Assembly (NCBI GenBank): GCA_006503475.1
Contig: RSEH01000232.1
Span: 1 to 64,000 of the forward strand
Reading direction: 5' to 3'
Source: Stentor roeselii
Lineage: Eukaryota > Ciliophora > Heterotrichea > Heterotrichida > Stentoridae
Length of the DNA stretch: 64,000 nucleotides
A program made the position numbers and the translations under genes. Under the pieces are notes generated by a model. That model was not told where the DNA came from and made no database searches. It saw only the letters and a list, made by a program, of their open reading frames with translations. Below, in pieces: positions 1 through 64,000 of this stretch. Numbering within the stretch: position 1 is the stretch's first letter; every line of letters starts with the position of its first letter.

Positions 1-183
1 TCAAGCATCGTGGTTGAAAAAATCAAGGAAATTGTCAAGAAATCTCAAAGTCTTCAAGAATTTTACAGGAAGACATTGTTTTGGAGGTTTTTTAGATGTG
101 CAACATGCAAGAAATGTCAAGATTGTAAAGTAGGACTTTTTTGTGAAAGTTGCTCGAAATGCCGAGACTGCAATAAAGATTAA
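1..183 (+). CDS. 3' end of a gene with a Cys-rich CxxC tail (partial)
   Basis: The reading frame is open from the left edge to a TAA at 181-183, giving the last 60 residues. The first half is a basic amphipathic stretch. The last 27 residues hold eight cysteines in two regular runs, CxxCxxCxxC, eight residues apart, ending CRDCNKD. This could bind zinc or be a palmitoylation/redox tail. The family is not recognised and the N-terminus lies outside the window. The periodic cysteines and ordinary codon use make a real exon likely. Confidence 0.6.
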   Translation, partial: SSIVVEKIKEIVKKSQSLQEFYRKTLFWRFFRCATCKKCQDCKVGLFCESCSKCRDCNKD

Positions 184-221
184 GATTATTTTTCATAGTG
201 ATAATTTGAGTTAACCTTGTA

Positions 222-239
222 AGTTCATTAGAATGAACT
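222..239. other. Short perfect inverted repeat downstream of the left-edge gene
   Basis: Eight base pairs (AGTTCATT and AATGAACT) flank a two-base loop, about 40 nt after the stop codon. It might form a 3' hairpin in the transcript; no function is shown. The rest of 184-601 is AT-rich intergenic sequence in which I see no gene. Confidence 0.3.
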
Positions 240-601
240 AATAAACTTGTACTATTTTAGTGTAGTCCATGTCGTTATAAACATTAAATAGCTCTAGGTT
301 CAGGGTGAAATTATGAAATACTAAGGAGTCGCGTGCCTGGATAAGAAGGTAATAAACTTTACTTTAAATTTACTTAAATGCTCCTATTGTCTCCTTATAG
401 TATGAGATTATTCTTGGGAAGTTTTTAGATAAGTCTTAGATTTAGGCAACCACCTTGAAACCCGATTGATACTTAGTTAACTTAATCTAAATTCCTTTAT
501 AATATAATAATCAAACATATTCCTTCACCTTTACCTAAATAACCTTAATTTTATAGAATAATCAATATCCCTTTATTAAAACCTGCCAGAAATCCCTATA
601 A

Positions 602-1618
602 ATGTTCTCAAATCCAAAACCAAATCAAGCTAATGATTTATCCTCATCCTACAACCCACAAAACCACAACAGCACTCTCTTTCCAGAGCAAAACAATATA
701 GAAGTTCTCTCTAAAAGCACAAAACCAGTTCTTCCTCACACAATCCAAAGTCCTCGAGTTCACCCATCAAAATTCAAAAAAGAACCAAATCCGTCAACTC
801 CAAGCATAGTCTGTATAAACGAGCACCATTCAGTTCAACTTATGCTTTTGCCACCAGGATCCAAAAGCGAAACATTAAACACCGCAGAGCAAGTCCTACC
901 CTTATCTCAAAGCCAAAGACAAACCATCAACTTACGAAACAGTTTTTACTTAAAAAGCCCGTTGAATTTCTTCAACGATATCCTAAAAATGAACCACATC
1001 ACAGGAAATGACTTCAAAAGTCGTTCAAGTTTTTCAGAGAGCTTAATCATCTGCCTTTCAAGAAAAAATAGGCCAAGGAGTTTGAACCATGAATTAGAAA
1101 ACAACTTAAAGAAACTTCAAGAGTACTGCAAAAAACACTTTGATAACTGCACTGAGCCTAGTGTTTTATATGGACTTGTCGTGAGACTTACTGAAAATGA
1201 AGAAATGTTGATTAATGAAGAGTTCTGTAGGAACTTAGGGTGTTACAAGTTCTCGAATTCTTGTGATCCTTGTCATGAGTTCTTTGAAGAGTTCTCAATA
1301 GGTGTTTGTCTGCATCAGTATTATCTTAGTTATTACAATGCTGACTTGAGAAGAGACTTTTACAGTCATCAAAACCGCTTTGAAATCGGGCAGAAGCTAC
1401 TTAAAAGTACCTTCAACCTATTAAACTACCTAAAAGTCCAGCAAATCTTCTCAGAAGTCTCAGATATGACAAAAATAGAACCTCTACAAATTTTCTTCTC
1501 ATTTTTTTCAGGGATTCTTCAAAATTTTCTGAGATCTGACATGAAAGACCTACAAAGTCGAATAAAGTCGACTTTAAAATCCGCTCGTAGAAATCCATCA
1601 TCATTCTTAATAGATTAA
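602..1618 (+). CDS. Hypothetical protein, 338 aa
   Basis: An ATG-started ORF preceded by TATAA directly against the ATG. Residues 1-110 are rich in Ser, Asn, Pro and Gln and probably disordered. From about residue 120 it is predicted helical and better folded, with several cysteines around residues 175-240 (CKKHFDNC, NSCDPC). There is no recognisable family, signal peptide or TM segment. Its TAA lies one base from the stop codon of the convergent GPN2 gene, so its 3' UTR must run into GPN2 coding sequence. Expression is likely; function unknown. Confidence 0.7.
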   Translation: MFSNPKPNQANDLSSSYNPQNHNSTLFPEQNNIEVLSKSTKPVLPHTIQSPRVHPSKFKKEPNPSTPSIVCINEHHSVQLMLLPPGSKSETLNTAEQVLPLSQSQRQTINLRNSFYLKSPLNFFNDILKMNHITGNDFKSRSSFSESLIICLSRKNRPRSLNHELENNLKKLQEYCKKHFDNCTEPSVLYGLVVRLTENEEMLINEEFCRNLGCYKFSNSCDPCHEFFEEFSIGVCLHQYYLSYYNADLRRDFYSHQNRFEIGQKLLKSTFNLLNYLKVQQIFSEVSDMTKIEPLQIFFSFFSGILQNFLRSDMKDLQSRIKSTLKSARRNPSSFLID

Positions 1619-1619
1619 A

Positions 1620-2468
1620 CTAATTACACCCTGAGTACCTTTCCTCAACATCCGCGATTCTTTCAGAGACTGAAAATTCTCGAAACTCTTCAACATAACT
1701 CAAATGACTGCCGAGTACCCTTGCGATTTGTTTGACAAGACTTTTCATGCACTGCTTGTCACTGACTGAAACAAGTAAAAAATTAACAAGTCCGAAGTCA
1801 TCAACGACTTCAGCGAGTTTTTCACTGATTTTCGCCATTTTCGGGTTAAAATTTCTCTCTTCTTGACTCACCATCATCGTCAATTGGCTCAAGTCAGTGT
1901 AAAACTCGAGGGAAAACTGGAGATCACTGTAAAAGTCCTGAAGTCTGTCGATTTTACTTAAAATGTTCAAATGGGGCAGTTCAAGATGTGTCATCACAGA
2001 TAAACTAACAAGACTCGCAGCGATGAAGTTGGAAGGAGACGCGCAGATGAAGCTGTCAATTAGATTCAAAACAACCATTTTGCAGGAGTGCTTCGATTCG
2101 ATGTGATTTAAAATCAAACGCAGCACTTCGTGCTGCGTGAATAATTCTATCTGCCCTGGGCAGTCAATGATTATCAAGTCTCTTGAATGCTCGGAAAGCT
2201 TGGAATCAAGCCAGTTTATGTTTGAAAGAATGAAGTCCATGCAGTAGATCAAGCCGCCGTTGGGTCCTAGTGAAAGAGACTCGCATACGTCTTCTAAAGT
2301 GATTAAGTCGCAGATGTCAATTGATGATTTGTAAACTGGACTATCGTTTGCTGGGTCTAGGTTCAGGATAAAGCTTGAGGCGCTTTGAGAAAGGAAAAAA
2401 TCTTGAAGGGATTTGCAAAGTGTTGACTTTCCGGAACCTGCTGGACCGGTGAGGATTATTGCTTCCAT
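1620..2468 (-). CDS. GPN2: GPN-loop GTPase 2
   Basis: 282 aa. P-loop GPAGSGKST at residues 8-16, the family-defining GPN motif at 68-70 inside LGPNGGLIYCM, G3 DCPGQ at 102-106 and G4 SKID at 171-174. The stretches around LGPNGG and LELPHLNILSK match GPN2 better than GPN1 or GPN3 as I remember them. GPN GTPases act as homo- or heterodimers in assembly and nuclear import of RNA polymerase II. Length is slightly shorter than animal GPN2 (about 310 aa), the C-terminal tail being reduced. The gene is convergent with the upstream hypothetical gene, with one base between the two stop codons. Confidence 0.9.
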   Translation of the reverse strand: MEAIILTGPAGSGKSTLCKSLQDFFLSQSASSFILNLDPANDSPVYKSSIDICDLITLEDVCESLSLGPNGGLIYCMDFILSNINWLDSKLSEHSRDLIIIDCPGQIELFTQHEVLRLILNHIESKHSCKMVVLNLIDSFICASPSNFIAASLVSLSVMTHLELPHLNILSKIDRLQDFYSDLQFSLEFYTDLSQLTMMVSQEERNFNPKMAKISEKLAEVVDDFGLVNFLLVSVSDKQCMKSLVKQIARVLGSHLSYVEEFREFSVSERIADVEERYSGCN

Positions 2469-2973
2469 TAGGTATCTTAAAGTGAATAAATGGTTGAACT
2501 TAGGATTTTTTTTTTAAGGGAAATGGAGGGCTTCTGGTGGTTTAGAATATTTATTATTTTTAGAATTGAGAATATTTGAGAACAAGAATGTTTAATTTAA
2601 ATGTTATCTATAGAGAGAGATAATTTAAAGTAATAGAAGAATTTTATATCAGAACAAGATTAAGAATAGAATTACTTGCAAAGCTTAAACCAAATAAGAA
2701 TAAAATCAAGGGTATCATCCTACTAATAAAGAATATCTGATATAATCTCTAATCCTTTGCATAATTAAATAATTATTCTTTGTTTAAAATAAAGAAAGAT
2801 TAAAAGATTAGAAAACACTTTATACTCAAACTATCTAAAATCAAACAATCTCAAAAAACTTAATAAAAATATCAATACAACAGAAGAAACCACTAAATAA
2901 TCATAATAAAATATTCCCACATGATCATTTAAAATTAATCATTCCATTATTCTTTCCATAATTCCTCTAATCA
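2469..2973. other. Intergenic, AT-rich
   Basis: About 505 nt between the divergent GPN2 and a plus-strand gene. Only AT-rich, low-complexity sequence; no ORF, RNA gene or repeat that I can support. It must contain both promoters. Confidence 0.5.
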
Positions 2974-3849
2974 ATGAAACAACCTCAAACCACCTCAATC
3001 GAACTACCACTCGGAAACAACATAAAATACGATCCTAGAAGTATCATTCCAATAAATCAATGCAAAGCAGTCGCTATTCTCCAGTCCTTCGAAGAAATCA
3101 ACTCAGCGGCAAAAGCAACTCGAGAATCAGAAGACCTTCAAAGAAGAAATGAAGAAAAACAGAGAAATCATGAAGAATTCTTAAAAAAAACCAAAGAGCG
3201 TGTAAAAGCCAGAAAAATCACAAAAAACGAAGAAGAAAAAGACATTAAAAATAAAAATCAATCAAATTCTTTTACTTTTTTAAACAATCAACTCTCAGAG
3301 TTACCCTCTGAGTCATTCAATGAAAAAACAGGTAACTTCCTCGAGAAACCCTCAGAAATACCTAGCCCAGAAAAAAAAATCACAAAGTCTAAAAGTTTCA
3401 AACCAAAAATCTCAAAAAAACCTGAAAAATTTCCCGAAAATAAAGAAAAAGAGCCTTTAAACACTCCATCAGTTCCAAGATTCATCAACGTCTCAAACAT
3501 GAAAATCCGTTACAACCCAATGATAATAAAGCCAAATCCAAAATCAATCGAATTCAACTCTTCCCTGACACCATCTCTAAAAAACTCTTCAATGCCCTCT
3601 TCCATCCCCCATTCCCTAAAAACCCAAAAAAAGCAAGCACAAGATCGTTACTCCCAAGCCTTAAACAACCTAGTATCAAATAAACTATCATCAAAGCCCT
3701 GCTTAAAATCCCCATCAATCTGCACCTGCCTCTCTTCACTAACCTCAAAATCATCCCCTCACTGCAGTAACTGCTTATTTTACCAAAATTCAAAAGACTA
3801 CCAAAAAGCCTTAAAAGACCTTCTTTCAACATTCAAATCATCCGAATAG
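2974..3849 (+). CDS. Basic, low-complexity hypothetical protein, 291 aa
   Basis: Lys/Ser/Asn/Pro-rich. A charged probable coiled coil spans about residues 40-85, followed by a disordered basic region and a Cys-containing patch near the C-terminus (about 246-268, including CTC and CSNC). No domain recognised. It is the first of four closely packed plus-strand genes; its TAG is followed by the next ATG after only six bases. The composition suggests a cytoskeletal or basal-body linker, but that is a guess. Confidence 0.6.
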   Translation: MKQPQTTSIELPLGNNIKYDPRSIIPINQCKAVAILQSFEEINSAAKATRESEDLQRRNEEKQRNHEEFLKKTKERVKARKITKNEEEKDIKNKNQSNSFTFLNNQLSELPSESFNEKTGNFLEKPSEIPSPEKKITKSKSFKPKISKKPEKFPENKEKEPLNTPSVPRFINVSNMKIRYNPMIIKPNPKSIEFNSSLTPSLKNSSMPSSIPHSLKTQKKQAQDRYSQALNNLVSNKLSSKPCLKSPSICTCLSSLTSKSSPHCSNCLFYQNSKDYQKALKDLLSTFKSSE

Positions 3850-3855
3850 TTAATA

Positions 3856-4323
3856 ATGAAAAGTCACTCAATTAAAATGGTCTTATTCAGTCCTCAGATC
3901 CCTCCAAACACAGGTTCGATTGCCAGAAGCTGCGCAGCATTAAACGCACAGCTTCACCTCATCAAGCCTTTAGGTTTCTCCATTTCTGACAAAGCCGTTC
4001 GACGTGCAGGTCTCGACTACTGGAAAGACGTTGACCTTGTCCTTCATGAAACCTTTGAAGACTTCAAACTTTTCAAGGAAAAAAACCCTGGAAGGCTCAT
4101 CGCGTTTAGTCCTTCTGGGCAAGTCTCGTTTAAAGAGTTTTCCTTTCAAAAAGACGACTGGATCATGCATGGAAGAGAAGATGATGGGATACCTGCTGAG
4201 GTTCTTTTGAGATGTGACAAGGTATTGACCATTCCAATGTTTAATCAAAAAATTCGCAGTTTAAATCTGGCAGTTTCGGCAGCGATTTCTTTGTTTGAAG
4301 CCGTTTTGCAGGTTTCGGGGTAA
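3856..4323 (+). CDS. trmL: tRNA (cytidine/uridine-34 2'-O)-methyltransferase, SPOUT family (TrmL-like)
   Basis: 155 aa, the usual length for TrmL/YibK. Hallmarks: IPPNTG (15-20) with Arg24, RRAGLDY (49-55), the motif-2 loop with Gly106-Arg-Glu, and motif 3 IPM (126-128) followed by IRSLNLAVS (133-141), which forms the knotted SAM site. The family 2'-O-methylates the wobble base of certain tRNAs. The start is either 3856 or Met8 at 3877; bacterial proteins begin close to Met8. The sequence is bacterial-like, so the enzyme may be organellar or an old transfer, though no targeting peptide is evident. Only six bases separate it from the upstream gene. Confidence 0.88.
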   Translation: MKSHSIKMVLFSPQIPPNTGSIARSCAALNAQLHLIKPLGFSISDKAVRRAGLDYWKDVDLVLHETFEDFKLFKEKNPGRLIAFSPSGQVSFKEFSFQKDDWIMHGREDDGIPAEVLLRCDKVLTIPMFNQKIRSLNLAVSAAISLFEAVLQVSG

Positions 4324-4362
4324 AGTCTTTAAGTCATATTCGCGCCAAGTTATTAATAATTC

Positions 4363-4725
4363 ATGAATCAGAAACTTAGACAACTTTTGTGTCGTCAGCC
4401 TGTCGTGGACTCAGAGGGAAATATTAATCATGCGTATTTCGCTGATATTCCTGGCGCTCATTGGTCGAAAAGTGATCAGGAGTTGCTGGTGAAGGGGATT
4501 CAGAAGTTTGGGGTGGGCAACTTTGAGTTGATTCAAAAGAACTTTTTACAGAAAAAGCATGTTGTTGAAATAAGGCTTAGGACTTCTATGTTACTTGGAG
4601 TTCATGATCTTGGGGAATTTGAAGGACTGAAAGATGTTAGCAGATTCGAAGAGATCAAGAATAAAAACATCTCTTCAGGTAAGAAAAGTGGTAAGTTCAA
4701 GTATGGAGTATATCTAAACAAATAG
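4363..4725 (+). CDS. Small Myb/SANT-like protein, 120 aa
   Basis: A single Myb/SANT-like repeat covers about residues 31-80: HWSKSDQELLVKGIQKFG, then aromatic spacing and VEIRLRTSMLLG. The N-terminus reads LLCRQPVVDSEGNI, and a basic tail follows. The family is likely nuclear, binding DNA or chromatin; I cannot name an ortholog. It sits 39 nt after the TrmL-like gene and 43 nt before the next gene on the same strand. Confidence 0.7.
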   Translation: MNQKLRQLLCRQPVVDSEGNINHAYFADIPGAHWSKSDQELLVKGIQKFGVGNFELIQKNFLQKKHVVEIRLRTSMLLGVHDLGEFEGLKDVSRFEEIKNKNISSGKKSGKFKYGVYLNK

Positions 4726-4768
4726 AAGTTTTAAACTTTTCAGTCTTTTTGTGATTGGATTTAAGTAA

Positions 4769-5251
4769 ATGGAAATTATCGCTACACTTTGGAGTTACGA
4801 TGACAGGTGGATGTTTCAAAGAAAGTTCAAAAGGCCTGTTTGGTTTTTTTCGTCTGTTGTCACTGGCCTAATCAGTCTGAGCTCAGCTATTATAGGAATA
4901 TCTTCAGAAAAACTAGACATGTGGGCAGGTTTTCGCGTTGTGGTGTGCGTGGCCAGCTCTGTGCTTTGCTTTTTACTTGGAATCAACTATGACAATAAAA
5001 AGTTCAACAGTAGAAAAGAGTATTTGATGATCACTCTTGCAGTGCTTGGACTTCTTAGCCTGTCTTCCACTTGGAACTTGAATACTCAGACATCTCCTGG
5101 ACTTGGAGTACTTTCTAAGGTTCAAGTGTATGTCTACAGCTACGCAATAATTCATATCTTGTCAGTAATCAGCCTCTTCTTCCTAATCAAAATCCTGGTA
5201 CTGTTGATAGCAGTGATAAGCCCGAAGCATTTAGTTAAAATAAGACATTAA
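4769..5251 (+). CDS. Four-TM membrane protein, 160 aa
   Basis: Hydrophobic segments at about residues 24-45, 53-72, 84-102 and 119-150 (the last long enough to include a re-entrant extension), with a short acidic/aromatic N-terminus (MEIIATLWSYDDRW) and a basic C-terminus. The topology and the length resemble small four-TM families such as FRAG1/DRAM, but no diagnostic motif is visible and I do not assign one. Last gene of the compact plus-strand run. Confidence 0.65.
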   Translation: MEIIATLWSYDDRWMFQRKFKRPVWFFSSVVTGLISLSSAIIGISSEKLDMWAGFRVVVCVASSVLCFLLGINYDNKKFNSRKEYLMITLAVLGLLSLSSTWNLNTQTSPGLGVLSKVQVYVYSYAIIHILSVISLFFLIKILVLLIAVISPKHLVKIRH

Positions 5252-5331
5252 ACCTCTCATTAACACCCAATGTCCTAAAGTCAAAATTCTCTTCAAACTT
5301 TAAAAGTCTACTCTAATCTTAAAAAAACATA

Positions 5332-5937
5332 TCATCTAGTGAAAGCAAGACTAATCAGATACAAAACAATGAGAACAGCAATAATCTGCTTCCAGTTCTT
5401 TTTGTTTTCTTGATAAGGAATATTTTCAGTTGTTTTTTCTGGTTCATGATAAGCGAATTTTTCTAAGAACTTCAAATGGTCTTCAAAGATTGAAGTAAAA
5501 ACTGGATTTGACATGTTGAACTTCATGCTGTTCTTTGCTAGAGATACTTTTTGACCTCTTGTTGTTGTCTCGCAACCTGTGCTTCTTTCGTTGTCTTGCA
5601 TGAAGCTTATCAGTCCAGTGATTATTGTTCCGACATTCCAGATTGGTGTCCAGGACTCGGGGTGGAAGTCTGACATTGATGTGCAGATCTTTTGGTTTTG
5701 GATGAAACGGCCGTTGGGCGTGAACATCTTAATCGAAGGAGGACCCATCGGATAATTAAAAGGAAACAAAAGTTCCCCATGATAAACCCCTCCTTCAAAA
5801 GGTCCTTCCAGTCCATAAATCGCATAATGCCACCTAAGCCAATTCTTGGGATCAGGAACAGCAACAGCATTAGAAACCGGTTCCCTAACAATAGTCTGAT
5901 ACTCCTTCTGCAGTCTCGAAAGCGCTTCTCGACTCAT
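5332..5937 (-). CDS. UBE2J2: ER-anchored ubiquitin-conjugating enzyme, UBE2J2/Ubc6 type
   Basis: 201 aa. A UBC fold (about 1-155) carries the Ubc6-class signature: no HPN tripeptide, but TPNGRF (73-78) before the catalytic Cys85 in QKICTSMSDFHPESW. A C-terminal hydrophobic segment at about 183-198 is a tail anchor, so the enzyme should sit on the cytosolic face of the ER and serve ERAD. Length is short for UBE2J2 (about 259 aa) because the linker before the TM is reduced. It is divergently paired with the PP2C gene with 24 bases between start codons. Confidence 0.88.
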   Translation of the reverse strand: MSREALSRLQKEYQTIVREPVSNAVAVPDPKNWLRWHYAIYGLEGPFEGGVYHGELLFPFNYPMGPPSIKMFTPNGRFIQNQKICTSMSDFHPESWTPIWNVGTIITGLISFMQDNERSTGCETTTRGQKVSLAKNSMKFNMSNPVFTSIFEDHLKFLEKFAYHEPEKTTENIPYQENKKNWKQIIAVLIVLYLISLAFTR

Positions 5938-5961
5938 TATTTATATCCAAAAATAAATTCA

Positions 5962-7119
5962 ATGTCGAATTCAAAACCGACTTCAGACCTTCCAAGATCC
6001 TCAATCCCAAGATGGCATTCTCTCGGCAACATGTTAGGATCAATAGTTCAAGAAATCTCTCCAAGAGTCTCAGTTTTATCATCAAGAGTAAAGAGCCGGC
6101 ACGATTCCCACCCAGTCTTTCCACCCGACCTTCACCCCGAAGCGACGCGACTTCACCTAAACAAAATATTTGACCCAACAAAATGTTCCATCAAATCCAA
6201 CGGCAAAGTAAAAGGTTACGCCGCGTGTACCAATCAAGGACTTGTCAGGAACTACAACGAAGACAGGGTGAGTATTATTTTGAACATCACTCAACAAACA
6301 ACTAAAACTACTGAAGTTTGGCCAAAATGTTCTTTTTTTGGAGTTTATGACGGACATGGAGGTGCTGCTTGTGCTGATTTTTTAAAAGACCATCTTCATC
6401 AGTTCATTGTGAAAACTCGTCATTTTCCGTATAACCCGAAAGAAGCGATTTTAGAAGGGTTTGAATTGGCTGAAAGAGAATTTATGGCTCGTGCTGAAAG
6501 TTCTGTGCCGATTGATAAGTCTGGGTCTTGTGCTCTTGTTGCTTTGATTGTTGGGGATATTTGTTATATTGCTAACCTTGGAGACTCACGAGCTGTTATG
6601 AGCGCCTCAACAGGCGCGAAAATTTATCCTTTGTCGAAAGACCATAAGCCTTGTGTTGAGGACGAGGTTAAAAGAATCATTGAAAACGGGGGAAAAATTT
6701 ATCAAAGTGTTGGACAAGTTAATGCTAATCCAGTACTCGGACCTTATAGGGTGTTCCCAGGAAGACTTAGCGTTAGTCGGACTTTTGGAGATATTGAAGC
6801 AAAGCATCCGGCTTATGGAGGGAATAATAAAGTTTTGATCAGTACTCCTGAAGTCAAGGCATTTAAAATACACCCGGAATATGAATTTATACTTATTGCT
6901 AGTGATGGAGTTTTTGATAAACTTTCGAATAAAGAAGTTGTACAAAGTGCATGGGCAGGAATTTTGGAAAATTTGGATCTTGGACTGCATCAGCTTTGTG
7001 GAGCTTCTGTGGAAAATGTGATGAGAACTTCACTTTGTAGGAGAAGTTTAGATAATATTACTGTGGTTGTCGTTGCTTTTGAAGGACTTGCGGAAAAAAT
7101 TCAACTTTTGAGAGGTTGA
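5962..7119 (+). CDS. PP2C-type protein phosphatase
   Basis: 385 aa from the ATG at 5962; the frame is open further upstream, but that part overlaps the E2 gene on the other strand. All PPM motifs are present: RNYNEDR (96-102), VYDGHGG (128-134), SGSCALVALI, NLGDSRAV, SKDHKP, LSVSRTFGD, LIASDGVFDKL and DNITVVVV. The metal-binding aspartates are intact, so it should be an active Mn/Mg-dependent Ser/Thr phosphatase. The N-terminal 80 residues are Ser-rich and probably regulatory. The gene ends in TGA, evidence that UGA is a stop here. Confidence 0.92.
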   Translation: MSNSKPTSDLPRSSIPRWHSLGNMLGSIVQEISPRVSVLSSRVKSRHDSHPVFPPDLHPEATRLHLNKIFDPTKCSIKSNGKVKGYAACTNQGLVRNYNEDRVSIILNITQQTTKTTEVWPKCSFFGVYDGHGGAACADFLKDHLHQFIVKTRHFPYNPKEAILEGFELAEREFMARAESSVPIDKSGSCALVALIVGDICYIANLGDSRAVMSASTGAKIYPLSKDHKPCVEDEVKRIIENGGKIYQSVGQVNANPVLGPYRVFPGRLSVSRTFGDIEAKHPAYGGNNKVLISTPEVKAFKIHPEYEFILIASDGVFDKLSNKEVVQSAWAGILENLDLGLHQLCGASVENVMRTSLCRRSLDNITVVVVAFEGLAEKIQLLRG

Positions 7120-7775
7120 TTGTATTTTAATTACAGGTAATGAGTGGATTTGAATAAGAGTTTATTTGGTTTTGGAGGGTTTAGAGAATAATATGGATTT
7201 TTATCATTTTTGGAATTATTGAGTTTTGATGAAGATTTTTTAGAGTTTTGAGGAAAAGGTTGGAAATTTGGAGATTTTTTATTAAGTTAGAAATCTTAAA
7301 GCCTTTTCAATGTGTTCATGAAGTCGAAAAACTTCTAATTTGCGAAGGGATCGTGAAGTATTTTAATGTTAATAAACATTCCGCACCTTATTGACCATAG
7401 TAGAAGGCTTTACTACTTAGTGCCCTTTTACTTAAAACGAAAAAAAATTGGAAAAATCTTTAACCTTCTGTAAAAATTCTCTAAAATACAGCAAAAAATT
7501 TTAAAGCGAGTGAAACTTCCTTAAAAATTCCTCAAATCTATTAAAAAAAATCACAGTAAAAAAACATTAAAAAATCTCAACAACCTTCTTTAATTCGAGA
7601 CTTTTCCAGCTTAAAAGTTGTTTTTATTGATTCTTTTAATAAAAAAGAAGAAGCCGTGGATAACTATGATCAATTTGTTAAGTTTACATCAATTCTTCAC
7701 CCTTCACCAGTCCTAAATTTTTAGATCCAGATTAATTCTCACAAACTCTTCTTCAATCAACCGAATAAAAATTTA
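7120..7775. other. Intergenic, no gene seen
   Basis: About 656 nt, AT-rich with homopolymer runs. A weak hairpin (AGTAG ... CTACT) near 7400-7425 has no other support. I see no RNA gene or ORF here. Confidence 0.4.
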
Positions 7776-9923
7776 ATGAAAAATCAAATTCCAAAAAACT
7801 CTCTCAACAAAAAACCTCAAATCTTCCCAGAAACAACTGACCAGGGCCAAGTGAGACCAAAGCCCATAACAAAGCCAATCCGCGACATAACATTCAGAAC
7901 ATCAAAAGACTTTTCACCAAAAATCACTCATCACGAAGACATAAAAAGAACTGATCAACAAGACATGCAAAAAAAAGAAGCTTTTTCTGAATCTCAAGAA
8001 ATTTACAGTTATTTGAATGAAACTCCTGCTTCTTTAAAGTCTTCCAAGTCGTCTTTTGACATTCAAGAAGAGAAAAAAGCAGGAATTTTAGAACCTTTTG
8101 AAGAGGATCTTCTGGAATCCGGTTTTGATGACTCTCAAAATCGTTTCTCACAAGTAGAACTTCAAACTCAGCATAAAAGTGAAATCAAGTCTATTTTCAA
8201 CGGATTGATAAAAAAACAACCTACTGTAAAAGTTGAAGAACGAAAAATAGAAAAATTTGAAAGTAAAGCGATTTATTCAAATGTTGAAAGGAAAAAAACC
8301 TGCATAATGACTTCAAAAATCGAAGTTGATATGATTTATTTTGATTTGAAGTATTTTTTTAAGTCTGGAGTAAGTTTGATGGAAATAATTTGTTCTAACA
8401 ACGAAAAAACTTACACAATTGACATGAATATCCCTAAAAACCTTCCAGTTTTCGACTTTATCACTAAAAAGATTGAACCTTGTCTTGTCATTAAAGAGGA
8501 AATGATCAAATTTGAAGAAACTTCTGAAGTCTTCTTGACAAGTGGAATGTTTTTAGGTGAAAAAGGGTCAGGAATAGTAAAAATTGTCAGGTTGTACCCT
8601 CGGTGGAAAATCCTGGTCAGCATTGATGATAAAAGCAAGGTCTTTGAAATGGCAGACATAAAAAATCACTTTTCGACATCTGTGGATTTCACGAAAGACT
8701 TGAATTCTTTGATTGCATTTTTCGTTTTAGACTCGAAAGGGATTCAAGTTAATCTTGTTATGAACTATCCTTTAGAAAAAATTTATGAAGGGTCTGTGGA
8801 AAATAATTATTTGAAAAATCCGCTGGAGTTGATTATAAGCAGGGTTAACTACATCAACTCTTTTTCTTACCTTCTCCAGATAAAAGACTCTTCAATCCAT
8901 CCTCTTCTAATCGAGAACCAAGTAATCTGTTTAAAGACCGACCGTCAAAAGGTTTCAATAGCCGAATCAATTACCTTTCTAATAAAAAACCTAACCCTTG
9001 ACATCAATAACCATTTACACCTAATAGAAAAATCCGAAACTGACAAAATAGTAGAAAACCTTCCCATAAAAAAATTCTCAGTCTTCAAATTAAAACCTTC
9101 CGAATCCCACCAAAAGCAACAATTCAACAAATCATCAATGTTCTCTAATCTCCAAGGTCTTCACGACGGAATCAACAAAGTACTAAAGCCCGATCCACCT
9201 ACTCCAATCCTCCAGCCCTTAAAAGACTACTCAAAAGACACTCTTTTAAGTGACATGAGCAGAGTTTTACTAAAGTCCACATCAGTGAATCAAGTAGATG
9301 AAGAAGACAGGATCATTTTAAGGACTTGTCTTTTTCGTGATAATCGAATTTACCAGGTCTGTATGAGTCTTACTGAAGGAAAAATTCTTAACTTTTACAT
9401 TAGAAGGGGCAGTGAAAGTGAGAACTTGAATAAATTTTCAGTGAAGGTTTCAACTCTCTGTGAAAAAACAGGACTTAGGAAAGATCTCTTGATTCCTCTT
9501 GGATCTTATGTATTGAGGAACATGTTGATTATAAAGGAAGCTGATATTTGTTATTTTGACTTCACGAGTACTGCTTCCAGGCCTTTTCATGCTATTGAAA
9601 AGATTTCTGGATTGTTTAAAGCTTTTTTTGCGAGGAGGAAAATTAGTTTGAAACTTAAGAATCTGGTTGGGAAGAGAAAAATTAAGATGGATGGACTTAT
9701 TTATACTTGTCTTGTTTATATTGGTGATGATGTTTTGTTTATTAGACTTGTTAGGGGATTTGAGGTTTTTGAGATGGATGTTTGTTTGTCGAAAGTAGTG
9801 AAAGATGGGTTTTTCACGAGTTTTGAGAAGTTTTTTATCAGTCTTGTACCGCTTGGATTTAAACTCGTTGATAAAGATGGGAAGAAAGTGCTAGTTGGAC
9901 TTGATAAGTATAGATTAGGATAG
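7776..9923 (+). CDS. Hypothetical protein, 715 aa
   Basis: The N-terminal 170 residues are polar and probably disordered. From about residue 180 there are alternating hydrophobic beta-rich stretches, and the pattern of short beta segments ending in a charged turn seems to recur in the C-terminal third (about 525-715), as if C2- or beta-sandwich-like units were present. No motif is strong enough to name a family, and there are no TM segments. Codon use is like the neighbours, so the gene is credible. Confidence 0.65.
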   Translation: MKNQIPKNSLNKKPQIFPETTDQGQVRPKPITKPIRDITFRTSKDFSPKITHHEDIKRTDQQDMQKKEAFSESQEIYSYLNETPASLKSSKSSFDIQEEKKAGILEPFEEDLLESGFDDSQNRFSQVELQTQHKSEIKSIFNGLIKKQPTVKVEERKIEKFESKAIYSNVERKKTCIMTSKIEVDMIYFDLKYFFKSGVSLMEIICSNNEKTYTIDMNIPKNLPVFDFITKKIEPCLVIKEEMIKFEETSEVFLTSGMFLGEKGSGIVKIVRLYPRWKILVSIDDKSKVFEMADIKNHFSTSVDFTKDLNSLIAFFVLDSKGIQVNLVMNYPLEKIYEGSVENNYLKNPLELIISRVNYINSFSYLLQIKDSSIHPLLIENQVICLKTDRQKVSIAESITFLIKNLTLDINNHLHLIEKSETDKIVENLPIKKFSVFKLKPSESHQKQQFNKSSMFSNLQGLHDGINKVLKPDPPTPILQPLKDYSKDTLLSDMSRVLLKSTSVNQVDEEDRIILRTCLFRDNRIYQVCMSLTEGKILNFYIRRGSESENLNKFSVKVSTLCEKTGLRKDLLIPLGSYVLRNMLIIKEADICYFDFTSTASRPFHAIEKISGLFKAFFARRKISLKLKNLVGKRKIKMDGLIYTCLVYIGDDVLFIRLVRGFEVFEMDVCLSKVVKDGFFTSFEKFFISLVPLGFKLVDKDGKKVLVGLDKYRLG

Positions 9924-10254
9924 GGTTATTGAATGATTATTTTATAAATGGAAAATGGGTTTAATTGAAGAGCTTCTAAGTGAATTTAATTTTCTCCTTG
10001 AATAATTGTGAAAATCTTGAATTTCAGAAATTTCAGTCTTTCTGTAATTTATCGATGCTTACTTATTGTCTTAATAATCAAAATTCACAGAAAAAATCAA
10101 ACTTAACCATAAAATATAAAATTAATGAAAATCACTTATTCAATGATGCAAGGCCTATCATTAATACATAAACCTCAAAAATATTCCAAGTGACACTCAA
10201 AGTCTTCTAACTAAAATATTCACCCCTAACCCTAATTCTCCTAAATATATACAA
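9924..10254. other. Intergenic between convergent genes
   Basis: About 330 nt of AT-rich sequence. A short ORF at 9980-10171 has no ATG and a composition like its flanks, so I do not call it. A two-copy telomere-like motif, CCCCTAACCCTAA, lies at 10223-10235 and is probably chance. Confidence 0.4.
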
Positions 10255-11274
10255 TTAAATATACAAACAAATTTCCTTGATCAACGGTAACGGTAAATTC
10301 TTCAAACTCTCGGTTTTCATAGAAAACATATGTACAAAAAGTATCCTTTTTACAAACTGCCAACGCGCCAGTTTTTTCATCATTTTTTCACATTTTTTTT
10401 TAAAACAACAACCCTTCAAATCATCCCAAGAAGCAATCCCTTTAAAATAAGCGATTTTCAAGATATCATCCCTATCATAAAATGCGACAAGTTCCCAATT
10501 TTTTCCCTTAATTTCCTTCAAACAATACTTTAAAATAATATGAACTGAAGCATTGATTTCCAACAAAATTTGCAATTTTGGAAAAGCTTTCCATTGAGGA
10601 GTATCCAGATGAAATTCAAGTATTTCACTATGATTTTTTCCATGATGCAGTAAAGTTCCATTCAAAGAGATGACTAAAGGACTGACAGCCTGACTGAGTA
10701 TCTGGACAGTCTTCAGACACCCGCTTTCACTTGCCAAGTGGAGGGCGTTTTCCTCGTTAATAGTCAGATGGTTAGGGTTAAGTCCAAGTTGCAAGAAAAC
10801 CGTGACCATGACTGAGTTTCCATTTCGACTTGCCCAGTGAAGAGGTGTCCAGAACTGCTTGTTTTTAGTCGAAATCGAGGCATTGAGGTGAATCAACTCT
10901 AAGACCACTTCTAAGTTGTTATGCTTTGATGCCAGTGATAATGGAGTCTCTCCTTGCCCATCGGATATGTTTATGTCGACTCCTGGAAGTAATAACAGTG
11001 CACGGATTAGCTGAAGTCTGCCATATATACAAGCAATGTGAAGAACTGAATGTTTTCCTTTTTTCGTTCGGGTTGCTGGTTTGACTTTCAACACGTTTAT
11101 ACAAAAATCGGCTAAAGTCACGTCGTCTTGGTACTTTGCGATGTAGTGAAGAAGGGTCTTTCGCTTTGAACCGTAGATGTTGCCACGACTTAGCTGCTGG
11201 CTGGCAAAAGAAGCGAGATTATTTTGTAAAATCGCTTCTTTGATAACAGAAGGTAACTTTGGAATCACCTTCAT
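10255..11274 (-). CDS. Ankyrin-repeat protein
   Basis: 339 aa from the ATG at 11274. About five ankyrin repeats cover residues 38-205, shown by TLLHYIAKY, SVLHIACIYGRLQLIRALL, TPLSLASKHNNLEVVLELI, TPLHWASRNGNSVMVTVFL and ALHLASESGCLKTVQIL. The C-terminal 130 residues carry no recognised domain and are rich in Cys and Lys. The protein is likely a soluble scaffold; its partner cannot be read from the sequence. Confidence 0.88.
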   Translation of the reverse strand: MKVIPKLPSVIKEAILQNNLASFASQQLSRGNIYGSKRKTLLHYIAKYQDDVTLADFCINVLKVKPATRTKKGKHSVLHIACIYGRLQLIRALLLLPGVDINISDGQGETPLSLASKHNNLEVVLELIHLNASISTKNKQFWTPLHWASRNGNSVMVTVFLQLGLNPNHLTINEENALHLASESGCLKTVQILSQAVSPLVISLNGTLLHHGKNHSEILEFHLDTPQWKAFPKLQILLEINASVHIILKYCLKEIKGKNWELVAFYDRDDILKIAYFKGIASWDDLKGCCFKKKCEKMMKKLARWQFVKRILFVHMFSMKTESLKNLPLPLIKEICLYI

Positions 11275-11588
11275 TTTTATAATCAATGGTTTTTACTATC
11301 AGAATAATGGGGATCATGATGATTTTAGGAAGAATGAAGTGGAAGATTAGGGAAGGGGGTTGGATGTTTTGATTTTTGGGAGAATGGTGATTGGGGTATG
11401 TGGAAATTGATTTCTGTTGTGGAAGGTTTGGAAAGATGAGGATTTTTCATTTAGAAAATGAAAAACATGGTACTGGTAAGGCTTTATGAAAAAATTTAAC
11501 TGAATTATTTTATCGTCAGTTTTAGATGTTTTCTTTGTAGAGTTTTAAAAGCTTTTATTATTACATTGTATAAAATCCTCATATTTAA
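11275..11588. other. Divergent intergenic region
   Basis: About 314 nt between the ankyrin gene and TBC1D31. It is G-rich on the plus strand near 11330-11420 and AT-rich next to the TBC1D31 start (ATATTTAAATG). No discrete element recognised. Confidence 0.35.
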
Positions 11589-13865
11589 ATGTCTCGAACA
11601 CTTACAATTTCAGCGGCAAGTGGAAGAATCTTCATACAAAAACCACCATCAGATCCTTCAGGTCACCAGTTATCAATAGACTTTACCTCCTCCTCAGCAT
11701 CAACAACATCATGTCTATCAGTGTGCATATCCCCATCAGGTGAGATCCTCTCATCAGACACAAAAGGCAACATAACCCAATTCAACCTAACCCAAAACCG
11801 TTTCTCCCAACACGTTCGAAACATATTCCCCTGTTCATTCATCAGCACTCCAAAAGATAACACCCTGGCATTAGTTCACGATAGAGACCTTCTGATTTAC
11901 AACATGTCAGGCAAGAAACTCGATCACCTCAAGAATCATTTTTCAAAAATTCGCGGAATTGACGTGAATATAAAAAAAAACTACTTTCTTACTTATTCCG
12001 ACGACAATGCAGTCATCCTCGACATGAACTCTTGGAATGTAATCCGAAACATGCGTGCAAAAGGAAATATTTATACAAAAGTCTGCTTTTCTCCTGACGG
12101 CGATTCAATTTTTAATGGTTTCAACGACGGAAAAGTTTACCAATGGCGGCTTAGTGACAATAAGCTTCAGATGCGTTTCGCTTTTTGTGAAGTTTGCGAC
12201 TTTTGCATAAGTCCAGACCAGTTAAAACTAATCGGGTGGAACAAAAAAGGTGAAATTTTTGAATGGCTTACAAAAGACACTTCTCAAGTTTTCAGAAAAT
12301 TCGAAACAATTCCAAGCCTTTCTTCAATTTTACAGTTAAAAATCATAAACTCCTTTTTTTTGATTCTTGGAAACAACGGGCGACTTTTTCTTTTAAATCC
12401 AGAAAAATCTCGAATTGAAGGCGAATTGGCACTTTCTATTATTTCCTTTTCTATAAGTCAAGACCTGCTGTGTTTATTGACTTCAAAAGGAACTCTTCAG
12501 ATTTTTCTATATTCGAAATGGCAGGAGTGGAGTTTGGCTTCAAGAGAGTTGAAAGTTCGTCAAGGCCTTGAAGAAGACCTGGCCTTTACCTTGATTTTCA
12601 ACGAGCAGCCAGCAGGACAGGAGCTTTTTGAAGACTGTGACTCGCAGATTAGTTTAGCTTCAAGTGAAGACATTATTTTTACCAAGTTGAATAAAAGTCC
12701 TGAGCTTCCTTCTCGGAACACTTCAAATTCTCAGTCTTTTAATGCAAGTCCTGCCTGTCAACATGAGTTATTCGCGAAGCTCTTTGGAAAGGCAGGTCTA
12801 GATCCACATCAAAGCAAAGTGAATCATTGCAAAATGAAGAAAATTTTAACAGTAAACGGTGAATACCCTCAAAAGTTCAGACCTTTAATATGGAGGTTCA
12901 TGTTACAACTTCCAGGAAATGTTGACAGCTTTGCAGGGCTTTACTCAAGAGGGACCCACCCGGCACTGGTCAGTTATTTTAAGGACTTTAAAAAAGGAGG
13001 GCAAAATGAATTTAGTCGGACTGAAAGAATAACTTCCGCTTTGTGTTATTGGAGTAGCTTGCTTTGTCATGTCGATTATCTCCATCAGATAGTCAATGCT
13101 TTTGTTATGATTTTTCCTGGAGATGACTTAAGCTGCTTTGAACTTGTCATGAGTTTGATTTTTCATTGGATGCAACATTGGTTCGAGTTTTTCCCTGACC
13201 CTCCTGTTGTCCTCATTGAAAGCATCGTGAATCTTCTGAAGTTTCATGATGATTCACTTTTCAGACATTTGAATGAAAAGGTCGACCTGGACCTCGCGAT
13301 TTGGAAGGTTTTAAGAACTTTTCTGAATCAAGTAATTGAAAAAAATGACTGGCTTAAAATCATGGATCATCTTTTCACTGACTGGCAGACTCCTGAAAAG
13401 TTACTTTTTATGGTGACCGGGTACTTTCTGACCTTTTCAAATTACTTAAAAAAACTCAAGGCGAATGAAATTTTAGATTTTTTCAGGAAAAGTCGAAAAA
13501 TCAATGTAAAGAAATTTATTGAGTTTGTTGATGACTTGAGTTTAAATCATGGAGCGCCTGTTGTGAGTTTTAATTCGCATCTGCCGATTTGCCAGGGACA
13601 GTACCCTTTATTCACGTCTTACCCACGGTACAAGGTCCAGAGTAAAGAAGAACTGGCTGAAGAGATCATGGAAGACATGCGAGAAAAAGAAGAGATCAGA
13701 AGGTACAACATCAGTTTGAATGAAAAAGTGAAAAATATTGAAAACAAGGAAAAAGAGTTCTTTCAAAGAGCTAAAAGTTTAGGACTTTGCAATGAAGATA
13801 TCATTGAGCAGTACCATTCGGAAATCATGTTGAAAAGAGATAGTTTAGTCACTTTTAATCACTAG
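11589..13865 (+). CDS. TBC1D31: TBC1D31/WDR67 ortholog (WD40 + TBC, centriolar satellite)
   Basis: 758 aa. Degenerate WD40 blades fill about residues 1-320. A TBC (Rab-GAP-like) domain follows from about 415 to 640 and matches human TBC1D31 as I recall it: GEYPQKFRPLIWRFMLQLP, RGTHPAL, FHWMQHWFEFFPDPP and, near the end, CQGQYPLFTSYPRY. A charged coiled coil ends the protein. Human TBC1D31 is about 1066 aa; here most of the long C-terminal coiled coil is missing. As in TBC1D31, the catalytic Arg/Gln fingers of active GAPs are not obvious. The animal protein acts at centriolar satellites and in ciliogenesis. Its TAG is one base from the stop of the next, convergent gene. Confidence 0.88.
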   Translation: MSRTLTISAASGRIFIQKPPSDPSGHQLSIDFTSSSASTTSCLSVCISPSGEILSSDTKGNITQFNLTQNRFSQHVRNIFPCSFISTPKDNTLALVHDRDLLIYNMSGKKLDHLKNHFSKIRGIDVNIKKNYFLTYSDDNAVILDMNSWNVIRNMRAKGNIYTKVCFSPDGDSIFNGFNDGKVYQWRLSDNKLQMRFAFCEVCDFCISPDQLKLIGWNKKGEIFEWLTKDTSQVFRKFETIPSLSSILQLKIINSFFLILGNNGRLFLLNPEKSRIEGELALSIISFSISQDLLCLLTSKGTLQIFLYSKWQEWSLASRELKVRQGLEEDLAFTLIFNEQPAGQELFEDCDSQISLASSEDIIFTKLNKSPELPSRNTSNSQSFNASPACQHELFAKLFGKAGLDPHQSKVNHCKMKKILTVNGEYPQKFRPLIWRFMLQLPGNVDSFAGLYSRGTHPALVSYFKDFKKGGQNEFSRTERITSALCYWSSLLCHVDYLHQIVNAFVMIFPGDDLSCFELVMSLIFHWMQHWFEFFPDPPVVLIESIVNLLKFHDDSLFRHLNEKVDLDLAIWKVLRTFLNQVIEKNDWLKIMDHLFTDWQTPEKLLFMVTGYFLTFSNYLKKLKANEILDFFRKSRKINVKKFIEFVDDLSLNHGAPVVSFNSHLPICQGQYPLFTSYPRYKVQSKEELAEEIMEDMREKEEIRRYNISLNEKVKNIENKEKEFFQRAKSLGLCNEDIIEQYHSEIMLKRDSLVTFNH

Positions 13866-13866
13866 T

Positions 13867-15030
13867 TTAATATTTTAAAGTGTTTTTCAGTCTTAATGCT
13901 CGACTTCTCAACTCTTCTAAGGAATCAAGAGACTCTTTTCTTGATAAGTCGCTGAAGTCGGAAAAACGTGCTTCGGAGTCTTCGAAATTCTGACTTTCCA
14001 TCTTTTCTAAGTCGTCTACCAGGTTGAATAGGTTCTCGTCGTAGAAACCGGCAGAGATTTCTTTGCTGCTGTCTAGTGAACTCTCCTTTTTAAAGGAAAA
14101 CTGATGCTTTGGAGGAGGGGACTGGTTACCGTTGAAACTTTGCTCGAAGTAACCGATTGAGGAGGTTTTTTCTAGAATGAAGTCATCGGATTTTTGGTTT
14201 TCACGTAAAATGTTTCCTCGTTTTGTACTTGCTTCTGACCTTTCAATTAACTTTTTTATTCTTTCTTCTTCGACTTTAGGATACTCACTGAACTTACTCG
14301 ATTGGCTAACTTCTTTTCGGTGAATCAAGTTCTGTGAAGCTCGAAGTGATGTTAAATTGCAGTTGCGAACGCTTTCCGAGAGTGAAAAAATATCATCTTT
14401 AAGTATTTTGATATTTTTTATTGCATCTGACTGAGGAAATTCAGCGACTTTTAAAGTTTGGTTCTGGCCTTCATCAGCGGTTTGTATTTCTTTATCACAA
14501 ACAGTTTGAACCCCAACACTCATAACATCTCTAATCGGACTCAAAGGAATATGACTCAAAGCATTAGGTTCAGGAGTAATCCTCATACTATTCAAAACCT
14601 GACTTTCACCTCGACTGCCAGCAGGTGGATCCCATTCCTTCCAACTATTTTTCATCTGTTCATTAATTTTATAAGTCTCTAAAATTTCCAAGCTTTTTTC
14701 ATACTTTGCCTGAATTTCTCTAGTTTCCGCTCTAATCCTTTCATTTTCCTTAGCAAGTCTCTTAAGTTGTTTTTCTTTAAATTCTTTTTCATGTTCAAAC
14801 CTTGACTCAGTCTCTTCTCTCTGAGATTTTTCCAAAGCAAGTCTTTTGACCAGTTCTCCAATGCGGGCTTTGTCTTCAGGGCACAAGTCAGTCAATCTTA
14901 CCTCTCCTCGAGTCTGTAAAAAAGAAGATTCTTTTGAAGTCTTCTTCGATTTCGGCAGTTTTTGTGGCTTAGAAGTTCTGAAAGACTCAGAAGATTTCAG
15001 ATGTGACGGGTGCAAAGGAAGATTTTCCAT
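13867..15030 (-). CDS. Hinderin (KIAA1328)-like coiled-coil protein
   Basis: 387 aa. Residues 45-125 match the conserved hinderin block as I remember it: LTDLCPEDKARIGELVKRLA, followed by a long E/K/R coiled coil with KENERI and SLEILETYKINEQ. The remainder is Ser/Glu-rich and disordered with a short helical C-terminus (LDSLEELRSRALRLKN). Hinderin function is poorly known; association with the cytoskeleton or centrosome is suspected. It is the last of three minus-strand genes packed with 1- and 10-nt gaps behind the CFAP36 pair, and its stop is one base from that of TBC1D31. Confidence 0.72.
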   Translation of the reverse strand: MENLPLHPSHLKSSESFRTSKPQKLPKSKKTSKESSFLQTRGEVRLTDLCPEDKARIGELVKRLALEKSQREETESRFEHEKEFKEKQLKRLAKENERIRAETREIQAKYEKSLEILETYKINEQMKNSWKEWDPPAGSRGESQVLNSMRITPEPNALSHIPLSPIRDVMSVGVQTVCDKEIQTADEGQNQTLKVAEFPQSDAIKNIKILKDDIFSLSESVRNCNLTSLRASQNLIHRKEVSQSSKFSEYPKVEEERIKKLIERSEASTKRGNILRENQKSDDFILEKTSSIGYFEQSFNGNQSPPPKHQFSFKKESSLDSSKEISAGFYDENLFNLVDDLEKMESQNFEDSEARFSDFSDLSRKESLDSLEELRSRALRLKNTLKY

Positions 15031-15040
15031 TATTTTTAAG

Positions 15041-16240
15041 TTATTTAAAGTTTTTCAGGAATTCTTGTTTGATGTTAGTGGAATAATCTTGATTTAAAGG
15101 TTGGAGACTTGGAAGGTCATGTTTTTCAATGTGGGCTGAAGGGTCTTTATTGCGGTTTTGAATCATTTCTTTCATTTTTAAGTATCGATTACGCCGCGCC
15201 TGGACTTCTAAGTTTAGTTCTGGAGATGGCTTTGAATGAAGTTCTGGTTTTTCTTCGATTGGAGAAGGTTTTTGGAGAAGTTCGGTTATTGAAAAGTTTT
15301 GAGGTTTTTTTAACTGGATTTTGTTTAGTTCGACTTTTGTTGGCTCTTCGGGTTCTTTAGGAGAAAGAGCTTCGAGTCTTTGTTCTTCTTTTGCAAGAGC
15401 AGCTTCGATTTCTTTGTATTCGATTTCAAGTCGATTTAGTTCATTTTCAAGTTTTTTATTGATTTTTTCAAGTTTTTTCTCTTTTTTTAGAAGAAGAGAA
15501 TTTTCTTGGAGAGAGTCTTTGAACTCTTTTTTTTTATTTTCTAGAAATTGTTGTTCAACATTAAATTTTTCTTTTTCTTCTTGAGTCATCTGACTGAATC
15601 TAAAAGAATTTTCATTTTTTATCTTGCGAAAGAGTTCAAGTTTGATATTTTCCAAGTCATTTAATCCTTTTTCCTGATTTTCAATGAATTCCTGTGCACT
15701 GAGTTCAAGAGCCATGATTAACTCACGGTCTTCAGCCTCTTTAAGAGCCATTATTTTATTTTCCTCTTGTTTGCAAGTGAGAAGTGAGTTACTAATAGCG
15801 AGTTCAAGTTCTTTTTTTTCTTTTTCAAGATTTTTGATATTTTTGATGGTCATGTCCTGCCTGTCCTCACTTTGCATCATTGACATGGCTTCGACTGTCA
15901 GTTCATAATTCCGAGCATTAAGAATTTCGACGTAAAGCTGAATATCGAAACTTGCCCAGACCTTTTCAAAGCATTCTGAGTAAAATGGAATACGAATTGC
16001 ATTTCTTAGAATTGAAAGTAAGTCATTGTAAGAGAGGGTTAAAGAAATTGACACGTTTTCCAGCATTGTTTGGACTTTTTCTCGGTACTCTTGAAATAAG
16101 GATTTTGAGGACTGGATGGAAAAGTCTTCTTGTTGTAAACAATGAGAATCGATTAACTCTTGAATGGGAATCGTCCACCCTGGACTTTTGAAGGTTTCGA
16201 CTAGGTGGTCGTAAATAAGAGAGTCTTCAGGAGAGTCCAT
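15041..16240 (-). CDS. CFAP36: CFAP36-like protein, divergent paralog (BART domain, UIM-like helices, coiled coil)
   Basis: 399 aa. The N-terminus (about 8-125) is a BART-like domain: FKSPGWTIPIQELIDSHC aligns with the CFAP36 signature. Two UIM-like helices follow at about 139-155 and 170-186 (DRELIMALELSAQEF), then a long coiled coil and a terminal segment ARRNRYLKMKEMI that resembles the CFAP36 C-terminus. It is more divergent than the neighbouring copy. CFAP36 binds ARL3-type GTPases and is a ciliary/flagellar protein. Its ATG lies one base after the stop codon of the upstream paralog, and the alignment of both N-termini at MDS shows that this start is real. Confidence 0.82.
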   Translation of the reverse strand: MDSPEDSLIYDHLVETFKSPGWTIPIQELIDSHCLQQEDFSIQSSKSLFQEYREKVQTMLENVSISLTLSYNDLLSILRNAIRIPFYSECFEKVWASFDIQLYVEILNARNYELTVEAMSMMQSEDRQDMTIKNIKNLEKEKKELELAISNSLLTCKQEENKIMALKEAEDRELIMALELSAQEFIENQEKGLNDLENIKLELFRKIKNENSFRFSQMTQEEKEKFNVEQQFLENKKKEFKDSLQENSLLLKKEKKLEKINKKLENELNRLEIEYKEIEAALAKEEQRLEALSPKEPEEPTKVELNKIQLKKPQNFSITELLQKPSPIEEKPELHSKPSPELNLEVQARRNRYLKMKEMIQNRNKDPSAHIEKHDLPSLQPLNQDYSTNIKQEFLKNFK

Positions 16241-16241
16241 T

Positions 16242-17402
16242 TTAAGGGTTATTAAATGGTAAGTTGTTGCTTTTTTTTAACTTTTCTAGAATTCTTTTAC
16301 GTTTTTCGTATTCGGCAAGAGAAAGTTTTTCAGCAGGACGTGAAAAGTCAATTCCTCCTTTTTCTAGGTGAGAATTTAGTTCTCGTTCTCGAGCTTCTCT
16401 CATTTTTTGCTTTACGATTTCTCTTTGGACCTTCAAACGATTTTTCCTTGCTTCAAGACTTTCACCTTCCTCTTCATCTTCAAGTTTTTTATCATTTAAA
16501 TCAAGACTTTCCAAGTCTTTTTCAGGAATTTTCAATGAATTTATTTGATCTTCAAGTTTTTTTCTTTCAATTTTTTTACTTATAAGTTTTTTTTCCTCTT
16601 CTTTTTTAAGTGCCTCGATTTTTGCCCTCGCTTCAAGAATTTCTTTTTTTTTTTGCTGAAGTTTTTGAATATTTCCAAGTTCTTCAATTTTTTTATTATT
16701 TTCTTGATCGATTCGATTTTTCATGTCTTCAGCTTCTTTTCGAATTAACTGAAGATTTTCTTTTTGATGATTTTCAAGAGCCAGGTTTTTTTCCTGTTGT
16801 TTTTTTTGGAAGTCTTCTGAGAACTTGTTGATTTCTTCTAAAAGTTTTGCTTTTTCTTTGTTTATTTGTTCGATGTATTCTAAGGAACTTAATTCCAGAG
16901 CTTTTTTTAGTTCTTCGTCTTCTTGAAGGACTCTTTCGAAGCGAGTTGATTCGAGTTCTTCTTGGTAGATCAGTGAAAGAGACAGGGCAAGTCGCAGGTC
17001 TTCTTCTTCTTGTTGGGCGTTTATTGAATTTTCTGCTTCTTGTATGGATGCTAATTCGATTTCGATGTTGCGATTTACCATTAGACGCTTAAAGAATAGG
17101 AACTCTTGAGTTGCTAATATGAAGGTGAAGTATTTTGATACTTTTTTGCTACGAAGGGCCTCGAATAAAACTCCTACCATTATTCCTTCGCTGATTTCTA
17201 GGTCTGAAGAGATTTGTTGAAGCATTTCTTCTATTAGGTTCTTGAAATTTTCGAAGATTTCGGTGTATATTAACTTGTTTTCTTCATTATCTTCAAAATG
17301 CTCACAATATTCATCAATAAAATTCTGTATCGGTAAATTCCACCCAGGGCTACACATATACTGAGTAAGAATTTCAAAGATCCAGTTTTCAAAGCTATCC
17401 AT
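16242..17402 (-). CDS. CFAP36: CFAP36 (CCDC104) ortholog, BART domain plus UIM motifs
   Basis: 386 aa. CSPGWNLPIQNFIDEYCEHF (17-36) and ENKLIYTEIFENFKNLIEEML (41-61) closely resemble human CFAP36. The BART domain ends near 125, after LMVNRNIEIELASIQEAE. Two good UIM motifs follow: EEEDLRLALSLSLIYQEE (132-149) and EDEELKKALELSSLEYIE (161-178). Then comes a long coiled coil and the conserved C-terminal pattern ARKNRLKVQREIVKQKMREA ... EYEKRKRILEKLK. It should act in cilia as an ARL3-interacting protein; the UIMs suggest ubiquitin binding. It is the first gene of a three-gene head-to-tail run. Confidence 0.9.
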   Translation of the reverse strand: MDSFENWIFEILTQYMCSPGWNLPIQNFIDEYCEHFEDNEENKLIYTEIFENFKNLIEEMLQQISSDLEISEGIMVGVLFEALRSKKVSKYFTFILATQEFLFFKRLMVNRNIEIELASIQEAENSINAQQEEEDLRLALSLSLIYQEELESTRFERVLQEDEELKKALELSSLEYIEQINKEKAKLLEEINKFSEDFQKKQQEKNLALENHQKENLQLIRKEAEDMKNRIDQENNKKIEELGNIQKLQQKKKEILEARAKIEALKKEEEKKLISKKIERKKLEDQINSLKIPEKDLESLDLNDKKLEDEEEGESLEARKNRLKVQREIVKQKMREARERELNSHLEKGGIDFSRPAEKLSLAEYEKRKRILEKLKKSNNLPFNNP

Positions 17403-17542
17403 TATTCTATATTATCTAAAAATATCTAATTAAAATTAACTGATTTTCTTAAAATTGACCAATTTTTACCTCATAATCTAACTTCAAGCTTAATCCAATT
17501 TAACCTAATCCCTTTAATTATAATAATTTCATCAGTTCTAAA

Positions 17543-18124
17543 ATGAGTTTCATCAAGACCCAAAAAATTAGAAAAATCATAACATTAGGACTATCCGAAA
17601 CTGGAAAATCTTCATTAATCTTCAGATACTGCGAAGGTCATTACCAAATAATGCCTAGAACACAAGGCACTAACTTTTATTTAAAAGAAGTTGAAGGTCT
17701 CACTTTAAAGATTCACGACACTGCAGGTCAAGAGGCTTATTCAAGTATTGCAAAAATTTACTATAATGGTGCTGACGCTGCTCTGTTAGTTTACAATGAA
17801 AACAACAGAGAGTCTTTTGAAAAACTTAATTTCTGGGTTGATGAAATGAGGAATTATTTAAGACCTGACCTTCCTGCTTATTTAGTTGCTACTCAATGTG
17901 ATGTTCAGGATTCGAAGGTTTCTGATGAAGAAGCGAAAAGTTTTACTGAAAGTAAAGGATTTAAAGGGTTTTTTAGAGTCTCAGCTGTTCGAGGTGATGG
18001 AGTTTTTGAGTTATTTTCGAAGGTTGTTGAAGATTTGAAGATTATTTCTGAGAGCTTATTAGAAGATGGGGTCGTGTTGAAAGACTTGACTGTGCAAAGG
18101 AGGAAGAAAAAGTGTAAATGTTGA
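17543..18124 (+). CDS. Divergent Rab-family small GTPase
   Basis: 193 aa. P-loop GLSETGKS (16-23), switch I region TQGTNF with Thr43, G3 DTAGQE (59-64) and G5 SA (147-148). The guanine-specificity motif is TQCD (117-120) instead of NKxD; Asp120 is kept. The C-terminus is KKKCKC, a CxC double geranylgeranylation signal, so it is membrane-attached like a Rab. It belongs to the divergent Rab expansion usual in ciliates; the subfamily cannot be named. It is divergent from CFAP36 (140 nt) and ends in TGA. Confidence 0.85.
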   Translation: MSFIKTQKIRKIITLGLSETGKSSLIFRYCEGHYQIMPRTQGTNFYLKEVEGLTLKIHDTAGQEAYSSIAKIYYNGADAALLVYNENNRESFEKLNFWVDEMRNYLRPDLPAYLVATQCDVQDSKVSDEEAKSFTESKGFKGFFRVSAVRGDGVFELFSKVVEDLKIISESLLEDGVVLKDLTVQRRKKKCKC

Positions 18125-18683
18125 AGATTAGTTAGAAGTCAATCATATTAATGGATTAAAAGTCTAAGAGATAATCTTAAACAGATAATTTTGGAAATGA
18201 TCTAATGTTTTACAATTAATTGTTAATACTAAATAAAAAAAATCTGTTTAAGTCTTTCTTAGTATAGGCTTAGCTATAAACTGCACGGTTCTAAAATTTA
18301 CATGTTTGATATTTTGATGTATCTTTTAACTGCTGATTTTCTGAAAAAATTCTATTGTTTTATCTAAAATATCAGAAGGCTACTTAGAAGATTCATTCTT
18401 TAAAAAATTAAATGGTTTAATTATTATAATAATCTTTGTTCTTTAGTTTCATAAACATTTTTCCAGTTATTTCTCCAGGTATTACTTCTTGATCCAGTTA
18501 TATTCAAGTTAATTTCAATAATACTTTGTTTTTATTAACTGGTAGTCTTTTCTAGGGTTGAGTAAATCATTTTCGATATGAAAGAAAGATTATTATAGTT
18601 CTTTGAGGTTTTTTCATTTATGAGATGAATTATTTCAAGATTATAGAATTATTAGAGTATAATCTTTAGGAAAATTTTTATTA
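18125..18683. other. Intergenic between convergent genes, nothing seen
   Basis: About 559 nt of AT-rich sequence with short A and T runs. No ORF, repeat or RNA gene that I can support. Confidence 0.4.
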
Positions 18684-20018
18684 TTAAACAATTTCTTCGT
18701 AATTATCTTGCTCTTCATTTTCGTCTTCTGCTGGAATTTCTTGGTATTGCTGATACTCGCTTATTAAATCATTCATATTACTTTCAGCTTCAACAAGTTC
18801 CATCTCATCCATTCCTTCATTAGTGTAGTGAAAAAGAAAGGTTTTTCTTTTAAACATGGCATTAAAAGTCTCACCAACTCTTCTAAACGTCTCCTGAATA
18901 GCAGTAGAATTTCCAATCAAAGTCCCACTCATTTTAAGACCGATAGAATTGACTTCACAAACTGAACTTTTTATATTATAAGGAATCCAATCAACAAAGC
19001 AGCAAGAATTTTTATTCTGAACGTTTTTCATCTGTTCATCGACTTCTCTATCAGAAATTTTTCCTCTGAATAAAACAGAAGCATTTAAATATTTTCCATA
19101 TCTTGGATCAGATGAGCTCATCATGCTATTAGCGTTAAACATTTGTTGAACCAGGTTAGTTACAGTCAAAGACCTGTATTGTCCTGAGCCTCTTGAAGTC
19201 AATGGTGAAAGACTTATCATTAAAAAGTGCATTCTGGGAAAGGGGATCATATTTACAGCTAGTTTTCGTAAGTCTGAGTTGATTTGACCAGAGAATCGAA
19301 AGGAACAAGTCACTCCTTTCATTGCTGAACTGGCTAGATGGTTAAGGTCTCTATATGTTGGAGTGGAAAGCTTGAAAGTCCTGAAACAAATATCAAAAAG
19401 TGCATCATTTTCAATAACCATCACTTCATCTGAATGTTCGATGAGTTTGTTAATACTAAGGACTGAATTATAAGGTGCAACAGCAAAATCAGGTATTCTA
19501 AAAGAATGAAAAATAGAAAAACTTTCTATGATCTTTTCAAGGTACTCTTCTTTGAGTTTTTCAATAATCAAATTACCCAAACCAGAGCCAGTCCCACCTC
19601 CTAAACTATGACAAACTTGAAAGCCTTGCAAATAGTCGCAGTTTTCAGCTTCTTTACGTACAACATCTAAAATAAAATCAAGAAGTTCAGCACCTTCAGT
19701 ATAAAAGCCTTTACCCCAATTATTCCCAGCTCCATTCTGTCCGAATACAAAATTATCTGGTCTGAAAAGAGATCCGAAAGGCCCAGACCTAATTAAGTCA
19801 ATAGGTCCAGGTTCTAAGTCAATTAAAACAGCTCGAGGTGCATATCGTCCACAATTTATTTCATTAAAAAATACATTTATCCTCTCTAATTGCAGATCAG
19901 AGTAACCATGATAACACCCAGTAGCATCAACTCCATGATCATTAGAAATGGCTTCCCAGAAGTTGGTCCCTATATTGTTCCCACATTGCCCGATTTGCAA
20001 ATGAACTATTTCTCTCAT
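18684..20018 (-). CDS. Divergent beta-tubulin
   Basis: 444 aa, colinear with beta-tubulin. It begins MREI, the co-translational autoregulation tetrapeptide. The GTP-binding GGGTGSG motif is intact. Differences from the canonical copy nearby are many: the T5 loop [10 protein letters not shown] reads [16 protein letters not shown] reads MSSSDP and PPKGLKMS reads NSIGLKMS. The C-terminal tail ([14 protein letters not shown]) lacks the axonemal EGEF motif. It may form specialised microtubules or be weakly polymerising. It lies 507 nt downstream of, and on the same strand as, the canonical gene, which suggests an old tandem duplication. Confidence 0.93.
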
Positions 20019-20110
20019 ATATTTTAAAAAATCTTATATTTTTTTTGGAGTATTTAAGAGGCTTAAAGATATTTTTGTCGAAAAGTCTTTGAAAGGTAAT
20101 ATCTGAAGCA

Positions 20111-20265
20111 ATTTCAGCGAGCTTACAAGAGAGACTTCGAAAAAATGATAAAGTGGCCTAGAAATAATTTATTCTTTTGAAAAAGCATTACAGAATTTCA
20201 GCGAGCTTTACAAGAGAGAATTTCGAAAAAATAATAAAGTGGCCTAGAAATAACTTATGTCTTTT
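20111..20265. repeat. Two direct repeats, about 70 bp each, between the beta-tubulin genes
   Basis: Copy 1 (20111-20178) and copy 2 (20195-20265) share TTTCAGCGAGCTT, ACAAGAGAGA, TTCGAAAAAAT and TAAAGTGGCCTAGAAATAA with few changes; the offset is 84 bp. They lie upstream of the divergent tubulin and downstream of the canonical one. They could be duplicated promoter or 3'-processing sequence. The rest of 20019-20525 is plain AT-rich sequence. Confidence 0.8.
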
Positions 20266-20525
20266 AAAGAATTATCAGAAGAAAATTCAAATCAGATTAA
20301 TTGATAAGAAGATTTAGGATTAGAGATTGGATTTATGATTAGGGAAATAATTAGATAAAGATTTAAGTCGAGAAATTTCAAATGAATAAATCGTGATATC
20401 ACAATAGATATCAACTGGTATATGAATCTTGTTTAATTTAACTCACTTCTACAACATTCCCATTCCAAATAAAAAATCCCAAAAACCCCCAAAAAATCCC
20501 TAATTTCACTTCAACCATAATATTA

Positions 20526-22182
<1,657 letters not shown>

Positions 22183-22764
22183 TTAAGGAATTTTGCTGGT
22201 TTTACTAGGTTTCAATGATTTCAGGCCAAAGACCAGTTCTTCATCAGGGAAAACCGTTCCTTCTGTGACGTTCTGAAAATAGTCCTTATCAGGAACATTA
22301 TCTGAAATGAACTGTTTGGGTTCCATGAAAGGTTGCCTGACAGGGTCTTGGCCAGGTTCTAAAATCATGTCATTTTTTTCAATGTTCCAGATATACTTCC
22401 TATGATACAACCTGTCCCTCTCAATCCCTTCAGCGAAAATAGAAGGAAACATCCTGGGAAAAGGAGGATAATCTCCACTTTCCAGTCGTAACTTCACATG
22501 TTTCATAATCTCTAAAAAATGGTCTACGTCTTGAGGGTCTGTTAACACCTTCGCTTCCTGAAAGTAAAACTTGAACTCTTCAGTCCTGGCTTCTCTTTGT
22601 CCAAAAGTTGTGCAACTTTCTCTGATAAGTCTTTGAATCTGGTAGTAAAGAAGCCTTTTTTCATCTTTTCCTTGTTGAAGGTACTGTTGACAGTACTTTT
22701 TTGAATAAGTTCTAAGATAATGCCAGATATTTTTCCAGCCGTAGAACTTTTTGTGGTGATTCAT
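22183..22764 (-). CDS. Hypothetical protein, 193 aa
   Basis: The N-terminus is aromatic- and basic-rich (FYGWKNIWHYLRTYSKKY). A helical segment LLYYQIQRLIRESCTTFGQR is loosely reminiscent of LYR-motif proteins, and a Pro-rich region follows (DYPPFPRMFPSIFAEGIERD). No TM segment. It may be a mitochondrial accessory subunit, but this is only a suggestion from composition. The start is supported by TATAAATG. Its start codon is eight bases from that of the divergent neighbour. Confidence 0.7.
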   Translation of the reverse strand: MNHHKKFYGWKNIWHYLRTYSKKYCQQYLQQGKDEKRLLYYQIQRLIRESCTTFGQREARTEEFKFYFQEAKVLTDPQDVDHFLEIMKHVKLRLESGDYPPFPRMFPSIFAEGIERDRLYHRKYIWNIEKNDMILEPGQDPVRQPFMEPKQFISDNVPDKDYFQNVTEGTVFPDEELVFGLKSLKPSKTSKIP

Positions 22765-22772
22765 TTATAAAC
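22765..22772. promoter_or_regulatory. 8-bp interval between two divergent start codons, with palindromic TATA
   Basis: The interval is TTATAAAC. Together with the flanking T it gives the palindrome TTTATAAA, so both genes read TATAAA a few bases before their ATG. If both starts are correct, transcription start sites and TATA-like sequence must overlap or lie inside the opposite ORF. Confidence 0.5.
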
Positions 22773-23918
22773 ATGAGATGTTTTAAAAGCTTTTCTTCTT
22801 TTCGTAAATCAGGTCCTGAAAGAAAAGAGTTTTTGAAATCATTTAGTCGTGATAGGCCCAGTCATTTAACGAGTCTTTCACCGTTTTCTGACTTTTCAAT
22901 TGAAAAAATCACGCGTAGGTTCGTTGGAGTCCTGATTGAAACATTTCGAGACATTGACTCAGCTTTGATTCAATTAGAAATGATGCTTCCTTGCAAGATC
23001 TTTTTAAAAAACTTGATTTCTTTTTGCAGTGGACTTAAAATTCCTTTTATCATCGACGAGCTTAAGTTTTTTTTAAGTTCTTTGGCAGAAGGAAGGAATT
23101 ATTTGAAATTTGAGGATTTTGTAAAGGTTTTAAAGGAATATAAGGAAACGGAGAAGGAGAAAAAAATGATTAATGTGGATGAAGGAACTGATACGAATGA
23201 CTTGCCAGTGGCTTTGTCGCCTGTTTACCGCCTGAATAAGAAAAAGTTGAAAACTATTCTTTCTTTCACACTTTCAGAGAAATTTGAAAACTTTTTACAA
23301 GCTTTTTCTTTTGTGGCAAGTGGAAAAAGTGTCACTTTTTTTGGATTTTTGAAACTTGTGAGATTTTTAGGAGTTTTTGTTGATGAAAAACTTGCTTCAG
23401 AACTTTTTTATGAAATTAGTTATCAAGGACATCTTAGTTTAAATAGGTTCAAAGCCTTGTGGTTTAATAAAGACGACTTGTGTGCTGTTGCTGTTTGTTC
23501 TCAGGTGAAAGAAACATTGTCGGAATTTTGTGAGTTTCATTTAAAACAAACTGTTTTGAAGGGAAAAAAAGCTTTTAAGAGACTTTTTGAGGACCTGGAC
23601 TTGAAATCACAGGTCTTTGTAAAGGGAATGCTGAAAAAAAGCCCTTTTCCTGAACCTAAATTTTTAAAATCGATTTTTGATAGGTTTGCTTGTCAGAGGT
23701 TGAAAAGAGATGACTGGAAATCGATGGCTCAGTATTTTGCTGCAAAGGGGGAAAAGGTCTCGAATGCCTCGCCGATTATGAAGGTCAAAAGGAATTCTTT
23801 ATCTTTACAGTCACTTCCTAGGACTAGTCATAGTGCTACTCGGCCTAAACGTCAGGAACTTAAAAAGATGAAAGTTATTTCTTTTACTAATGATACTGTC
23901 GTGTTGACTACTGCGTAA
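22773..23918 (+). CDS. Hypothetical protein with degenerate EF-hand-like pairs, 381 aa
   Basis: Basic and helical. About residues 165-235 look like two helix-loop-helix units of EF-hand size (FLQAFSFVASGKSVTFFGFL and FYEISYQGHLSLNRFKALW) without Ca2+-binding side chains; residues 75-125 may be another such pair. The C-terminus is basic and Ser-rich. Proteins of this build are frequent in cilia and basal bodies, but I cannot name one. The first ATG is at 22773; the next in-frame ATG is about 70 codons in. Confidence 0.7.
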   Translation: MRCFKSFSSFRKSGPERKEFLKSFSRDRPSHLTSLSPFSDFSIEKITRRFVGVLIETFRDIDSALIQLEMMLPCKIFLKNLISFCSGLKIPFIIDELKFFLSSLAEGRNYLKFEDFVKVLKEYKETEKEKKMINVDEGTDTNDLPVALSPVYRLNKKKLKTILSFTLSEKFENFLQAFSFVASGKSVTFFGFLKLVRFLGVFVDEKLASELFYEISYQGHLSLNRFKALWFNKDDLCAVAVCSQVKETLSEFCEFHLKQTVLKGKKAFKRLFEDLDLKSQVFVKGMLKKSPFPEPKFLKSIFDRFACQRLKRDDWKSMAQYFAAKGEKVSNASPIMKVKRNSLSLQSLPRTSHSATRPKRQELKKMKVISFTNDTVVLTTA

Positions 23919-24255
23919 ATTAATGTTAAAATATAGAAAGTATCTTCTGGGTTTTCTTATTTATGGAAAAGGGGGAAAGGTTATTTGATAATTTTGTTGA
24001 GGTTTTATAATTTATAGTTGAATTGAATTTTTAGAAGTTTTGAGTGATTTATTGGATTTTTAGGTTTAGGATTATTGAATAATTGAATATTCATTATTTT
24101 TTAGTGAAGAGATACAAAATCAACTAAAACTCAAAGTTTCATGATAACTACAACTCTCAATCAAACCTTATCCAAATTAAAAAATCAATAAAAGCTAACT
24201 CAAGTCTTTACCTTCTTTTACTATTATCCTAAGATTAAATAATCTTATTTAACAC
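23919..24255. other. Intergenic between convergent genes, nothing seen
   Basis: About 337 nt of AT-rich sequence between two stop codons. I see no gene or element. Confidence 0.4.
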
Positions 24256-26094
24256 TTAATAACTATTAGACCTCACCCTTTCATCCTCATATCTGACAGT
24301 CATTTTCATTTTCTCTAAATTTTCATGAAATTTCTCAGCGATTTCCCTTAACCTTTCCGTTTTCCTAAAAACATCTTTCAACAGTACCTTCTTAACCCCT
24401 TTAAATTCTAAAATATTTTGAATCCCAATAAATTTCCTCATAATATTTTCCTCCCTCTCAACAGCTCGATTTCTAATTTCATCCCAAACAAAATAGTCCT
24501 CATCCTTCAATTTCCTTAAAATCTTTTTATCCAATGCAAGAATTTCTAAATACCTAGAAGACCTTGCCAAATACTTTCTATTGACCTTAAAAATAACTTC
24601 AATATCTCCAAAATATTCAAAAATTCTAACACGAAAGACAGATTTTCCCTGATATTCATAAAAAACAGTTCCTTTCACCACAAAATAAATCTCATCTGAA
24701 CGATCTCCAGGCTCATAAATACTTTCACCAGAGTTTAAAGTATAAGGCACCAGTAAAGGCATCAACTTTGCCATCAACCCTTCTCGATTTTTAAAAAACT
24801 CTAATTTTTTCCCAGCGCCGCCATGCATGGCGGCGGCAAGTTTCAATCTAAGTTTTTTCGGAAGTTCTTCTAAAAGACTTTCTTTATCCTTCCAAGTGAA
24901 TCCTGAAAACTTCGTTGATGACTTTAAAGTTCTTTTAATTTTCGAGATCATTTCTTTAGAAAGGCCAAGTTTCGCTGAAATTTCTTCAACTTTTGAGATT
25001 TTTATTGAAAAGTTTTGAGATTTTGACTTTGATCGACTTAGCAAAGCACTGAGACTTCCGATGGTGAAACAATAGAAGTAAAGACTGAGGACCATCCAAA
25101 AGATGCTTAAGAGTTTTTCAATGATGGTGTAAGCTGAAATATCGCCGTAGCCGACAGTGGAAAGTGTGCAAATAGCCCAGTAGATGCTTGTCAGGTATAA
25201 GAAAAATGTGTCGTTGTCTTGAAGATTATTTCTGACAACCCAAGTGTCAGGAGAAAAGTCGTCAATTTTGCATGAAAAGTACCAAAGACAGGCCATTATG
25301 TGAATGGCTAGTAAAATTGTTAGAAGAGATGAAAGAAGGGCTGTCATTGATCGTCTTATACTTAAAAAATCTTCGAGTTTTTGGACCAGGTTAACTTTTC
25401 GGAAGAGTTTTATGAGTTTTAAGATTCGGGAAAAACGAAGGATGCTGTATAAACGGGATAATCGGATATAGTGGATTAGTTTACTTGAACTGTGAGGGTC
25501 TTCAATTAGGAGAAGGATTAGACTGAAGGGAATACTGCAGAGAAGGTCTAGTAGAAGACCTGACTTTAGGTATTTTAGGAAGATTTTTACATGGCTTGTG
25601 ATGAAAACGTCTAACTCATAATACCCAGTCAAGCAATTAATTCCAAAGTCAATAAAGAAAATTAAGTCAACAATTATTTCCTTTATCTCAAGTGGGCCAA
25701 TTCCTGATGATTCCAAAAAAGAAGTCGTGAAAGGCATCACAACACCTGTATCTAAAAATATAAAAACCATCACAACTCTCCAAAAAACGCTAAATTTTCC
25801 TTCAGGATGAAGAACAAGAAATTTTTTATTTTTCAGAAACTTTTCTTCACTTTTCAAAGCTAATCTTTTGATTCTTTCTTCTTGGCTCAAGGCACCTTTC
25901 GTGATTTTAGATAAAAATAACTTTACTCTGATTTTAAGAAATGCTCTTTTCCAGATCTCTGAGAATTTAAACAAGTTTTCGTCGTTTAAAGTTGTTGTGT
26001 GTCTGATGTTTTCGCAGCCTTCCTGGCTTCTGCTTGATTTTTCACAAGTTTCGTCAAATATTATTGGGTTTTTAGTGGTTTTGTGGAAATTCAT
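24256..26094 (-). CDS. Voltage-gated K+ channel with cyclic-nucleotide-binding homology domain (EAG/CNG superfamily)
   Basis: 612 aa. Six TM helices span about 104-352. S4 (211-233) reads RLSRLYSILRFSRILKLIKL with a basic residue about every third position. The selectivity filter is TVGYGD (313-318), typical of K+ channels. A C-linker (360-430) and a beta-roll CNBD (about 430-545) follow, with SGESIYEPGDRSDEIYFVVK; the phosphate-binding cassette (GEIALL plus Arg in true cyclic-nucleotide sites) is not evident, so nucleotide may not bind. It probably sets membrane potential or contractile/ciliary responses. Confidence 0.92.
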   Translation of the reverse strand: MNFHKTTKNPIIFDETCEKSSRSQEGCENIRHTTTLNDENLFKFSEIWKRAFLKIRVKLFLSKITKGALSQEERIKRLALKSEEKFLKNKKFLVLHPEGKFSVFWRVVMVFIFLDTGVVMPFTTSFLESSGIGPLEIKEIIVDLIFFIDFGINCLTGYYELDVFITSHVKIFLKYLKSGLLLDLLCSIPFSLILLLIEDPHSSSKLIHYIRLSRLYSILRFSRILKLIKLFRKVNLVQKLEDFLSIRRSMTALLSSLLTILLAIHIMACLWYFSCKIDDFSPDTWVVRNNLQDNDTFFLYLTSIYWAICTLSTVGYGDISAYTIIEKLLSIFWMVLSLYFYCFTIGSLSALLSRSKSKSQNFSIKISKVEEISAKLGLSKEMISKIKRTLKSSTKFSGFTWKDKESLLEELPKKLRLKLAAAMHGGAGKKLEFFKNREGLMAKLMPLLVPYTLNSGESIYEPGDRSDEIYFVVKGTVFYEYQGKSVFRVRIFEYFGDIEVIFKVNRKYLARSSRYLEILALDKKILRKLKDEDYFVWDEIRNRAVEREENIMRKFIGIQNILEFKGVKKVLLKDVFRKTERLREIAEKFHENLEKMKMTVRYEDERVRSNSY

Positions 26095-26215
26095 TTGGTT
26101 TGCCTCAATAATTTATATGTTTAAGTGGATTGAGTTCTCTTCTTCGAGTTTATTTCCATTTCTTTTCAATAGTTTTTTAAATGATGCATTTTTCATGGTG
26201 AATTATTTCTAATAA

Positions 26216-27208
26216 ATGTCAACATTCCGAAGACTCTTGTTAGACACTCCGGGTGTTTTTTCATCTTTAAGAATAGTAGAAACACCATTTCCTGAACTAT
26301 CTCCAAACGAAGTGCTGGTCAAAATGGAATATTCTACAGTGAACCCAAGTGATTACTATCTTGCTTTAGGAGCTTATCCGAATACACCTCGTCCGATTCC
26401 CTTAGGTCTTGAAGGGAGTGGGACAGTTACTCATGCAGGTACATCTGAGGAAGCTCAATCTTTGCTTGGAACCCGAGTAGCAGTCCGAGGTAGCGGTTCA
26501 TGGTCCGAGTACCATAAAGTAAACTCCGACATGGTATTCCCCCTTCTAGACACCACTCAATTCGACCAAGCAAGCAACCTAATAGTAAACCCAATGACAG
26601 TAGCCTACTTCATCGAGTTAATCCAAACCAGCAACCACAAAGTCGTGATCCAAAACGCAGCCGCCTCTTCCTTAGGCAAGATGCTTGTAAGATGGGCCAA
26701 GTTAAACAACGTCGAACTAATCAACCTAGTCCGAAGAGAAGAACAAGTCCAAGCCTTAATCGAGACAGGAGCGACTCTAATCGTGAACACTTCAGGACAA
26801 GACTGGAAGGGCGACTTGAAGCGAATCACTGATACTCATGGACTTCCTAGTATCGGCTTTGATGCGATTGGAGGAAAAGAAACTGGAGAGTTGATTGAAG
26901 CTGTTGGACCTGCCGGATTCGTTTATACTTATGGAAGACTTTCTGGAGAAGATGCGAAAATTTCATGTACTCAGATGATGTTTTATAATAAAACTTGGAA
27001 AGGATTGTTTTTGAGTAATTGGCTTGCTGGAAAAAATTCACAGGAAAGGAAAGAAGTTGGGTTCATGGTGCAGAGGAATTTGGAAAGTGTTTTTGGAACG
27101 AGACATTCGAAGGTTATTAACTTGAATGAGATTCAACAGTTTCTTGAAGGGTATAAAAATGAACCCGCTACTAATAACAAGGTGTTAGTGAGGACTAGAT
27201 TTGAGTAA
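26216..27208 (+). CDS. MDR-family NADPH:quinone oxidoreductase/enoyl reductase-like protein
   Basis: 330 aa. GroES-like domain with VLVKMEYSTVNPSDYY (34-49) and PLGLEGSGTV; catalytic zinc ligands of alcohol dehydrogenases are absent, as in quinone oxidoreductases. The Rossmann part holds VVIQNAAASSLGKMLVRWAK (143-162), then LVRREEQ and FDAIGG. The family reduces quinones or alpha,beta-unsaturated carbonyls with NADPH. Codon choice in the middle third is unusually rich in C-ending codons. It lies 121 nt from the divergent K+ channel start. Confidence 0.9.
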   Translation: MSTFRRLLLDTPGVFSSLRIVETPFPELSPNEVLVKMEYSTVNPSDYYLALGAYPNTPRPIPLGLEGSGTVTHAGTSEEAQSLLGTRVAVRGSGSWSEYHKVNSDMVFPLLDTTQFDQASNLIVNPMTVAYFIELIQTSNHKVVIQNAAASSLGKMLVRWAKLNNVELINLVRREEQVQALIETGATLIVNTSGQDWKGDLKRITDTHGLPSIGFDAIGGKETGELIEAVGPAGFVYTYGRLSGEDAKISCTQMMFYNKTWKGLFLSNWLAGKNSQERKEVGFMVQRNLESVFGTRHSKVINLNEIQQFLEGYKNEPATNNKVLVRTRFE

Positions 27209-27550
27209 TTATGATTAGATTGAGTTTTGGATTTTTTAGGGTTTTTTTGGATTAATAGTTTAGGGATTTAATATTATTGTGGAGAATATATGGGTTATTC
27301 CTTTTTTAGAGGTAGAGAAGATTTTTTAGTGGGATGAGGATATTGTGGATTGCTTTTAGATGAAAATTATTTATGGTTGATCACTAAAAATCTATTTTAA
27401 TCTCTGTTAAGTGAGAGCAACTATAGTGATTATAATATATCATTAAAGTTTATTTGATCTAATTTATAGAAAATAACCTTGATTGAGTCCTAATTCTAAT
27501 CATTTCAATTCACATCAAAACAACCTTACTTCATCTTAATAAAAATCAAC
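27209..27550. other. Intergenic, nothing seen
   Basis: About 342 nt of AT-rich sequence between two plus-strand genes. It should contain the promoter of the CFAP97-type gene; no motif stands out. Confidence 0.35.
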
Positions 27551-28348
27551 ATGTTTCGATCAATCCCAAGCAGCAACAAGCGTCTATCCAAGCTCTGGAA
27601 CGAAAAAAACTTCAACCTTCACCAATCAAACCTCCGAAAAGCAAAATCCCGAGTAGACCTCCGTTCTCCAAACAAATTCAATCACCTGAAATTCAAAGCA
27701 AAAAACCTAGCTCTACAAGAAGAGCGTTACTCAGAAATCGAGCGTGAAAATCGTATTCTTTTAGACAAAATGACTCAAATTTCCAATTCTAACTCATTAA
27801 AACACCTTCCACATCTAAGCAAAAGTTTAAACAAAGAGGCCCGAAAGCGAAAACTAGTCCAAATAACAGTCGAAAACCAGGCAATAATAAAGCGACTCTC
27901 ACAAAAGAAGTCAACTTACAACATCGACAAATGGGAAAACAACCGAAAAGAGGTTGAAAAGCTTTTAGACAACATCTGCGAATACCCTTACACCCTGGGG
28001 TCTTCACAGAAGCTCTTTCGAAACTCTCAAAAAACCAGCAAAAGTTCAGGAAATCTTTTAGACACTCCAAAAACATCTCAAAGTAAGACCCGTTCAATTT
28101 TGATAAGAAAAAAACAGTTGATTTCAGGTTTAAAGTTTTTAGTAGAAGTAAGAAAATCAAATTTGTAAGACATAAACAGAGGCTTCAAAATCACTGCATT
28201 TAAAAAAGACTCTCCTGAAAGTTACACTTTTGAAGTAGGTAGTGAAGAAGCTTTAGAAATTATGGGAGGAAAGGAAGACTTTGCTAAGTTAATCTCAGCA
28301 TTAAAGATGGATGGAGAAGATATGATATTGGTGGAATATCGTGAATGA
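27551..28348 (+). CDS. CFAP97-domain (hemingway-type) ciliary protein, two exons
   Basis: Joined exons 27551-28164 and 28180-28348 give 260 aa. Residues about 55-140 match the CFAP97 domain: a basic start, IERENRILLDKM, KRKLVQITVENQAIIKRL, then YNIDKWENNRKEVEKLLDNI and EYP. The second exon adds GFKITAFKKDS, a short globular part and LVEYRE, ending TGA. CFAP97/hemingway proteins act in motile-cilium assembly and contain this tubulin/axoneme-linked helical domain. Without removing the 15-nt intron the frame stops at 28168. The gene converges with the next one, 18 nt between stops. Confidence 0.82.
28165..28179 (+). other. 15-nt spliceosomal intron (phase 2)
   Basis: GTAAGACATAAACAG: canonical GT-AG, adenines at positions 10 and 11. 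It contains an in-frame TAA; removing it restores the frame for 56 more codons. Confidence 0.88.
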
Positions 28349-28366
28349 TTACTTAATCAATTCCAG

Positions 28367-29131
28367 TTAGGAATGCTTTTTCTTATCTTCTATGATTTTT
28401 TTAAGGTTCTCTTCTAAACTGAACCTTTTCATTTTTTCATCTCGAAGCAGAGCTTCGAGTTCTAAGATATACCTTCTCTGAGAACTCGTCGTTATTTGAC
28501 TTCCTTTATCACGAAAGTCCTCCGGGTTCTCTTCAAGGTCTTCAACACGATCATTATTTTCCACTTGAAGTTCATCAATATCCTCACCTTCATTTTGGTC
28601 AATTTTTCCAATTCCATGATCATGATTTTCACCTTTCAAGTCAACATCAAATGAAATCCGATCAACATTATTTTTTTCTTGATGTTCTCCAGTAACTGAC
28701 CTGTACCTTTTGCGATATTGACTACGAGGACGGACTTCAGAAGGCTTTGACTGATGATCGCCTGAGGCCTTTTTAGAAGACTGGCTTCGAGGACGCAATG
28801 AACCTGATGTGGAAGGCCTTGAGACTAAAGAGTTTTCTTTTGGTAATAGTAAAGGATTATCTGGTTTTTGGTAGTTTGCAGGAGCTGGACGAGCGTATTT
28901 TCCACGGACTTCTGCGAATACGTTCAAGTGACGCAGGTCTTTGTTTGTGGAGTAGCTTGCATCTTGCTTTGAAGGCCGTGAATAAGACGATTTTACTGAT
29001 GATGAGGAACCTGGACGGTTAAAGCTACCGTAGTGACTGATTGAGGATTACGTTAGGAAACGAGATGCTGCTGAAAGTTCTTTTGAAACTCGCTGTTGCC
29101 AGGCTAGGTGCTGGTCGTGGTAATAGGCCAT
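28367..29131 (-). CDS. Hypothetical protein with C-terminal coiled coil, two exons, 249 aa
   Basis: Exons 29052-29131 and 28367-29036 on the minus strand join through a 15-nt intron. The protein starts MAYYHDQHLAWQQRVSKELS, has a long Ser/Arg/Asp-rich disordered middle, and ends in a coiled coil (about 210-247: YILELEALLRDEKMKRF, LEENLKKII). Family not recognised; the short coiled coil and the position next to a CFAP97-type gene fit, but do not prove, a cytoskeletal role. Confidence 0.75.
29037..29051 (-). other. 15-nt spliceosomal intron (phase 2)
   Basis: Read on the minus strand: GTAATCCTCAATCAG, GT-AG, A at positions 10 and 11. It carries an in-frame TAA right after the splice donor, so the N-terminal 26 codons are joined to the rest only after splicing. 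Confidence 0.88.
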
Positions 29132-29340
29132 TATTATTTATTTAAATTAAGAAAAAGTTTATGGGGTTTAAAGGATTTTGGAAAATTGTTGGAGAAAAGA
29201 ATGGGAATGAAAATTTTAGGAATTTTTTATGGGGATTTTTTAAGGGATTTGGATTTTTGGGTTTGATGAGGGATGGGTTTTAGTGGATTTTGCTAGGTTT
29301 TTATTTGGGGATATAAAAGGAATTTAAAGATTTTTATTTG

Positions 29341-29711
29341 AATCATAGAATTTTTATTGGATTAATATTTGTTTATGTTCAATCGAATTTCTGAAGTGAT
29401 TTATATGGCAATTAAAAAGATTTTGAACATAATTATTCTTATCATAGAATTTTTCTTGTATTAATTATACTTTGTTTATGTTCAATCGAATTTCTGAAGT
29501 GATTTAAATGGCAATGAAAAAGATTTTTGAACATAATTATTCTAATCATAGAATTTTTATTAATAATACTTTGTTTATGTTCAATCGAATTTCTGAATTG
29601 ATTTGTATGGCAATGAAAAAGATTTTTGAACATAATTATTCTTATCATAGAATTTTTCTTGTATTAATAATTCTTCTGTTTCTGTTTCTGTTCAATCAAA
29701 TCAAAGAATAG
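29341..29711. repeat. Tandem repeat of about 100 bp, 3.5 copies
   Basis: The landmark ATCATAGAATTTTT recurs at 29342, 29441, 29545 and 29644 (spacing 99, 104, 99). Each unit also holds TGTTTATGTTCAATCGAATT, a run like GATTTxTATGGCAAT, and TTGAACATAATTATTCT. The last unit is degenerate. The units create spurious short ORFs on both strands. The remainder of 29132-29877 is AT-rich with no gene. Confidence 0.92.
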
Positions 29712-29877
29712 AAACTATTTTTTTTGTTTCATACAAATAATAAATAATATTTCCCTTGAATGTTACTAACTTCTTAAATATAAATTCAGAAAAAAAAATT
29801 TTATAAGAGCTTAATTATGTTAAAGCTCTTTACTTCATATTGTAGACAATAAATTATTTCTTTAAAAATAATCTTTG

Positions 29878-31494
29878 ATGTCTTCTTTTCTTTCGATAAT
29901 GATAATAATGGTAATTATTCCCGAAAAAACTGTAGATAATATTGAAGTGCTTTTACTGGGAGCATTTAAAGATCTCTACAATCAAGATTTTTATATTCAT
30001 TCTCCAGTACGCTACACTATCTCTAATGAAGAAGTAATAAAAATATATAAAACTACAAATATTTCAAAAATACTAAAAACTCCTCAATCTGAAGAAATTT
30101 TATTAAAAGAGCTAAATTCTAAATCAAAAAATCATAAGCTATCAATCATCACAATCAATTCACATAAATATCTCTCAATCGAAATCCCCAGAAGTAATTC
30201 TCTACATTCAGACCTTGTTAATGCATTAAAAATATATAATTCTTTACAAAAAATCATTATAAAGTATAAAGAAGAAGAAAAATATAAATCATTACTGTCT
30301 TCAAATAACCAAACCCTAGACGAAGTAACAAATTCTCTCATCAATATCTTAGAAAGTATCGGTTTTAACTCAACAAAGCGTCACAAATCAAAAACTCTGC
30401 TAGAAGAAAAATCATCATTACTCGTAGCTCTCACATTAAATACCCCATCCAGTGAAACCTTCCATATAGTGATAAAAGTTTTAATTACAACATGGTCAAT
30501 CAACCTAAAACTTTACATTTTTAAAAATATGAAACCATTTTCATTCACTTCAGATGAAATAAAAAAAAATATCCAGTCCCTCTGCCTGAAACTCAATCAA
30601 ATGTTTAAAAAATTTAAAATAACAATAGATGAAGACCTTAAATGCCCGATACTTGAACACTCGTTTTTCATTCATGATATGTTTATAAAAGAGATTCAAA
30701 GGAACTTTTTGATTGCATTTTTTGAAAATATTGATACTTTTAATGTGATTTCTCCATATTTGATTAGTGTAGTTCAAAATGAAGATCTTGATTTACAGGG
30801 TGTTGTTTCAGTTTTAAATAAAAAGAAGGATAAAAACATTTTCTTTCTTAATATCAAAGAATCCGCATTTAGGGTGATTTATCCTGATAGATTTATTAAA
30901 ATAGTTTTTAAAAATAAAGAAAAATTTAGAAAAGAAGTTGAAATTTTAAATGTTTTAGAAGAAAGAATGATTATTTATTGGTATTTAGTTGATGAATCTG
31001 AAATAACTGTTTATTATCCTCGCTTTGATGGGTACCAGGTTCATCGTTCTTTTCCAAATAGAAAAAAAGATAAAAAAATTATTGAGTTTAAGTGCAAACT
31101 GATTAATGAAGTGAAAAATATTAAAAATATTAAAAATTTATTCGAATTTGTTCAATTTGCTGAAGAAGCAGGAGTTAGTTTATTTTATTTTGATACATTG
31201 CAAATATATAAAGTTATAAATCATGAAAAGAATTACTTGGAGGACTTGAAAATATTGGAAAATGAGATCTCTGCTAATTTTAGAGAGTTTTTTTCAGCTT
31301 GTATTAGAAAGGTTGAAATTAGTGAAAGTGATTTAGATGAATTTGATTATGTGAGAAAAATTGCAAAGTTTATTGGAAAATATTATGAAATTATAGAAGA
31401 AAAAGAGATAAATTATAATGAGAGATTCTTTATTGATAGAGTGATAGCATGGATGAGATATAATGACCGAATTTTATTATTGATTCAATCATAA
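29878..31494 (+). CDS. AT-rich orphan ORF, possible kinase-like fold, 538 aa
   Basis: Long, uninterrupted, with Lys/Ile/Asn/Phe-rich composition and A/T third positions, distinctly more AT-rich than most genes here. The first 15 residues are hydrophobic. Around residues 340-460 the pattern resembles a protein-kinase N-lobe and hinge (FIKIVFKNKEKFRKEVEIL, then ITVYYPRF), followed by EEAGVSLFYFDTLQIYKVI where a catalytic loop would be expected but HRD is absent. If the relation holds it is a pseudokinase; otherwise unknown. It is flanked on both sides by tandem repeats. Confidence 0.6.
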   Translation: MSSFLSIMIIMVIIPEKTVDNIEVLLLGAFKDLYNQDFYIHSPVRYTISNEEVIKIYKTTNISKILKTPQSEEILLKELNSKSKNHKLSIITINSHKYLSIEIPRSNSLHSDLVNALKIYNSLQKIIIKYKEEEKYKSLLSSNNQTLDEVTNSLINILESIGFNSTKRHKSKTLLEEKSSLLVALTLNTPSSETFHIVIKVLITTWSINLKLYIFKNMKPFSFTSDEIKKNIQSLCLKLNQMFKKFKITIDEDLKCPILEHSFFIHDMFIKEIQRNFLIAFFENIDTFNVISPYLISVVQNEDLDLQGVVSVLNKKKDKNIFFLNIKESAFRVIYPDRFIKIVFKNKEKFRKEVEILNVLEERMIIYWYLVDESEITVYYPRFDGYQVHRSFPNRKKDKKIIEFKCKLINEVKNIKNIKNLFEFVQFAEEAGVSLFYFDTLQIYKVINHEKNYLEDLKILENEISANFREFFSACIRKVEISESDLDEFDYVRKIAKFIGKYYEIIEEKEINYNERFFIDRVIAWMRYNDRILLLIQS

Positions 31495-31675
31495 CTAGAT
31501 AATAGATTAGAGAATAATTTATATTTATTCATCAAACCATTGTTTTAACTATTTATACTGCCTATCTACACTTAATCAAATTTAACAGAAAGTCAATAAA
31601 AAGTATAAATCTTAAACAATACTCAATTGAAATCAATCTACCCTACTATCTAAAAAATTATTTTGCAATTAAACA

Positions 31676-32176
31676 TAAAAACCTTTCTACCAACAAAATT
31701 TTCTCTATCAAACCATAAAGCCTTTTTTCTAAACAAAACATTGTAATCCAACTATAAAAACCTTCTTTCTACAACCAAATATTTATAATCCAACCATAAA
31801 CCTTCTTTCTACAACCAAACATCTAAAATCAAACCAAAAGTCTTCTTTCTTCAACAAAACATGTATAATCCAACCATAAAAACCTTCTTTCTACAACAAA
31901 AAATTTATAATCCAACCATAAAAACCTTCTTTCTACAACCAAACATTTATAATCCAACCATAAAAACCTTCATTCTACAACCAAACATTTATAATCCAAC
32001 CATAAAAACCTTCATTCTACAACCAAACATTTATAATCCAACCATAAAAACCTTCATTCTACAACCAAACATTTATAATCCAACCATAAAAACCTTCATT
32101 CTACAACCAAACATTTATAATCCAACCATAAAAACCTTCATTCTAAAACCAAACATCTAAAATCAAACATAAATTA
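31676..32176. repeat. 42-bp minisatellite, about 12 copies with a divergence gradient
   Basis: Seven near-identical 42-bp units run from 31861 to about 32157 (TATAATCCAACC at 31864, 31906, 31948, 31990, 32032, 32074, 32116). About five degenerate units (40-42 bp) precede them from 31676. The unit is 14 codons, so an ORF reading YNPTIKTFILQPNI per unit appears at 31861-32160; it is probably a by-product of the repeat, having no unique sequence at either end. The rest of 31495-32206 holds nothing else. Confidence 0.95.
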
Positions 32177-32206
32177 CCAACTCTAAAATCTACAAAATTC
32201 TTTAAA

Positions 32207-33787
32207 TTAATTCTGCGAGTTATAAGCCTGAAAGAAATTCCTATAAGGCACAACATTAAACTGCATCTGATCCGTATAAAACAACAAATTAAGATACTTC
32301 TTCATAGGTTCACTGATTTCAACTTTACATCTTTTCAACACCTCATAAAACTTATCACCAGTCATGAACCCAGAGCCATTCGAGTCATAAACCTGAAGAC
32401 TTTTAATCAAAGTTTCACCAAGTCTCTGAACAATTTCTTTCAACTTCACATCATACAAGCTTTCTTCATTTTCAGTTAAAACCTGCCAAGGTTCAACAAT
32501 TTCATAGAACCTTGCAGTGCATTCCTGTTGACTAAGAGCATCACTACTTCCAAAGATGAACTTCGTGAACATTTCCGCTTGAATTTCATTTAACAAGGCA
32601 GGTTCATGTTGCATTAAGATAAAAACTTCGCCTTGTTTGTAATGTTTTGGTTCATTAAAAAACAACTGAGAGACTTGCCCATATTCATAACGTCTTACCT
32701 GCAGTCGAAAGCTGAGATGATTTAAAGTTTCTTTCACGTCTTGAAAGGAAACAAGTCCATCAGGTCTCAATTTCGTCATAATTTCATAAAACACTTCAAA
32801 ATTAAGTTTTTCACAGTCATCCGGGAAAAAATAATCAACTTCCTTTGGACTTAAGTAAATCCCTAGTTTTTCAAGACCCTGGGCAAAAGCAGGTTTATCA
32901 AGTTCAACAAAATCATCTCGAATAACATTCCAAGTCTTTTCCAAATCAAGTTTCCGATGTTCAATAGCCTGCCAGATTTCCCAAACAATTAAATTCACAT
33001 CTTTGCTATCTTCTTCAACAAGAAACCCGCAGTTTTGACATCGAAAATTTTGCCTTAAACTATTAAGTTCTTGTACAAGTCTTTGATTATCTTCACTAAA
33101 TCTTAAATTCTGTTCTTTTGTATTTAACAAGTTTTTCTTCAGTTTGACAATCGTCAGTTCTTTTTTTGTTTTACTTCTGGTCAAAGGTGGATCTTCAGCC
33201 ATTTTCACAATTTCTTTATAGTCACGCTTCAGTGCTTTTAATTGAAGACTCTGCTGAATGAACTTCTGCTGAAGATCGGCAGGGCTAATGCCCTGCCCCA
33301 ACTGAAAATAAGCTTCTTGTAAAAGTCTCTGTAACCTGGTGCATTCATCAATGTACATTTTCATTTCAACATCAATTTCTTGCATTTTTGTCGCTCTGGA
33401 GTTTTTTTTAAGTTCAGCGATTTCGACTTCTTTGTTTTCGATGATTTTTTGTTGGTCTTTTATTTGAAGACGAAGATTTGAAACAAGATGGGATTTTTCT
33501 GAGTCGGTTTCTGACTTAATTGAATCTTTTTCTAAGAATTTGATGCGAGTTTTAAGTCGAATGTTTTCTTCGCTTAGGTGGTTTGAAGTTGATTGGAAGT
33601 AATGAAGACGCTCCATCATTTCTTCTCGGGAGATGTAAGATTTCTTGGATTTTGACTTGTCTAGACGAAGACGAGAACCGGCTAAGATCTGCATCATTCC
33701 TTTGTTTGCTGCTGATTGAGGACGGCCTCGCATTGCTCGGAAGGCTTGAAGGTTTAGGAATTTAGAACTGTTTGGCCGACTCGCCAT
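32207..33787 (-). CDS. IQCE-like coiled-coil protein with EF-hand-like C-terminus
   Basis: 526 aa. Residues about 50-160 form a coiled coil resembling IQCE: LVSNLRLQIKDQQKIIENKE, then KMQEIDVEMKMYIDECTRLQ and RLL. A second coiled coil covers 215-255, followed by FRCQNCG. The C-terminal half (about 265-526) is helical with EF-hand-like units; the clearest loop is DSNGSGFMTGDK (468-479), with Lys where Glu is usual at position 12. In vertebrates IQCE anchors EFCAB7 at the ciliary base; here the coiled coil and EF-hand-like parts sit in one chain. IQ motifs of IQCE are not seen. Confidence 0.65.
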   Translation of the reverse strand: MASRPNSSKFLNLQAFRAMRGRPQSAANKGMMQILAGSRLRLDKSKSKKSYISREEMMERLHYFQSTSNHLSEENIRLKTRIKFLEKDSIKSETDSEKSHLVSNLRLQIKDQQKIIENKEVEIAELKKNSRATKMQEIDVEMKMYIDECTRLQRLLQEAYFQLGQGISPADLQQKFIQQSLQLKALKRDYKEIVKMAEDPPLTRSKTKKELTIVKLKKNLLNTKEQNLRFSEDNQRLVQELNSLRQNFRCQNCGFLVEEDSKDVNLIVWEIWQAIEHRKLDLEKTWNVIRDDFVELDKPAFAQGLEKLGIYLSPKEVDYFFPDDCEKLNFEVFYEIMTKLRPDGLVSFQDVKETLNHLSFRLQVRRYEYGQVSQLFFNEPKHYKQGEVFILMQHEPALLNEIQAEMFTKFIFGSSDALSQQECTARFYEIVEPWQVLTENEESLYDVKLKEIVQRLGETLIKSLQVYDSNGSGFMTGDKFYEVLKRCKVEISEPMKKYLNLLFYTDQMQFNVVPYRNFFQAYNSQN

Positions 33788-33993
33788 TTTTAATCGGGTT
33801 TCAAGAGTTTAGTCCTGGTTTTTTGAGAGATTTTAGAAGGGTTTTTAGTTTCAAGGAGTTGAAAAATTTTTTAGGGTTTTTTGGTTTGTGTTTATTAAAG
33901 AATTGATTTAGGATATAATGAGAATATATCATTTTCTTCTTTTTCTATTCTTTTAACACCTGTGTTATTCTTACAATTCTTTCCTAAACCTCT

Positions 33994-34485
33994 TCAATTA
34001 AATCTATTACTTAATTTAAACTTAGCACAAACATTTTCCTTATTCCAATCAGGTATGAAACTAACAGCCTGGGCATTTAATTTCGACTTGACACTTCTCT
34101 GCAATTCAACAACACGATCTTTGACCTGTTCAAAAAAATGAGAACTTTCAAGATATTCAAAAACTTTAACCCTTTGTGGAATATCTTTCAAGGCGTTCTG
34201 AATATCGTCATTTATTGAAACATCGTTAAAAAACTGTGACAAGTTGCAAGGTCTCGCGATTTCATCAACTGATTTCTTTAGAAGATAACTGTGAAGTCGA
34301 CTTTCAAGAGGGGGGATCTGTGGAGAAGGAGTCAGTTGAGATGATTGGGCTTCGGAATCTTTTTCTAGTTTGAAACTCGTTGGAGAGGCAAAAACTGATT
34401 CTCGGACTTCCAGATCTTCTCTGAGGCTTCGAGGAAGAAGGTGATGAAGGTCATCGACTCCGATGTTATTCACTAGGCCTTTCAT
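33994..34485 (-). CDS. Hypothetical protein, 163 aa
   Basis: An acidic, Ser/Pro-rich N-terminal half and a helical C-terminal half (about 75-145). It ends PDWNKENVCAKFKLSNRFN. No family recognised. It follows another small unknown gene on the same strand after 27 nt, in a compact minus-strand run headed by a coiled-coil gene and the sorting receptor. Confidence 0.6.
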   Translation of the reverse strand: MKGLVNNIGVDDLHHLLPRSLREDLEVRESVFASPTSFKLEKDSEAQSSQLTPSPQIPPLESRLHSYLLKKSVDEIARPCNLSQFFNDVSINDDIQNALKDIPQRVKVFEYLESSHFFEQVKDRVVELQRSVKSKLNAQAVSFIPDWNKENVCAKFKLSNRFN

Positions 34486-34512
34486 TTTATGTACAATTTA
34501 AAATATGAAAAG

Positions 34513-34908
34513 TTAGTTAAACCATTTCACTAGAGGAAGTCTTGTCACGAGATGATTTGATTTTTTTAGGGTTAGGTCTGGAGTGTTACTACGGGCTCGG
34601 GTGTTTAAGGAATTTACTTTTAAGGAATTTCCTTTTAGTGACATGATGTTCTGGTTTTTGAGAAAAGGAGATAACCTTTTCATCACTTTAAAATGACCCA
34701 GAACAGGCCTTCTGACACAAGTTGGAGTGCTTGGCATATCCGTAGTCGATTTCAAAACATTCACAGAAAAAACAGGATCAACAAGTGCAGGACTGAAATT
34801 CTTCCCTCTCAACTCATTAAGTCTGGATTTAGTGATTCTTGACAAAGGATGAATAGATTTCAAGAAAGAATCAAGAGATTTTCTAGTATTTTCAGGATAA
34901 AAGTTCAT
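34513..34908 (-). CDS. Small basic hypothetical protein, 131 aa
   Basis: Rich in Ser, Lys, Arg and Asn, without hydrophobic segments. It contains CVRRPVLGHFKVMKRLSPFL, and probably lacks a stable globular domain. ATG preceded by TATTTAAAAA. No family recognised; assigned because it is uninterrupted, fits the spacing of the cluster and has host-like codon use. Confidence 0.5.
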   Translation of the reverse strand: MNFYPENTRKSLDSFLKSIHPLSRITKSRLNELRGKNFSPALVDPVFSVNVLKSTTDMPSTPTCVRRPVLGHFKVMKRLSPFLKNQNIMSLKGNSLKVNSLNTRARSNTPDLTLKKSNHLVTRLPLVKWFN

Positions 34909-35013
34909 TTTTTAAATACTCCCCAGTTGAAATAGCTAATGGAGAAGATATACGCTCTATCATCAAAACATAACCCTAAAAATAGATTCCAACCTTATAA
35001 CCTGATTAAAAAG

Positions 35014-36399
35014 CTAAACATAATTCGACCTGACAGTCTGCCTTTCAATGACCTTATTATTCGAGAGATCATTAAGTGCGATGTACTGATTAACAGCAAG
35101 ATTAACCTGTCTCCTCATATCAGTCTCCAGTTCCCTTTTAGCGACATGTCGATAAACCATTAAAATCGCAATCAAAACTCCAAAAAACAGCAAAAGTCCA
35201 AAAACAACAGTAGTCGTGCTATACCCTCTAACAACACCTACTCCATTCTCCTTCTTACAAAACATCGGAACAAAGTTCTTCTGGTACCCAGCACAAATGC
35301 CAGTCAAAAGTGCAGAAGGTTCTAAATCCCCTCTAAACAAATAATGATTGATAAAAACAGCAGGATACTCATGAAGTCCATTATTCTTCCAAAACTCTAT
35401 TTCTCGATCCAATTCTTTATTAGCAGCTAAAGCCTCATCCTTTCCGTGAAAACTATCCTCATAACATTTTTCCACAGCATCCACATCAAAGCCCAATCCT
35501 TTCATCAACTCTTGTGAACATTTTCTATCATTAATCTTCAAACTGCAATTTTCACTAAACCTTTTCAAGAACAAGAAAAATTTTTCATAAGAAAAATCAT
35601 TTTTTTCCTCCTTTAAAATTTCTAATAAGCACTTTTGCCTCAAGTCCTCTTGAATAACATTTCTTCCAGAAAGTCCTCCATTAATCAAATCATCAGGGTC
35701 AGGGGCGCAGTACCTTCCGCCGCCGAGACAATTTTCTTCAGCTTTTGCGAAGCCGGAGTTTTTACAGGCCATGCATTGGATGATGACGAAGTGGATTTCA
35801 AGGTCGACTGTGAAGTGAGTGAGAAGTTGTCCGACGTCGTAGAAGACTTTCATGAAATCTTGACTTTGTTCATTTCCTGATGAAAGGACTAGAGAAAGAG
35901 AGATTTTTTCAGGAGTTTTTGGAAGCTCGAAGCCGAGTTTTAAGGTCACTGGTGTTAAAGAAAGGGCTTGCTTTAGACGATTGCCGTCTTCTTTGGAGAT
36001 CATCATTGCTGGGATGAAAAGATTCCCGCCCATGTGATTGTCGCGCATTACTATGTTTGAGATTCGCTCGTTTTCATTGGAATTTGAGATTAGTACGGAT
36101 TTTACACCGATGTCTTGAGCGTGTTTTACTTTTAAGGAATAGGAACAGTTTCCCCGGTCGAACATGAAGATGTAGTGGTCTGTCTCCATGTCGTTTGGGA
36201 GGAAGGAAAGAGGACTGCACCCGTCTTGGTCGATTGATGGGTACCAGAGCTGTCCGATTATTTTTGTGTTGTATGGAGGGTTTCCGAAATTTCCTAATGA
36301 ACTTTCTAAACCTTTTGGGTACTCATCAGCCAAGTCGCTGGGTGAAAGAATCTTAATCGAGGCCATACTCACAGCAAAGTTCACTAGAAAAAAAAACAT
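35014..36399 (-). CDS. Vacuolar sorting receptor (VSR/BP-80 family)
   Basis: 461 aa, type I membrane protein. A signal peptide (1-13, MFFFLVNFAVSMA) supports the chosen start. A PA domain covers about 15-160 (HYIFMFDRGNCSYSLKVKHA). The cysteine-rich central domain has the VSR hallmark YCAPDPDD (230-237) and NVIQEDLRQKCL. A TM helix is at 396-416, then a 45-residue cytosolic tail with YIAL (439-442), a Yxx-phi sorting signal like YMPL of plant VSRs. The EGF repeats of plant VSRs are missing. It should carry hydrolases from the Golgi to lysosomes, phagosomes or dense-core organelles. Its ATG is two bases after the stop of the upstream gene. Confidence 0.9.
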   Translation of the reverse strand: MFFFLVNFAVSMASIKILSPSDLADEYPKGLESSLGNFGNPPYNTKIIGQLWYPSIDQDGCSPLSFLPNDMETDHYIFMFDRGNCSYSLKVKHAQDIGVKSVLISNSNENERISNIVMRDNHMGGNLFIPAMMISKEDGNRLKQALSLTPVTLKLGFELPKTPEKISLSLVLSSGNEQSQDFMKVFYDVGQLLTHFTVDLEIHFVIIQCMACKNSGFAKAEENCLGGGRYCAPDPDDLINGGLSGRNVIQEDLRQKCLLEILKEEKNDFSYEKFFLFLKRFSENCSLKINDRKCSQELMKGLGFDVDAVEKCYEDSFHGKDEALAANKELDREIEFWKNNGLHEYPAVFINHYLFRGDLEPSALLTGICAGYQKNFVPMFCKKENGVGVVRGYSTTTVVFGLLLFFGVLIAILMVYRHVAKRELETDMRRQVNLAVNQYIALNDLSNNKVIERQTVRSNYV

Positions 36400-36401
36400 T
36401 A

Positions 36402-37106
36402 TTAAGAAAAATTCCTAAATTTTCTCGATTCCAATTTTTTTTTTCTGCATGAGCGAGTCCGAGTCTTAAGTTCTAAATTCAACTCAGCAATTTCCTCTTC
36501 CAATTCTTTTTTCTTCAAATCCGCTTCAGAAAGTACCAAATTCCAAGCCTGTTTAACACGTTTTTGTTCAGATTTAAGTTCTCGATTCTTAGAAATCTGC
36601 ATCAAAACATCAGGAGTAGCAGAAAACCCTTCAAAATCATTGTAAAATTCAGAATCAAGGCCAAAATTTTGACAGTTCGCTATTTTTTTTTTCTGTTGTT
36701 TCAGAGAAGTCCTTAATTGTAGTTCTTTTGACTTAAGCATTAAAAGTTCTTCATATAAAGTTGAAATTGAAGGAATTGACCGAAGTTCTTGATTTTTGCT
36801 TTCAAGTATTTTTATTTGCGACTTGAGTTTATTGATGTGAGACTGCAGGTCAGAAGTTTCGTTTAAAGCAAATAAAAACGATTTTTTCTCTGATTCAAGT
36901 GACTCGATTTCAGAGTTTTTAAGACTCAGCTCGAAAAGTAGATGTCGGGATTCGTCGTCTTCAGCTTCTTCTTCAGTCTTGGATTTTATTGCTTTTGAAA
37001 GCTTTTTTGAAAGGATATCGAGTTGGAAGGACAGGGTGTTGTTTTCTTTTATGAGGTTTTCAAGTTTTTTCTCTTGTTCTGCATTGAGATGGTTGTAAAG
37101 ATTCAT
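36402..37106 (-). CDS. Coiled-coil protein, 234 aa
   Basis: Almost entirely coiled coil (heptads from about residue 5 to 115 and 180 to 220), with a less charged break near 150-170 (SEFYNDFEGFSATPDVLMQI). No other domain. The stop codon is separated from the ATG of the sorting receptor by two bases on the same strand. Function unknown; ciliary or cortical scaffolds often look like this. Confidence 0.65.
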   Translation of the reverse strand: MNLYNHLNAEQEKKLENLIKENNTLSFQLDILSKKLSKAIKSKTEEEAEDDESRHLLFELSLKNSEIESLESEKKSFLFALNETSDLQSHINKLKSQIKILESKNQELRSIPSISTLYEELLMLKSKELQLRTSLKQQKKKIANCQNFGLDSEFYNDFEGFSATPDVLMQISKNRELKSEQKRVKQAWNLVLSEADLKKKELEEEIAELNLELKTRTRSCRKKKLESRKFRNFS

Positions 37107-37264
37107 GGTTTATACCTGGAATAATGCTGCAAGGAAGGTTTTTTAATATTGTTGGAATTTTTTAAGTTTTATAGGAATAAGAAGAGATTGATTTTAGAGG
37201 AATTGATTTAAGGTGGAAGGTTAAATTTTCAAGGGTTACTTCAAATAAGGCTATTGTTATAAAA

Positions 37265-37654
37265 ATGGCTAGATTGACAGTCTTCTTACTATTTAGCGCG
37301 ATTTTTTTGACCTTTGTTAAATTTTCAAGTCACAGCAACTTTTCGCCTTATTTGAATCTTGTGAGTGTTTTTGCTGACTCGAAACTGTTTAAGACGCTGT
37401 TTGTGGCGATTTTCGTAGTTTTTATCATTTATTTTATTGTTGAACAGTTGGGATCTTCGTCTGAGGAAGAAAATAGTAAGTTTTATGCTGACCAGATCTC
37501 TAGTGATGAGTATGAGGCTCAAAAAAGGTCCTATACTCAGAAAAAACTTGCGGAATTGTTTAATACGAAGGAGTATCAAGATTATATTAGGTTTAAAAGT
37601 TTGAATGTGACTCCCAAGCATCAGATTACAGAAGGGTCCGATGAGGAGATGTAA
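37265..37654 (+). CDS. Small membrane protein, 129 aa
   Basis: Two hydrophobic segments: residues 3-20 (a signal peptide or TM) and about 42-61 (FKTLFVAIFVVFIIYFIVEQ). A polar, acidic and Lys-rich C-terminal tail of about 65 residues follows. ATG preceded by TTATAAAA. No family recognised. Divergent from the coiled-coil gene with 158 nt between start codons. Confidence 0.65.
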   Translation: MARLTVFLLFSAIFLTFVKFSSHSNFSPYLNLVSVFADSKLFKTLFVAIFVVFIIYFIVEQLGSSSEEENSKFYADQISSDEYEAQKRSYTQKKLAELFNTKEYQDYIRFKSLNVTPKHQITEGSDEEM

Positions 37655-38179
37655 TATTTAATTTGAGTAGGATAATCTTTATTGTTAGAATGGAATTATT
37701 GTGGGAAAAAGGGTTTTTCGGTTTATACTCCAAATAATTATTCAAATGATTAATCTTCATCTATAGATCTAACCAACTTCATACTTGAAACCATTCTACA
37801 AAACCTTTAAATATTTCCCTAAAAAGTTCAATTAACCTTGAACTTTTCCTTTATCTGCTTACAACAATAAGTAATTTTAATACTTATTATCATTTTCATG
37901 ATCCTTTAATTATCATAAGCAATTCAATTACCTTCATTTCGCGTTGATAAATTTCTCAATTTCATCAGAAGTAAAGATCAACTAATCTAACAAACCTCTT
38001 AAACTTCCACCCACCCTAAAAATCCTCAAATTATCCTTAAAAACCTATTATCAGACCAAATCTCTAAAAAATCTACCAATTCCCTGATTTCCACTTTCCC
38101 GATATAAACCTCCTAATCTCCCATCCATAATAAATATAATAACTCCCCAAAAATCTTCATACTTTGCTTCAAAATCTAT
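37655..38179. other. Intergenic between convergent genes, nothing seen
   Basis: About 525 nt, C/T- and A-rich on the plus strand. I see no ORF of interest, repeat or RNA gene. Confidence 0.4.
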
Positions 38180-41095
38180 CTAATTAAAGTAAGGTGCCAA
38201 GTCCTGATCAGCTTTAGCCATCTCATAAAGAGCAGGATGATCAAAGTACTTACTAACGACAACATCTTCAGTGAGTCCTTTGCGATTTCTAGTCTTCACC
38301 ATAAAATCACGAGCAAGTGCCGGTGCAGGGCTGGGCTCGAGAGGTTTAAGTAAAATTTTCCTATCAAGTGGGTCTCCAGGTACTAAAGCCCAGTTATCAA
38401 AGACCCCAACCGAGAAGGCCATTCCACTTGTATAAGTCCTTAAATCAGTTTCAAATCCAAAGGAGTCTACAACTGGAACTGAAGCAAGCATAACATAAAA
38501 AGGACTTCCCGGCTTCGGCTGTTCTGACCTAACCTGCCCTCTTCTTCGCTGCAACAGGGTGTAAACGGCGGGTATGCAGTCTTTAGTGCATAGCACCTCA
38601 AAAAGATAGTAAGGCTCCATCAGACGTGGCGTGGCTAAAAGGAAACTTGAGTAACAAACTCTTCTAGTCACTGGAATCAACTGACCTGGAGCCTTGTAAA
38701 GTCCTTCTTTTGCTAAAGTCGCTTCAATCATGCGAAATTTCACTCCTCGCATCGGCTCGTCACAGAGAGGACCTTCTCGACAGGCCCATTGAAAACCTTG
38801 GACGATTGAGGACTTTGAGGAAAAAAGACCTGGGTCGACTTCGTAGGGAAGGATGTCGTTTATTAAAACGTTTGGACCGTTGTCTTCTGCTCCGAAGGCC
38901 CAAAGGTTCTGACTTGCTAATATGTCCCAGGAATAGTCTTGCTCTAGTTTTTCAGATAAATTTTTGTCGGTTATGATCAACTTGCCGCTTTGGATACTTG
39001 ATGCTAGTTCGGCTTCTAGCGGCTCAGCTATGAAGGATAGACGGTTCATACCGTTTGGAGTCTGGGAAAAAGCTTTGAAGGATGAGGTGTCGATCACTGT
39101 TTCTGTTAATATTACTGATGGGTCGGATAACTTTACCTCGATGTCTGAGTACAAATTTCTCAGGTCATGCAAAACACAATCCAGGTAAAGTTCACTTGTT
39201 CCAAATATCATATGTTCCCCAGTTTCATACATTTTCAAGTCTAACAACGGGTAACTTTTACAGCACTTTCTCAGCCCTTCTAACATTTTCGGCAAGTCAG
39301 AAGGATTGAGTGGTTCCAAAGCTAACTTAATGGGACTAATCGTTGGAAACTTAACTTGAAAAGGTTTAGAAAACATCGACGACAGAGCCTTCGGAAAAAA
39401 AGTAGAAAATTTCGAAGAGTACTGCCCAAGTCCCCCAATAAGAACCATATTTCCCGCAGGTATCGCATCAACTTTCACCTTATACCTGGTATTATAAATG
39501 AAAAGTTCAGGAATTCTAATCAAAAATCGATGTTCCGGGTCTTTTAACGAGAACTTTTCAGTGATCATCAAAAGTTCTTCATCTTTTTTCAAAGTTCCAG
39601 AAAAAACTCTTCCGAACAAGTAAAAATTTTCACAGTTGGCATCATGAAACTGTTTCGTGACATGAACAACAGTAGGTCCTTCCTTCCTTGCTTTTTTAAT
39701 TTCCTCAAAGTCCTGCCCGACATGATCTCCTAAAAACATCTGCTCAAATCTTTTACTTTCATGAGGAGAGCGAAAAAACTCTGAAGCGGCATCAACGAAT
39801 CCAGAAGGTTTTCCAAAAAACTTTCCACAAACGACTTTAAGTAAACTTTGGGTGTTAAAATCAAAAACATTTTTTTTCAAGTAAATTTTTAGTTCTTTTA
39901 AAACTTTTTCAAGTTCTGGTCTTTCTTCACTTACAGTGAAACTGATCAATTTATACAAAGGGACTAAGACAAATTCAACAAAAGTCCTGGTTCCAAGACT
40001 TTGACCTTCAACAGGTTTAGAAAAAAACCTTCTAGAAACCGAATCAAAATAAAAATTTCCCCAAAGTCTTTTATTTAATTGAAAAGGTTCAAAATTACCT
40101 CCAAAAGATTCACAGTACTTTTCCGCGATAGACATAGTTGAAAAAACGAACCCATAAAGTCCACTTGCGAATAAAACATTACCTAAAGTAGGAGAAAATT
40201 TAGGAACTTCAGGAAATGATTCAAGAATCGAGTTTACCTGATCTAAAGTGTGTTTTAATTTGAAGTAACTGTCTTGTGGAGGTAGTTTTAATTCAAGTAT
40301 AAGTCGGTCAAGTTTGTTTAAAACAAGGATGACTGGAAGGCCTTGGCTGAGAACATGACGCAAGATTTTCTCTGTTCCAAGCATCACACCTTCGACCACG
40401 TCAATCACAAGGAATACCCCGTCGACGAGGTTTAGAACACAACTTAACTCGTCGTGGAAACAAGGGTGGCCTGGTGTGTCGATTAAGTGGAATAACCAGC
40501 TCTTGTCTCTTTTGTCTGGAAGGATTAAGGATATTGGACTTGATTTTATGGAAATTTCACGACGCACCTCGTCTTTTCGGTGGTCTAGGTAACGTGCTGG
40601 TCTTTCTGGATTGCTTGGAAAGTTTTGGTGAGCTTGCTCGATTAGAAGGTCTGTGAGTAAAGTTTTTCCGTGGTGTAAGTGTCCCACAATAGCAACATTT
40701 CGAATCCTGGACTGGGAAGTCATCAAATCTGTCATATACTGAAACGGATACCAGCACTCAGGACTAGCATCTTCAAATTCGAAGGATTTTGTTGAGACTG
40801 GCTGAACAATAGGAACAGTGATTGGCTGCGCGTCTTCTTCCATAATCAAAGTTTCTGCACCAGGATAGACCTGATGCAATTCAGGGTAGTATCTTTTGTC
40901 TTCATGAAGAACGACTCCTAGATCAGGTTCCTATTTAAAAATCACGTCGATGTGGATTTGTAAAGCACTTGATGCAAGGTCTTTGTCTGAAAGTGAATCT
41001 TTAGACTCTTCTGAGTTTTCTGAACCTTCTGAGTCTTCTGACCCGGAACCTCTGCCTAAGTAATTCCCGAACTCGTCGAACAGGTCGTCGTCCAT
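38180..41095 (-). CDS. EFTUD2: U5 snRNP GTPase Snu114/EFTUD2, two exons
   Basis: Exon 1 (40946-41095) encodes MDDDLFDEFGNYLGRG and an acidic Ser/Glu stretch, as in human EFTUD2. A 15-nt intron joins it in phase 0 to exon 2 (38180-40930), which begins EPDLGVVLHEDKRYYPE, again matching human. Total 966 aa (human 972). P-loop GHLHHGKT (133-140), G3 DTPGH, G4 NKLDRLILELKLPP, then EF-G-like domains II-V, including GTSELYLDCVLHDLR and DSFGFETDLRTYTSG. It is the EF-2-like GTPase that controls spliceosome activation through Brr2. It must itself be spliced to be made. Confidence 0.96.
40931..40945 (-). other. 15-nt spliceosomal intron (phase 0)
   Basis: Minus-strand sequence GTGATTTTTAAATAG: GT-AG, with A at positions 10 and 11, containing an in-frame TAG at its 3' end. 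Homology on both sides to EFTUD2 makes this the best-supported intron in the window. Confidence 0.95.
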
Positions 41096-41104
41096 TATAA
41101 TTGG

Positions 41105-42436
41105 ATGGTCGACACCCAGGAGGTAATCCAAGATGTGGTAGCCCAGCAACTTTCATTCGAAGCCTTCACAAGTCGCTACAAACTGAAACCATCAGGAGAA
41201 AAAGTCTATGATTTTTTCCAAAACTTCTTAACCACCTTCCACTCCGAGTTAGTAAAGGCGAGTAAGTCAGGCAAGGCAGTTTTTCAAGTCTCTCCCAACA
41301 ACCGGATAAAATTCCTCGAAACCAGAAACGAAAATCTCGAAGATCTTCTAAAAAAGTACAAAGAAGAAGAGAAAAAAATCAAAAGTTATGAGTCAGAATC
41401 ATTGAAAAGAGTGATGATTAGCCTACCGAAGATGGTAACAAGTGCAATTAAGATTCAGGCTTTCTGGAGAGGGATTAAAACTCGATACAGACTTCCGAAA
41501 ATCGTTGCGAGCGTTAAAAGACACCCGAAAAGACAGATGAACTTCAATGAAAAGGTTGTTTTTGATGTTAAGATCGCACTTAGTAAGATTTATTTGACAC
41601 TTGAAAATGCTTATCGTGCATGTGATGTTGGAGGAGATGGAATTGTCACTACTGAAGAATTTAAAAGGTTTTTGGAGAAGTTGAGACTTAAGGTTGGAAA
41701 AAATACTATTATGCAGTTTATTGAGATTTTAGATGAAAATTGCTCTGGTTCTATTGAAAGGGATGAGTTTTATGATTGTCTTGATGCTTTTGCTGTTGCT
41801 TCTGAAAATCACTTTGCGTATGGTGAACCTTACTCAAGAAGGATACTTAGAAAGTTTAAGCAGCTCATAAATGAAAACAAGGTGAATGTTTTCGAAATGT
41901 TTCATAAAAATCAGAGGACAGATCAAATGTCAGTCGATGATTTTTTTGATAATTTAAAGAGAAAATTTGAGTTACTGAGTAGAGAAGTCCAAGCTTTGAC
42001 TGTTTTATTTGATCCTGGAAGAACCGGCTTTATTAAGTTTTTTGAGTATAACTCTGTATTCGAATCGGTTTCTGTTTCGATACCAGAAAATGATCATCCT
42101 CAAGCCAGCAGAAATAAATCAATTTCATCTAATCTTGAAAAAAGTCTTCTCGATAAGACTAATCTCGAAAAATCTATTTCATCTTCACCTGAAAAAAATC
42201 CATTAATCCAGAAGTTGATAGACATTCTAAAAATTTATGGACTTGACGCTCCAGGAGTTTTTAGATTTTCTAACAAAATGCAAGCAGATCGAATTTCATC
42301 TCAAGATTTTCTGGCAGGACTAAAAAAACTGATTCCTGATATTTTTTCTCTGATTTCTGAAGAAGAACTTACGATTATTATCCCAAATCCTCTTAATCAA
42401 AAGATTGTGAGTTTGATGGTAGACTCGAATAACTAA
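41105..42436 (+). CDS. IQ-motif and EF-hand protein, 443 aa
   Basis: A coiled coil spans about 75-100. An IQ motif (AIKIQAFWRGIKTRYR, 114-129) binds calmodulin or centrin. EF-hand loops follow: DVGGDGIVTTEE (174-185) and DENCSGSIERDE (210-221), both with most Ca2+ ligands. Further degenerate EF-like pairs lie near 270-320 and 385-435; a Ser/Lys-rich linker is at 335-370. A Ca2+-responsive cytoskeletal protein is likely. The start codon is nine bases from that of the divergent EFTUD2 gene; the next in-frame ATG is about 100 codons in. Confidence 0.85.
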   Translation: MVDTQEVIQDVVAQQLSFEAFTSRYKLKPSGEKVYDFFQNFLTTFHSELVKASKSGKAVFQVSPNNRIKFLETRNENLEDLLKKYKEEEKKIKSYESESLKRVMISLPKMVTSAIKIQAFWRGIKTRYRLPKIVASVKRHPKRQMNFNEKVVFDVKIALSKIYLTLENAYRACDVGGDGIVTTEEFKRFLEKLRLKVGKNTIMQFIEILDENCSGSIERDEFYDCLDAFAVASENHFAYGEPYSRRILRKFKQLINENKVNVFEMFHKNQRTDQMSVDDFFDNLKRKFELLSREVQALTVLFDPGRTGFIKFFEYNSVFESVSVSIPENDHPQASRNKSISSNLEKSLLDKTNLEKSISSSPEKNPLIQKLIDILKIYGLDAPGVFRFSNKMQADRISSQDFLAGLKKLIPDIFSLISEEELTIIIPNPLNQKIVSLMVDSNN

Positions 42437-42509
42437 TGGCAGAGATAATGGCATAAGTAAATGAAAGTTAAAATTTGAGTTTAGTTTAAGAAAGGCCTTG
42501 AATTTTATA

Positions 42510-42641
42510 TCAATAAAGGTAAATACTGAGAAATCCATCCATTAACTTTTTACAAATCTTAAATAATAACGCAAAAAATGATAAGCTCGCCAAGATACAA
42601 AGAAAACCAATTAAGTCCATCGTCTCATCAGCTGTAGCCAT
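42510..42641 (-). CDS. Small single-TM protein candidate, 43 aa
   Basis: ATG-started ORF encoding MATADETMDLIGFLCILASL and a further hydrophobic stretch, then basic KICKKL: an acidic N-terminus, one TM helix (about 9-28) and a positive flank. It is 14 nt downstream, same strand, of the decayed gene. Its 3' end lies 73 nt from the end of the IQ/EF-hand gene. Composition is unlike random AT-rich sequence, but the ORF is short, so expression is unproven. Confidence 0.4.
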   Translation of the reverse strand: MATADETMDLIGFLCILASLSFFALLFKICKKLMDGFLSIYLY

Positions 42642-42655
42642 TTAAATCTTTATCC

Positions 42656-43392
42656 CTAAAACCGAGGCCTATATCGTTTCAAAACAGACACTGGATTCAT
42701 CGGGATACCTTGTCCAAAACGTGAAAAAGATTCTCTAAAGAAATCAAATTTCAAATTTAAATTTTCATCAAAATAATGCGGATTAGTGAAATCGTATTTA
42801 GTAATTACAGACCAAGGGCTATTTTCTTACAAGGAAGATTGACTTTGCATTATGCAAAACATACAAGTAAATCTGGCACACCAGGCTGGTCAACAACTCA
42901 ACTGAATTTGTGGTAATTAACAGTCTCAACGTCCAACATGCAGATTTTTCGGCATCTAGAACGGTCACGGAAGTTCAAAATATGCAGACTTCCTTCACTA
43001 CCTGATAATCTGTCACCCTTTGCCTTCATTATACAAGTTTTCGCAGGGCATCTCCAGAAGTTGCGCGAGAATAGTTTTTGTTTATAGAAAACCTTACTAG
43101 ATCACGAATCTCGGCATTTCATGAGGTTTTCTCAGTGCTTCAGGTGTTCAAAAGCTGTTCATGCTGAGAAAACTCCACAAACCTGAAGACGATGACTAAA
43201 TAATAAGAATCAAAGACAACAGGGGCAGATCTACCATATATCATCAAAATTTTCGAGTGCAAGAAGACCATATCTTGTTTTCACCGCCTCTGAACAGTTT
43301 TTCAACAATTTAACCAAATTCTCAAACTTCCCTAAACTCCTCCATCTGAAATCCTCAAAAACCGTTGCAAGTAAACGAATCAACAATCGAAT
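42656..43392 (-). pseudogene. Decayed protein-coding gene (possibly Kelch-like)
   Basis: This stretch is richer in G+C than other intergenic DNA. Read on the minus strand it gives successive coding-like pieces in different frames: 43392-43234 (includes VKTRYGLLALENFDD), 43258-43140 (RSAPVVFDSYYLVIVF), 43118-43029 (IRDLVRFSINKNYSRATSG), 43029-42898 (GSEGSLHILNFRDRSRC) and 42826-42656 (ENSPWSVITKYDF ... KRYRPRF, then TAG). No single frame or set of 15-nt introns that I tried joins them. Some pieces look like ciliate Kelch blades (weak). Best explained as a host pseudogene with at least four frame changes. Confidence 0.55.
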
Positions 43393-43466
43393 CTACTTAA
43401 AACAAAAAAATTAATTATAACTTAAATCACTCCTGATTCTACATAACTTAATAAAATTCCTTATAA

Positions 43467-44051
43467 ATGAAACACTCTCTCGTTCTTGACTCATTTTGCC
43501 TTCGACAGTTCACCCCAACTGCCACAACTTTCATACCTCATGACCCTTCCGACTTTTTAGAAAGAATTCGCGCTCAGTACGACCCTCAAAAGTTAAGACC
43601 AGGCTATGCAGACTTTTGTAAACATTTATTTATTGAGAACTTTACTGAAGCTCATGTCACTGCCTTGGAGATCACTTCAGAAAATGAAGGACTTTTAAGG
43701 ACTTGCTATGAAAGTCGCACTGAAAAGGAACTACCTGTGCTTGTCAGGTATTTTCCTAGGGAAGGACTGGGAAAACTGGAGAAGGCTCGAGTTTTAGATG
43801 TTATTTTGTATTCTTTTGAACAGATTCAGAAGGAAAAACAAGATATGGGGGATTGCTTGGATCAGGATTGTTATGAATGGGGAATTATTTCTGTTAAGCC
43901 ACAGGATGAAGAGTTTGAACTTCCCATGCAGCCGATTACTATGATGAGAAATGCACTTGGGAGAGAACAGGGAGGGTCTGGGGTTCCTCTTGATAGAAAT
44001 GAGTATTTGAGAAGTGTGGATTATTGGAAAAAAGTCGCTTTGGTTAAATAG
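43467..44051 (+). CDS. DUF3228-family protein
   Basis: 194 aa. It matches the DUF3228 pattern as I recall it: LDSFCLRQF near the N-terminus, DFCKHLFIENFT (47-58), ALEITSENEGLLRTCYESR, ELPVLVRYFPREGL, LDVILYSFEQI, EWGIISVKPQ, PITMMRNALG and GGSGVPLDRNEYLRSVDYW. Present in bacteria and various protists and algae; biochemical role unknown. The strong conservation of FCKHLF and of the Gly-rich GGSGVPLDR loop suggests an enzyme or ligand-binding protein. TATAAATG at the start. Confidence 0.85.
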   Translation: MKHSLVLDSFCLRQFTPTATTFIPHDPSDFLERIRAQYDPQKLRPGYADFCKHLFIENFTEAHVTALEITSENEGLLRTCYESRTEKELPVLVRYFPREGLGKLEKARVLDVILYSFEQIQKEKQDMGDCLDQDCYEWGIISVKPQDEEFELPMQPITMMRNALGREQGGSGVPLDRNEYLRSVDYWKKVALVK

Positions 44052-44273
44052 ATTAGATTGAATTATTGTTTACTTCTGAAAGATGATTAAGGTAAATATT
44101 TGATAGAATGATATGTGAATGTAAAGGTAGTTTCTTATGGTTGATAAGGAAGAGTATTGGAAGTTTAAGAATTCAATAAAGTCTAAAGACCTTACAATTA
44201 ATAATCATTAGATTCAACCTTACCCAAATTATATCATCTCATTTCTGCCATTAGCTCTTCAAAAGTTCTATAA

Positions 44274-45839
44274 ATGGCAGGAGTGATTTCAATCACCTTC
44301 AAGAACCAGATCTCTTCAGACATGCCTCAATACATCCAAGAGCTTTCCAAGCTTTTTAAAGACCTAGGAATCTACGCAATAAATATCTCTCAGCCACTTA
44401 GAACGAGTATAGAGGCCCTTTTAAATAGAGACATCGAATGGGTGAAGCTAATGCACAGAAACCAGCATGATTTTCAAAGTTATGTTAAAGCGTACCTTCA
44501 ACAACTCGCTGATTTCCTAGTAAGGTGGAAAGCAAAAGAAATGAATGCAGCAGGGTCGAATCAAGGAATGATGAAAGACTTAGAAGATATCCTCATGCGT
44601 ATTCGAGAAGCTTTTCTGGCGATCATGATTTGGAGAAAGCCGAGAGCTCTAGATAGCATGGATGTAAACAGTCAAATTTATACTACAACCATTTCAAGCA
44701 ATAAGACTGAAGTCGAAAGATTTGCTAAGGAAGTTATACAGGCTGGAAGGGGTCAGAACTTTGAAGTACTTGTTTTAAATGGAAAAAGAGATTATTTTAG
44801 AAGCAGAATCTGGACTCTTGGAAGAACTGAAATGACTGCTGATGAGTTTTTCACTTCCTTTAATGATGATTTTCATTTATTCATTGAAGGCTCTATCAAT
44901 CCTATTTATGTTAATGAGATAAAAAAACAGCTAAAAATCGGAATTAATGTCACTCCTCAGATGTTAAATCAGATTTATGATTATTTTTTTGGAAGTTTGA
45001 CAAGCTTTGTGAAGTTTCTAAATAGGAACTATCAATACGGGCTTGTAGAACAAGGATTAAATAATGCTTTGATTACTTATGAGGCTTTGCAGCGCAGTCA
45101 AGACACCAGGATGAAAAATAAACGTCTTGTTATAACCCATTGTCCATTTCCTCATCTTCGTGAGAAAGAATTTGTGTTAACACCAAATGGTTTAGAAAAT
45201 TCTTCAAGATTTTGTTCAGACAGGCTAATAATATTCGGAAAAGAAGCAAATGAAGAGTTCACTACTGACATAACCTTACCAAATGTTGGAGGTATAGACA
45301 GCATCTTTGCTTTTATATTCGTAAATCATTTCGGTTACCATCTTATTGATATTTCAAAGAGAGCAAGTGTAAAGATTAAAGTATCAAGTGCAGATCCATC
45401 TGTTTTAAATAAAGACAATATTGTCATTCTAGCTAAACTTCATGCTTATTTGATTGAAATTTCTGATGGAGTTGATTTTGGTGGTGGTCAAATTTCAAGT
45501 CTTATTTTTAAACCAGCTCCTGGAAGTAAAACTACGGCTGGTACTCAAGAAAGAAGGCTCACCGCTAGTGATAATAAAAAGTTTGTAATTGGAAGAGATG
45601 CCACATGTGACCTTGTCATTAGTCATGCTGATATTTCTGCTAGACATGCAGAGATTTGGTTTGAGTTGGGTAGAGGATGGCTGATTAGAGACCTTGATAG
45701 CAGTAATGGAACTTATATCAAATTAAAGAATAACACACAGCAGTTCGCATTAAGTCCTTCTGATCCTTTTAAATTAGAAGGTTTTACAGTCTTTTGTGTT
45801 GAAAACTTCACCTTTTTAGTCCATGATATTGATGATTAG
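44274..45839 (+). CDS. FHA-domain protein, 521 aa
   Basis: A C-terminal FHA domain (about 433-517) has all core residues: IGRDATCDLVI (Gly440, Arg441), SARHAEI (455-461) and DLDSSNGTYI (473-482). It should bind phosphothreonine peptides. Residues 315-400 look like a second, degenerate FHA (FGKEANEEFTTDITLP, GYHLIDISKRASVKIKV) lacking the SxxH pair. The N-terminal 300 residues are helical, with no family recognised; they may be a dimerisation or scaffold domain. TATAAATG at the start. Confidence 0.85.
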   Translation: MAGVISITFKNQISSDMPQYIQELSKLFKDLGIYAINISQPLRTSIEALLNRDIEWVKLMHRNQHDFQSYVKAYLQQLADFLVRWKAKEMNAAGSNQGMMKDLEDILMRIREAFLAIMIWRKPRALDSMDVNSQIYTTTISSNKTEVERFAKEVIQAGRGQNFEVLVLNGKRDYFRSRIWTLGRTEMTADEFFTSFNDDFHLFIEGSINPIYVNEIKKQLKIGINVTPQMLNQIYDYFFGSLTSFVKFLNRNYQYGLVEQGLNNALITYEALQRSQDTRMKNKRLVITHCPFPHLREKEFVLTPNGLENSSRFCSDRLIIFGKEANEEFTTDITLPNVGGIDSIFAFIFVNHFGYHLIDISKRASVKIKVSSADPSVLNKDNIVILAKLHAYLIEISDGVDFGGGQISSLIFKPAPGSKTTAGTQERRLTASDNKKFVIGRDATCDLVISHADISARHAEIWFELGRGWLIRDLDSSNGTYIKLKNNTQQFALSPSDPFKLEGFTVFCVENFTFLVHDIDD

Positions 45840-45916
45840 TTAATTAATACCAAATCCTAAAAACACTTAAATGCAAAGATCTTTAATTACTTAAAATCCA
45901 AAATGCAACTAATTCC

Positions 45917-46729
45917 CTACTTCATCAATCCCTGAAAATAATCATAATAAGCAACAATAGGAAGTTTTGCCCAGTCCTCAAAAGGTTGACTTGCATAAAT
46001 TTCCCTATCAATTAAATTCCCGACCTCTTCATCCCACTCAGCAGTGACACTAGCATAATACTTCCTCAATCTAAAGCTTTTTCCTCCAACACAACTAAGA
46101 TCAAACAAAAGTTCATTTAAATCCTTTTCATCCACATCAGTAGAAATATCACTACAAATATCAACCAAAAAGCACTTCGGGTCAAACCATTCATAAAATC
46201 CTTCATTTTCCCCTTCAACTTTTATCTTTTTTTCCTTGATTTCTTTATTTTTCTCTTCTTTTTGTATCTCAAAGGCAGCCTTTCGAGCCAAGTCAGAAAG
46301 TTTAGAAAAATGCGCAGTTAAAAAAGCTTGTTCAATCAACTTGCACACTGTGAGTTGAAATAAGTCCCAAGTCGTGATACTTGTTTCGAAGATTTTTCGA
46401 AGATCTGAAGGGTCTAAATGTAAAACTTTGACTCCTATTAAGAAGTCTTGATATTTGGACTCGAGAAGATTGATAAGCTTTTGTCCTTTCAATAGGCCTG
46501 GCTTGATTTTCATGTGGATCGGCTCTGTCCAGAAGGTGTCGATTGACTCTAAAACTTCGAATGCGCCTTTGGCGCATTCATTTGAGGTGAGGACTAAGGA
46601 CGTGTTGATCCAGTTTACTAGGGTTATTAGGTCTGGGTCGTTGAAGGTTAGTAAGGATCTTCGTTTGTCGATCGGTAGTGAAAGCCAGGTCTTGAGAACG
46701 TCTTGTTTTGGGTAGTTCACTGTTAGCAT
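45917..46729 (-). CDS. Hypothetical protein, 270 aa
   Basis: Begins MLTVNYPKQDVLKTWLSLPI, then helical with a strongly charged segment about 158-175 (KEEKNKEIKEKKIKVEG). A C-terminal region with FYEWFDPKCFLVDIC and YYASVTAEWDEEVGN follows. No membrane segment or motif. The mixed hydrophobic/charged pattern indicates a folded protein; family unknown. Confidence 0.65.
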   Translation of the reverse strand: MLTVNYPKQDVLKTWLSLPIDKRRSLLTFNDPDLITLVNWINTSLVLTSNECAKGAFEVLESIDTFWTEPIHMKIKPGLLKGQKLINLLESKYQDFLIGVKVLHLDPSDLRKIFETSITTWDLFQLTVCKLIEQAFLTAHFSKLSDLARKAAFEIQKEEKNKEIKEKKIKVEGENEGFYEWFDPKCFLVDICSDISTDVDEKDLNELLFDLSCVGGKSFRLRKYYASVTAEWDEEVGNLIDREIYASQPFEDWAKLPIVAYYDYFQGLMK

Positions 46730-47210
46730 TCAATAGTATAAGGAAATGGATAAACTTTTGTGATGGGTAGTTATTAGGCTGGGTAGGAAAAGGAGGTATT
46801 GTTTATATAGGTAAGTATTAATAATTGAAATCAAGTTGTTTATATTTTTTCATTGTTTTAGTATCGTTATTTTTTTTTCGTTTATGGCCTTTTATATCTT
46901 AGAGGTATAGAAGGAATATCAAGAATATTTAAAATTTTTTACTTTTACCACCTAAATATTTACAATGAAAAAAGTTGAAATTAGATTAAAACGTTCCCCA
47001 AGTCAATTATAATCGAGTTAACCTCGAAAAGCCTCAAATTTCCTAAAAATAAATCTCCATTAAAAACTCTAAATTTTCAATCTCTTTTCACATCCTCCTT
47101 CTCTTCTCCTCAATCATCTAAGATCCCTACCCAAATTCCTTCAAATTCATCTAAAACAATTTTCCATCCTTTTCCATTCCATTTAAATGCAAGGCCGCCA
47201 TATTATTTAA
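46730..47210. other. Divergent intergenic region, nothing seen
   Basis: About 481 nt of AT-rich sequence between divergent start codons, with T-runs near 46850-46890 and a C/T-rich stretch near 47085-47180. No element recognised. Confidence 0.35.
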
Positions 47211-47609
47211 ATGGACACTTTGGAAATCCCAAGACTTGAACTGATGAACTACCTGCCCTACAGTCTAATTGAAGAAGCTCTTGAATACAACACGATTGAT
47301 TTGGCGACACTATCAAATGCGCCACTTCGAAAAGAAAGTCGAATTAAGAGCTATACAAAAAACCGGAATTCGGGAAAACTTCAAACTTTAATGAAAAATT
47401 GTGACATCGAGCAAGAAGTAAGCAAAGAAGTTAATAAAATCTTGCACAGCAAAAATATTTACAACTCGTTTTTGAGTTCCATCATTCTTGATCAGACCAA
47501 AGCGAAGATCAAGAATTTGCTCCGTGATTCTTCGAATAAAGAAAATGTTCAACCTTTCGCTGAAAATTATGTTAAAGGGCCTGTTGGTGTCAATAAGAAG
47601 AGATTTTAA
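47211..47609 (+). CDS. Small hypothetical protein, 132 aa
   Basis: Starts MDTLEIPRLELMNYLPYSLI; helical, basic, ending NSSNKEN-like polar sequence (DSSNKENVQPF) and VNKKRF. No domain recognised. ATG context ATTTAAATG. Codon use is like that of the neighbours, and the frame is uninterrupted, so it is probably expressed. Confidence 0.5.
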   Translation: MDTLEIPRLELMNYLPYSLIEEALEYNTIDLATLSNAPLRKESRIKSYTKNRNSGKLQTLMKNCDIEQEVSKEVNKILHSKNIYNSFLSSIILDQTKAKIKNLLRDSSNKENVQPFAENYVKGPVGVNKKRF

Positions 47610-47859
47610 GTTATTTTAATTTTATTTGAATTGCAGTTGCATGGGGAAGTAGAGGGTTTTAAGATGGAGGAGAGATAGAGAGTTGAATGAAGATTTGTTC
47701 AAAACTTTATTTTTTAGAGTTTAAGGATTTTGTGGTTTAGTTAAAGGGTTGAAAGAATATTTTTTTAGATTTTTGAAGTTTTTGGGTTTTTGACTTTTTG
47801 AATAGAGATTAGTTTTAGGTTCAGTTTAATTATGATATTTATTAATTTCTAGGAATTAT

Positions 47860-48717
47860 TTACATTATTTGGCAAGGAGTGCAAGTCCTGTTGTTTAGTA
47901 CTTGCCTTGGAAGATTTTTTCTTGGGAGATTCAAGGTTTTTTGTTTGTTTTTTAAAATTGTAAGTTCTTTGTAGTCATGAAGCTGGAGTTGCAGGTAATT
48001 TATTAGGATTTCAGTAAGTTTGGCCTTTTTGAACCTGTCTTTAGATATTTTTTGATGATTGTAGAGATATAGCGATTTTTTTAGAAGAGAGGTTTCTAGG
48101 GATTGAATATACAGAGCTTTTTGTAGCTTTGATGCCTCGGTGTTTGAAGACCAGATGTCTGATTCTGGCTCTAAGACTTGTGATTTAGCTCTCAGTATCT
48201 GCATGTTTAATTCAGTGATTTCTTGTTGTTTTAGTTGGCTCGTAGATTTAAGACTAGAGATTTTTACTTGTAAATTCTCATAAATAATCTTCAAATCCTC
48301 AACTTCTTTCAAACAAATTCTAAACTTTTCATCAAATTTTTCCTTTTTCTCATGAATCTTTTTTATAAGTTCTCGATTTGCAGTTCGAGCAAGATTATTT
48401 TCCGTAGAAATCCTTTTGATCTGGATGACTAAAGCATATCTTTGTTCAGCCATTTCATCCATTTCAGTATTCTCAGGATCAAAGAGAAGTTCTTTATGTG
48501 CGCAGTATTTGCAGACCTTCTGACCTTTATCAAGATACTTTTGAAAAGTTGATAAACAGTTGATGCAGATCTTATTGCGACATTGACTGCATTCTTTGCA
48601 TTTTGTGTGATGGATACCTACTTGGTTTAGTTTTACTTTGCATAAAGAACAGTTTCCTTGAAAATTTTCTTGGCTTCCTTCTGAACTGCTTGAAAGGAAA
48701 GAGTCGCTGTCATCCAT
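47860..48717 (-). CDS. FYVE/Rabphilin-like zinc finger, coiled coil and CaaX-box protein
   Basis: 285 aa. A Cys-rich module (23-72) has C23xxC26, His-His at 36-37, C40xxC43, C46, C51xxC54 and C69xxC72, close to FYVE-type or Rab-effector (FYVE_2) zinc fingers. A coiled coil of about 100 residues follows (85-190), then a basic tail. The last four residues are CQIM, a farnesylation-type CaaX box, with a second cysteine three residues before. It is probably an endomembrane-attached effector, perhaps of a Rab. Confidence 0.7.
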   Translation of the reverse strand: MDDSDSFLSSSSEGSQENFQGNCSLCKVKLNQVGIHHTKCKECSQCRNKICINCLSTFQKYLDKGQKVCKYCAHKELLFDPENTEMDEMAEQRYALVIQIKRISTENNLARTANRELIKKIHEKKEKFDEKFRICLKEVEDLKIIYENLQVKISSLKSTSQLKQQEITELNMQILRAKSQVLEPESDIWSSNTEASKLQKALYIQSLETSLLKKSLYLYNHQKISKDRFKKAKLTEILINYLQLQLHDYKELTILKNKQKTLNLPRKNLPRQVLNNRTCTPCQIM

Positions 48718-48910
48718 TTACAGCAACTGATAAAATGAGGATTTTATGAAAAATGATTTGATTTGGTTGATTTTATTATGAAAGTTGGAAGATTTTAACC
48801 TTATCTGATGATTAAATGCATGTTGGTTTTTTAATTAGCTCTTTACTTTTATTATTCCTCAGGGATTAATAATCCAATTTATTAATCTAAATGAATTTGG
48901 ACTAAATAAT

Positions 48911-50248
48911 ATGAGAGAAATTATTCACGTGCAGTGTGGCAACTGTGGCAATCAAATCGGGACCAAGTTCTGGGAAGTTATTTCTGATGAGCATGGTATT
49001 GACCCTACTGGAACCTACTATGGCCAGTCTGATCTTCAACTAGAGAGAATTAATGTTTATTTTAATGAATTTTCCAGCGGTCGATATGCGCCTAGAGCGA
49101 TTCTTATGGACTTGGAACCTGGAACTATGGACTTTGTAAGGGCAGGACCTTTAGGAAGGCTTTTTCGACCTGAAAATTTTGTATTTGGACCTAATTGTGG
49201 GGCAGGTAATAACTGGGCTATTGGTCATTATACTGATGGGGCTGAATATATAGATTCAGTTTTAGACTCTATTAGAAATGAAGCAGAAAACTGTGATTTT
49301 CTCCAAGGTTTCCAATTATGCCATAGTTTAGGAGGTGGAACTGGCTCTGGAACTGGAACTCTTCTTATTGAAAAAGCACTCGAAGAATACCCAGAAAAAA
49401 TTATAGAAACTTTCTCTGTTTTCCCTTCTTCGAAGGTTTCTGATACTATTGTAGAACCCTATAATGCTATTCTTTCAGTTGATAAACTTATTGAAAACTC
49501 ACATGAAGTAATGATTATAGATAATGAAGCACTTTTTCAAATTTGCTCTAGGAATTTATTAGATACCACTCAGACATATCATAATTTCAACAATATAGCC
49601 AGTGAAGTGATGAGCGGAATAACTTGTTCTTTCAGATTTCCCAGTCAAATCAACTCAGATCTGCGAAAACTATCAGTAAATCTCATCCCATTTCCCAGAA
49701 TGAAATTTTTAATGATCGGCTATGCACCTTTAAGTGCAAGAAGTAGTTTTCCATATCGACCTTTAACCGTGTCTAAGCTAACAAAGCAAATGTTTGACGG
49801 CAGAAACATGATGTGCGCCTCTGACCCTAAAAACGGAAAATTTTTCACTGCTGCTGCTGTGTTCAGAGGAAAGATCTCGAATTTTGAAGTAGATGAGCAA
49901 ATGTATAATGCTAAAGACCTGAATTCCAATTCCTTTATTGAGTGGATTCCTTATAATATTAAGAGCTCTGTCTGTGAAATTCCACCGAAGGGGCTGAAAA
50001 TGAGTGCTACTTTAATTGGAAATTCTACTGCTATTCAAGAAATGTTCAGAAGAGTTACTGAAAAGTTTAGTGCCATGTTTTTGAGAAAATCATTTCTTCA
50101 GTACTACCTGAAAGAAGGAATGTGTGAAATGGAGTTCACTGAAGCTGAGAGCAACATGAAAGATCTTATTAGTGAGTACCAGCAATACCAAGATTCAGTA
50201 GATAATAAAGAAAATAACTTTGACAATCAAACAGAAGAAATCTATTAA
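48911..50248 (+). CDS. Divergent beta-tubulin, second copy type
   Basis: 445 aa. [17 protein letters not shown] start, [23 protein letters not shown] and [11 protein letters not shown] are intact. It differs from the canonical copy by a one-residue insertion ([10 protein letters not shown] against FGQSGAGNN), altered [16 protein letters not shown], and a C-terminal tail ([15 protein letters not shown]) that is far less acidic and lacks EGEF. GTP binding should be kept, but motor binding and tail modifications such as glycylation and glutamylation would be limited. Ciliates do use divergent beta-tubulins; its site of use cannot be read here. Confidence 0.95.
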
Positions 50249-50771
50249 TAAATATTGCATATTTAAAATTATCAAATGCATAAAAAAATATTCAATTTAC
50301 TCTAGATATTCATCAATTTTTGCTAGTAATTCATCAATATTCCATCGAAATATGCTATTGGTTTAAACTGGTTTTTGAATATTGGATTATTCTATTAACT
50401 TTATGAAAACAATTCAAGTCTTTAACATGAGTAAAACAATAAAAACCTTTAAAATGTTACTCAATAAACATTATTAATGATTTCCAATTACTACTTAATT
50501 TTCTCATAAATTCTTTAAATAAGTGCTAATCAATTCTTAATTATAATGAATTCAATATAAACTTACTTAAATCAACTACTTAAAGTAAAAATTAGATAGT
50601 AAGTCGTGAAAAAATTGCAAACATCTAAAAGAAACCATAATTTATCTCTTCAAACTGCCTCAATTAAAAAAACCACAGAATTAAATTCAAAAAGAAATCA
50701 ACTTAAAAAACCCAAAACAAAGAAATATTTTATCCTTAAAAACCAAACCAAATTCACCAAATAATTAATAA
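50249..50771. other. Intergenic between convergent genes, nothing seen
   Basis: About 523 nt, very AT-rich. No ORF, repeat or RNA gene that I can support. Confidence 0.4.
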
Positions 50772-53700
50772 CTAAGGAGCAGCTTGCAATTTCTTAAACT
50801 CTTCAATAGCCGCCATAAGAGCAACATTAGAAACTAAATCCGCTTCAGTGATAGTCTCTCCAGTCTTGGGTTCCTTTCCAGTAGTCTGAACAACATTGAA
50901 GATTTCATTCCTTTCATAAGAATTATTGCTTTTAATGACTAAAACAGGGTCATTCATGATTTTTCCAGTGATTCCACACAAGAACTGAGGAGGTAGTTGA
51001 TTTTTCTTCTCATTAAGAATTTCCTGCAAGGTTTTACTTGCATGATGAGCAGTAAACTCAGTTGCGTTCTTGACGAACTGTTCATAGTCCATTCGGTACT
51101 CAGTGGCGATGTAAGCATCGAGGGGGTCCAAAGGTTCAGGTGTTAAAAGAAGTCCGAATATGCATTCTAAGACTCTTTTTAAGGTAAGTGCAGGACTCCA
51201 TTGGTCTTTTAGGATTGCATGGCAAATACTTCCGTTTTTATTGATGTTGCAGTGATAAATAGGAGTCACGAATCTTACCTTTGGAGGCTTGAATGGGTAG
51301 TCGCTTGGTAGTTCGATGTATAGATGAAATGTGCCTTGCTCATAAGGAGTAGTATCAGGTCCAGTCATATAAACATTCCAAAACATGATATCATCCTCCG
51401 TCGGAAACACAGAACAATTCGGATGCGGGTTCTGCTCCAAGTCACTTAATTCTTTCATGACTCTTTTCAAAGCTCCACCCGATGCTTTAGACTTCGGATT
51501 ACTTTTCGCATTAGATATCGCTGATGATATACTAACAGCCTTCGCCATAGTTTGACTTGGAACTGCTGCTTCTGATGGTTTTGAATCATTTGTATTTCGA
51601 CTTAAAAGAGGAATTAGGTCTGACTCGGTATTCACTAAAACTCTTGTTGGAACTTGACGTGAACGCACTGATAAAAATGTTTCTGATTCGAAAAGCTTTA
51701 CACCTTCTGGAATCGTCTTCGGCATGAAGACGAAACCGCCTGAGGCGAATGAAGCGGCTTTGAGTTGCTGGGAAAGAGCACCTACTACTATTGAGTCCAT
51801 TATTATGTTGCTTGATACGAGGTCTTTTGAGATTTGGGTGTAGTTTTTTCCGGAACTTGTGTCTTCTCCATCACTAAGACATAAAATCCTCAAATGAACA
51901 TTCGGATAAGTAGCCTTAAACGAGTTCAAATACCCAATTCCCTGATCAATAGCATCCCAAAGGCGAGTACCTCCTCCATGATGTGCATTTTGAACATGAC
52001 TAGAAAAAGTGACAATATTTTCAGTAAACCCACAAGCTCTATTAATACTCGAACTGAAAAGAATCAAAGAAATAACATGATTAAAATCAAATCCCGCATT
52101 TCTATCAGTAAAAGTTTCAAAAAACTCTTTCGTGGCATCAAGCCTGGTAAAATCAACTTCATCAAAGAATTTCGTTCCCATTGATCCAGAGATATCAAAA
52201 ACGACGACAATTGCTTCATCAGGGTTCCTAGTAATGACCTCCTGCCCCACTTGACTCGGGTTTTTCATTTCAATGGCACTTGCAAGGTTATCAATATCAA
52301 TAGTCGTGATTTGTCTGTTCAAGATATTCATGAGTTCCACTTTATTCGGTTCTTTATTCGACAAGTCAAAATAAATAACCAAGTCGTTATTTTTATCAAG
52401 AGTCATACAGTCCTTAAAGTCCTTATTTTTTAATGACAGGGGAGGAATAGGCTTCGTGATTTTATAAGCCCTTCGTAGTTCTAAAGCCTTTGCAAGGGTC
52501 ACTCCTGTTGAATGCTTTTCAGCTACTAACTGACCGACAGACTTAGTAGTATCAAAAACGCCTTCCCAGACATAAAGCTCACTGACGTTCGCATTTTTTC
52601 CTCTTTGAACGATGACCTTGAAGTTTTCATCTACTTTTAACTCAGTTTCTTTAGGTTTCCCGACATTTGCGATTTCTTCATCATTTCTGATCTTTTTAAG
52701 CACTTCTTCTTTCTCATAGTATAAAACTTTTCCGTCAGTCCTGCGGAGCAGGACTGGTTCTTCCAAAGGCTTAAGGGTCAATGGGCAGTCGATGTTGTAT
52801 TCTTTGAAGACTTCTCCTCGGCTTAGCTCTTCTTGAGGGTTGCAGCTTAAATCACATAAGAGGGCGAAGCACTCAATGACCTGTTCTAATAATTTCCCTT
52901 CTTCTATTGGAGCATGTTTGAAGACTTCAGTAAGAATCGTCTTGCTTAGTTGAATTGACCCTTCTTCTAACGCTATTGATGAAAGAAGACTTAAAGGCTT
53001 TTGTTTGGTCAGCAGGTAAAGTGCAGTTAAAAAAGGTGTATTGTTGAATGAAAACTGCCTGATGTAGCCTAAGAAAGACTCTCGAATAGGTTTTTCACTG
53101 ATTTCTCCATGTTTACTGAAAGTGTGTAAAAATGAGTGAAGTGCTCGAAGACCTTCAGAAGACTGAGAAATCGATTGTTTTGAATGAACTTTATAAGAAA
53201 AAGCCGAGTAATAAACTTCAATTTTTTCAAAGGTGATCGAAGAAGTGCTAGTAACGCTGTATTCAGACAAAAGCTTCTGATTCTGTGACATGAAAGTATC
53301 TGGAAGTTTTAAAGACAGTTGGTAAGTAGGAATATCAGTGAAATGATAAAGATTCTGCTTTAAAGTCTCAACAGTCGCTGTTGCCAAGTCGACTTTAAAG
53401 CAATAAGACACGTTAGGGTCTTCCTTGCTGATGACCGTCAAAGTATCAACTCCACTCGGAAGCAGTTTAGGTTTCGACTTGACATCAAAGTCAGGAACTA
53501 TAAAAACATTAACTCGGTCTCCAAATCTTACAACCGAACTCGCTTTAACAAATAACATCTGCGAAAGACTTTCAGTGAGAGGTGTTCCATCTTCAGAGTA
53601 AAACGCGCAGACCCATTCAGATTCAGAAAGATTTTCTTTTTTCACTATAAGTGCCGAAAGTTCTGCCATTGTCAAGTCGAGACTGTCAATCAAAAGAACT

Positions 53701-54113
53701 TGGAAGACGGAAGGTTTTGAACTGTTTAAGTATCTGTAAAGAACTTTTGAGACTTCTTCAACTTCAACTTTTAAAGGCTCTGATTTTATTTCTAAAGATT
53801 TTAGTTCTTCTGATACCGTCTGATTCAAACTTGAAACAACGTCCCAGTCCTCGAAAGGCTCGGAAAACTCGACTTTTAACTCAAGTTCGTCGAGGTTTTG
53901 ACTCAGGGACTTTGAGATTAGGGAAAGGTAAGAATCGTTGTCGCTTATTTTGAACCAGGAACCTTTTCGGTTGAAGAGGACTGAAATGCAGGAGTCGGAT
54001 TTTTGACTTGATGATGAAATTTTAGATATTAGGTCGGAGAGAGACCCTGGGGAGACTTGGAATAGAGAAGGAAACCCTGGGATTTCGATGAGAAGGTCGA
54101 TCTTTTTTTCCAT
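50772..54113 (-). CDS. Ubiquitin-pathway fusion: PB1/UBL-like regions, vWA, E2 (UBC) and U-box in one 1113-aa protein
   Basis: In order: PB1-like region 1-85 (FNRKGSWFKISDNDSYLSL); UBL-like regions about 120-208 and 224-300; a U-box-like half motif at 443-475 (CPLTLKPLEEPVLLR); vWA 633-820 with a complete MIDAS (DISGSMG 640-646, Thr716, Asp748); an E2 fold 880-1035 (FHLYIELPSDYPFKPPKVRF) with HCN (954-956) in place of HPN and catalytic Cys964 in GSIC, then WSPALTLKRVL; and a U-box 1041-1113 (FLCGITGKIMNDPVLV, SYERNEIF). It could carry ubiquitin on its own E2 and discharge it through its own E3 domain, the vWA giving substrate choice. Intact throughout; no intron needed. Confidence 0.9.
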   Translation of the reverse strand: MEKKIDLLIEIPGFPSLFQVSPGSLSDLISKISSSSQKSDSCISVLFNRKGSWFKISDNDSYLSLISKSLSQNLDELELKVEFSEPFEDWDVVSSLNQTVSEELKSLEIKSEPLKVEVEEVSKVLYRYLNSSKPSVFQVLLIDSLDLTMAELSALIVKKENLSESEWVCAFYSEDGTPLTESLSQMLFVKASSVVRFGDRVNVFIVPDFDVKSKPKLLPSGVDTLTVISKEDPNVSYCFKVDLATATVETLKQNLYHFTDIPTYQLSLKLPDTFMSQNQKLLSEYSVTSTSSITFEKIEVYYSAFSYKVHSKQSISQSSEGLRALHSFLHTFSKHGEISEKPIRESFLGYIRQFSFNNTPFLTALYLLTKQKPLSLLSSIALEEGSIQLSKTILTEVFKHAPIEEGKLLEQVIECFALLCDLSCNPQEELSRGEVFKEYNIDCPLTLKPLEEPVLLRRTDGKVLYYEKEEVLKKIRNDEEIANVGKPKETELKVDENFKVIVQRGKNANVSELYVWEGVFDTTKSVGQLVAEKHSTGVTLAKALELRRAYKITKPIPPLSLKNKDFKDCMTLDKNNDLVIYFDLSNKEPNKVELMNILNRQITTIDIDNLASAIEMKNPSQVGQEVITRNPDEAIVVVFDISGSMGTKFFDEVDFTRLDATKEFFETFTDRNAGFDFNHVISLILFSSSINRACGFTENIVTFSSHVQNAHHGGGTRLWDAIDQGIGYLNSFKATYPNVHLRILCLSDGEDTSSGKNYTQISKDLVSSNIIMDSIVVGALSQQLKAASFASGGFVFMPKTIPEGVKLFESETFLSVRSRQVPTRVLVNTESDLIPLLSRNTNDSKPSEAAVPSQTMAKAVSISSAISNAKSNPKSKASGGALKRVMKELSDLEQNPHPNCSVFPTEDDIMFWNVYMTGPDTTPYEQGTFHLYIELPSDYPFKPPKVRFVTPIYHCNINKNGSICHAILKDQWSPALTLKRVLECIFGLLLTPEPLDPLDAYIATEYRMDYEQFVKNATEFTAHHASKTLQEILNEKKNQLPPQFLCGITGKIMNDPVLVIKSNNSYERNEIFNVVQTTGKEPKTGETITEADLVSNVALMAAIEEFKKLQAAP

Positions 54114-54390
54114 TTATGGATGGAAACAGAAATAGCGATTTGATTGATTCGGGTTAAGAGATTTTTTTGATGGGGAAGAGATGAATAAATAATTGGTTTA
54201 TTGAAGGAAATTTTACAGTCTTTTTCACTTCCTGGTCAATTTACTATCATTTGGTATTCCAAGAAAATTCCATGAATTTCCAGCCATTTATCACTAAACC
54301 ACTCAACCCTGCTATAAAATAACTTTTCCTTCTCTTTTTTATTCAAAGTAAAAAGTCTTTGAAGTTACCCAACTTAATCATAAAAAATAA

Positions 54391-54978
54391 CTACTCAAAA
54401 ATTTCTGTGATATCTGGCTTGTCTGTATAGTAATACTTCCAGCCAGCTAACATTTTTTCACTTAATCCCAGCAAAATCGCGACAGCTTTATGGTTTCCAG
54501 CTTCGTTGATGACTTCAGCGACTTCTTTTTTAAGTTCAATGCTGATACTCCCGTTATTTTTTACTTTATACTCCTCGATTTTTTGCTTCAAAGCTTCACA
54601 TTTTTCTTGAAGTCCTCCACTTAAGACGTTGAGCATACTGTCACGAGAGTTCATTACTTTTCCTCGATTTCGCTTTTTTGGGAACTTTTTGTCTTTGATC
54701 ACGCCTCCAACTATTCCTTTTGCTGCTTTTTTTGAGTAGTAGTTTGGATCTGATTTTAGTTTTCGACTCCATTCACGGATTTGGTCTGCTGAGACGTGAA
54801 GCACGTCCATTAGAATATCAAGGCCTCCGTGCTCCATAAAGATTTTTGCTGCTTCTTCTCGTATTGATGGAGGAATCAGCTTAGACTTGATCAGACCACC
54901 CCGGTTTATTGAAAGGACTGCCTCACGGAATAGTTTCAGCTTCTTGACTAGATCTCTGACGATGATGTTGTCTATCAT
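54391..54978 (-). CDS. Protein with two helix-turn-helix-like repeats, 195 aa
   Basis: Two similar units are visible: about 37-76 (PSIREEAAKIFMEHGGLDIL, VSADQIREWSRKL) and about 144-184 (IELKKEVAEVINEAGNHKAV, GLSEKMLAGWKYY). Each looks like the trihelical homeodomain-like/HTH fold, ending in a W-containing recognition-like helix. A very basic linker (KDKKFPKKRNRGK) joins them. DNA or RNA binding is likely; I see no transposase catalytic residues. It may be a small regulator. Confidence 0.6.
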   Translation of the reverse strand: MIDNIIVRDLVKKLKLFREAVLSINRGGLIKSKLIPPSIREEAAKIFMEHGGLDILMDVLHVSADQIREWSRKLKSDPNYYSKKAAKGIVGGVIKDKKFPKKRNRGKVMNSRDSMLNVLSGGLQEKCEALKQKIEEYKVKNNGSISIELKKEVAEVINEAGNHKAVAILLGLSEKMLAGWKYYYTDKPDITEIFE

Positions 54979-56471
54979 TTACAACCTGGGGGGTTAATGG
55001 TATAATATTAACTTTGGAGATGTAAATTTGATAGTTATTTTTGATAGCTCTTAGTTAAATTACTTGTTAAGATAATGATTATTATGTCCTGCACTGAAAA
55101 TCATTTACTTTAATTCAATTTTTTTAGTTTAGCTTTAAAGTAGTCTTTAAGATTTCTTTTTGATAGAAAATTTACAAATCATGAATTCAAAGATGAAGCA
55201 AGTTCGAATCGCGCAAATACTGAAAACATTCAATCTTATGTAAAATTCATTTAATATTAACTAGCTTATCATATTTATCTGTATTATTACTAAAACTTAT
55301 CTAATAACTTGATTTGAATTATTATATCAACTGAATCAATGATATAATTAACCAACTTCAAAAATTGCGTTTAAATCTCAGAACTGTAGAATTAGGTTCT
55401 ATATAATTTTTTTGATAAATTACTCTCTGAATGCCTTCTTATTTTGCTCCAATTTAAAATATCCATATCATATAAAGACCTATCATATAAAATCTTTTTA
55501 GAATACTACCAAAGACTCTAGAAACTAAACTATTCCCTAACGTGGTTGACCTTAAGGTGACTGAACCGTATCATGAAAAAATCATTTCTTTTATAATTTG
55601 GAGTTTTTCTTTAATTTTGCGATGAAACTTATGAAGGATGTTTAAAAAGCCTGGATCGGTGAATAAGATAAATTATTATCTCAATCAATAGGTATCTTAT
55701 TAAAACACTCAAGTCGAAGGATGTAAGTCATAATATAGGAGAAGACAGATTAACAAGATAAACTTTTTTAAAATAATTTTCAGTTAGTTGTTTGTAAGTT
55801 CAAACTTTACTTTTGGTGTAATAATCATGTGTCCTTTGATAAGAAGTTTAAAAATTTGATGAAAGATTTGAGGAAAATAAGAGCGAAGATGTATACTTCA
55901 TGAAATGATTGGTACACATAAAATTCCATACCTCTAATCTTCCTCAGTGAATAATTTTTGAAGAATAGTAGTTGATGACGAATGTTAGAGCTATCTTCGT
56001 TATACTTGAGAAATTTTCATCTGTATTTAAATATGATAGTAAACCTTTAATACATATAGACTGATGCGAAATAGATAATAAATTGCAGATTATAATTCTT
56101 CATCTAATAGAAGATAATCAGTAGTTATTGAATCATCCTAAGTTTAAATTCTTCATATAACTAATTTCTTTTATAAATTTTCAAATCATAGATAACTACC
56201 CAATATTCACACCTGATATATTTTCTATCTAATCTTATCAAGATTAAACTTTAATATATTTATCATTCATAAAATTCTGATCAAATGCATAAAATCTAAG
56301 AGTACTATAAAAATAAATAATACACAATATTTTCCTTCCGATTAAAATATTATTATTATATTAAGAAAATACCTTTCGGTAAAAATTTAACTCTATCGAT
56401 GCTTTTATTACAATCTGTATACAATAATATTACTATTTAATTCAAAATGTAGACTTTATAAATAATTAAAA
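54979..56471. other. Intergenic, AT-rich 5' part of duplicated segment
   Basis: About 1.5 kb. From about 55055 on it is homologous to 58699-60560: both share GTCCTGCACT, CTTCCTCAGTGAA, TTTTTGAAGAATA and AGTAAACCTTTAAT in the same order. No ORF or RNA gene found. A B-box-like GTTCGAATC near 55203 lacks the arms of a tRNA. Confidence 0.55.
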
Positions 56472-58698
56472 ATGCGCAAAAGGTAATCTAATAACAACAG
56501 AAAAACAAACCCAAATGATTTTACTAAAAAACGCAATATACCAGAGAAAAAGAATATCAAATATTATGAAGATAAGGAAAAACAGAAAGAAGTAAATAAA
56601 AAATTTATACAAAATGAAAAAGATTATCAAAATTGTTCAAATATTAAAAGCAAAAGTATTGGAAACGGAATTTCTTCGATTAAGGAAATTGGTTCGATGG
56701 AATTTGCAGGCAGAAAAGATGAGGATCTTCAAGAACTTCCTTTACTAAAAAGGAAAGAAAATCTTAATAAATCTCTAAAAATTCCTAGTCCATTACGAAA
56801 AATATTCACAAATAGATATAAGCCTTATGTCTGCATTTCATGCAGTTTAACCTCCTCAAAAGGTATGAAAAAAAGTTGCAAAATTCATGATATTTGCTCG
56901 GATTGCTACAAAAACCTTAATAATTTAAAAAATTCAGAAAAAAATTGTAAAGATTGTTATCAAATAAAACATCTTAAAAGCTTATCCAGTCCGATTAAAG
57001 ATCAATCACAAATTAAAACTTATAAAAAAGGTTCAACTCATTCTAGGTGTAATAGTGTCAGCATAAACGATACACCACAATTTGATCGAAGTAAAAAGCT
57101 ACACATATCACCAGAAAAATCATCAAATATTACACCAAACCAAAAGCTTCACCGAAAAAGTACTAAAATGTTAGAAGAAAGTAAATTGATAAATAATAAA
57201 AAAATTTCAAAAGAGTATCTTTTAAAGACTCAAGAAAAATATCAAAAAATTGAAAAAAAAGAAAACTATCAGAAAACAAAAGAATGCTTAAGCTGTGGAA
57301 AGATTCTGATAAGTAAAATTTTTACCGACAACAACTGCAAAAAACATATTTACTGTATAGTTTGCAAAACCAACTCTAAGAATCTATCAAAAATTAAAGA
57401 ATGTGATATATGTTCTTCTGAATTTCAAAATCAAAACAAAAACAAATTAAAAATGATAAATGCATCTTTTCATGTAGAAAAAAATGATAGTTTTTCAAGC
57501 CCTTGGGCTGACAATACCCGCCAACATCAACCTAAAAAATTCTATTCTCCAGCTATTAAAAATATAACCAAATCAGATTCTGAATCAAATAACAAATCAA
57601 GCAATCGATCTGATATTCCTCAGATAAATAAAAAAGATTTTGTAAATTAAAAAAAAAACAGCATCGTTCAAACCATTCTCTGCATGAAATGTAAAAAAAC
57701 ATCATCAGAAAATCAGCTTCTCTGCACTCATAGTGTCTGTTCATCCTGCTTGATAAATACTTGCTATACAAAAATTTCCAAGTTTTTCTCAGAATATCAG
57801 CAAGATTCATCTATCGTTTATAATAATTTTTGTTATTACTGTCCAGTGGAGGATTGTAATCAAGAGATTTTTGTTCCAACTAAAATGATTATCGAAAATT
57901 TTCATAAATATTATTCAGGTCCAGATTTAAATTTTGATGTAAAACTCTTTGAACCTTGGATTCCGTACTTTGATGGGCTGCCTTTTTTTGAGGAATCTAG
58001 TGATAATAAAAATGACAAAAATTTATCAGAAAATATTAAAAATTTAAGAATTACTACCAGTTTATTACCAGATATTCTTAAACCCAATTGTGATGAATGT
58101 GGTAATTCTAATGAAATAACAGCTTTTTTATGCAATCATAAGATTTGCAAAAAATGCTTAACTTATAGCTGCTGTGTAAGCATCGAAAATTTTTTAAATA
58201 AATATAAAATTAATCCTGGAATAATTAATTCCAGGTTTTATTATACCTGCCCAGTATTCAATTCAAAGATATCAGTTCCAACATTTATGATTATCAAAAA
58301 TTATATAAATTGTTTTAAGACTGATGAAAAGTTTAAAAAGTTTGAAGAAATCATGGAAAATGATACGAAAGATGTTGAAAGATTGATTTGGTATTTTGAT
58401 GGACTTTGCATCGCTTTGGAATAAAGGATTAAATAGGAATATATTAGGTAAATAGTAAGTTTTAATATTGGAATTTTTATTATTGTAGATTGATGAATAA
58501 AATATCTGAATTCAAAGTAATTAATTTGAATAACTTTCTTGAAATATTGTTTTCGGTTCCAGGAGTCTTAGAATTTCTTATTAATATTTACTATTATATT
58601 TAGACTTATATAATACCATATGAAAATATATTCGACATTTTAATTCATCAGGTGTGCCAAATAAACTAAAACTCAACCAAGATTTTGAATAGGTCTCA
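55055..58698. repeat. Tandem segmental duplication, copy A (about 3.65 kb)
   Basis: Copy A carries the interrupted multi-RING gene with its flanks. It is directly followed by copy B (about 58699-62390). Similarity is strong in the RING gene and patchy, with indels, in non-coding parts, so the duplication is not recent. Limits are read by eye and may be off by tens of bases. Confidence 0.75.
56472..58424 (+). pseudogene. Multi-RING-finger gene, copy A, interrupted by two in-frame TAA codons
   Basis: One frame runs 651 codons from ATG 56472 to the stop at 58422-58424, broken only by TAA at 56484-56486 (codon 5) and at 57648-57650. It aligns with the intact paralog downstream at both breaks without a frame shift (MRKR*SN against MLQKKSN; FVN*KK against FVNPIE). 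If it is used in pieces, open parts are 56697-57650 and 57684-58424. Four zinc modules are visible: CISC...HDICSDC...CKDC, CLSC...KKHIYCIVC...CDIC, CMKC...CTHSVCSSC...CPVEDC and CDEC...CNHKICKKC...CPVF, the last with Phe where the paralog has Cys. Confidence 0.6.
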
Positions 58699-60566
58699 TT
58701 TAAATTACTAATTAACATAATTATGATCATCAAGTCCTGCACTTAAAATCATTTACTAAAAGAAATTTTTATAGTGAAACCTTAAAATTGCTCTTTATAT
58801 TCTTTTTACAACTAACAAATACTAATTATTCATTTACTACAAAGGAAAATTGTTACACGCAAATAATTAAATCATTCAATCTTCATTAAATTTGATTTAA
58901 GCCTACTTATAAAAATTTCTCTTAAAATAAACAAATTTCTATAATTTTCAATTTTTCTTAAAGATTTTTTATTTTTTCAAGTTTCAATTTTATATATCAG
59001 TAAATTTTATATTAACTAGTTTATCGTCTTTACCTTTCATAATTACTAAAACTTTAACATAGATGTAAAAACATCTCATAATAAAATAACACTTATCGCC
59101 TTTACTTTTCATTATAACTAAACTTATCTAAAGCTCTATTTGCATTATATCATCAACAGAATGCAAGATATATAATCCACCAACTTTGATTGAACATTTA
59201 AGTAACATAGAGAAAATTTTTTTTACTTCTGTTATTAAATGATTGGCACATTTAAAGTTCTGTAACTCTTCTTCCTCAGTGAAATGATTTTTGAAGAATA
59301 CCAGTTGATGAAAAATGTTAGTTAAAGCTATTCTCGTTATATTTGAGAAATTTCATCTGGAATGAAATACGACAGTAAACCTTTAATTTATAAAGACTGA
59401 TGAGAAATAGATAAAAAATTGCAAGAATAATCATTTTTGAACAGAAAGTAAGCTATACAACCAAAAATAAAATAAAAAATTAGTCTCATCGCTCCACTTA
59501 TTATCAATCTCATAAAAATATTCTCAATAAAAAATCATTTTCTAAAAATTTGATTATTATCCATAAAGCCTCATACAAATCTCTAAAGCTTTTTCCAGTT
59601 TTATTATATCTTCGTTTTTCTTACTCCAATAAATTCAATAATAAAAATCATTCAATCTCTTCTCGAAATGAAGAGGCTACTTGTGTGAGTGTTGAAATAT
59701 TGATTCAACAGATAGATCATAGTAAAAGTAAAAGTTTTTTTTTGATTTTTGTGAATTTTTAAAGATTCTCTCTGCTTTGGGATTTGAAAAGTAAAAAAAG
59801 GAACTTCTGTTAATTTTTGTTTTCTTTTTTTTAGACTTTTTCGTATTCGCTGGTTCCATGCTGAAAGATTGGAAAACACCTTGTTGCCAAGGGATAACAA
59901 TCGGAATGTTTCGGGCACTTTTAGGGTTCTTGATTAGAAGCTATAATCGGAACTGGTGCCTTATTCTATATCCAATTATAATTCAAAAAGATGCATTTTT
60001 TTAAGAAATGATTAAGGAAAAGTTTAGTTTGATAGGAAATAGGGAGTTTGACTAGATATTCAATTAATTTTAACTTAGAATTTACATTTTTATAGTAAGA
60101 ATGTATAATTATATGATTAAGTCTTTATGAATATTATGGAATCGTATATTTTGTGTTTAAACTTCATTATCTAACAGGAAATAATCACACTATATGAATG
60201 ATATTACTATATTCAGTCATTTTTAGATTTCATAAATTAGATTCTTCTATAAACTTTCATATTTTAGAGGAGAAATTTCAAGTTGTTAACAGCTTATAAT
60301 TGTTTTCATATAACTAATCAAGATCAAAAGGCATAAAGATTTAAACATATTTCAAAATCAGAAAAACTAAAAAAAAACCAAGAATATCTGAATAATAAGA
60401 AAAATTCGATGTTTTTGATGAAAATTTTCTAAAGATCTTCTTATTACAGAGTAAAGTGCTGATAAGAGAAAACTTTATGTTTATATATGCTTTTAATTAA
60501 ACTCTTTAAGATTATTGTAATAAATTTTACCATTTATAAATATAGACATTATAAATATAAGTAGGC
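58425..60566. other. Intergenic between the multi-RING gene copies, with a copy-B-specific insertion
   Basis: About 2.1 kb. It is homologous to the region before copy A except for about 59430-60165, which has no counterpart there. This insert of about 735 bp is less AT-rich in part (59855-59965) and contains a minus-strand ATG ORF at 59677-59859 (60 aa, Lys/Phe/Tyr-rich, beginning MEPANTKKSKKKKTK). I cannot call it a gene. No terminal repeats are seen around the insert. Confidence 0.5.
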
Positions 60567-62390
60567 ATGTTACAAAAGAAGTCTAATTTCAACTTAAAAC
60601 TAAAAATGCAAATGCCAGATAAATTACAGAAAAAGAACGAAAAAGTCAAAGATGATGAAACAAAGGAAATGCAGGAAAAAGTAGATAAAAAATCACCTCA
60701 AAATGAAAAACAAGATCGACCTATAGCAGATACCATGAGAAGAAGCCTTTCGAAGGCAACTCCTTCGCAAAACAATAATTGTGTACGATCTAGCAAGAAT
60801 TTATCAAAGGCTCCTCATAAAAATGAAATCTTTAAGATAAATATTGAGTTTAATAAAAGAACTACAAACTGTGCGGACCCCTTATCCAAATGTGCGACTG
60901 AAGCAGCACTCAAATATATTCACCAAGACAAAAAATTTATTGAAGAAAAACTAAACAAAGAAGTAAAAATTCAATGCTTTAGCTGTCTAAAGATTTTAAT
61001 AATGGATAAAACTAAAGGAGACTTGTGTAAAGTACATACTTACTGTGGCAATTGCATAAAAAATCCTAGCGATTTATCAAAAATTAAATCAGAATGTGAA
61101 GAATGTTTCAATCAATTTCAGAATCGAATCAAAAAAAAGCAGGCATCCCCCATTTTTGAAAACAAAGAACTTTATTCACGTTCTCCAGATAAAAATGACT
61201 ATCAGCACCAACCAAAAATAATACATAACACTTCTATTAACAAATCAATTCTATCTGAAACTTTATCTTATGAATCACCTGTCAAATTTCATCAACCTAA
61301 TATAAATAATTCAAATGAACAATTTTTTGTAAATCCAATTGAAAAAAAAACAGTCCAAAACTGTCTTTGTATGAAATGTAAAAAAATACCATCAGAAAAT
61401 CAACTTCTTTGCACTCATAGTGTCTGTTTACTCTGCTTGATAAATTGTTGCTGTACAAAAATATTCAAGTTTTTCTCAGAATATCAGCAAAATTCAAGTA
61501 TTATTTATCATAAATTTTATTATCAATGTCCAGTGGAGGATTGTAATCAAGAGATTTTTGTTCCAACTAAAATGATTATCGAAAATTTTCACAAATATTA
61601 TTCAAGTCCAGATTTAAATTTTGATTTAAAACTCTTTGAAACTTGGATTCCATATTTTGATGGGATTCCTTTTTTAATAGAATTTAATTATAATAAGAAT
61701 GACCAAAATTTTTCAGAAAAAACTCAGAATTTAATTGGGAAATCTGAAATTTTTCTAAGGAATAATCTTAATAAGCCAGCAAATAATGATATTGTACTTA
61801 CTGAAAGTGTATTAGCAAAAAATTTAAAATCCAATTGTTATAAATGTAACAATTCTAATGAGGTAACAGCTTTTTTATGCAATCATAATATTTGCAAAGA
61901 ATGTTTAACTTATAGCTGCTGTTTAAGCATCAAAGATTTTTTAATTCAATATAAAATTTGTCCTGCTGTAATTAATTTCAGATTTGATTACTCCTGCCCT
62001 GTTTGCTATTCAAAGATATCAGTTCCAACAAATATGATTATTAAAAATTATTTTAAAACTAAAAAAAGGTTTGAAGAGTTTGAAGAAATTATGGAATATT
62101 TGGTAAATAATAAGAAAGATTTTGAAAGGTTGATTTGCTACTTCGATGGACTTTGCATCGCTTTAGAATAAAGGATAAAATAGATAGATAAAGTAATTAG
62201 TAAGGTTTAAAAATTAGAGTTATTATTATTGTATATTGATGAATAAAGTATTCAAATTAACTTAATAGAAAAAGTGTTTTGAAATTTTTTGATGTTTTAT
62301 TTTTAGGTTGAAGAGTTTGAGAATTTCTTATTGATATTTAATGAGATTTATTTAGACTTTATATAAAATTTGCTGAGAATTGATAAGAAC
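58699..62390. repeat. Tandem segmental duplication, copy B (about 3.7 kb)
   Basis: It begins with TTTAAATTACTAATTAA and GTCCTGCACTTAAAATC, matching the start of copy A, and ends past the 3' flank of the intact gene, where ATTGATGAATAAA and GAATTTCTTATT are shared with the 3' flank of copy A. It includes the copy-specific insert noted between 59430 and 60165. Confidence 0.75.
60567..62171 (+). CDS. Multi-RING-finger protein, copy B (intact)
   Basis: 534 aa. A charged Lys/Asn/Ser-rich N-terminus of about 120 residues is followed by three RING-like zinc modules: CFSC...CKVHTYCGNC...CEEC (about 137-180), CMKC...CTHSVCLLC...CPVEDC (about 270-330) and CYKC...CNHNICKEC...CPVC (about 425-480). After each of the last two comes the same block (IFVPTKMIIENF, KISVPTNMIIKNY), so they are an internal duplication. 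It may be a ubiquitin ligase. Copy A has one more zinc module at its N-terminal end. The gene is very AT-rich and probably lineage-specific. Confidence 0.75.
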   Translation: MLQKKSNFNLKLKMQMPDKLQKKNEKVKDDETKEMQEKVDKKSPQNEKQDRPIADTMRRSLSKATPSQNNNCVRSSKNLSKAPHKNEIFKINIEFNKRTTNCADPLSKCATEAALKYIHQDKKFIEEKLNKEVKIQCFSCLKILIMDKTKGDLCKVHTYCGNCIKNPSDLSKIKSECEECFNQFQNRIKKKQASPIFENKELYSRSPDKNDYQHQPKIIHNTSINKSILSETLSYESPVKFHQPNINNSNEQFFVNPIEKKTVQNCLCMKCKKIPSENQLLCTHSVCLLCLINCCCTKIFKFFSEYQQNSSIIYHKFYYQCPVEDCNQEIFVPTKMIIENFHKYYSSPDLNFDLKLFETWIPYFDGIPFLIEFNYNKNDQNFSEKTQNLIGKSEIFLRNNLNKPANNDIVLTESVLAKNLKSNCYKCNNSNEVTAFLCNHNICKECLTYSCCLSIKDFLIQYKICPAVINFRFDYSCPVCYSKISVPTNMIIKNYFKTKKRFEEFEEIMEYLVNNKKDFERLICYFDGLCIALE

Positions 62391-63771
62391 TTTATTATCG
62401 TCCTGATAAATCTTCATCTTTATTCAAAAACTTGGTTTTTCTATTCTTCGAGTATAATAAATAAATTATGATTGCAAATATAACTTGATTGATTATTTTA
62501 TTCTGAATTTTATGATATATAAGTATGATCGGTTTAGATGGAAAATTTTATCTAACTAAATATTGATTACAAATGATTTGAATTTTTATATATATTACAA
62601 ATTTTACTTAGACTTTAGAAATTAGAATAAATATAATATCAGATATTAAAGCAATAATTGTGAAAAATCTTAATGTCATCTGATTTGATAATGTAAATTA
62701 AAAAATATTTCAATGATTATGTAAAATTATGTGTAACTAGAAGTTTTTGATGTAAATCAAAACCTATACAACTTTTTATAAACCCAACATACAAAACTAT
62801 TTATAAGTATTAATTATAAATTTTTCATGATAAACGATTTTCAGGTATCTTATGAGCTACTTTTTTAGATATGCATAATTTAAATTCATTAGATATACCA
62901 AAGTTTATGAAATTTACTTCAGAAGCAGTCACCTTAATACTCAGATGGATAGAAAAAAAATGTTTAAATATTAAAACAAGTATTATTTCTATAAAAGGTC
63001 CTAAATTAACCGACTAATAACTATTTACTCTCAACAATCATTGACTCAGTCAATTCAATCCCTAGGCTATAGAGATTCAATAAATTTTCAATGAACAGAA
63101 AGCTTGACCATAATTTTTATAGTCGTTTTTAACTTAGATAGATGATATCAAAAGAGCAAACATTAATATCTCATCAAAATTAACTAAAACTGAGATGCAG
63201 TATCAAGAATTGTTTAAAAAGTTAAATGTCCAGGAATATAAAATTTACCATAAAAAATCGAGTTGGACTCAATACTCTTAAAGCAAAATATAAATCTTAA
63301 AAACATGCTTAACTATTACTTTATTATGATTATTTAATCATTACAACTGTGTTACCCTTATTAGGAATTCCACAAAAATGTTAATTTTATGCGATACTAA
63401 GGTGACCCAGGAATGAGTGATCAAATTATGAGTAGTGATTCGAAAAACACAAATATAATAACATCGGGATTTTAATGTCTTGATACTAGTTGAGTGAAAG
63501 GAAGATGAGAAGAAGATTTTTATTACGAAAAAAGAACAGTAATTAAAAAACTTTGAAGAAATCAACGAGTGTTTAAAAGAAAGTCAATAATAGTTATAGA
63601 TGGATGGTAAGTCTATAATGATTTAGATAGGATATGAATTATTTTCCAATTAACAAAATTTAAAATAAGAAAAACTAAATACAAATTAAAATCATACTAA
63701 AAATTTCTCAATCATATAAATAAAATTGAAATGAAAGTTGAAGATTTTATTAATATCGGCAAATAATCAAA
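62172..63771. other. Intergenic, AT-rich, no gene seen
   Basis: About 1.6 kb. The first 220 nt are the 3' flank shared with copy A. Beyond that I see no third copy, repeat, or credible ORF; a 74-codon minus-strand frame at 63341-63565 has a composition like its surroundings and no family. Confidence 0.4.
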
Positions 63772-64000
63772 CTAGCAAACATCATTAATTAAATCACTAA
63801 AGATTTTAAATAGCCTTCCACTGTACTCCTTAGGGCTAACCTCTAAATTTTCCTGATGTTTGACTGGTTTCTTAAAAATCATCTTAATCCTCTTCCACAT
63901 TCCAAACTCCTTCCAAATCCCAATAATACTTATTTCATAAGACTCAAGCACTCCTTCAACAAAGTATCTAGAATCAACCTTAAACCCAGGTTCATAAAAG
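63772..64000 (-). CDS. 3' end of an unknown gene (partial)
   Basis: The minus-strand frame is open from the right edge to a TAG at 63772-63774 and encodes the last 75 residues: FYEPGFKVDSRYFVEGVLES, then aromatic/basic IWKEFGMWKRIKMIFKK, ending in DLINDVC. The coding-like composition contrasts with the adjacent AT-rich intergenic DNA. Family not recognised. Confidence 0.6.
   Translation of the reverse strand, partial: FYEPGFKVDSRYFVEGVLESYEISIIGIWKEFGMWKRIKMIFKKPVKHQENLEVSPKEYSGRLFKIFSDLINDVC

Follow-up and report, generated by a model that had tools for sequence, protein, structure and literature searches.

A single-frame gene joining vWA, E2 and U-box domains in Stentor roeselii

The locus and its surroundings

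The window analysed here is a stretch of 64,000 nucleotides from Stentor roeselii. Positions 50772-54113 of its minus strand contain a single frame of 1113 amino acids that runs from ATG to TAG with no intron evident, in agreement with the one uninterrupted ORF described in a previous sequence-only reading of this DNA. Pfam assigned three domains to the protein, each exceeding its curated cut-off: VWA at residues 635-780 (E 7.6e-9), UQ_con at 884-1020 (E 9.6e-45, model positions 1-139 of 140) and U-box at 1041-1108 (E 7.1e-10, model positions 2-69 of 73). The sequence-only reading had named the same three domains, with Cys964 as the catalytic residue of the UBC domain, an intact MIDAS in the vWA domain and HCN in place of HPN with its Asn kept, and had pointed to a Pfam search; the domain calls are borne out by these scores, and Cys964, HCN (954-956), D640/S642/S644, T716 and D748 were all verified in the DNA translation. 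The E2 lies inside a long chain (884-1020 of 1113 aa) rather than forming a short stand-alone E2, and 20 residues separate the end of its match from the start of the U-box match (∼5 more in the paralogs described below). The features, all on the minus strand, are as follows.

50772-54113, minus strand: whole gene, 1113-aa vWA-E2-U-box protein (frame and Pfam)
53235-53414, minus strand: weak ubiquitin-like match, aa 234-293 (below cut-off, one of four family members)
52689-52799, minus strand: degenerate half U-box or MIZ-like motif, aa 439-475 (below cut-off, absent from the N-terminal pieces of three paralogs)
51774-52211, minus strand: vWA domain, aa 635-780 (Pfam)
52182-52196, minus strand: MIDAS motif 1, DISGS, aa 640-644 (sequence and family alignment)
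51966-51968, minus strand: MIDAS motif 2, Thr716 (family alignment)
51870-51872, minus strand: MIDAS motif 3, Asp748 (family alignment)
51054-51464, minus strand: E2 (UBC) domain, UBE2D-like, aa 884-1020 (Pfam and PDB profile matches)
51246-51254, minus strand: HCN, a variant of HPN with the Asn kept, aa 954-956 (read from DNA)
51222-51224, minus strand: Cys964, predicted thioester cysteine (family alignment)
51126-51128, minus strand: Asp996, invariant in the family; its counterpart in the closest solved E2 is the Asp of Ser-Asp-Pro-Leu (alignment)
50994-51053, minus strand: end of the E2 and short linker to the U-box, aa 1021-1040 (sequence)
50790-50993, minus strand: C-terminal U-box, aa 1041-1108 (Pfam and PDB matches)

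The fused gene is adjoined by a frame in the opposite direction (48911-50248, plus strand), by eye a divergent beta-tubulin ending in ...EEIY, while a neighbouring 195-aa frame had no Pfam match at E up to 0.01. Elsewhere in the window, a protein with PA and vacuolar sorting receptor thioredoxin-like domains is encoded at 35014-36399 (minus strand), and a second, small E2-like frame lies at 5332-5937 (minus strand; UQ_con E 1.6e-14). Between 56000 and 64000 the G+C content falls to 24-26%, and three long frames there are without a Pfam match.

Passages of published reports describe introns of 15-16 nt and the standard genetic code in Stentor (PMC9505925), and equally small introns with UGA read as Trp in Blepharisma (PMC9942806). 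All 7 Trp codons of the 1113-aa protein are TGG, and L012 ends in TGA. The stops of the 37 window frames of at least 180 codons, not all of which need be genes, are TGA in 4, TAA in 22 and TAG in 11, TGA being the rare one. Together with the very short introns, these data point to a heterotrich that uses the standard code, probably one like Stentor. A frame-joining intron scan of the window gave no candidate at the first threshold and two of 15 nt at a looser one, with up to three each at other intron lengths, so that the scan alone is weak; the spacings of GT..TAG show a slight excess at 15 nt, which is no evidence by itself. The inference of 15-nt introns is based instead on two genes in which the protein sequence shows the gap, both read by eye: the E2 gene in L019, in which GTAAGCTATAAGTAG intervenes at the point where the rest of the E2 is expected, and an EFTUD2-like U5 snRNP GTPase gene in the window (38180-41095, minus strand), with the intron GTGATTTTTAAATAG at 40945-40931.

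A gene family in the same genome

The genome (44.4 Mb, 522 contigs) was searched with the 1113-aa protein. Three further genes were found, on contigs C207, C112 and C507, each a single open frame of 1049-1105 aa from stop to stop and 1048-1070 aa counted from the first Met. The order vWA-E2-U-box is common to all four full-length members, and a U-box was matched by Pfam in every one of them; the single-chain architecture proposed from the window gene thus recurs in three open paralogs. Identity to the window protein is 28-30% end to end and 37-39% over the E2/U-box part. A fifth copy, on C124, is in two pieces and is without ∼450 N-terminal residues (7 kb examined). Given these three paralogs and the truncated copy, the window gene is not a chance fusion. 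The E2 part of the C124 copy (L048, C124:1000-8000) contains an insertion of 75 nt flanked by two CAAGG copies; this insertion is not an intron of the 15-nt kind, and upstream there is a further E2 fragment in a more advanced state of decay.

Alignment of the four full-length members revealed that the E2 residues Cys964, Asn956, Asp996, Lys883, Arg884, Phe948 and Pro974 are invariant, as are the metal-site residues D640, S642, S644, T716 and D748 (D-x-S-G-S, T, D). The dN/dS ratio between L011 and the C124 copy was 0.18 for a piece of 419 codons and 0.08 for the E2/U-box piece, which spans 194 codons. The four other pairs are at or near silent-site saturation (dS infinite in three; dN/dS 0.22 at dS 2.39 in one), so selection is measured from one pair alone, including one truncated copy (C124). 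Between L011 and C124, selection has been purifying.

Profile searches of the genome gave, as lower bounds, at least 19 U-box, at least 59 UBC and at least 34 VWA_2 matches, the window's own vWA being missing from the VWA_2 list. Seven contigs carry both U-box and UBC matches (C152, C207, C112, C507, C124, C89 and C495), and the first five of these hold the vWA-E2-U-box family. C495 was rejected as a further fusion, its U-box and UBC lying ∼62 kb apart. On C89 the two matches are ∼1.5 kb apart in different frames, with a vWA match on the opposite strand, and because frames and strands differ they were taken as separate genes. Among the genome matches listed, no gene outside the family, whether in a single frame or in pieces, combined a U-box with a UBC. 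Pfam analysis of nine long E2 or U-box frames identified two as Ufd2/UBE4-type, one as a CCCH zinc finger with half a U-box and six as E2 only, without U-box or vWA. Likewise, 12 of the at least 34 VWA_2 loci, represented by one frame each (three run off the locus end), yielded no phmmer match to the fused proteins. A 932-aa frame in L041 (C466) carries two E2-domain stretches in one chain.

The weaker calls of the sequence-only reading concern the N-terminal part of the window protein. The UBL/PB1-like N terminus was not confirmed: the ubiquitin-like match (residues 234-293) does not reach its cut-off (E 0.017 for the whole chain and 0.0067 for the N-terminal piece) and appears in one of the four members, and PB1 had no Pfam match at E up to 1. 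A CIDE-N match, also below cut-off, was obtained near the start of two of the four N-terminal pieces (E 0.1 and 0.014) and in one of the four whole chains. CIDE-N is a ubiquitin-like fold, and these weak matches leave room for an N terminus that may be ubiquitin-like. The U-box-like half motif proposed earlier (439-475) fell short as well, its zf-Nse match staying under the cut-off (E 0.021 for the N-terminal piece); no zf-Nse match was found in the N-terminal pieces of the other three members, and the paralogs do not share its Cys. Searched as whole chains, all four members gave a zf-Nse match, which in the paralogs we take to come from the C-terminal U-box. As a guess, the half U-box may be what is left of an earlier U-box that preceded the vWA domain. 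A profile of the first ∼625 residues had no match in the PDB up to an E of 1.

E2 and U-box, and what the fused chain might do

When the PDB was searched with the family profile, UBE2D chains were the top matches (among the best 60 of 353 listed); with the window E2 alone, 4gpr and 2ayv (general E2 names) came first, followed by UBE2D chains. In a tree of 20 E2s (4 fused and 16 free), the fused E2s lie on one side of one branch with support 91/84, a branch present in 90% of 200 bootstrap trees, placement being otherwise open. This tree takes in 16 of the genome's free E2s and leaves out the C124 piece, same-place duplicates and hits that are short, intron-split or off-strand (L017, L019, L023, L031, L032, L033, L034 and L035). 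The window E2 is 51% identical to L014, a free UBE2D-like E2, versus 39-43% to its fused sisters, and the three sisters share a long branch, so that the window copy looks like the least changed member.

The surroundings of the active site depart from the canonical pattern. The equivalent of HPN is HCN in the window and HIN, HLN and HLN in the paralogs, the Asn being kept in all four and the Pro in none. After the Cys, the closest solved E2 has Leu-Asp, the window protein His-Ala and the paralogs Ile-Ser. The H-x-N Asn helps in the transfer to lysine, as do acidic residues close to the Cys; the loss of the HPN Pro and of the Leu-Asp that follows the Cys therefore makes the chemistry of this E2 uncertain. 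Around the E3-facing loop, the window E2 keeps DQWSPALT, as in the closest solved E2, whereas W-S-P-A is lost in the three paralogs (YAPE, YGPE and YSPE). Lys883, Arg884, Phe948 and Pro974 align with UBE2D positions that face the E3.

As a single sequence, the window U-box had the U-box of a bacterial effector as its two best PDB matches; PRP19, plant U-box proteins and CHIP came next. Its profile score of 44 bits is the lowest among the five U-boxes of the family, the others having 55-62. The U-box residues kept in all four full-length members include P1041, L1045-C1046, K1051-I-M, P1056-V and Y1066-E. Structure prediction from single sequence gave a mean pLDDT of 34.0 for residues 864-1113 and 33.2 for the whole chain, and yielded no usable model.

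The reading we favour, with a probability of roughly 60%, is that the protein is a natural E2-E3 hybrid whose U-box would activate an E2 domain, either that of the same chain or that of a sister chain, and whose vWA domain would recruit the substrate. E1 would load ubiquitin onto Cys964 of the UBE2D-like domain, the short-linked U-box would bind the E2 of its own chain or of a dimer partner and hold the charged E2 active, the metal site of the vWA domain would hold a substrate or complex partner, and ubiquitin would then be passed to the substrate. The N-terminal 620 residues could be a further recruiting or regulatory region. We count in favour of the hybrid the Pfam scores of the three domains, the domain order shared by all four members with their invariant E2 and metal-site residues, the UBE2D chains at the top of the PDB matches, the DQWSPALT kept by the window E2, the invariance of the four E3-facing residues, the grouping of the fused E2s (91/84), the low dN/dS and the existence of engineered UBE2D-E3 fusions; against it we count the changes in HPN and after the Cys, the loss of W-S-P-A in the paralogs, the weak window U-box and the restriction of the dN/dS measurement to one pair. 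On this balance a self-contained E2-E3 is plausible. A stronger version of the hybrid, possible though doubtful, would be a lineage-specific machine needing only E1, ubiquitin and ATP, in which the U-box activates the neighbouring E2 in cis and a metal-gated vWA domain presents the substrate; its active site (HxN, no Leu-Asp after the Cys) might have been reshaped because it always has its E3 at hand, or to accommodate an unusual acceptor.

The main rival, which we consider unlikely, is that the protein acts as a U-box E3 with free UBE2D, its built-in E2 being poor or dead and kept as a ubiquitin-binding or self-regulating module. The altered active-site residues in all four members and the loss of W-S-P-A in three would suit such a module, and the genome retains in L014 a free UBE2D-like E2 with canonical HPN. 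However, every full-length copy has both the catalytic Cys and the H-x-N Asn, and dN/dS over the E2/U-box piece is low in the one measurable pair. The departures from the canonical residues in H-x-N and next to the Cys could also indicate an E2 that conjugates another ubiquitin-like modifier or transfers it to an acceptor other than lysine, the U-box acting as its cis activator. This we hold to be improbable, given that UBE2D chains are among the closest PDB matches and that the window E2 shares about half of its residues with L014.

It is very improbable that the frame is an artefact of gene reading or assembly joining separate genes. The frame is read from genomic DNA, and the genome has 15-nt introns, of which a frame-keeping one could be missed. 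Against this, one frame extends from ATG to stop, the order recurs on three other contigs within single frames (1049-1105 aa, stop to stop), and the three 15/16-nt GT..TAG candidates in the gene miss, by eye, the five-residue gaps of the family alignment, though introns with other 3' ends may exist.

Comparison with known systems

E2s and RING/U-box E3s are normally separate proteins, and one E2 serves many E3s. A natural E2-U-box chain would trade this sharing for a fixed pair and would offer a ready-made test of an E3 activating an E2 at high local concentration. Structural biologists now approach E3-E2 activation with engineered fusions: as judged by name and match position, PDB entries 8v0d (UbcH5B-RING3(MIB1)), 8uq8 (RNF168-UBE2D3-H2B) and 4r8p (RING2-UBE2D3) hold a UBE2D and an E3 domain in one chain, as here, but are man-made constructs, unlike the window gene. 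From its name, length and match position, 8v0d places the E2 first, as the window gene does. No paper on the MIB1 RING3-UbcH5B fusion was found in open PMC text. The family would also represent a ubiquitin-system invention in Stentor-like ciliates, a lineage used for single-cell regeneration work.

Among the papers listed by searches of open PMC text, no title or opening of an abstract describes a triple fusion of E2, U-box and vWA, and in the available passages of a 2024 review of ubiquitin evolution (PMC11354881) the terms 'von Willebrand' and 'ciliate' do not occur. Automatic annotation may already list the architecture for ciliates. Two scans of viral contigs gave 32 and 23 pattern matches and one scan of bacterial and archaeal genomes gave 59, none confirmed by tblastn; these scans, from which records very near the Stentor genome may be missing, are uninformative on other protists.

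BIRC6 and UBE2O are E2/E3 hybrids and, like the window protein, large multidomain proteins with an E2 domain; to our knowledge they have neither U-box nor vWA. BIR and other accessory domains of BIRC6/UBE2O had no Pfam match in the 1113-aa protein at E up to 1. The domain content of the window protein suggests that it may have E2 and E3 activity in one chain. Plant vWA-RING E3s, such as RGLG1/2 and WAV3, join a vWA domain to an E2-binding domain, as here, but have a RING instead of a U-box and use an E2 that is a separate protein.

Closer in its pairing of domains is Mb_UBOXa of Monosiga, which was described in passages of a 2010 survey (PMC3087547) as an ancient gene with relatives in Naegleria, Trimastix and Spironucleus. 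Proteins of this type combine U-box and VWA in one protist protein, as here, so that this pairing alone is not new; in the passages concerned an E2 is not mentioned, unlike in the window protein, the comparison being by description only. A vestigial U-box before the vWA domain would, as a guess, fit descent from such published proteins. Multidomain E2s are called unusual in passages of a 2010 PARP survey (PMC2964712), which name BRUCE (BIRC6) and fungal PARP-UBCc proteins; the fungal clade 6A PARPs, with a C-terminal UBCc, resemble the window protein in fusing an E2 to other modules, but their partner is a PARP, and a U-box is not mentioned for them in those passages. To this short list of multidomain E2s the Stentor family adds a case, and it is a new form of multidomain E2/E3 protein rather than a new kind of system.
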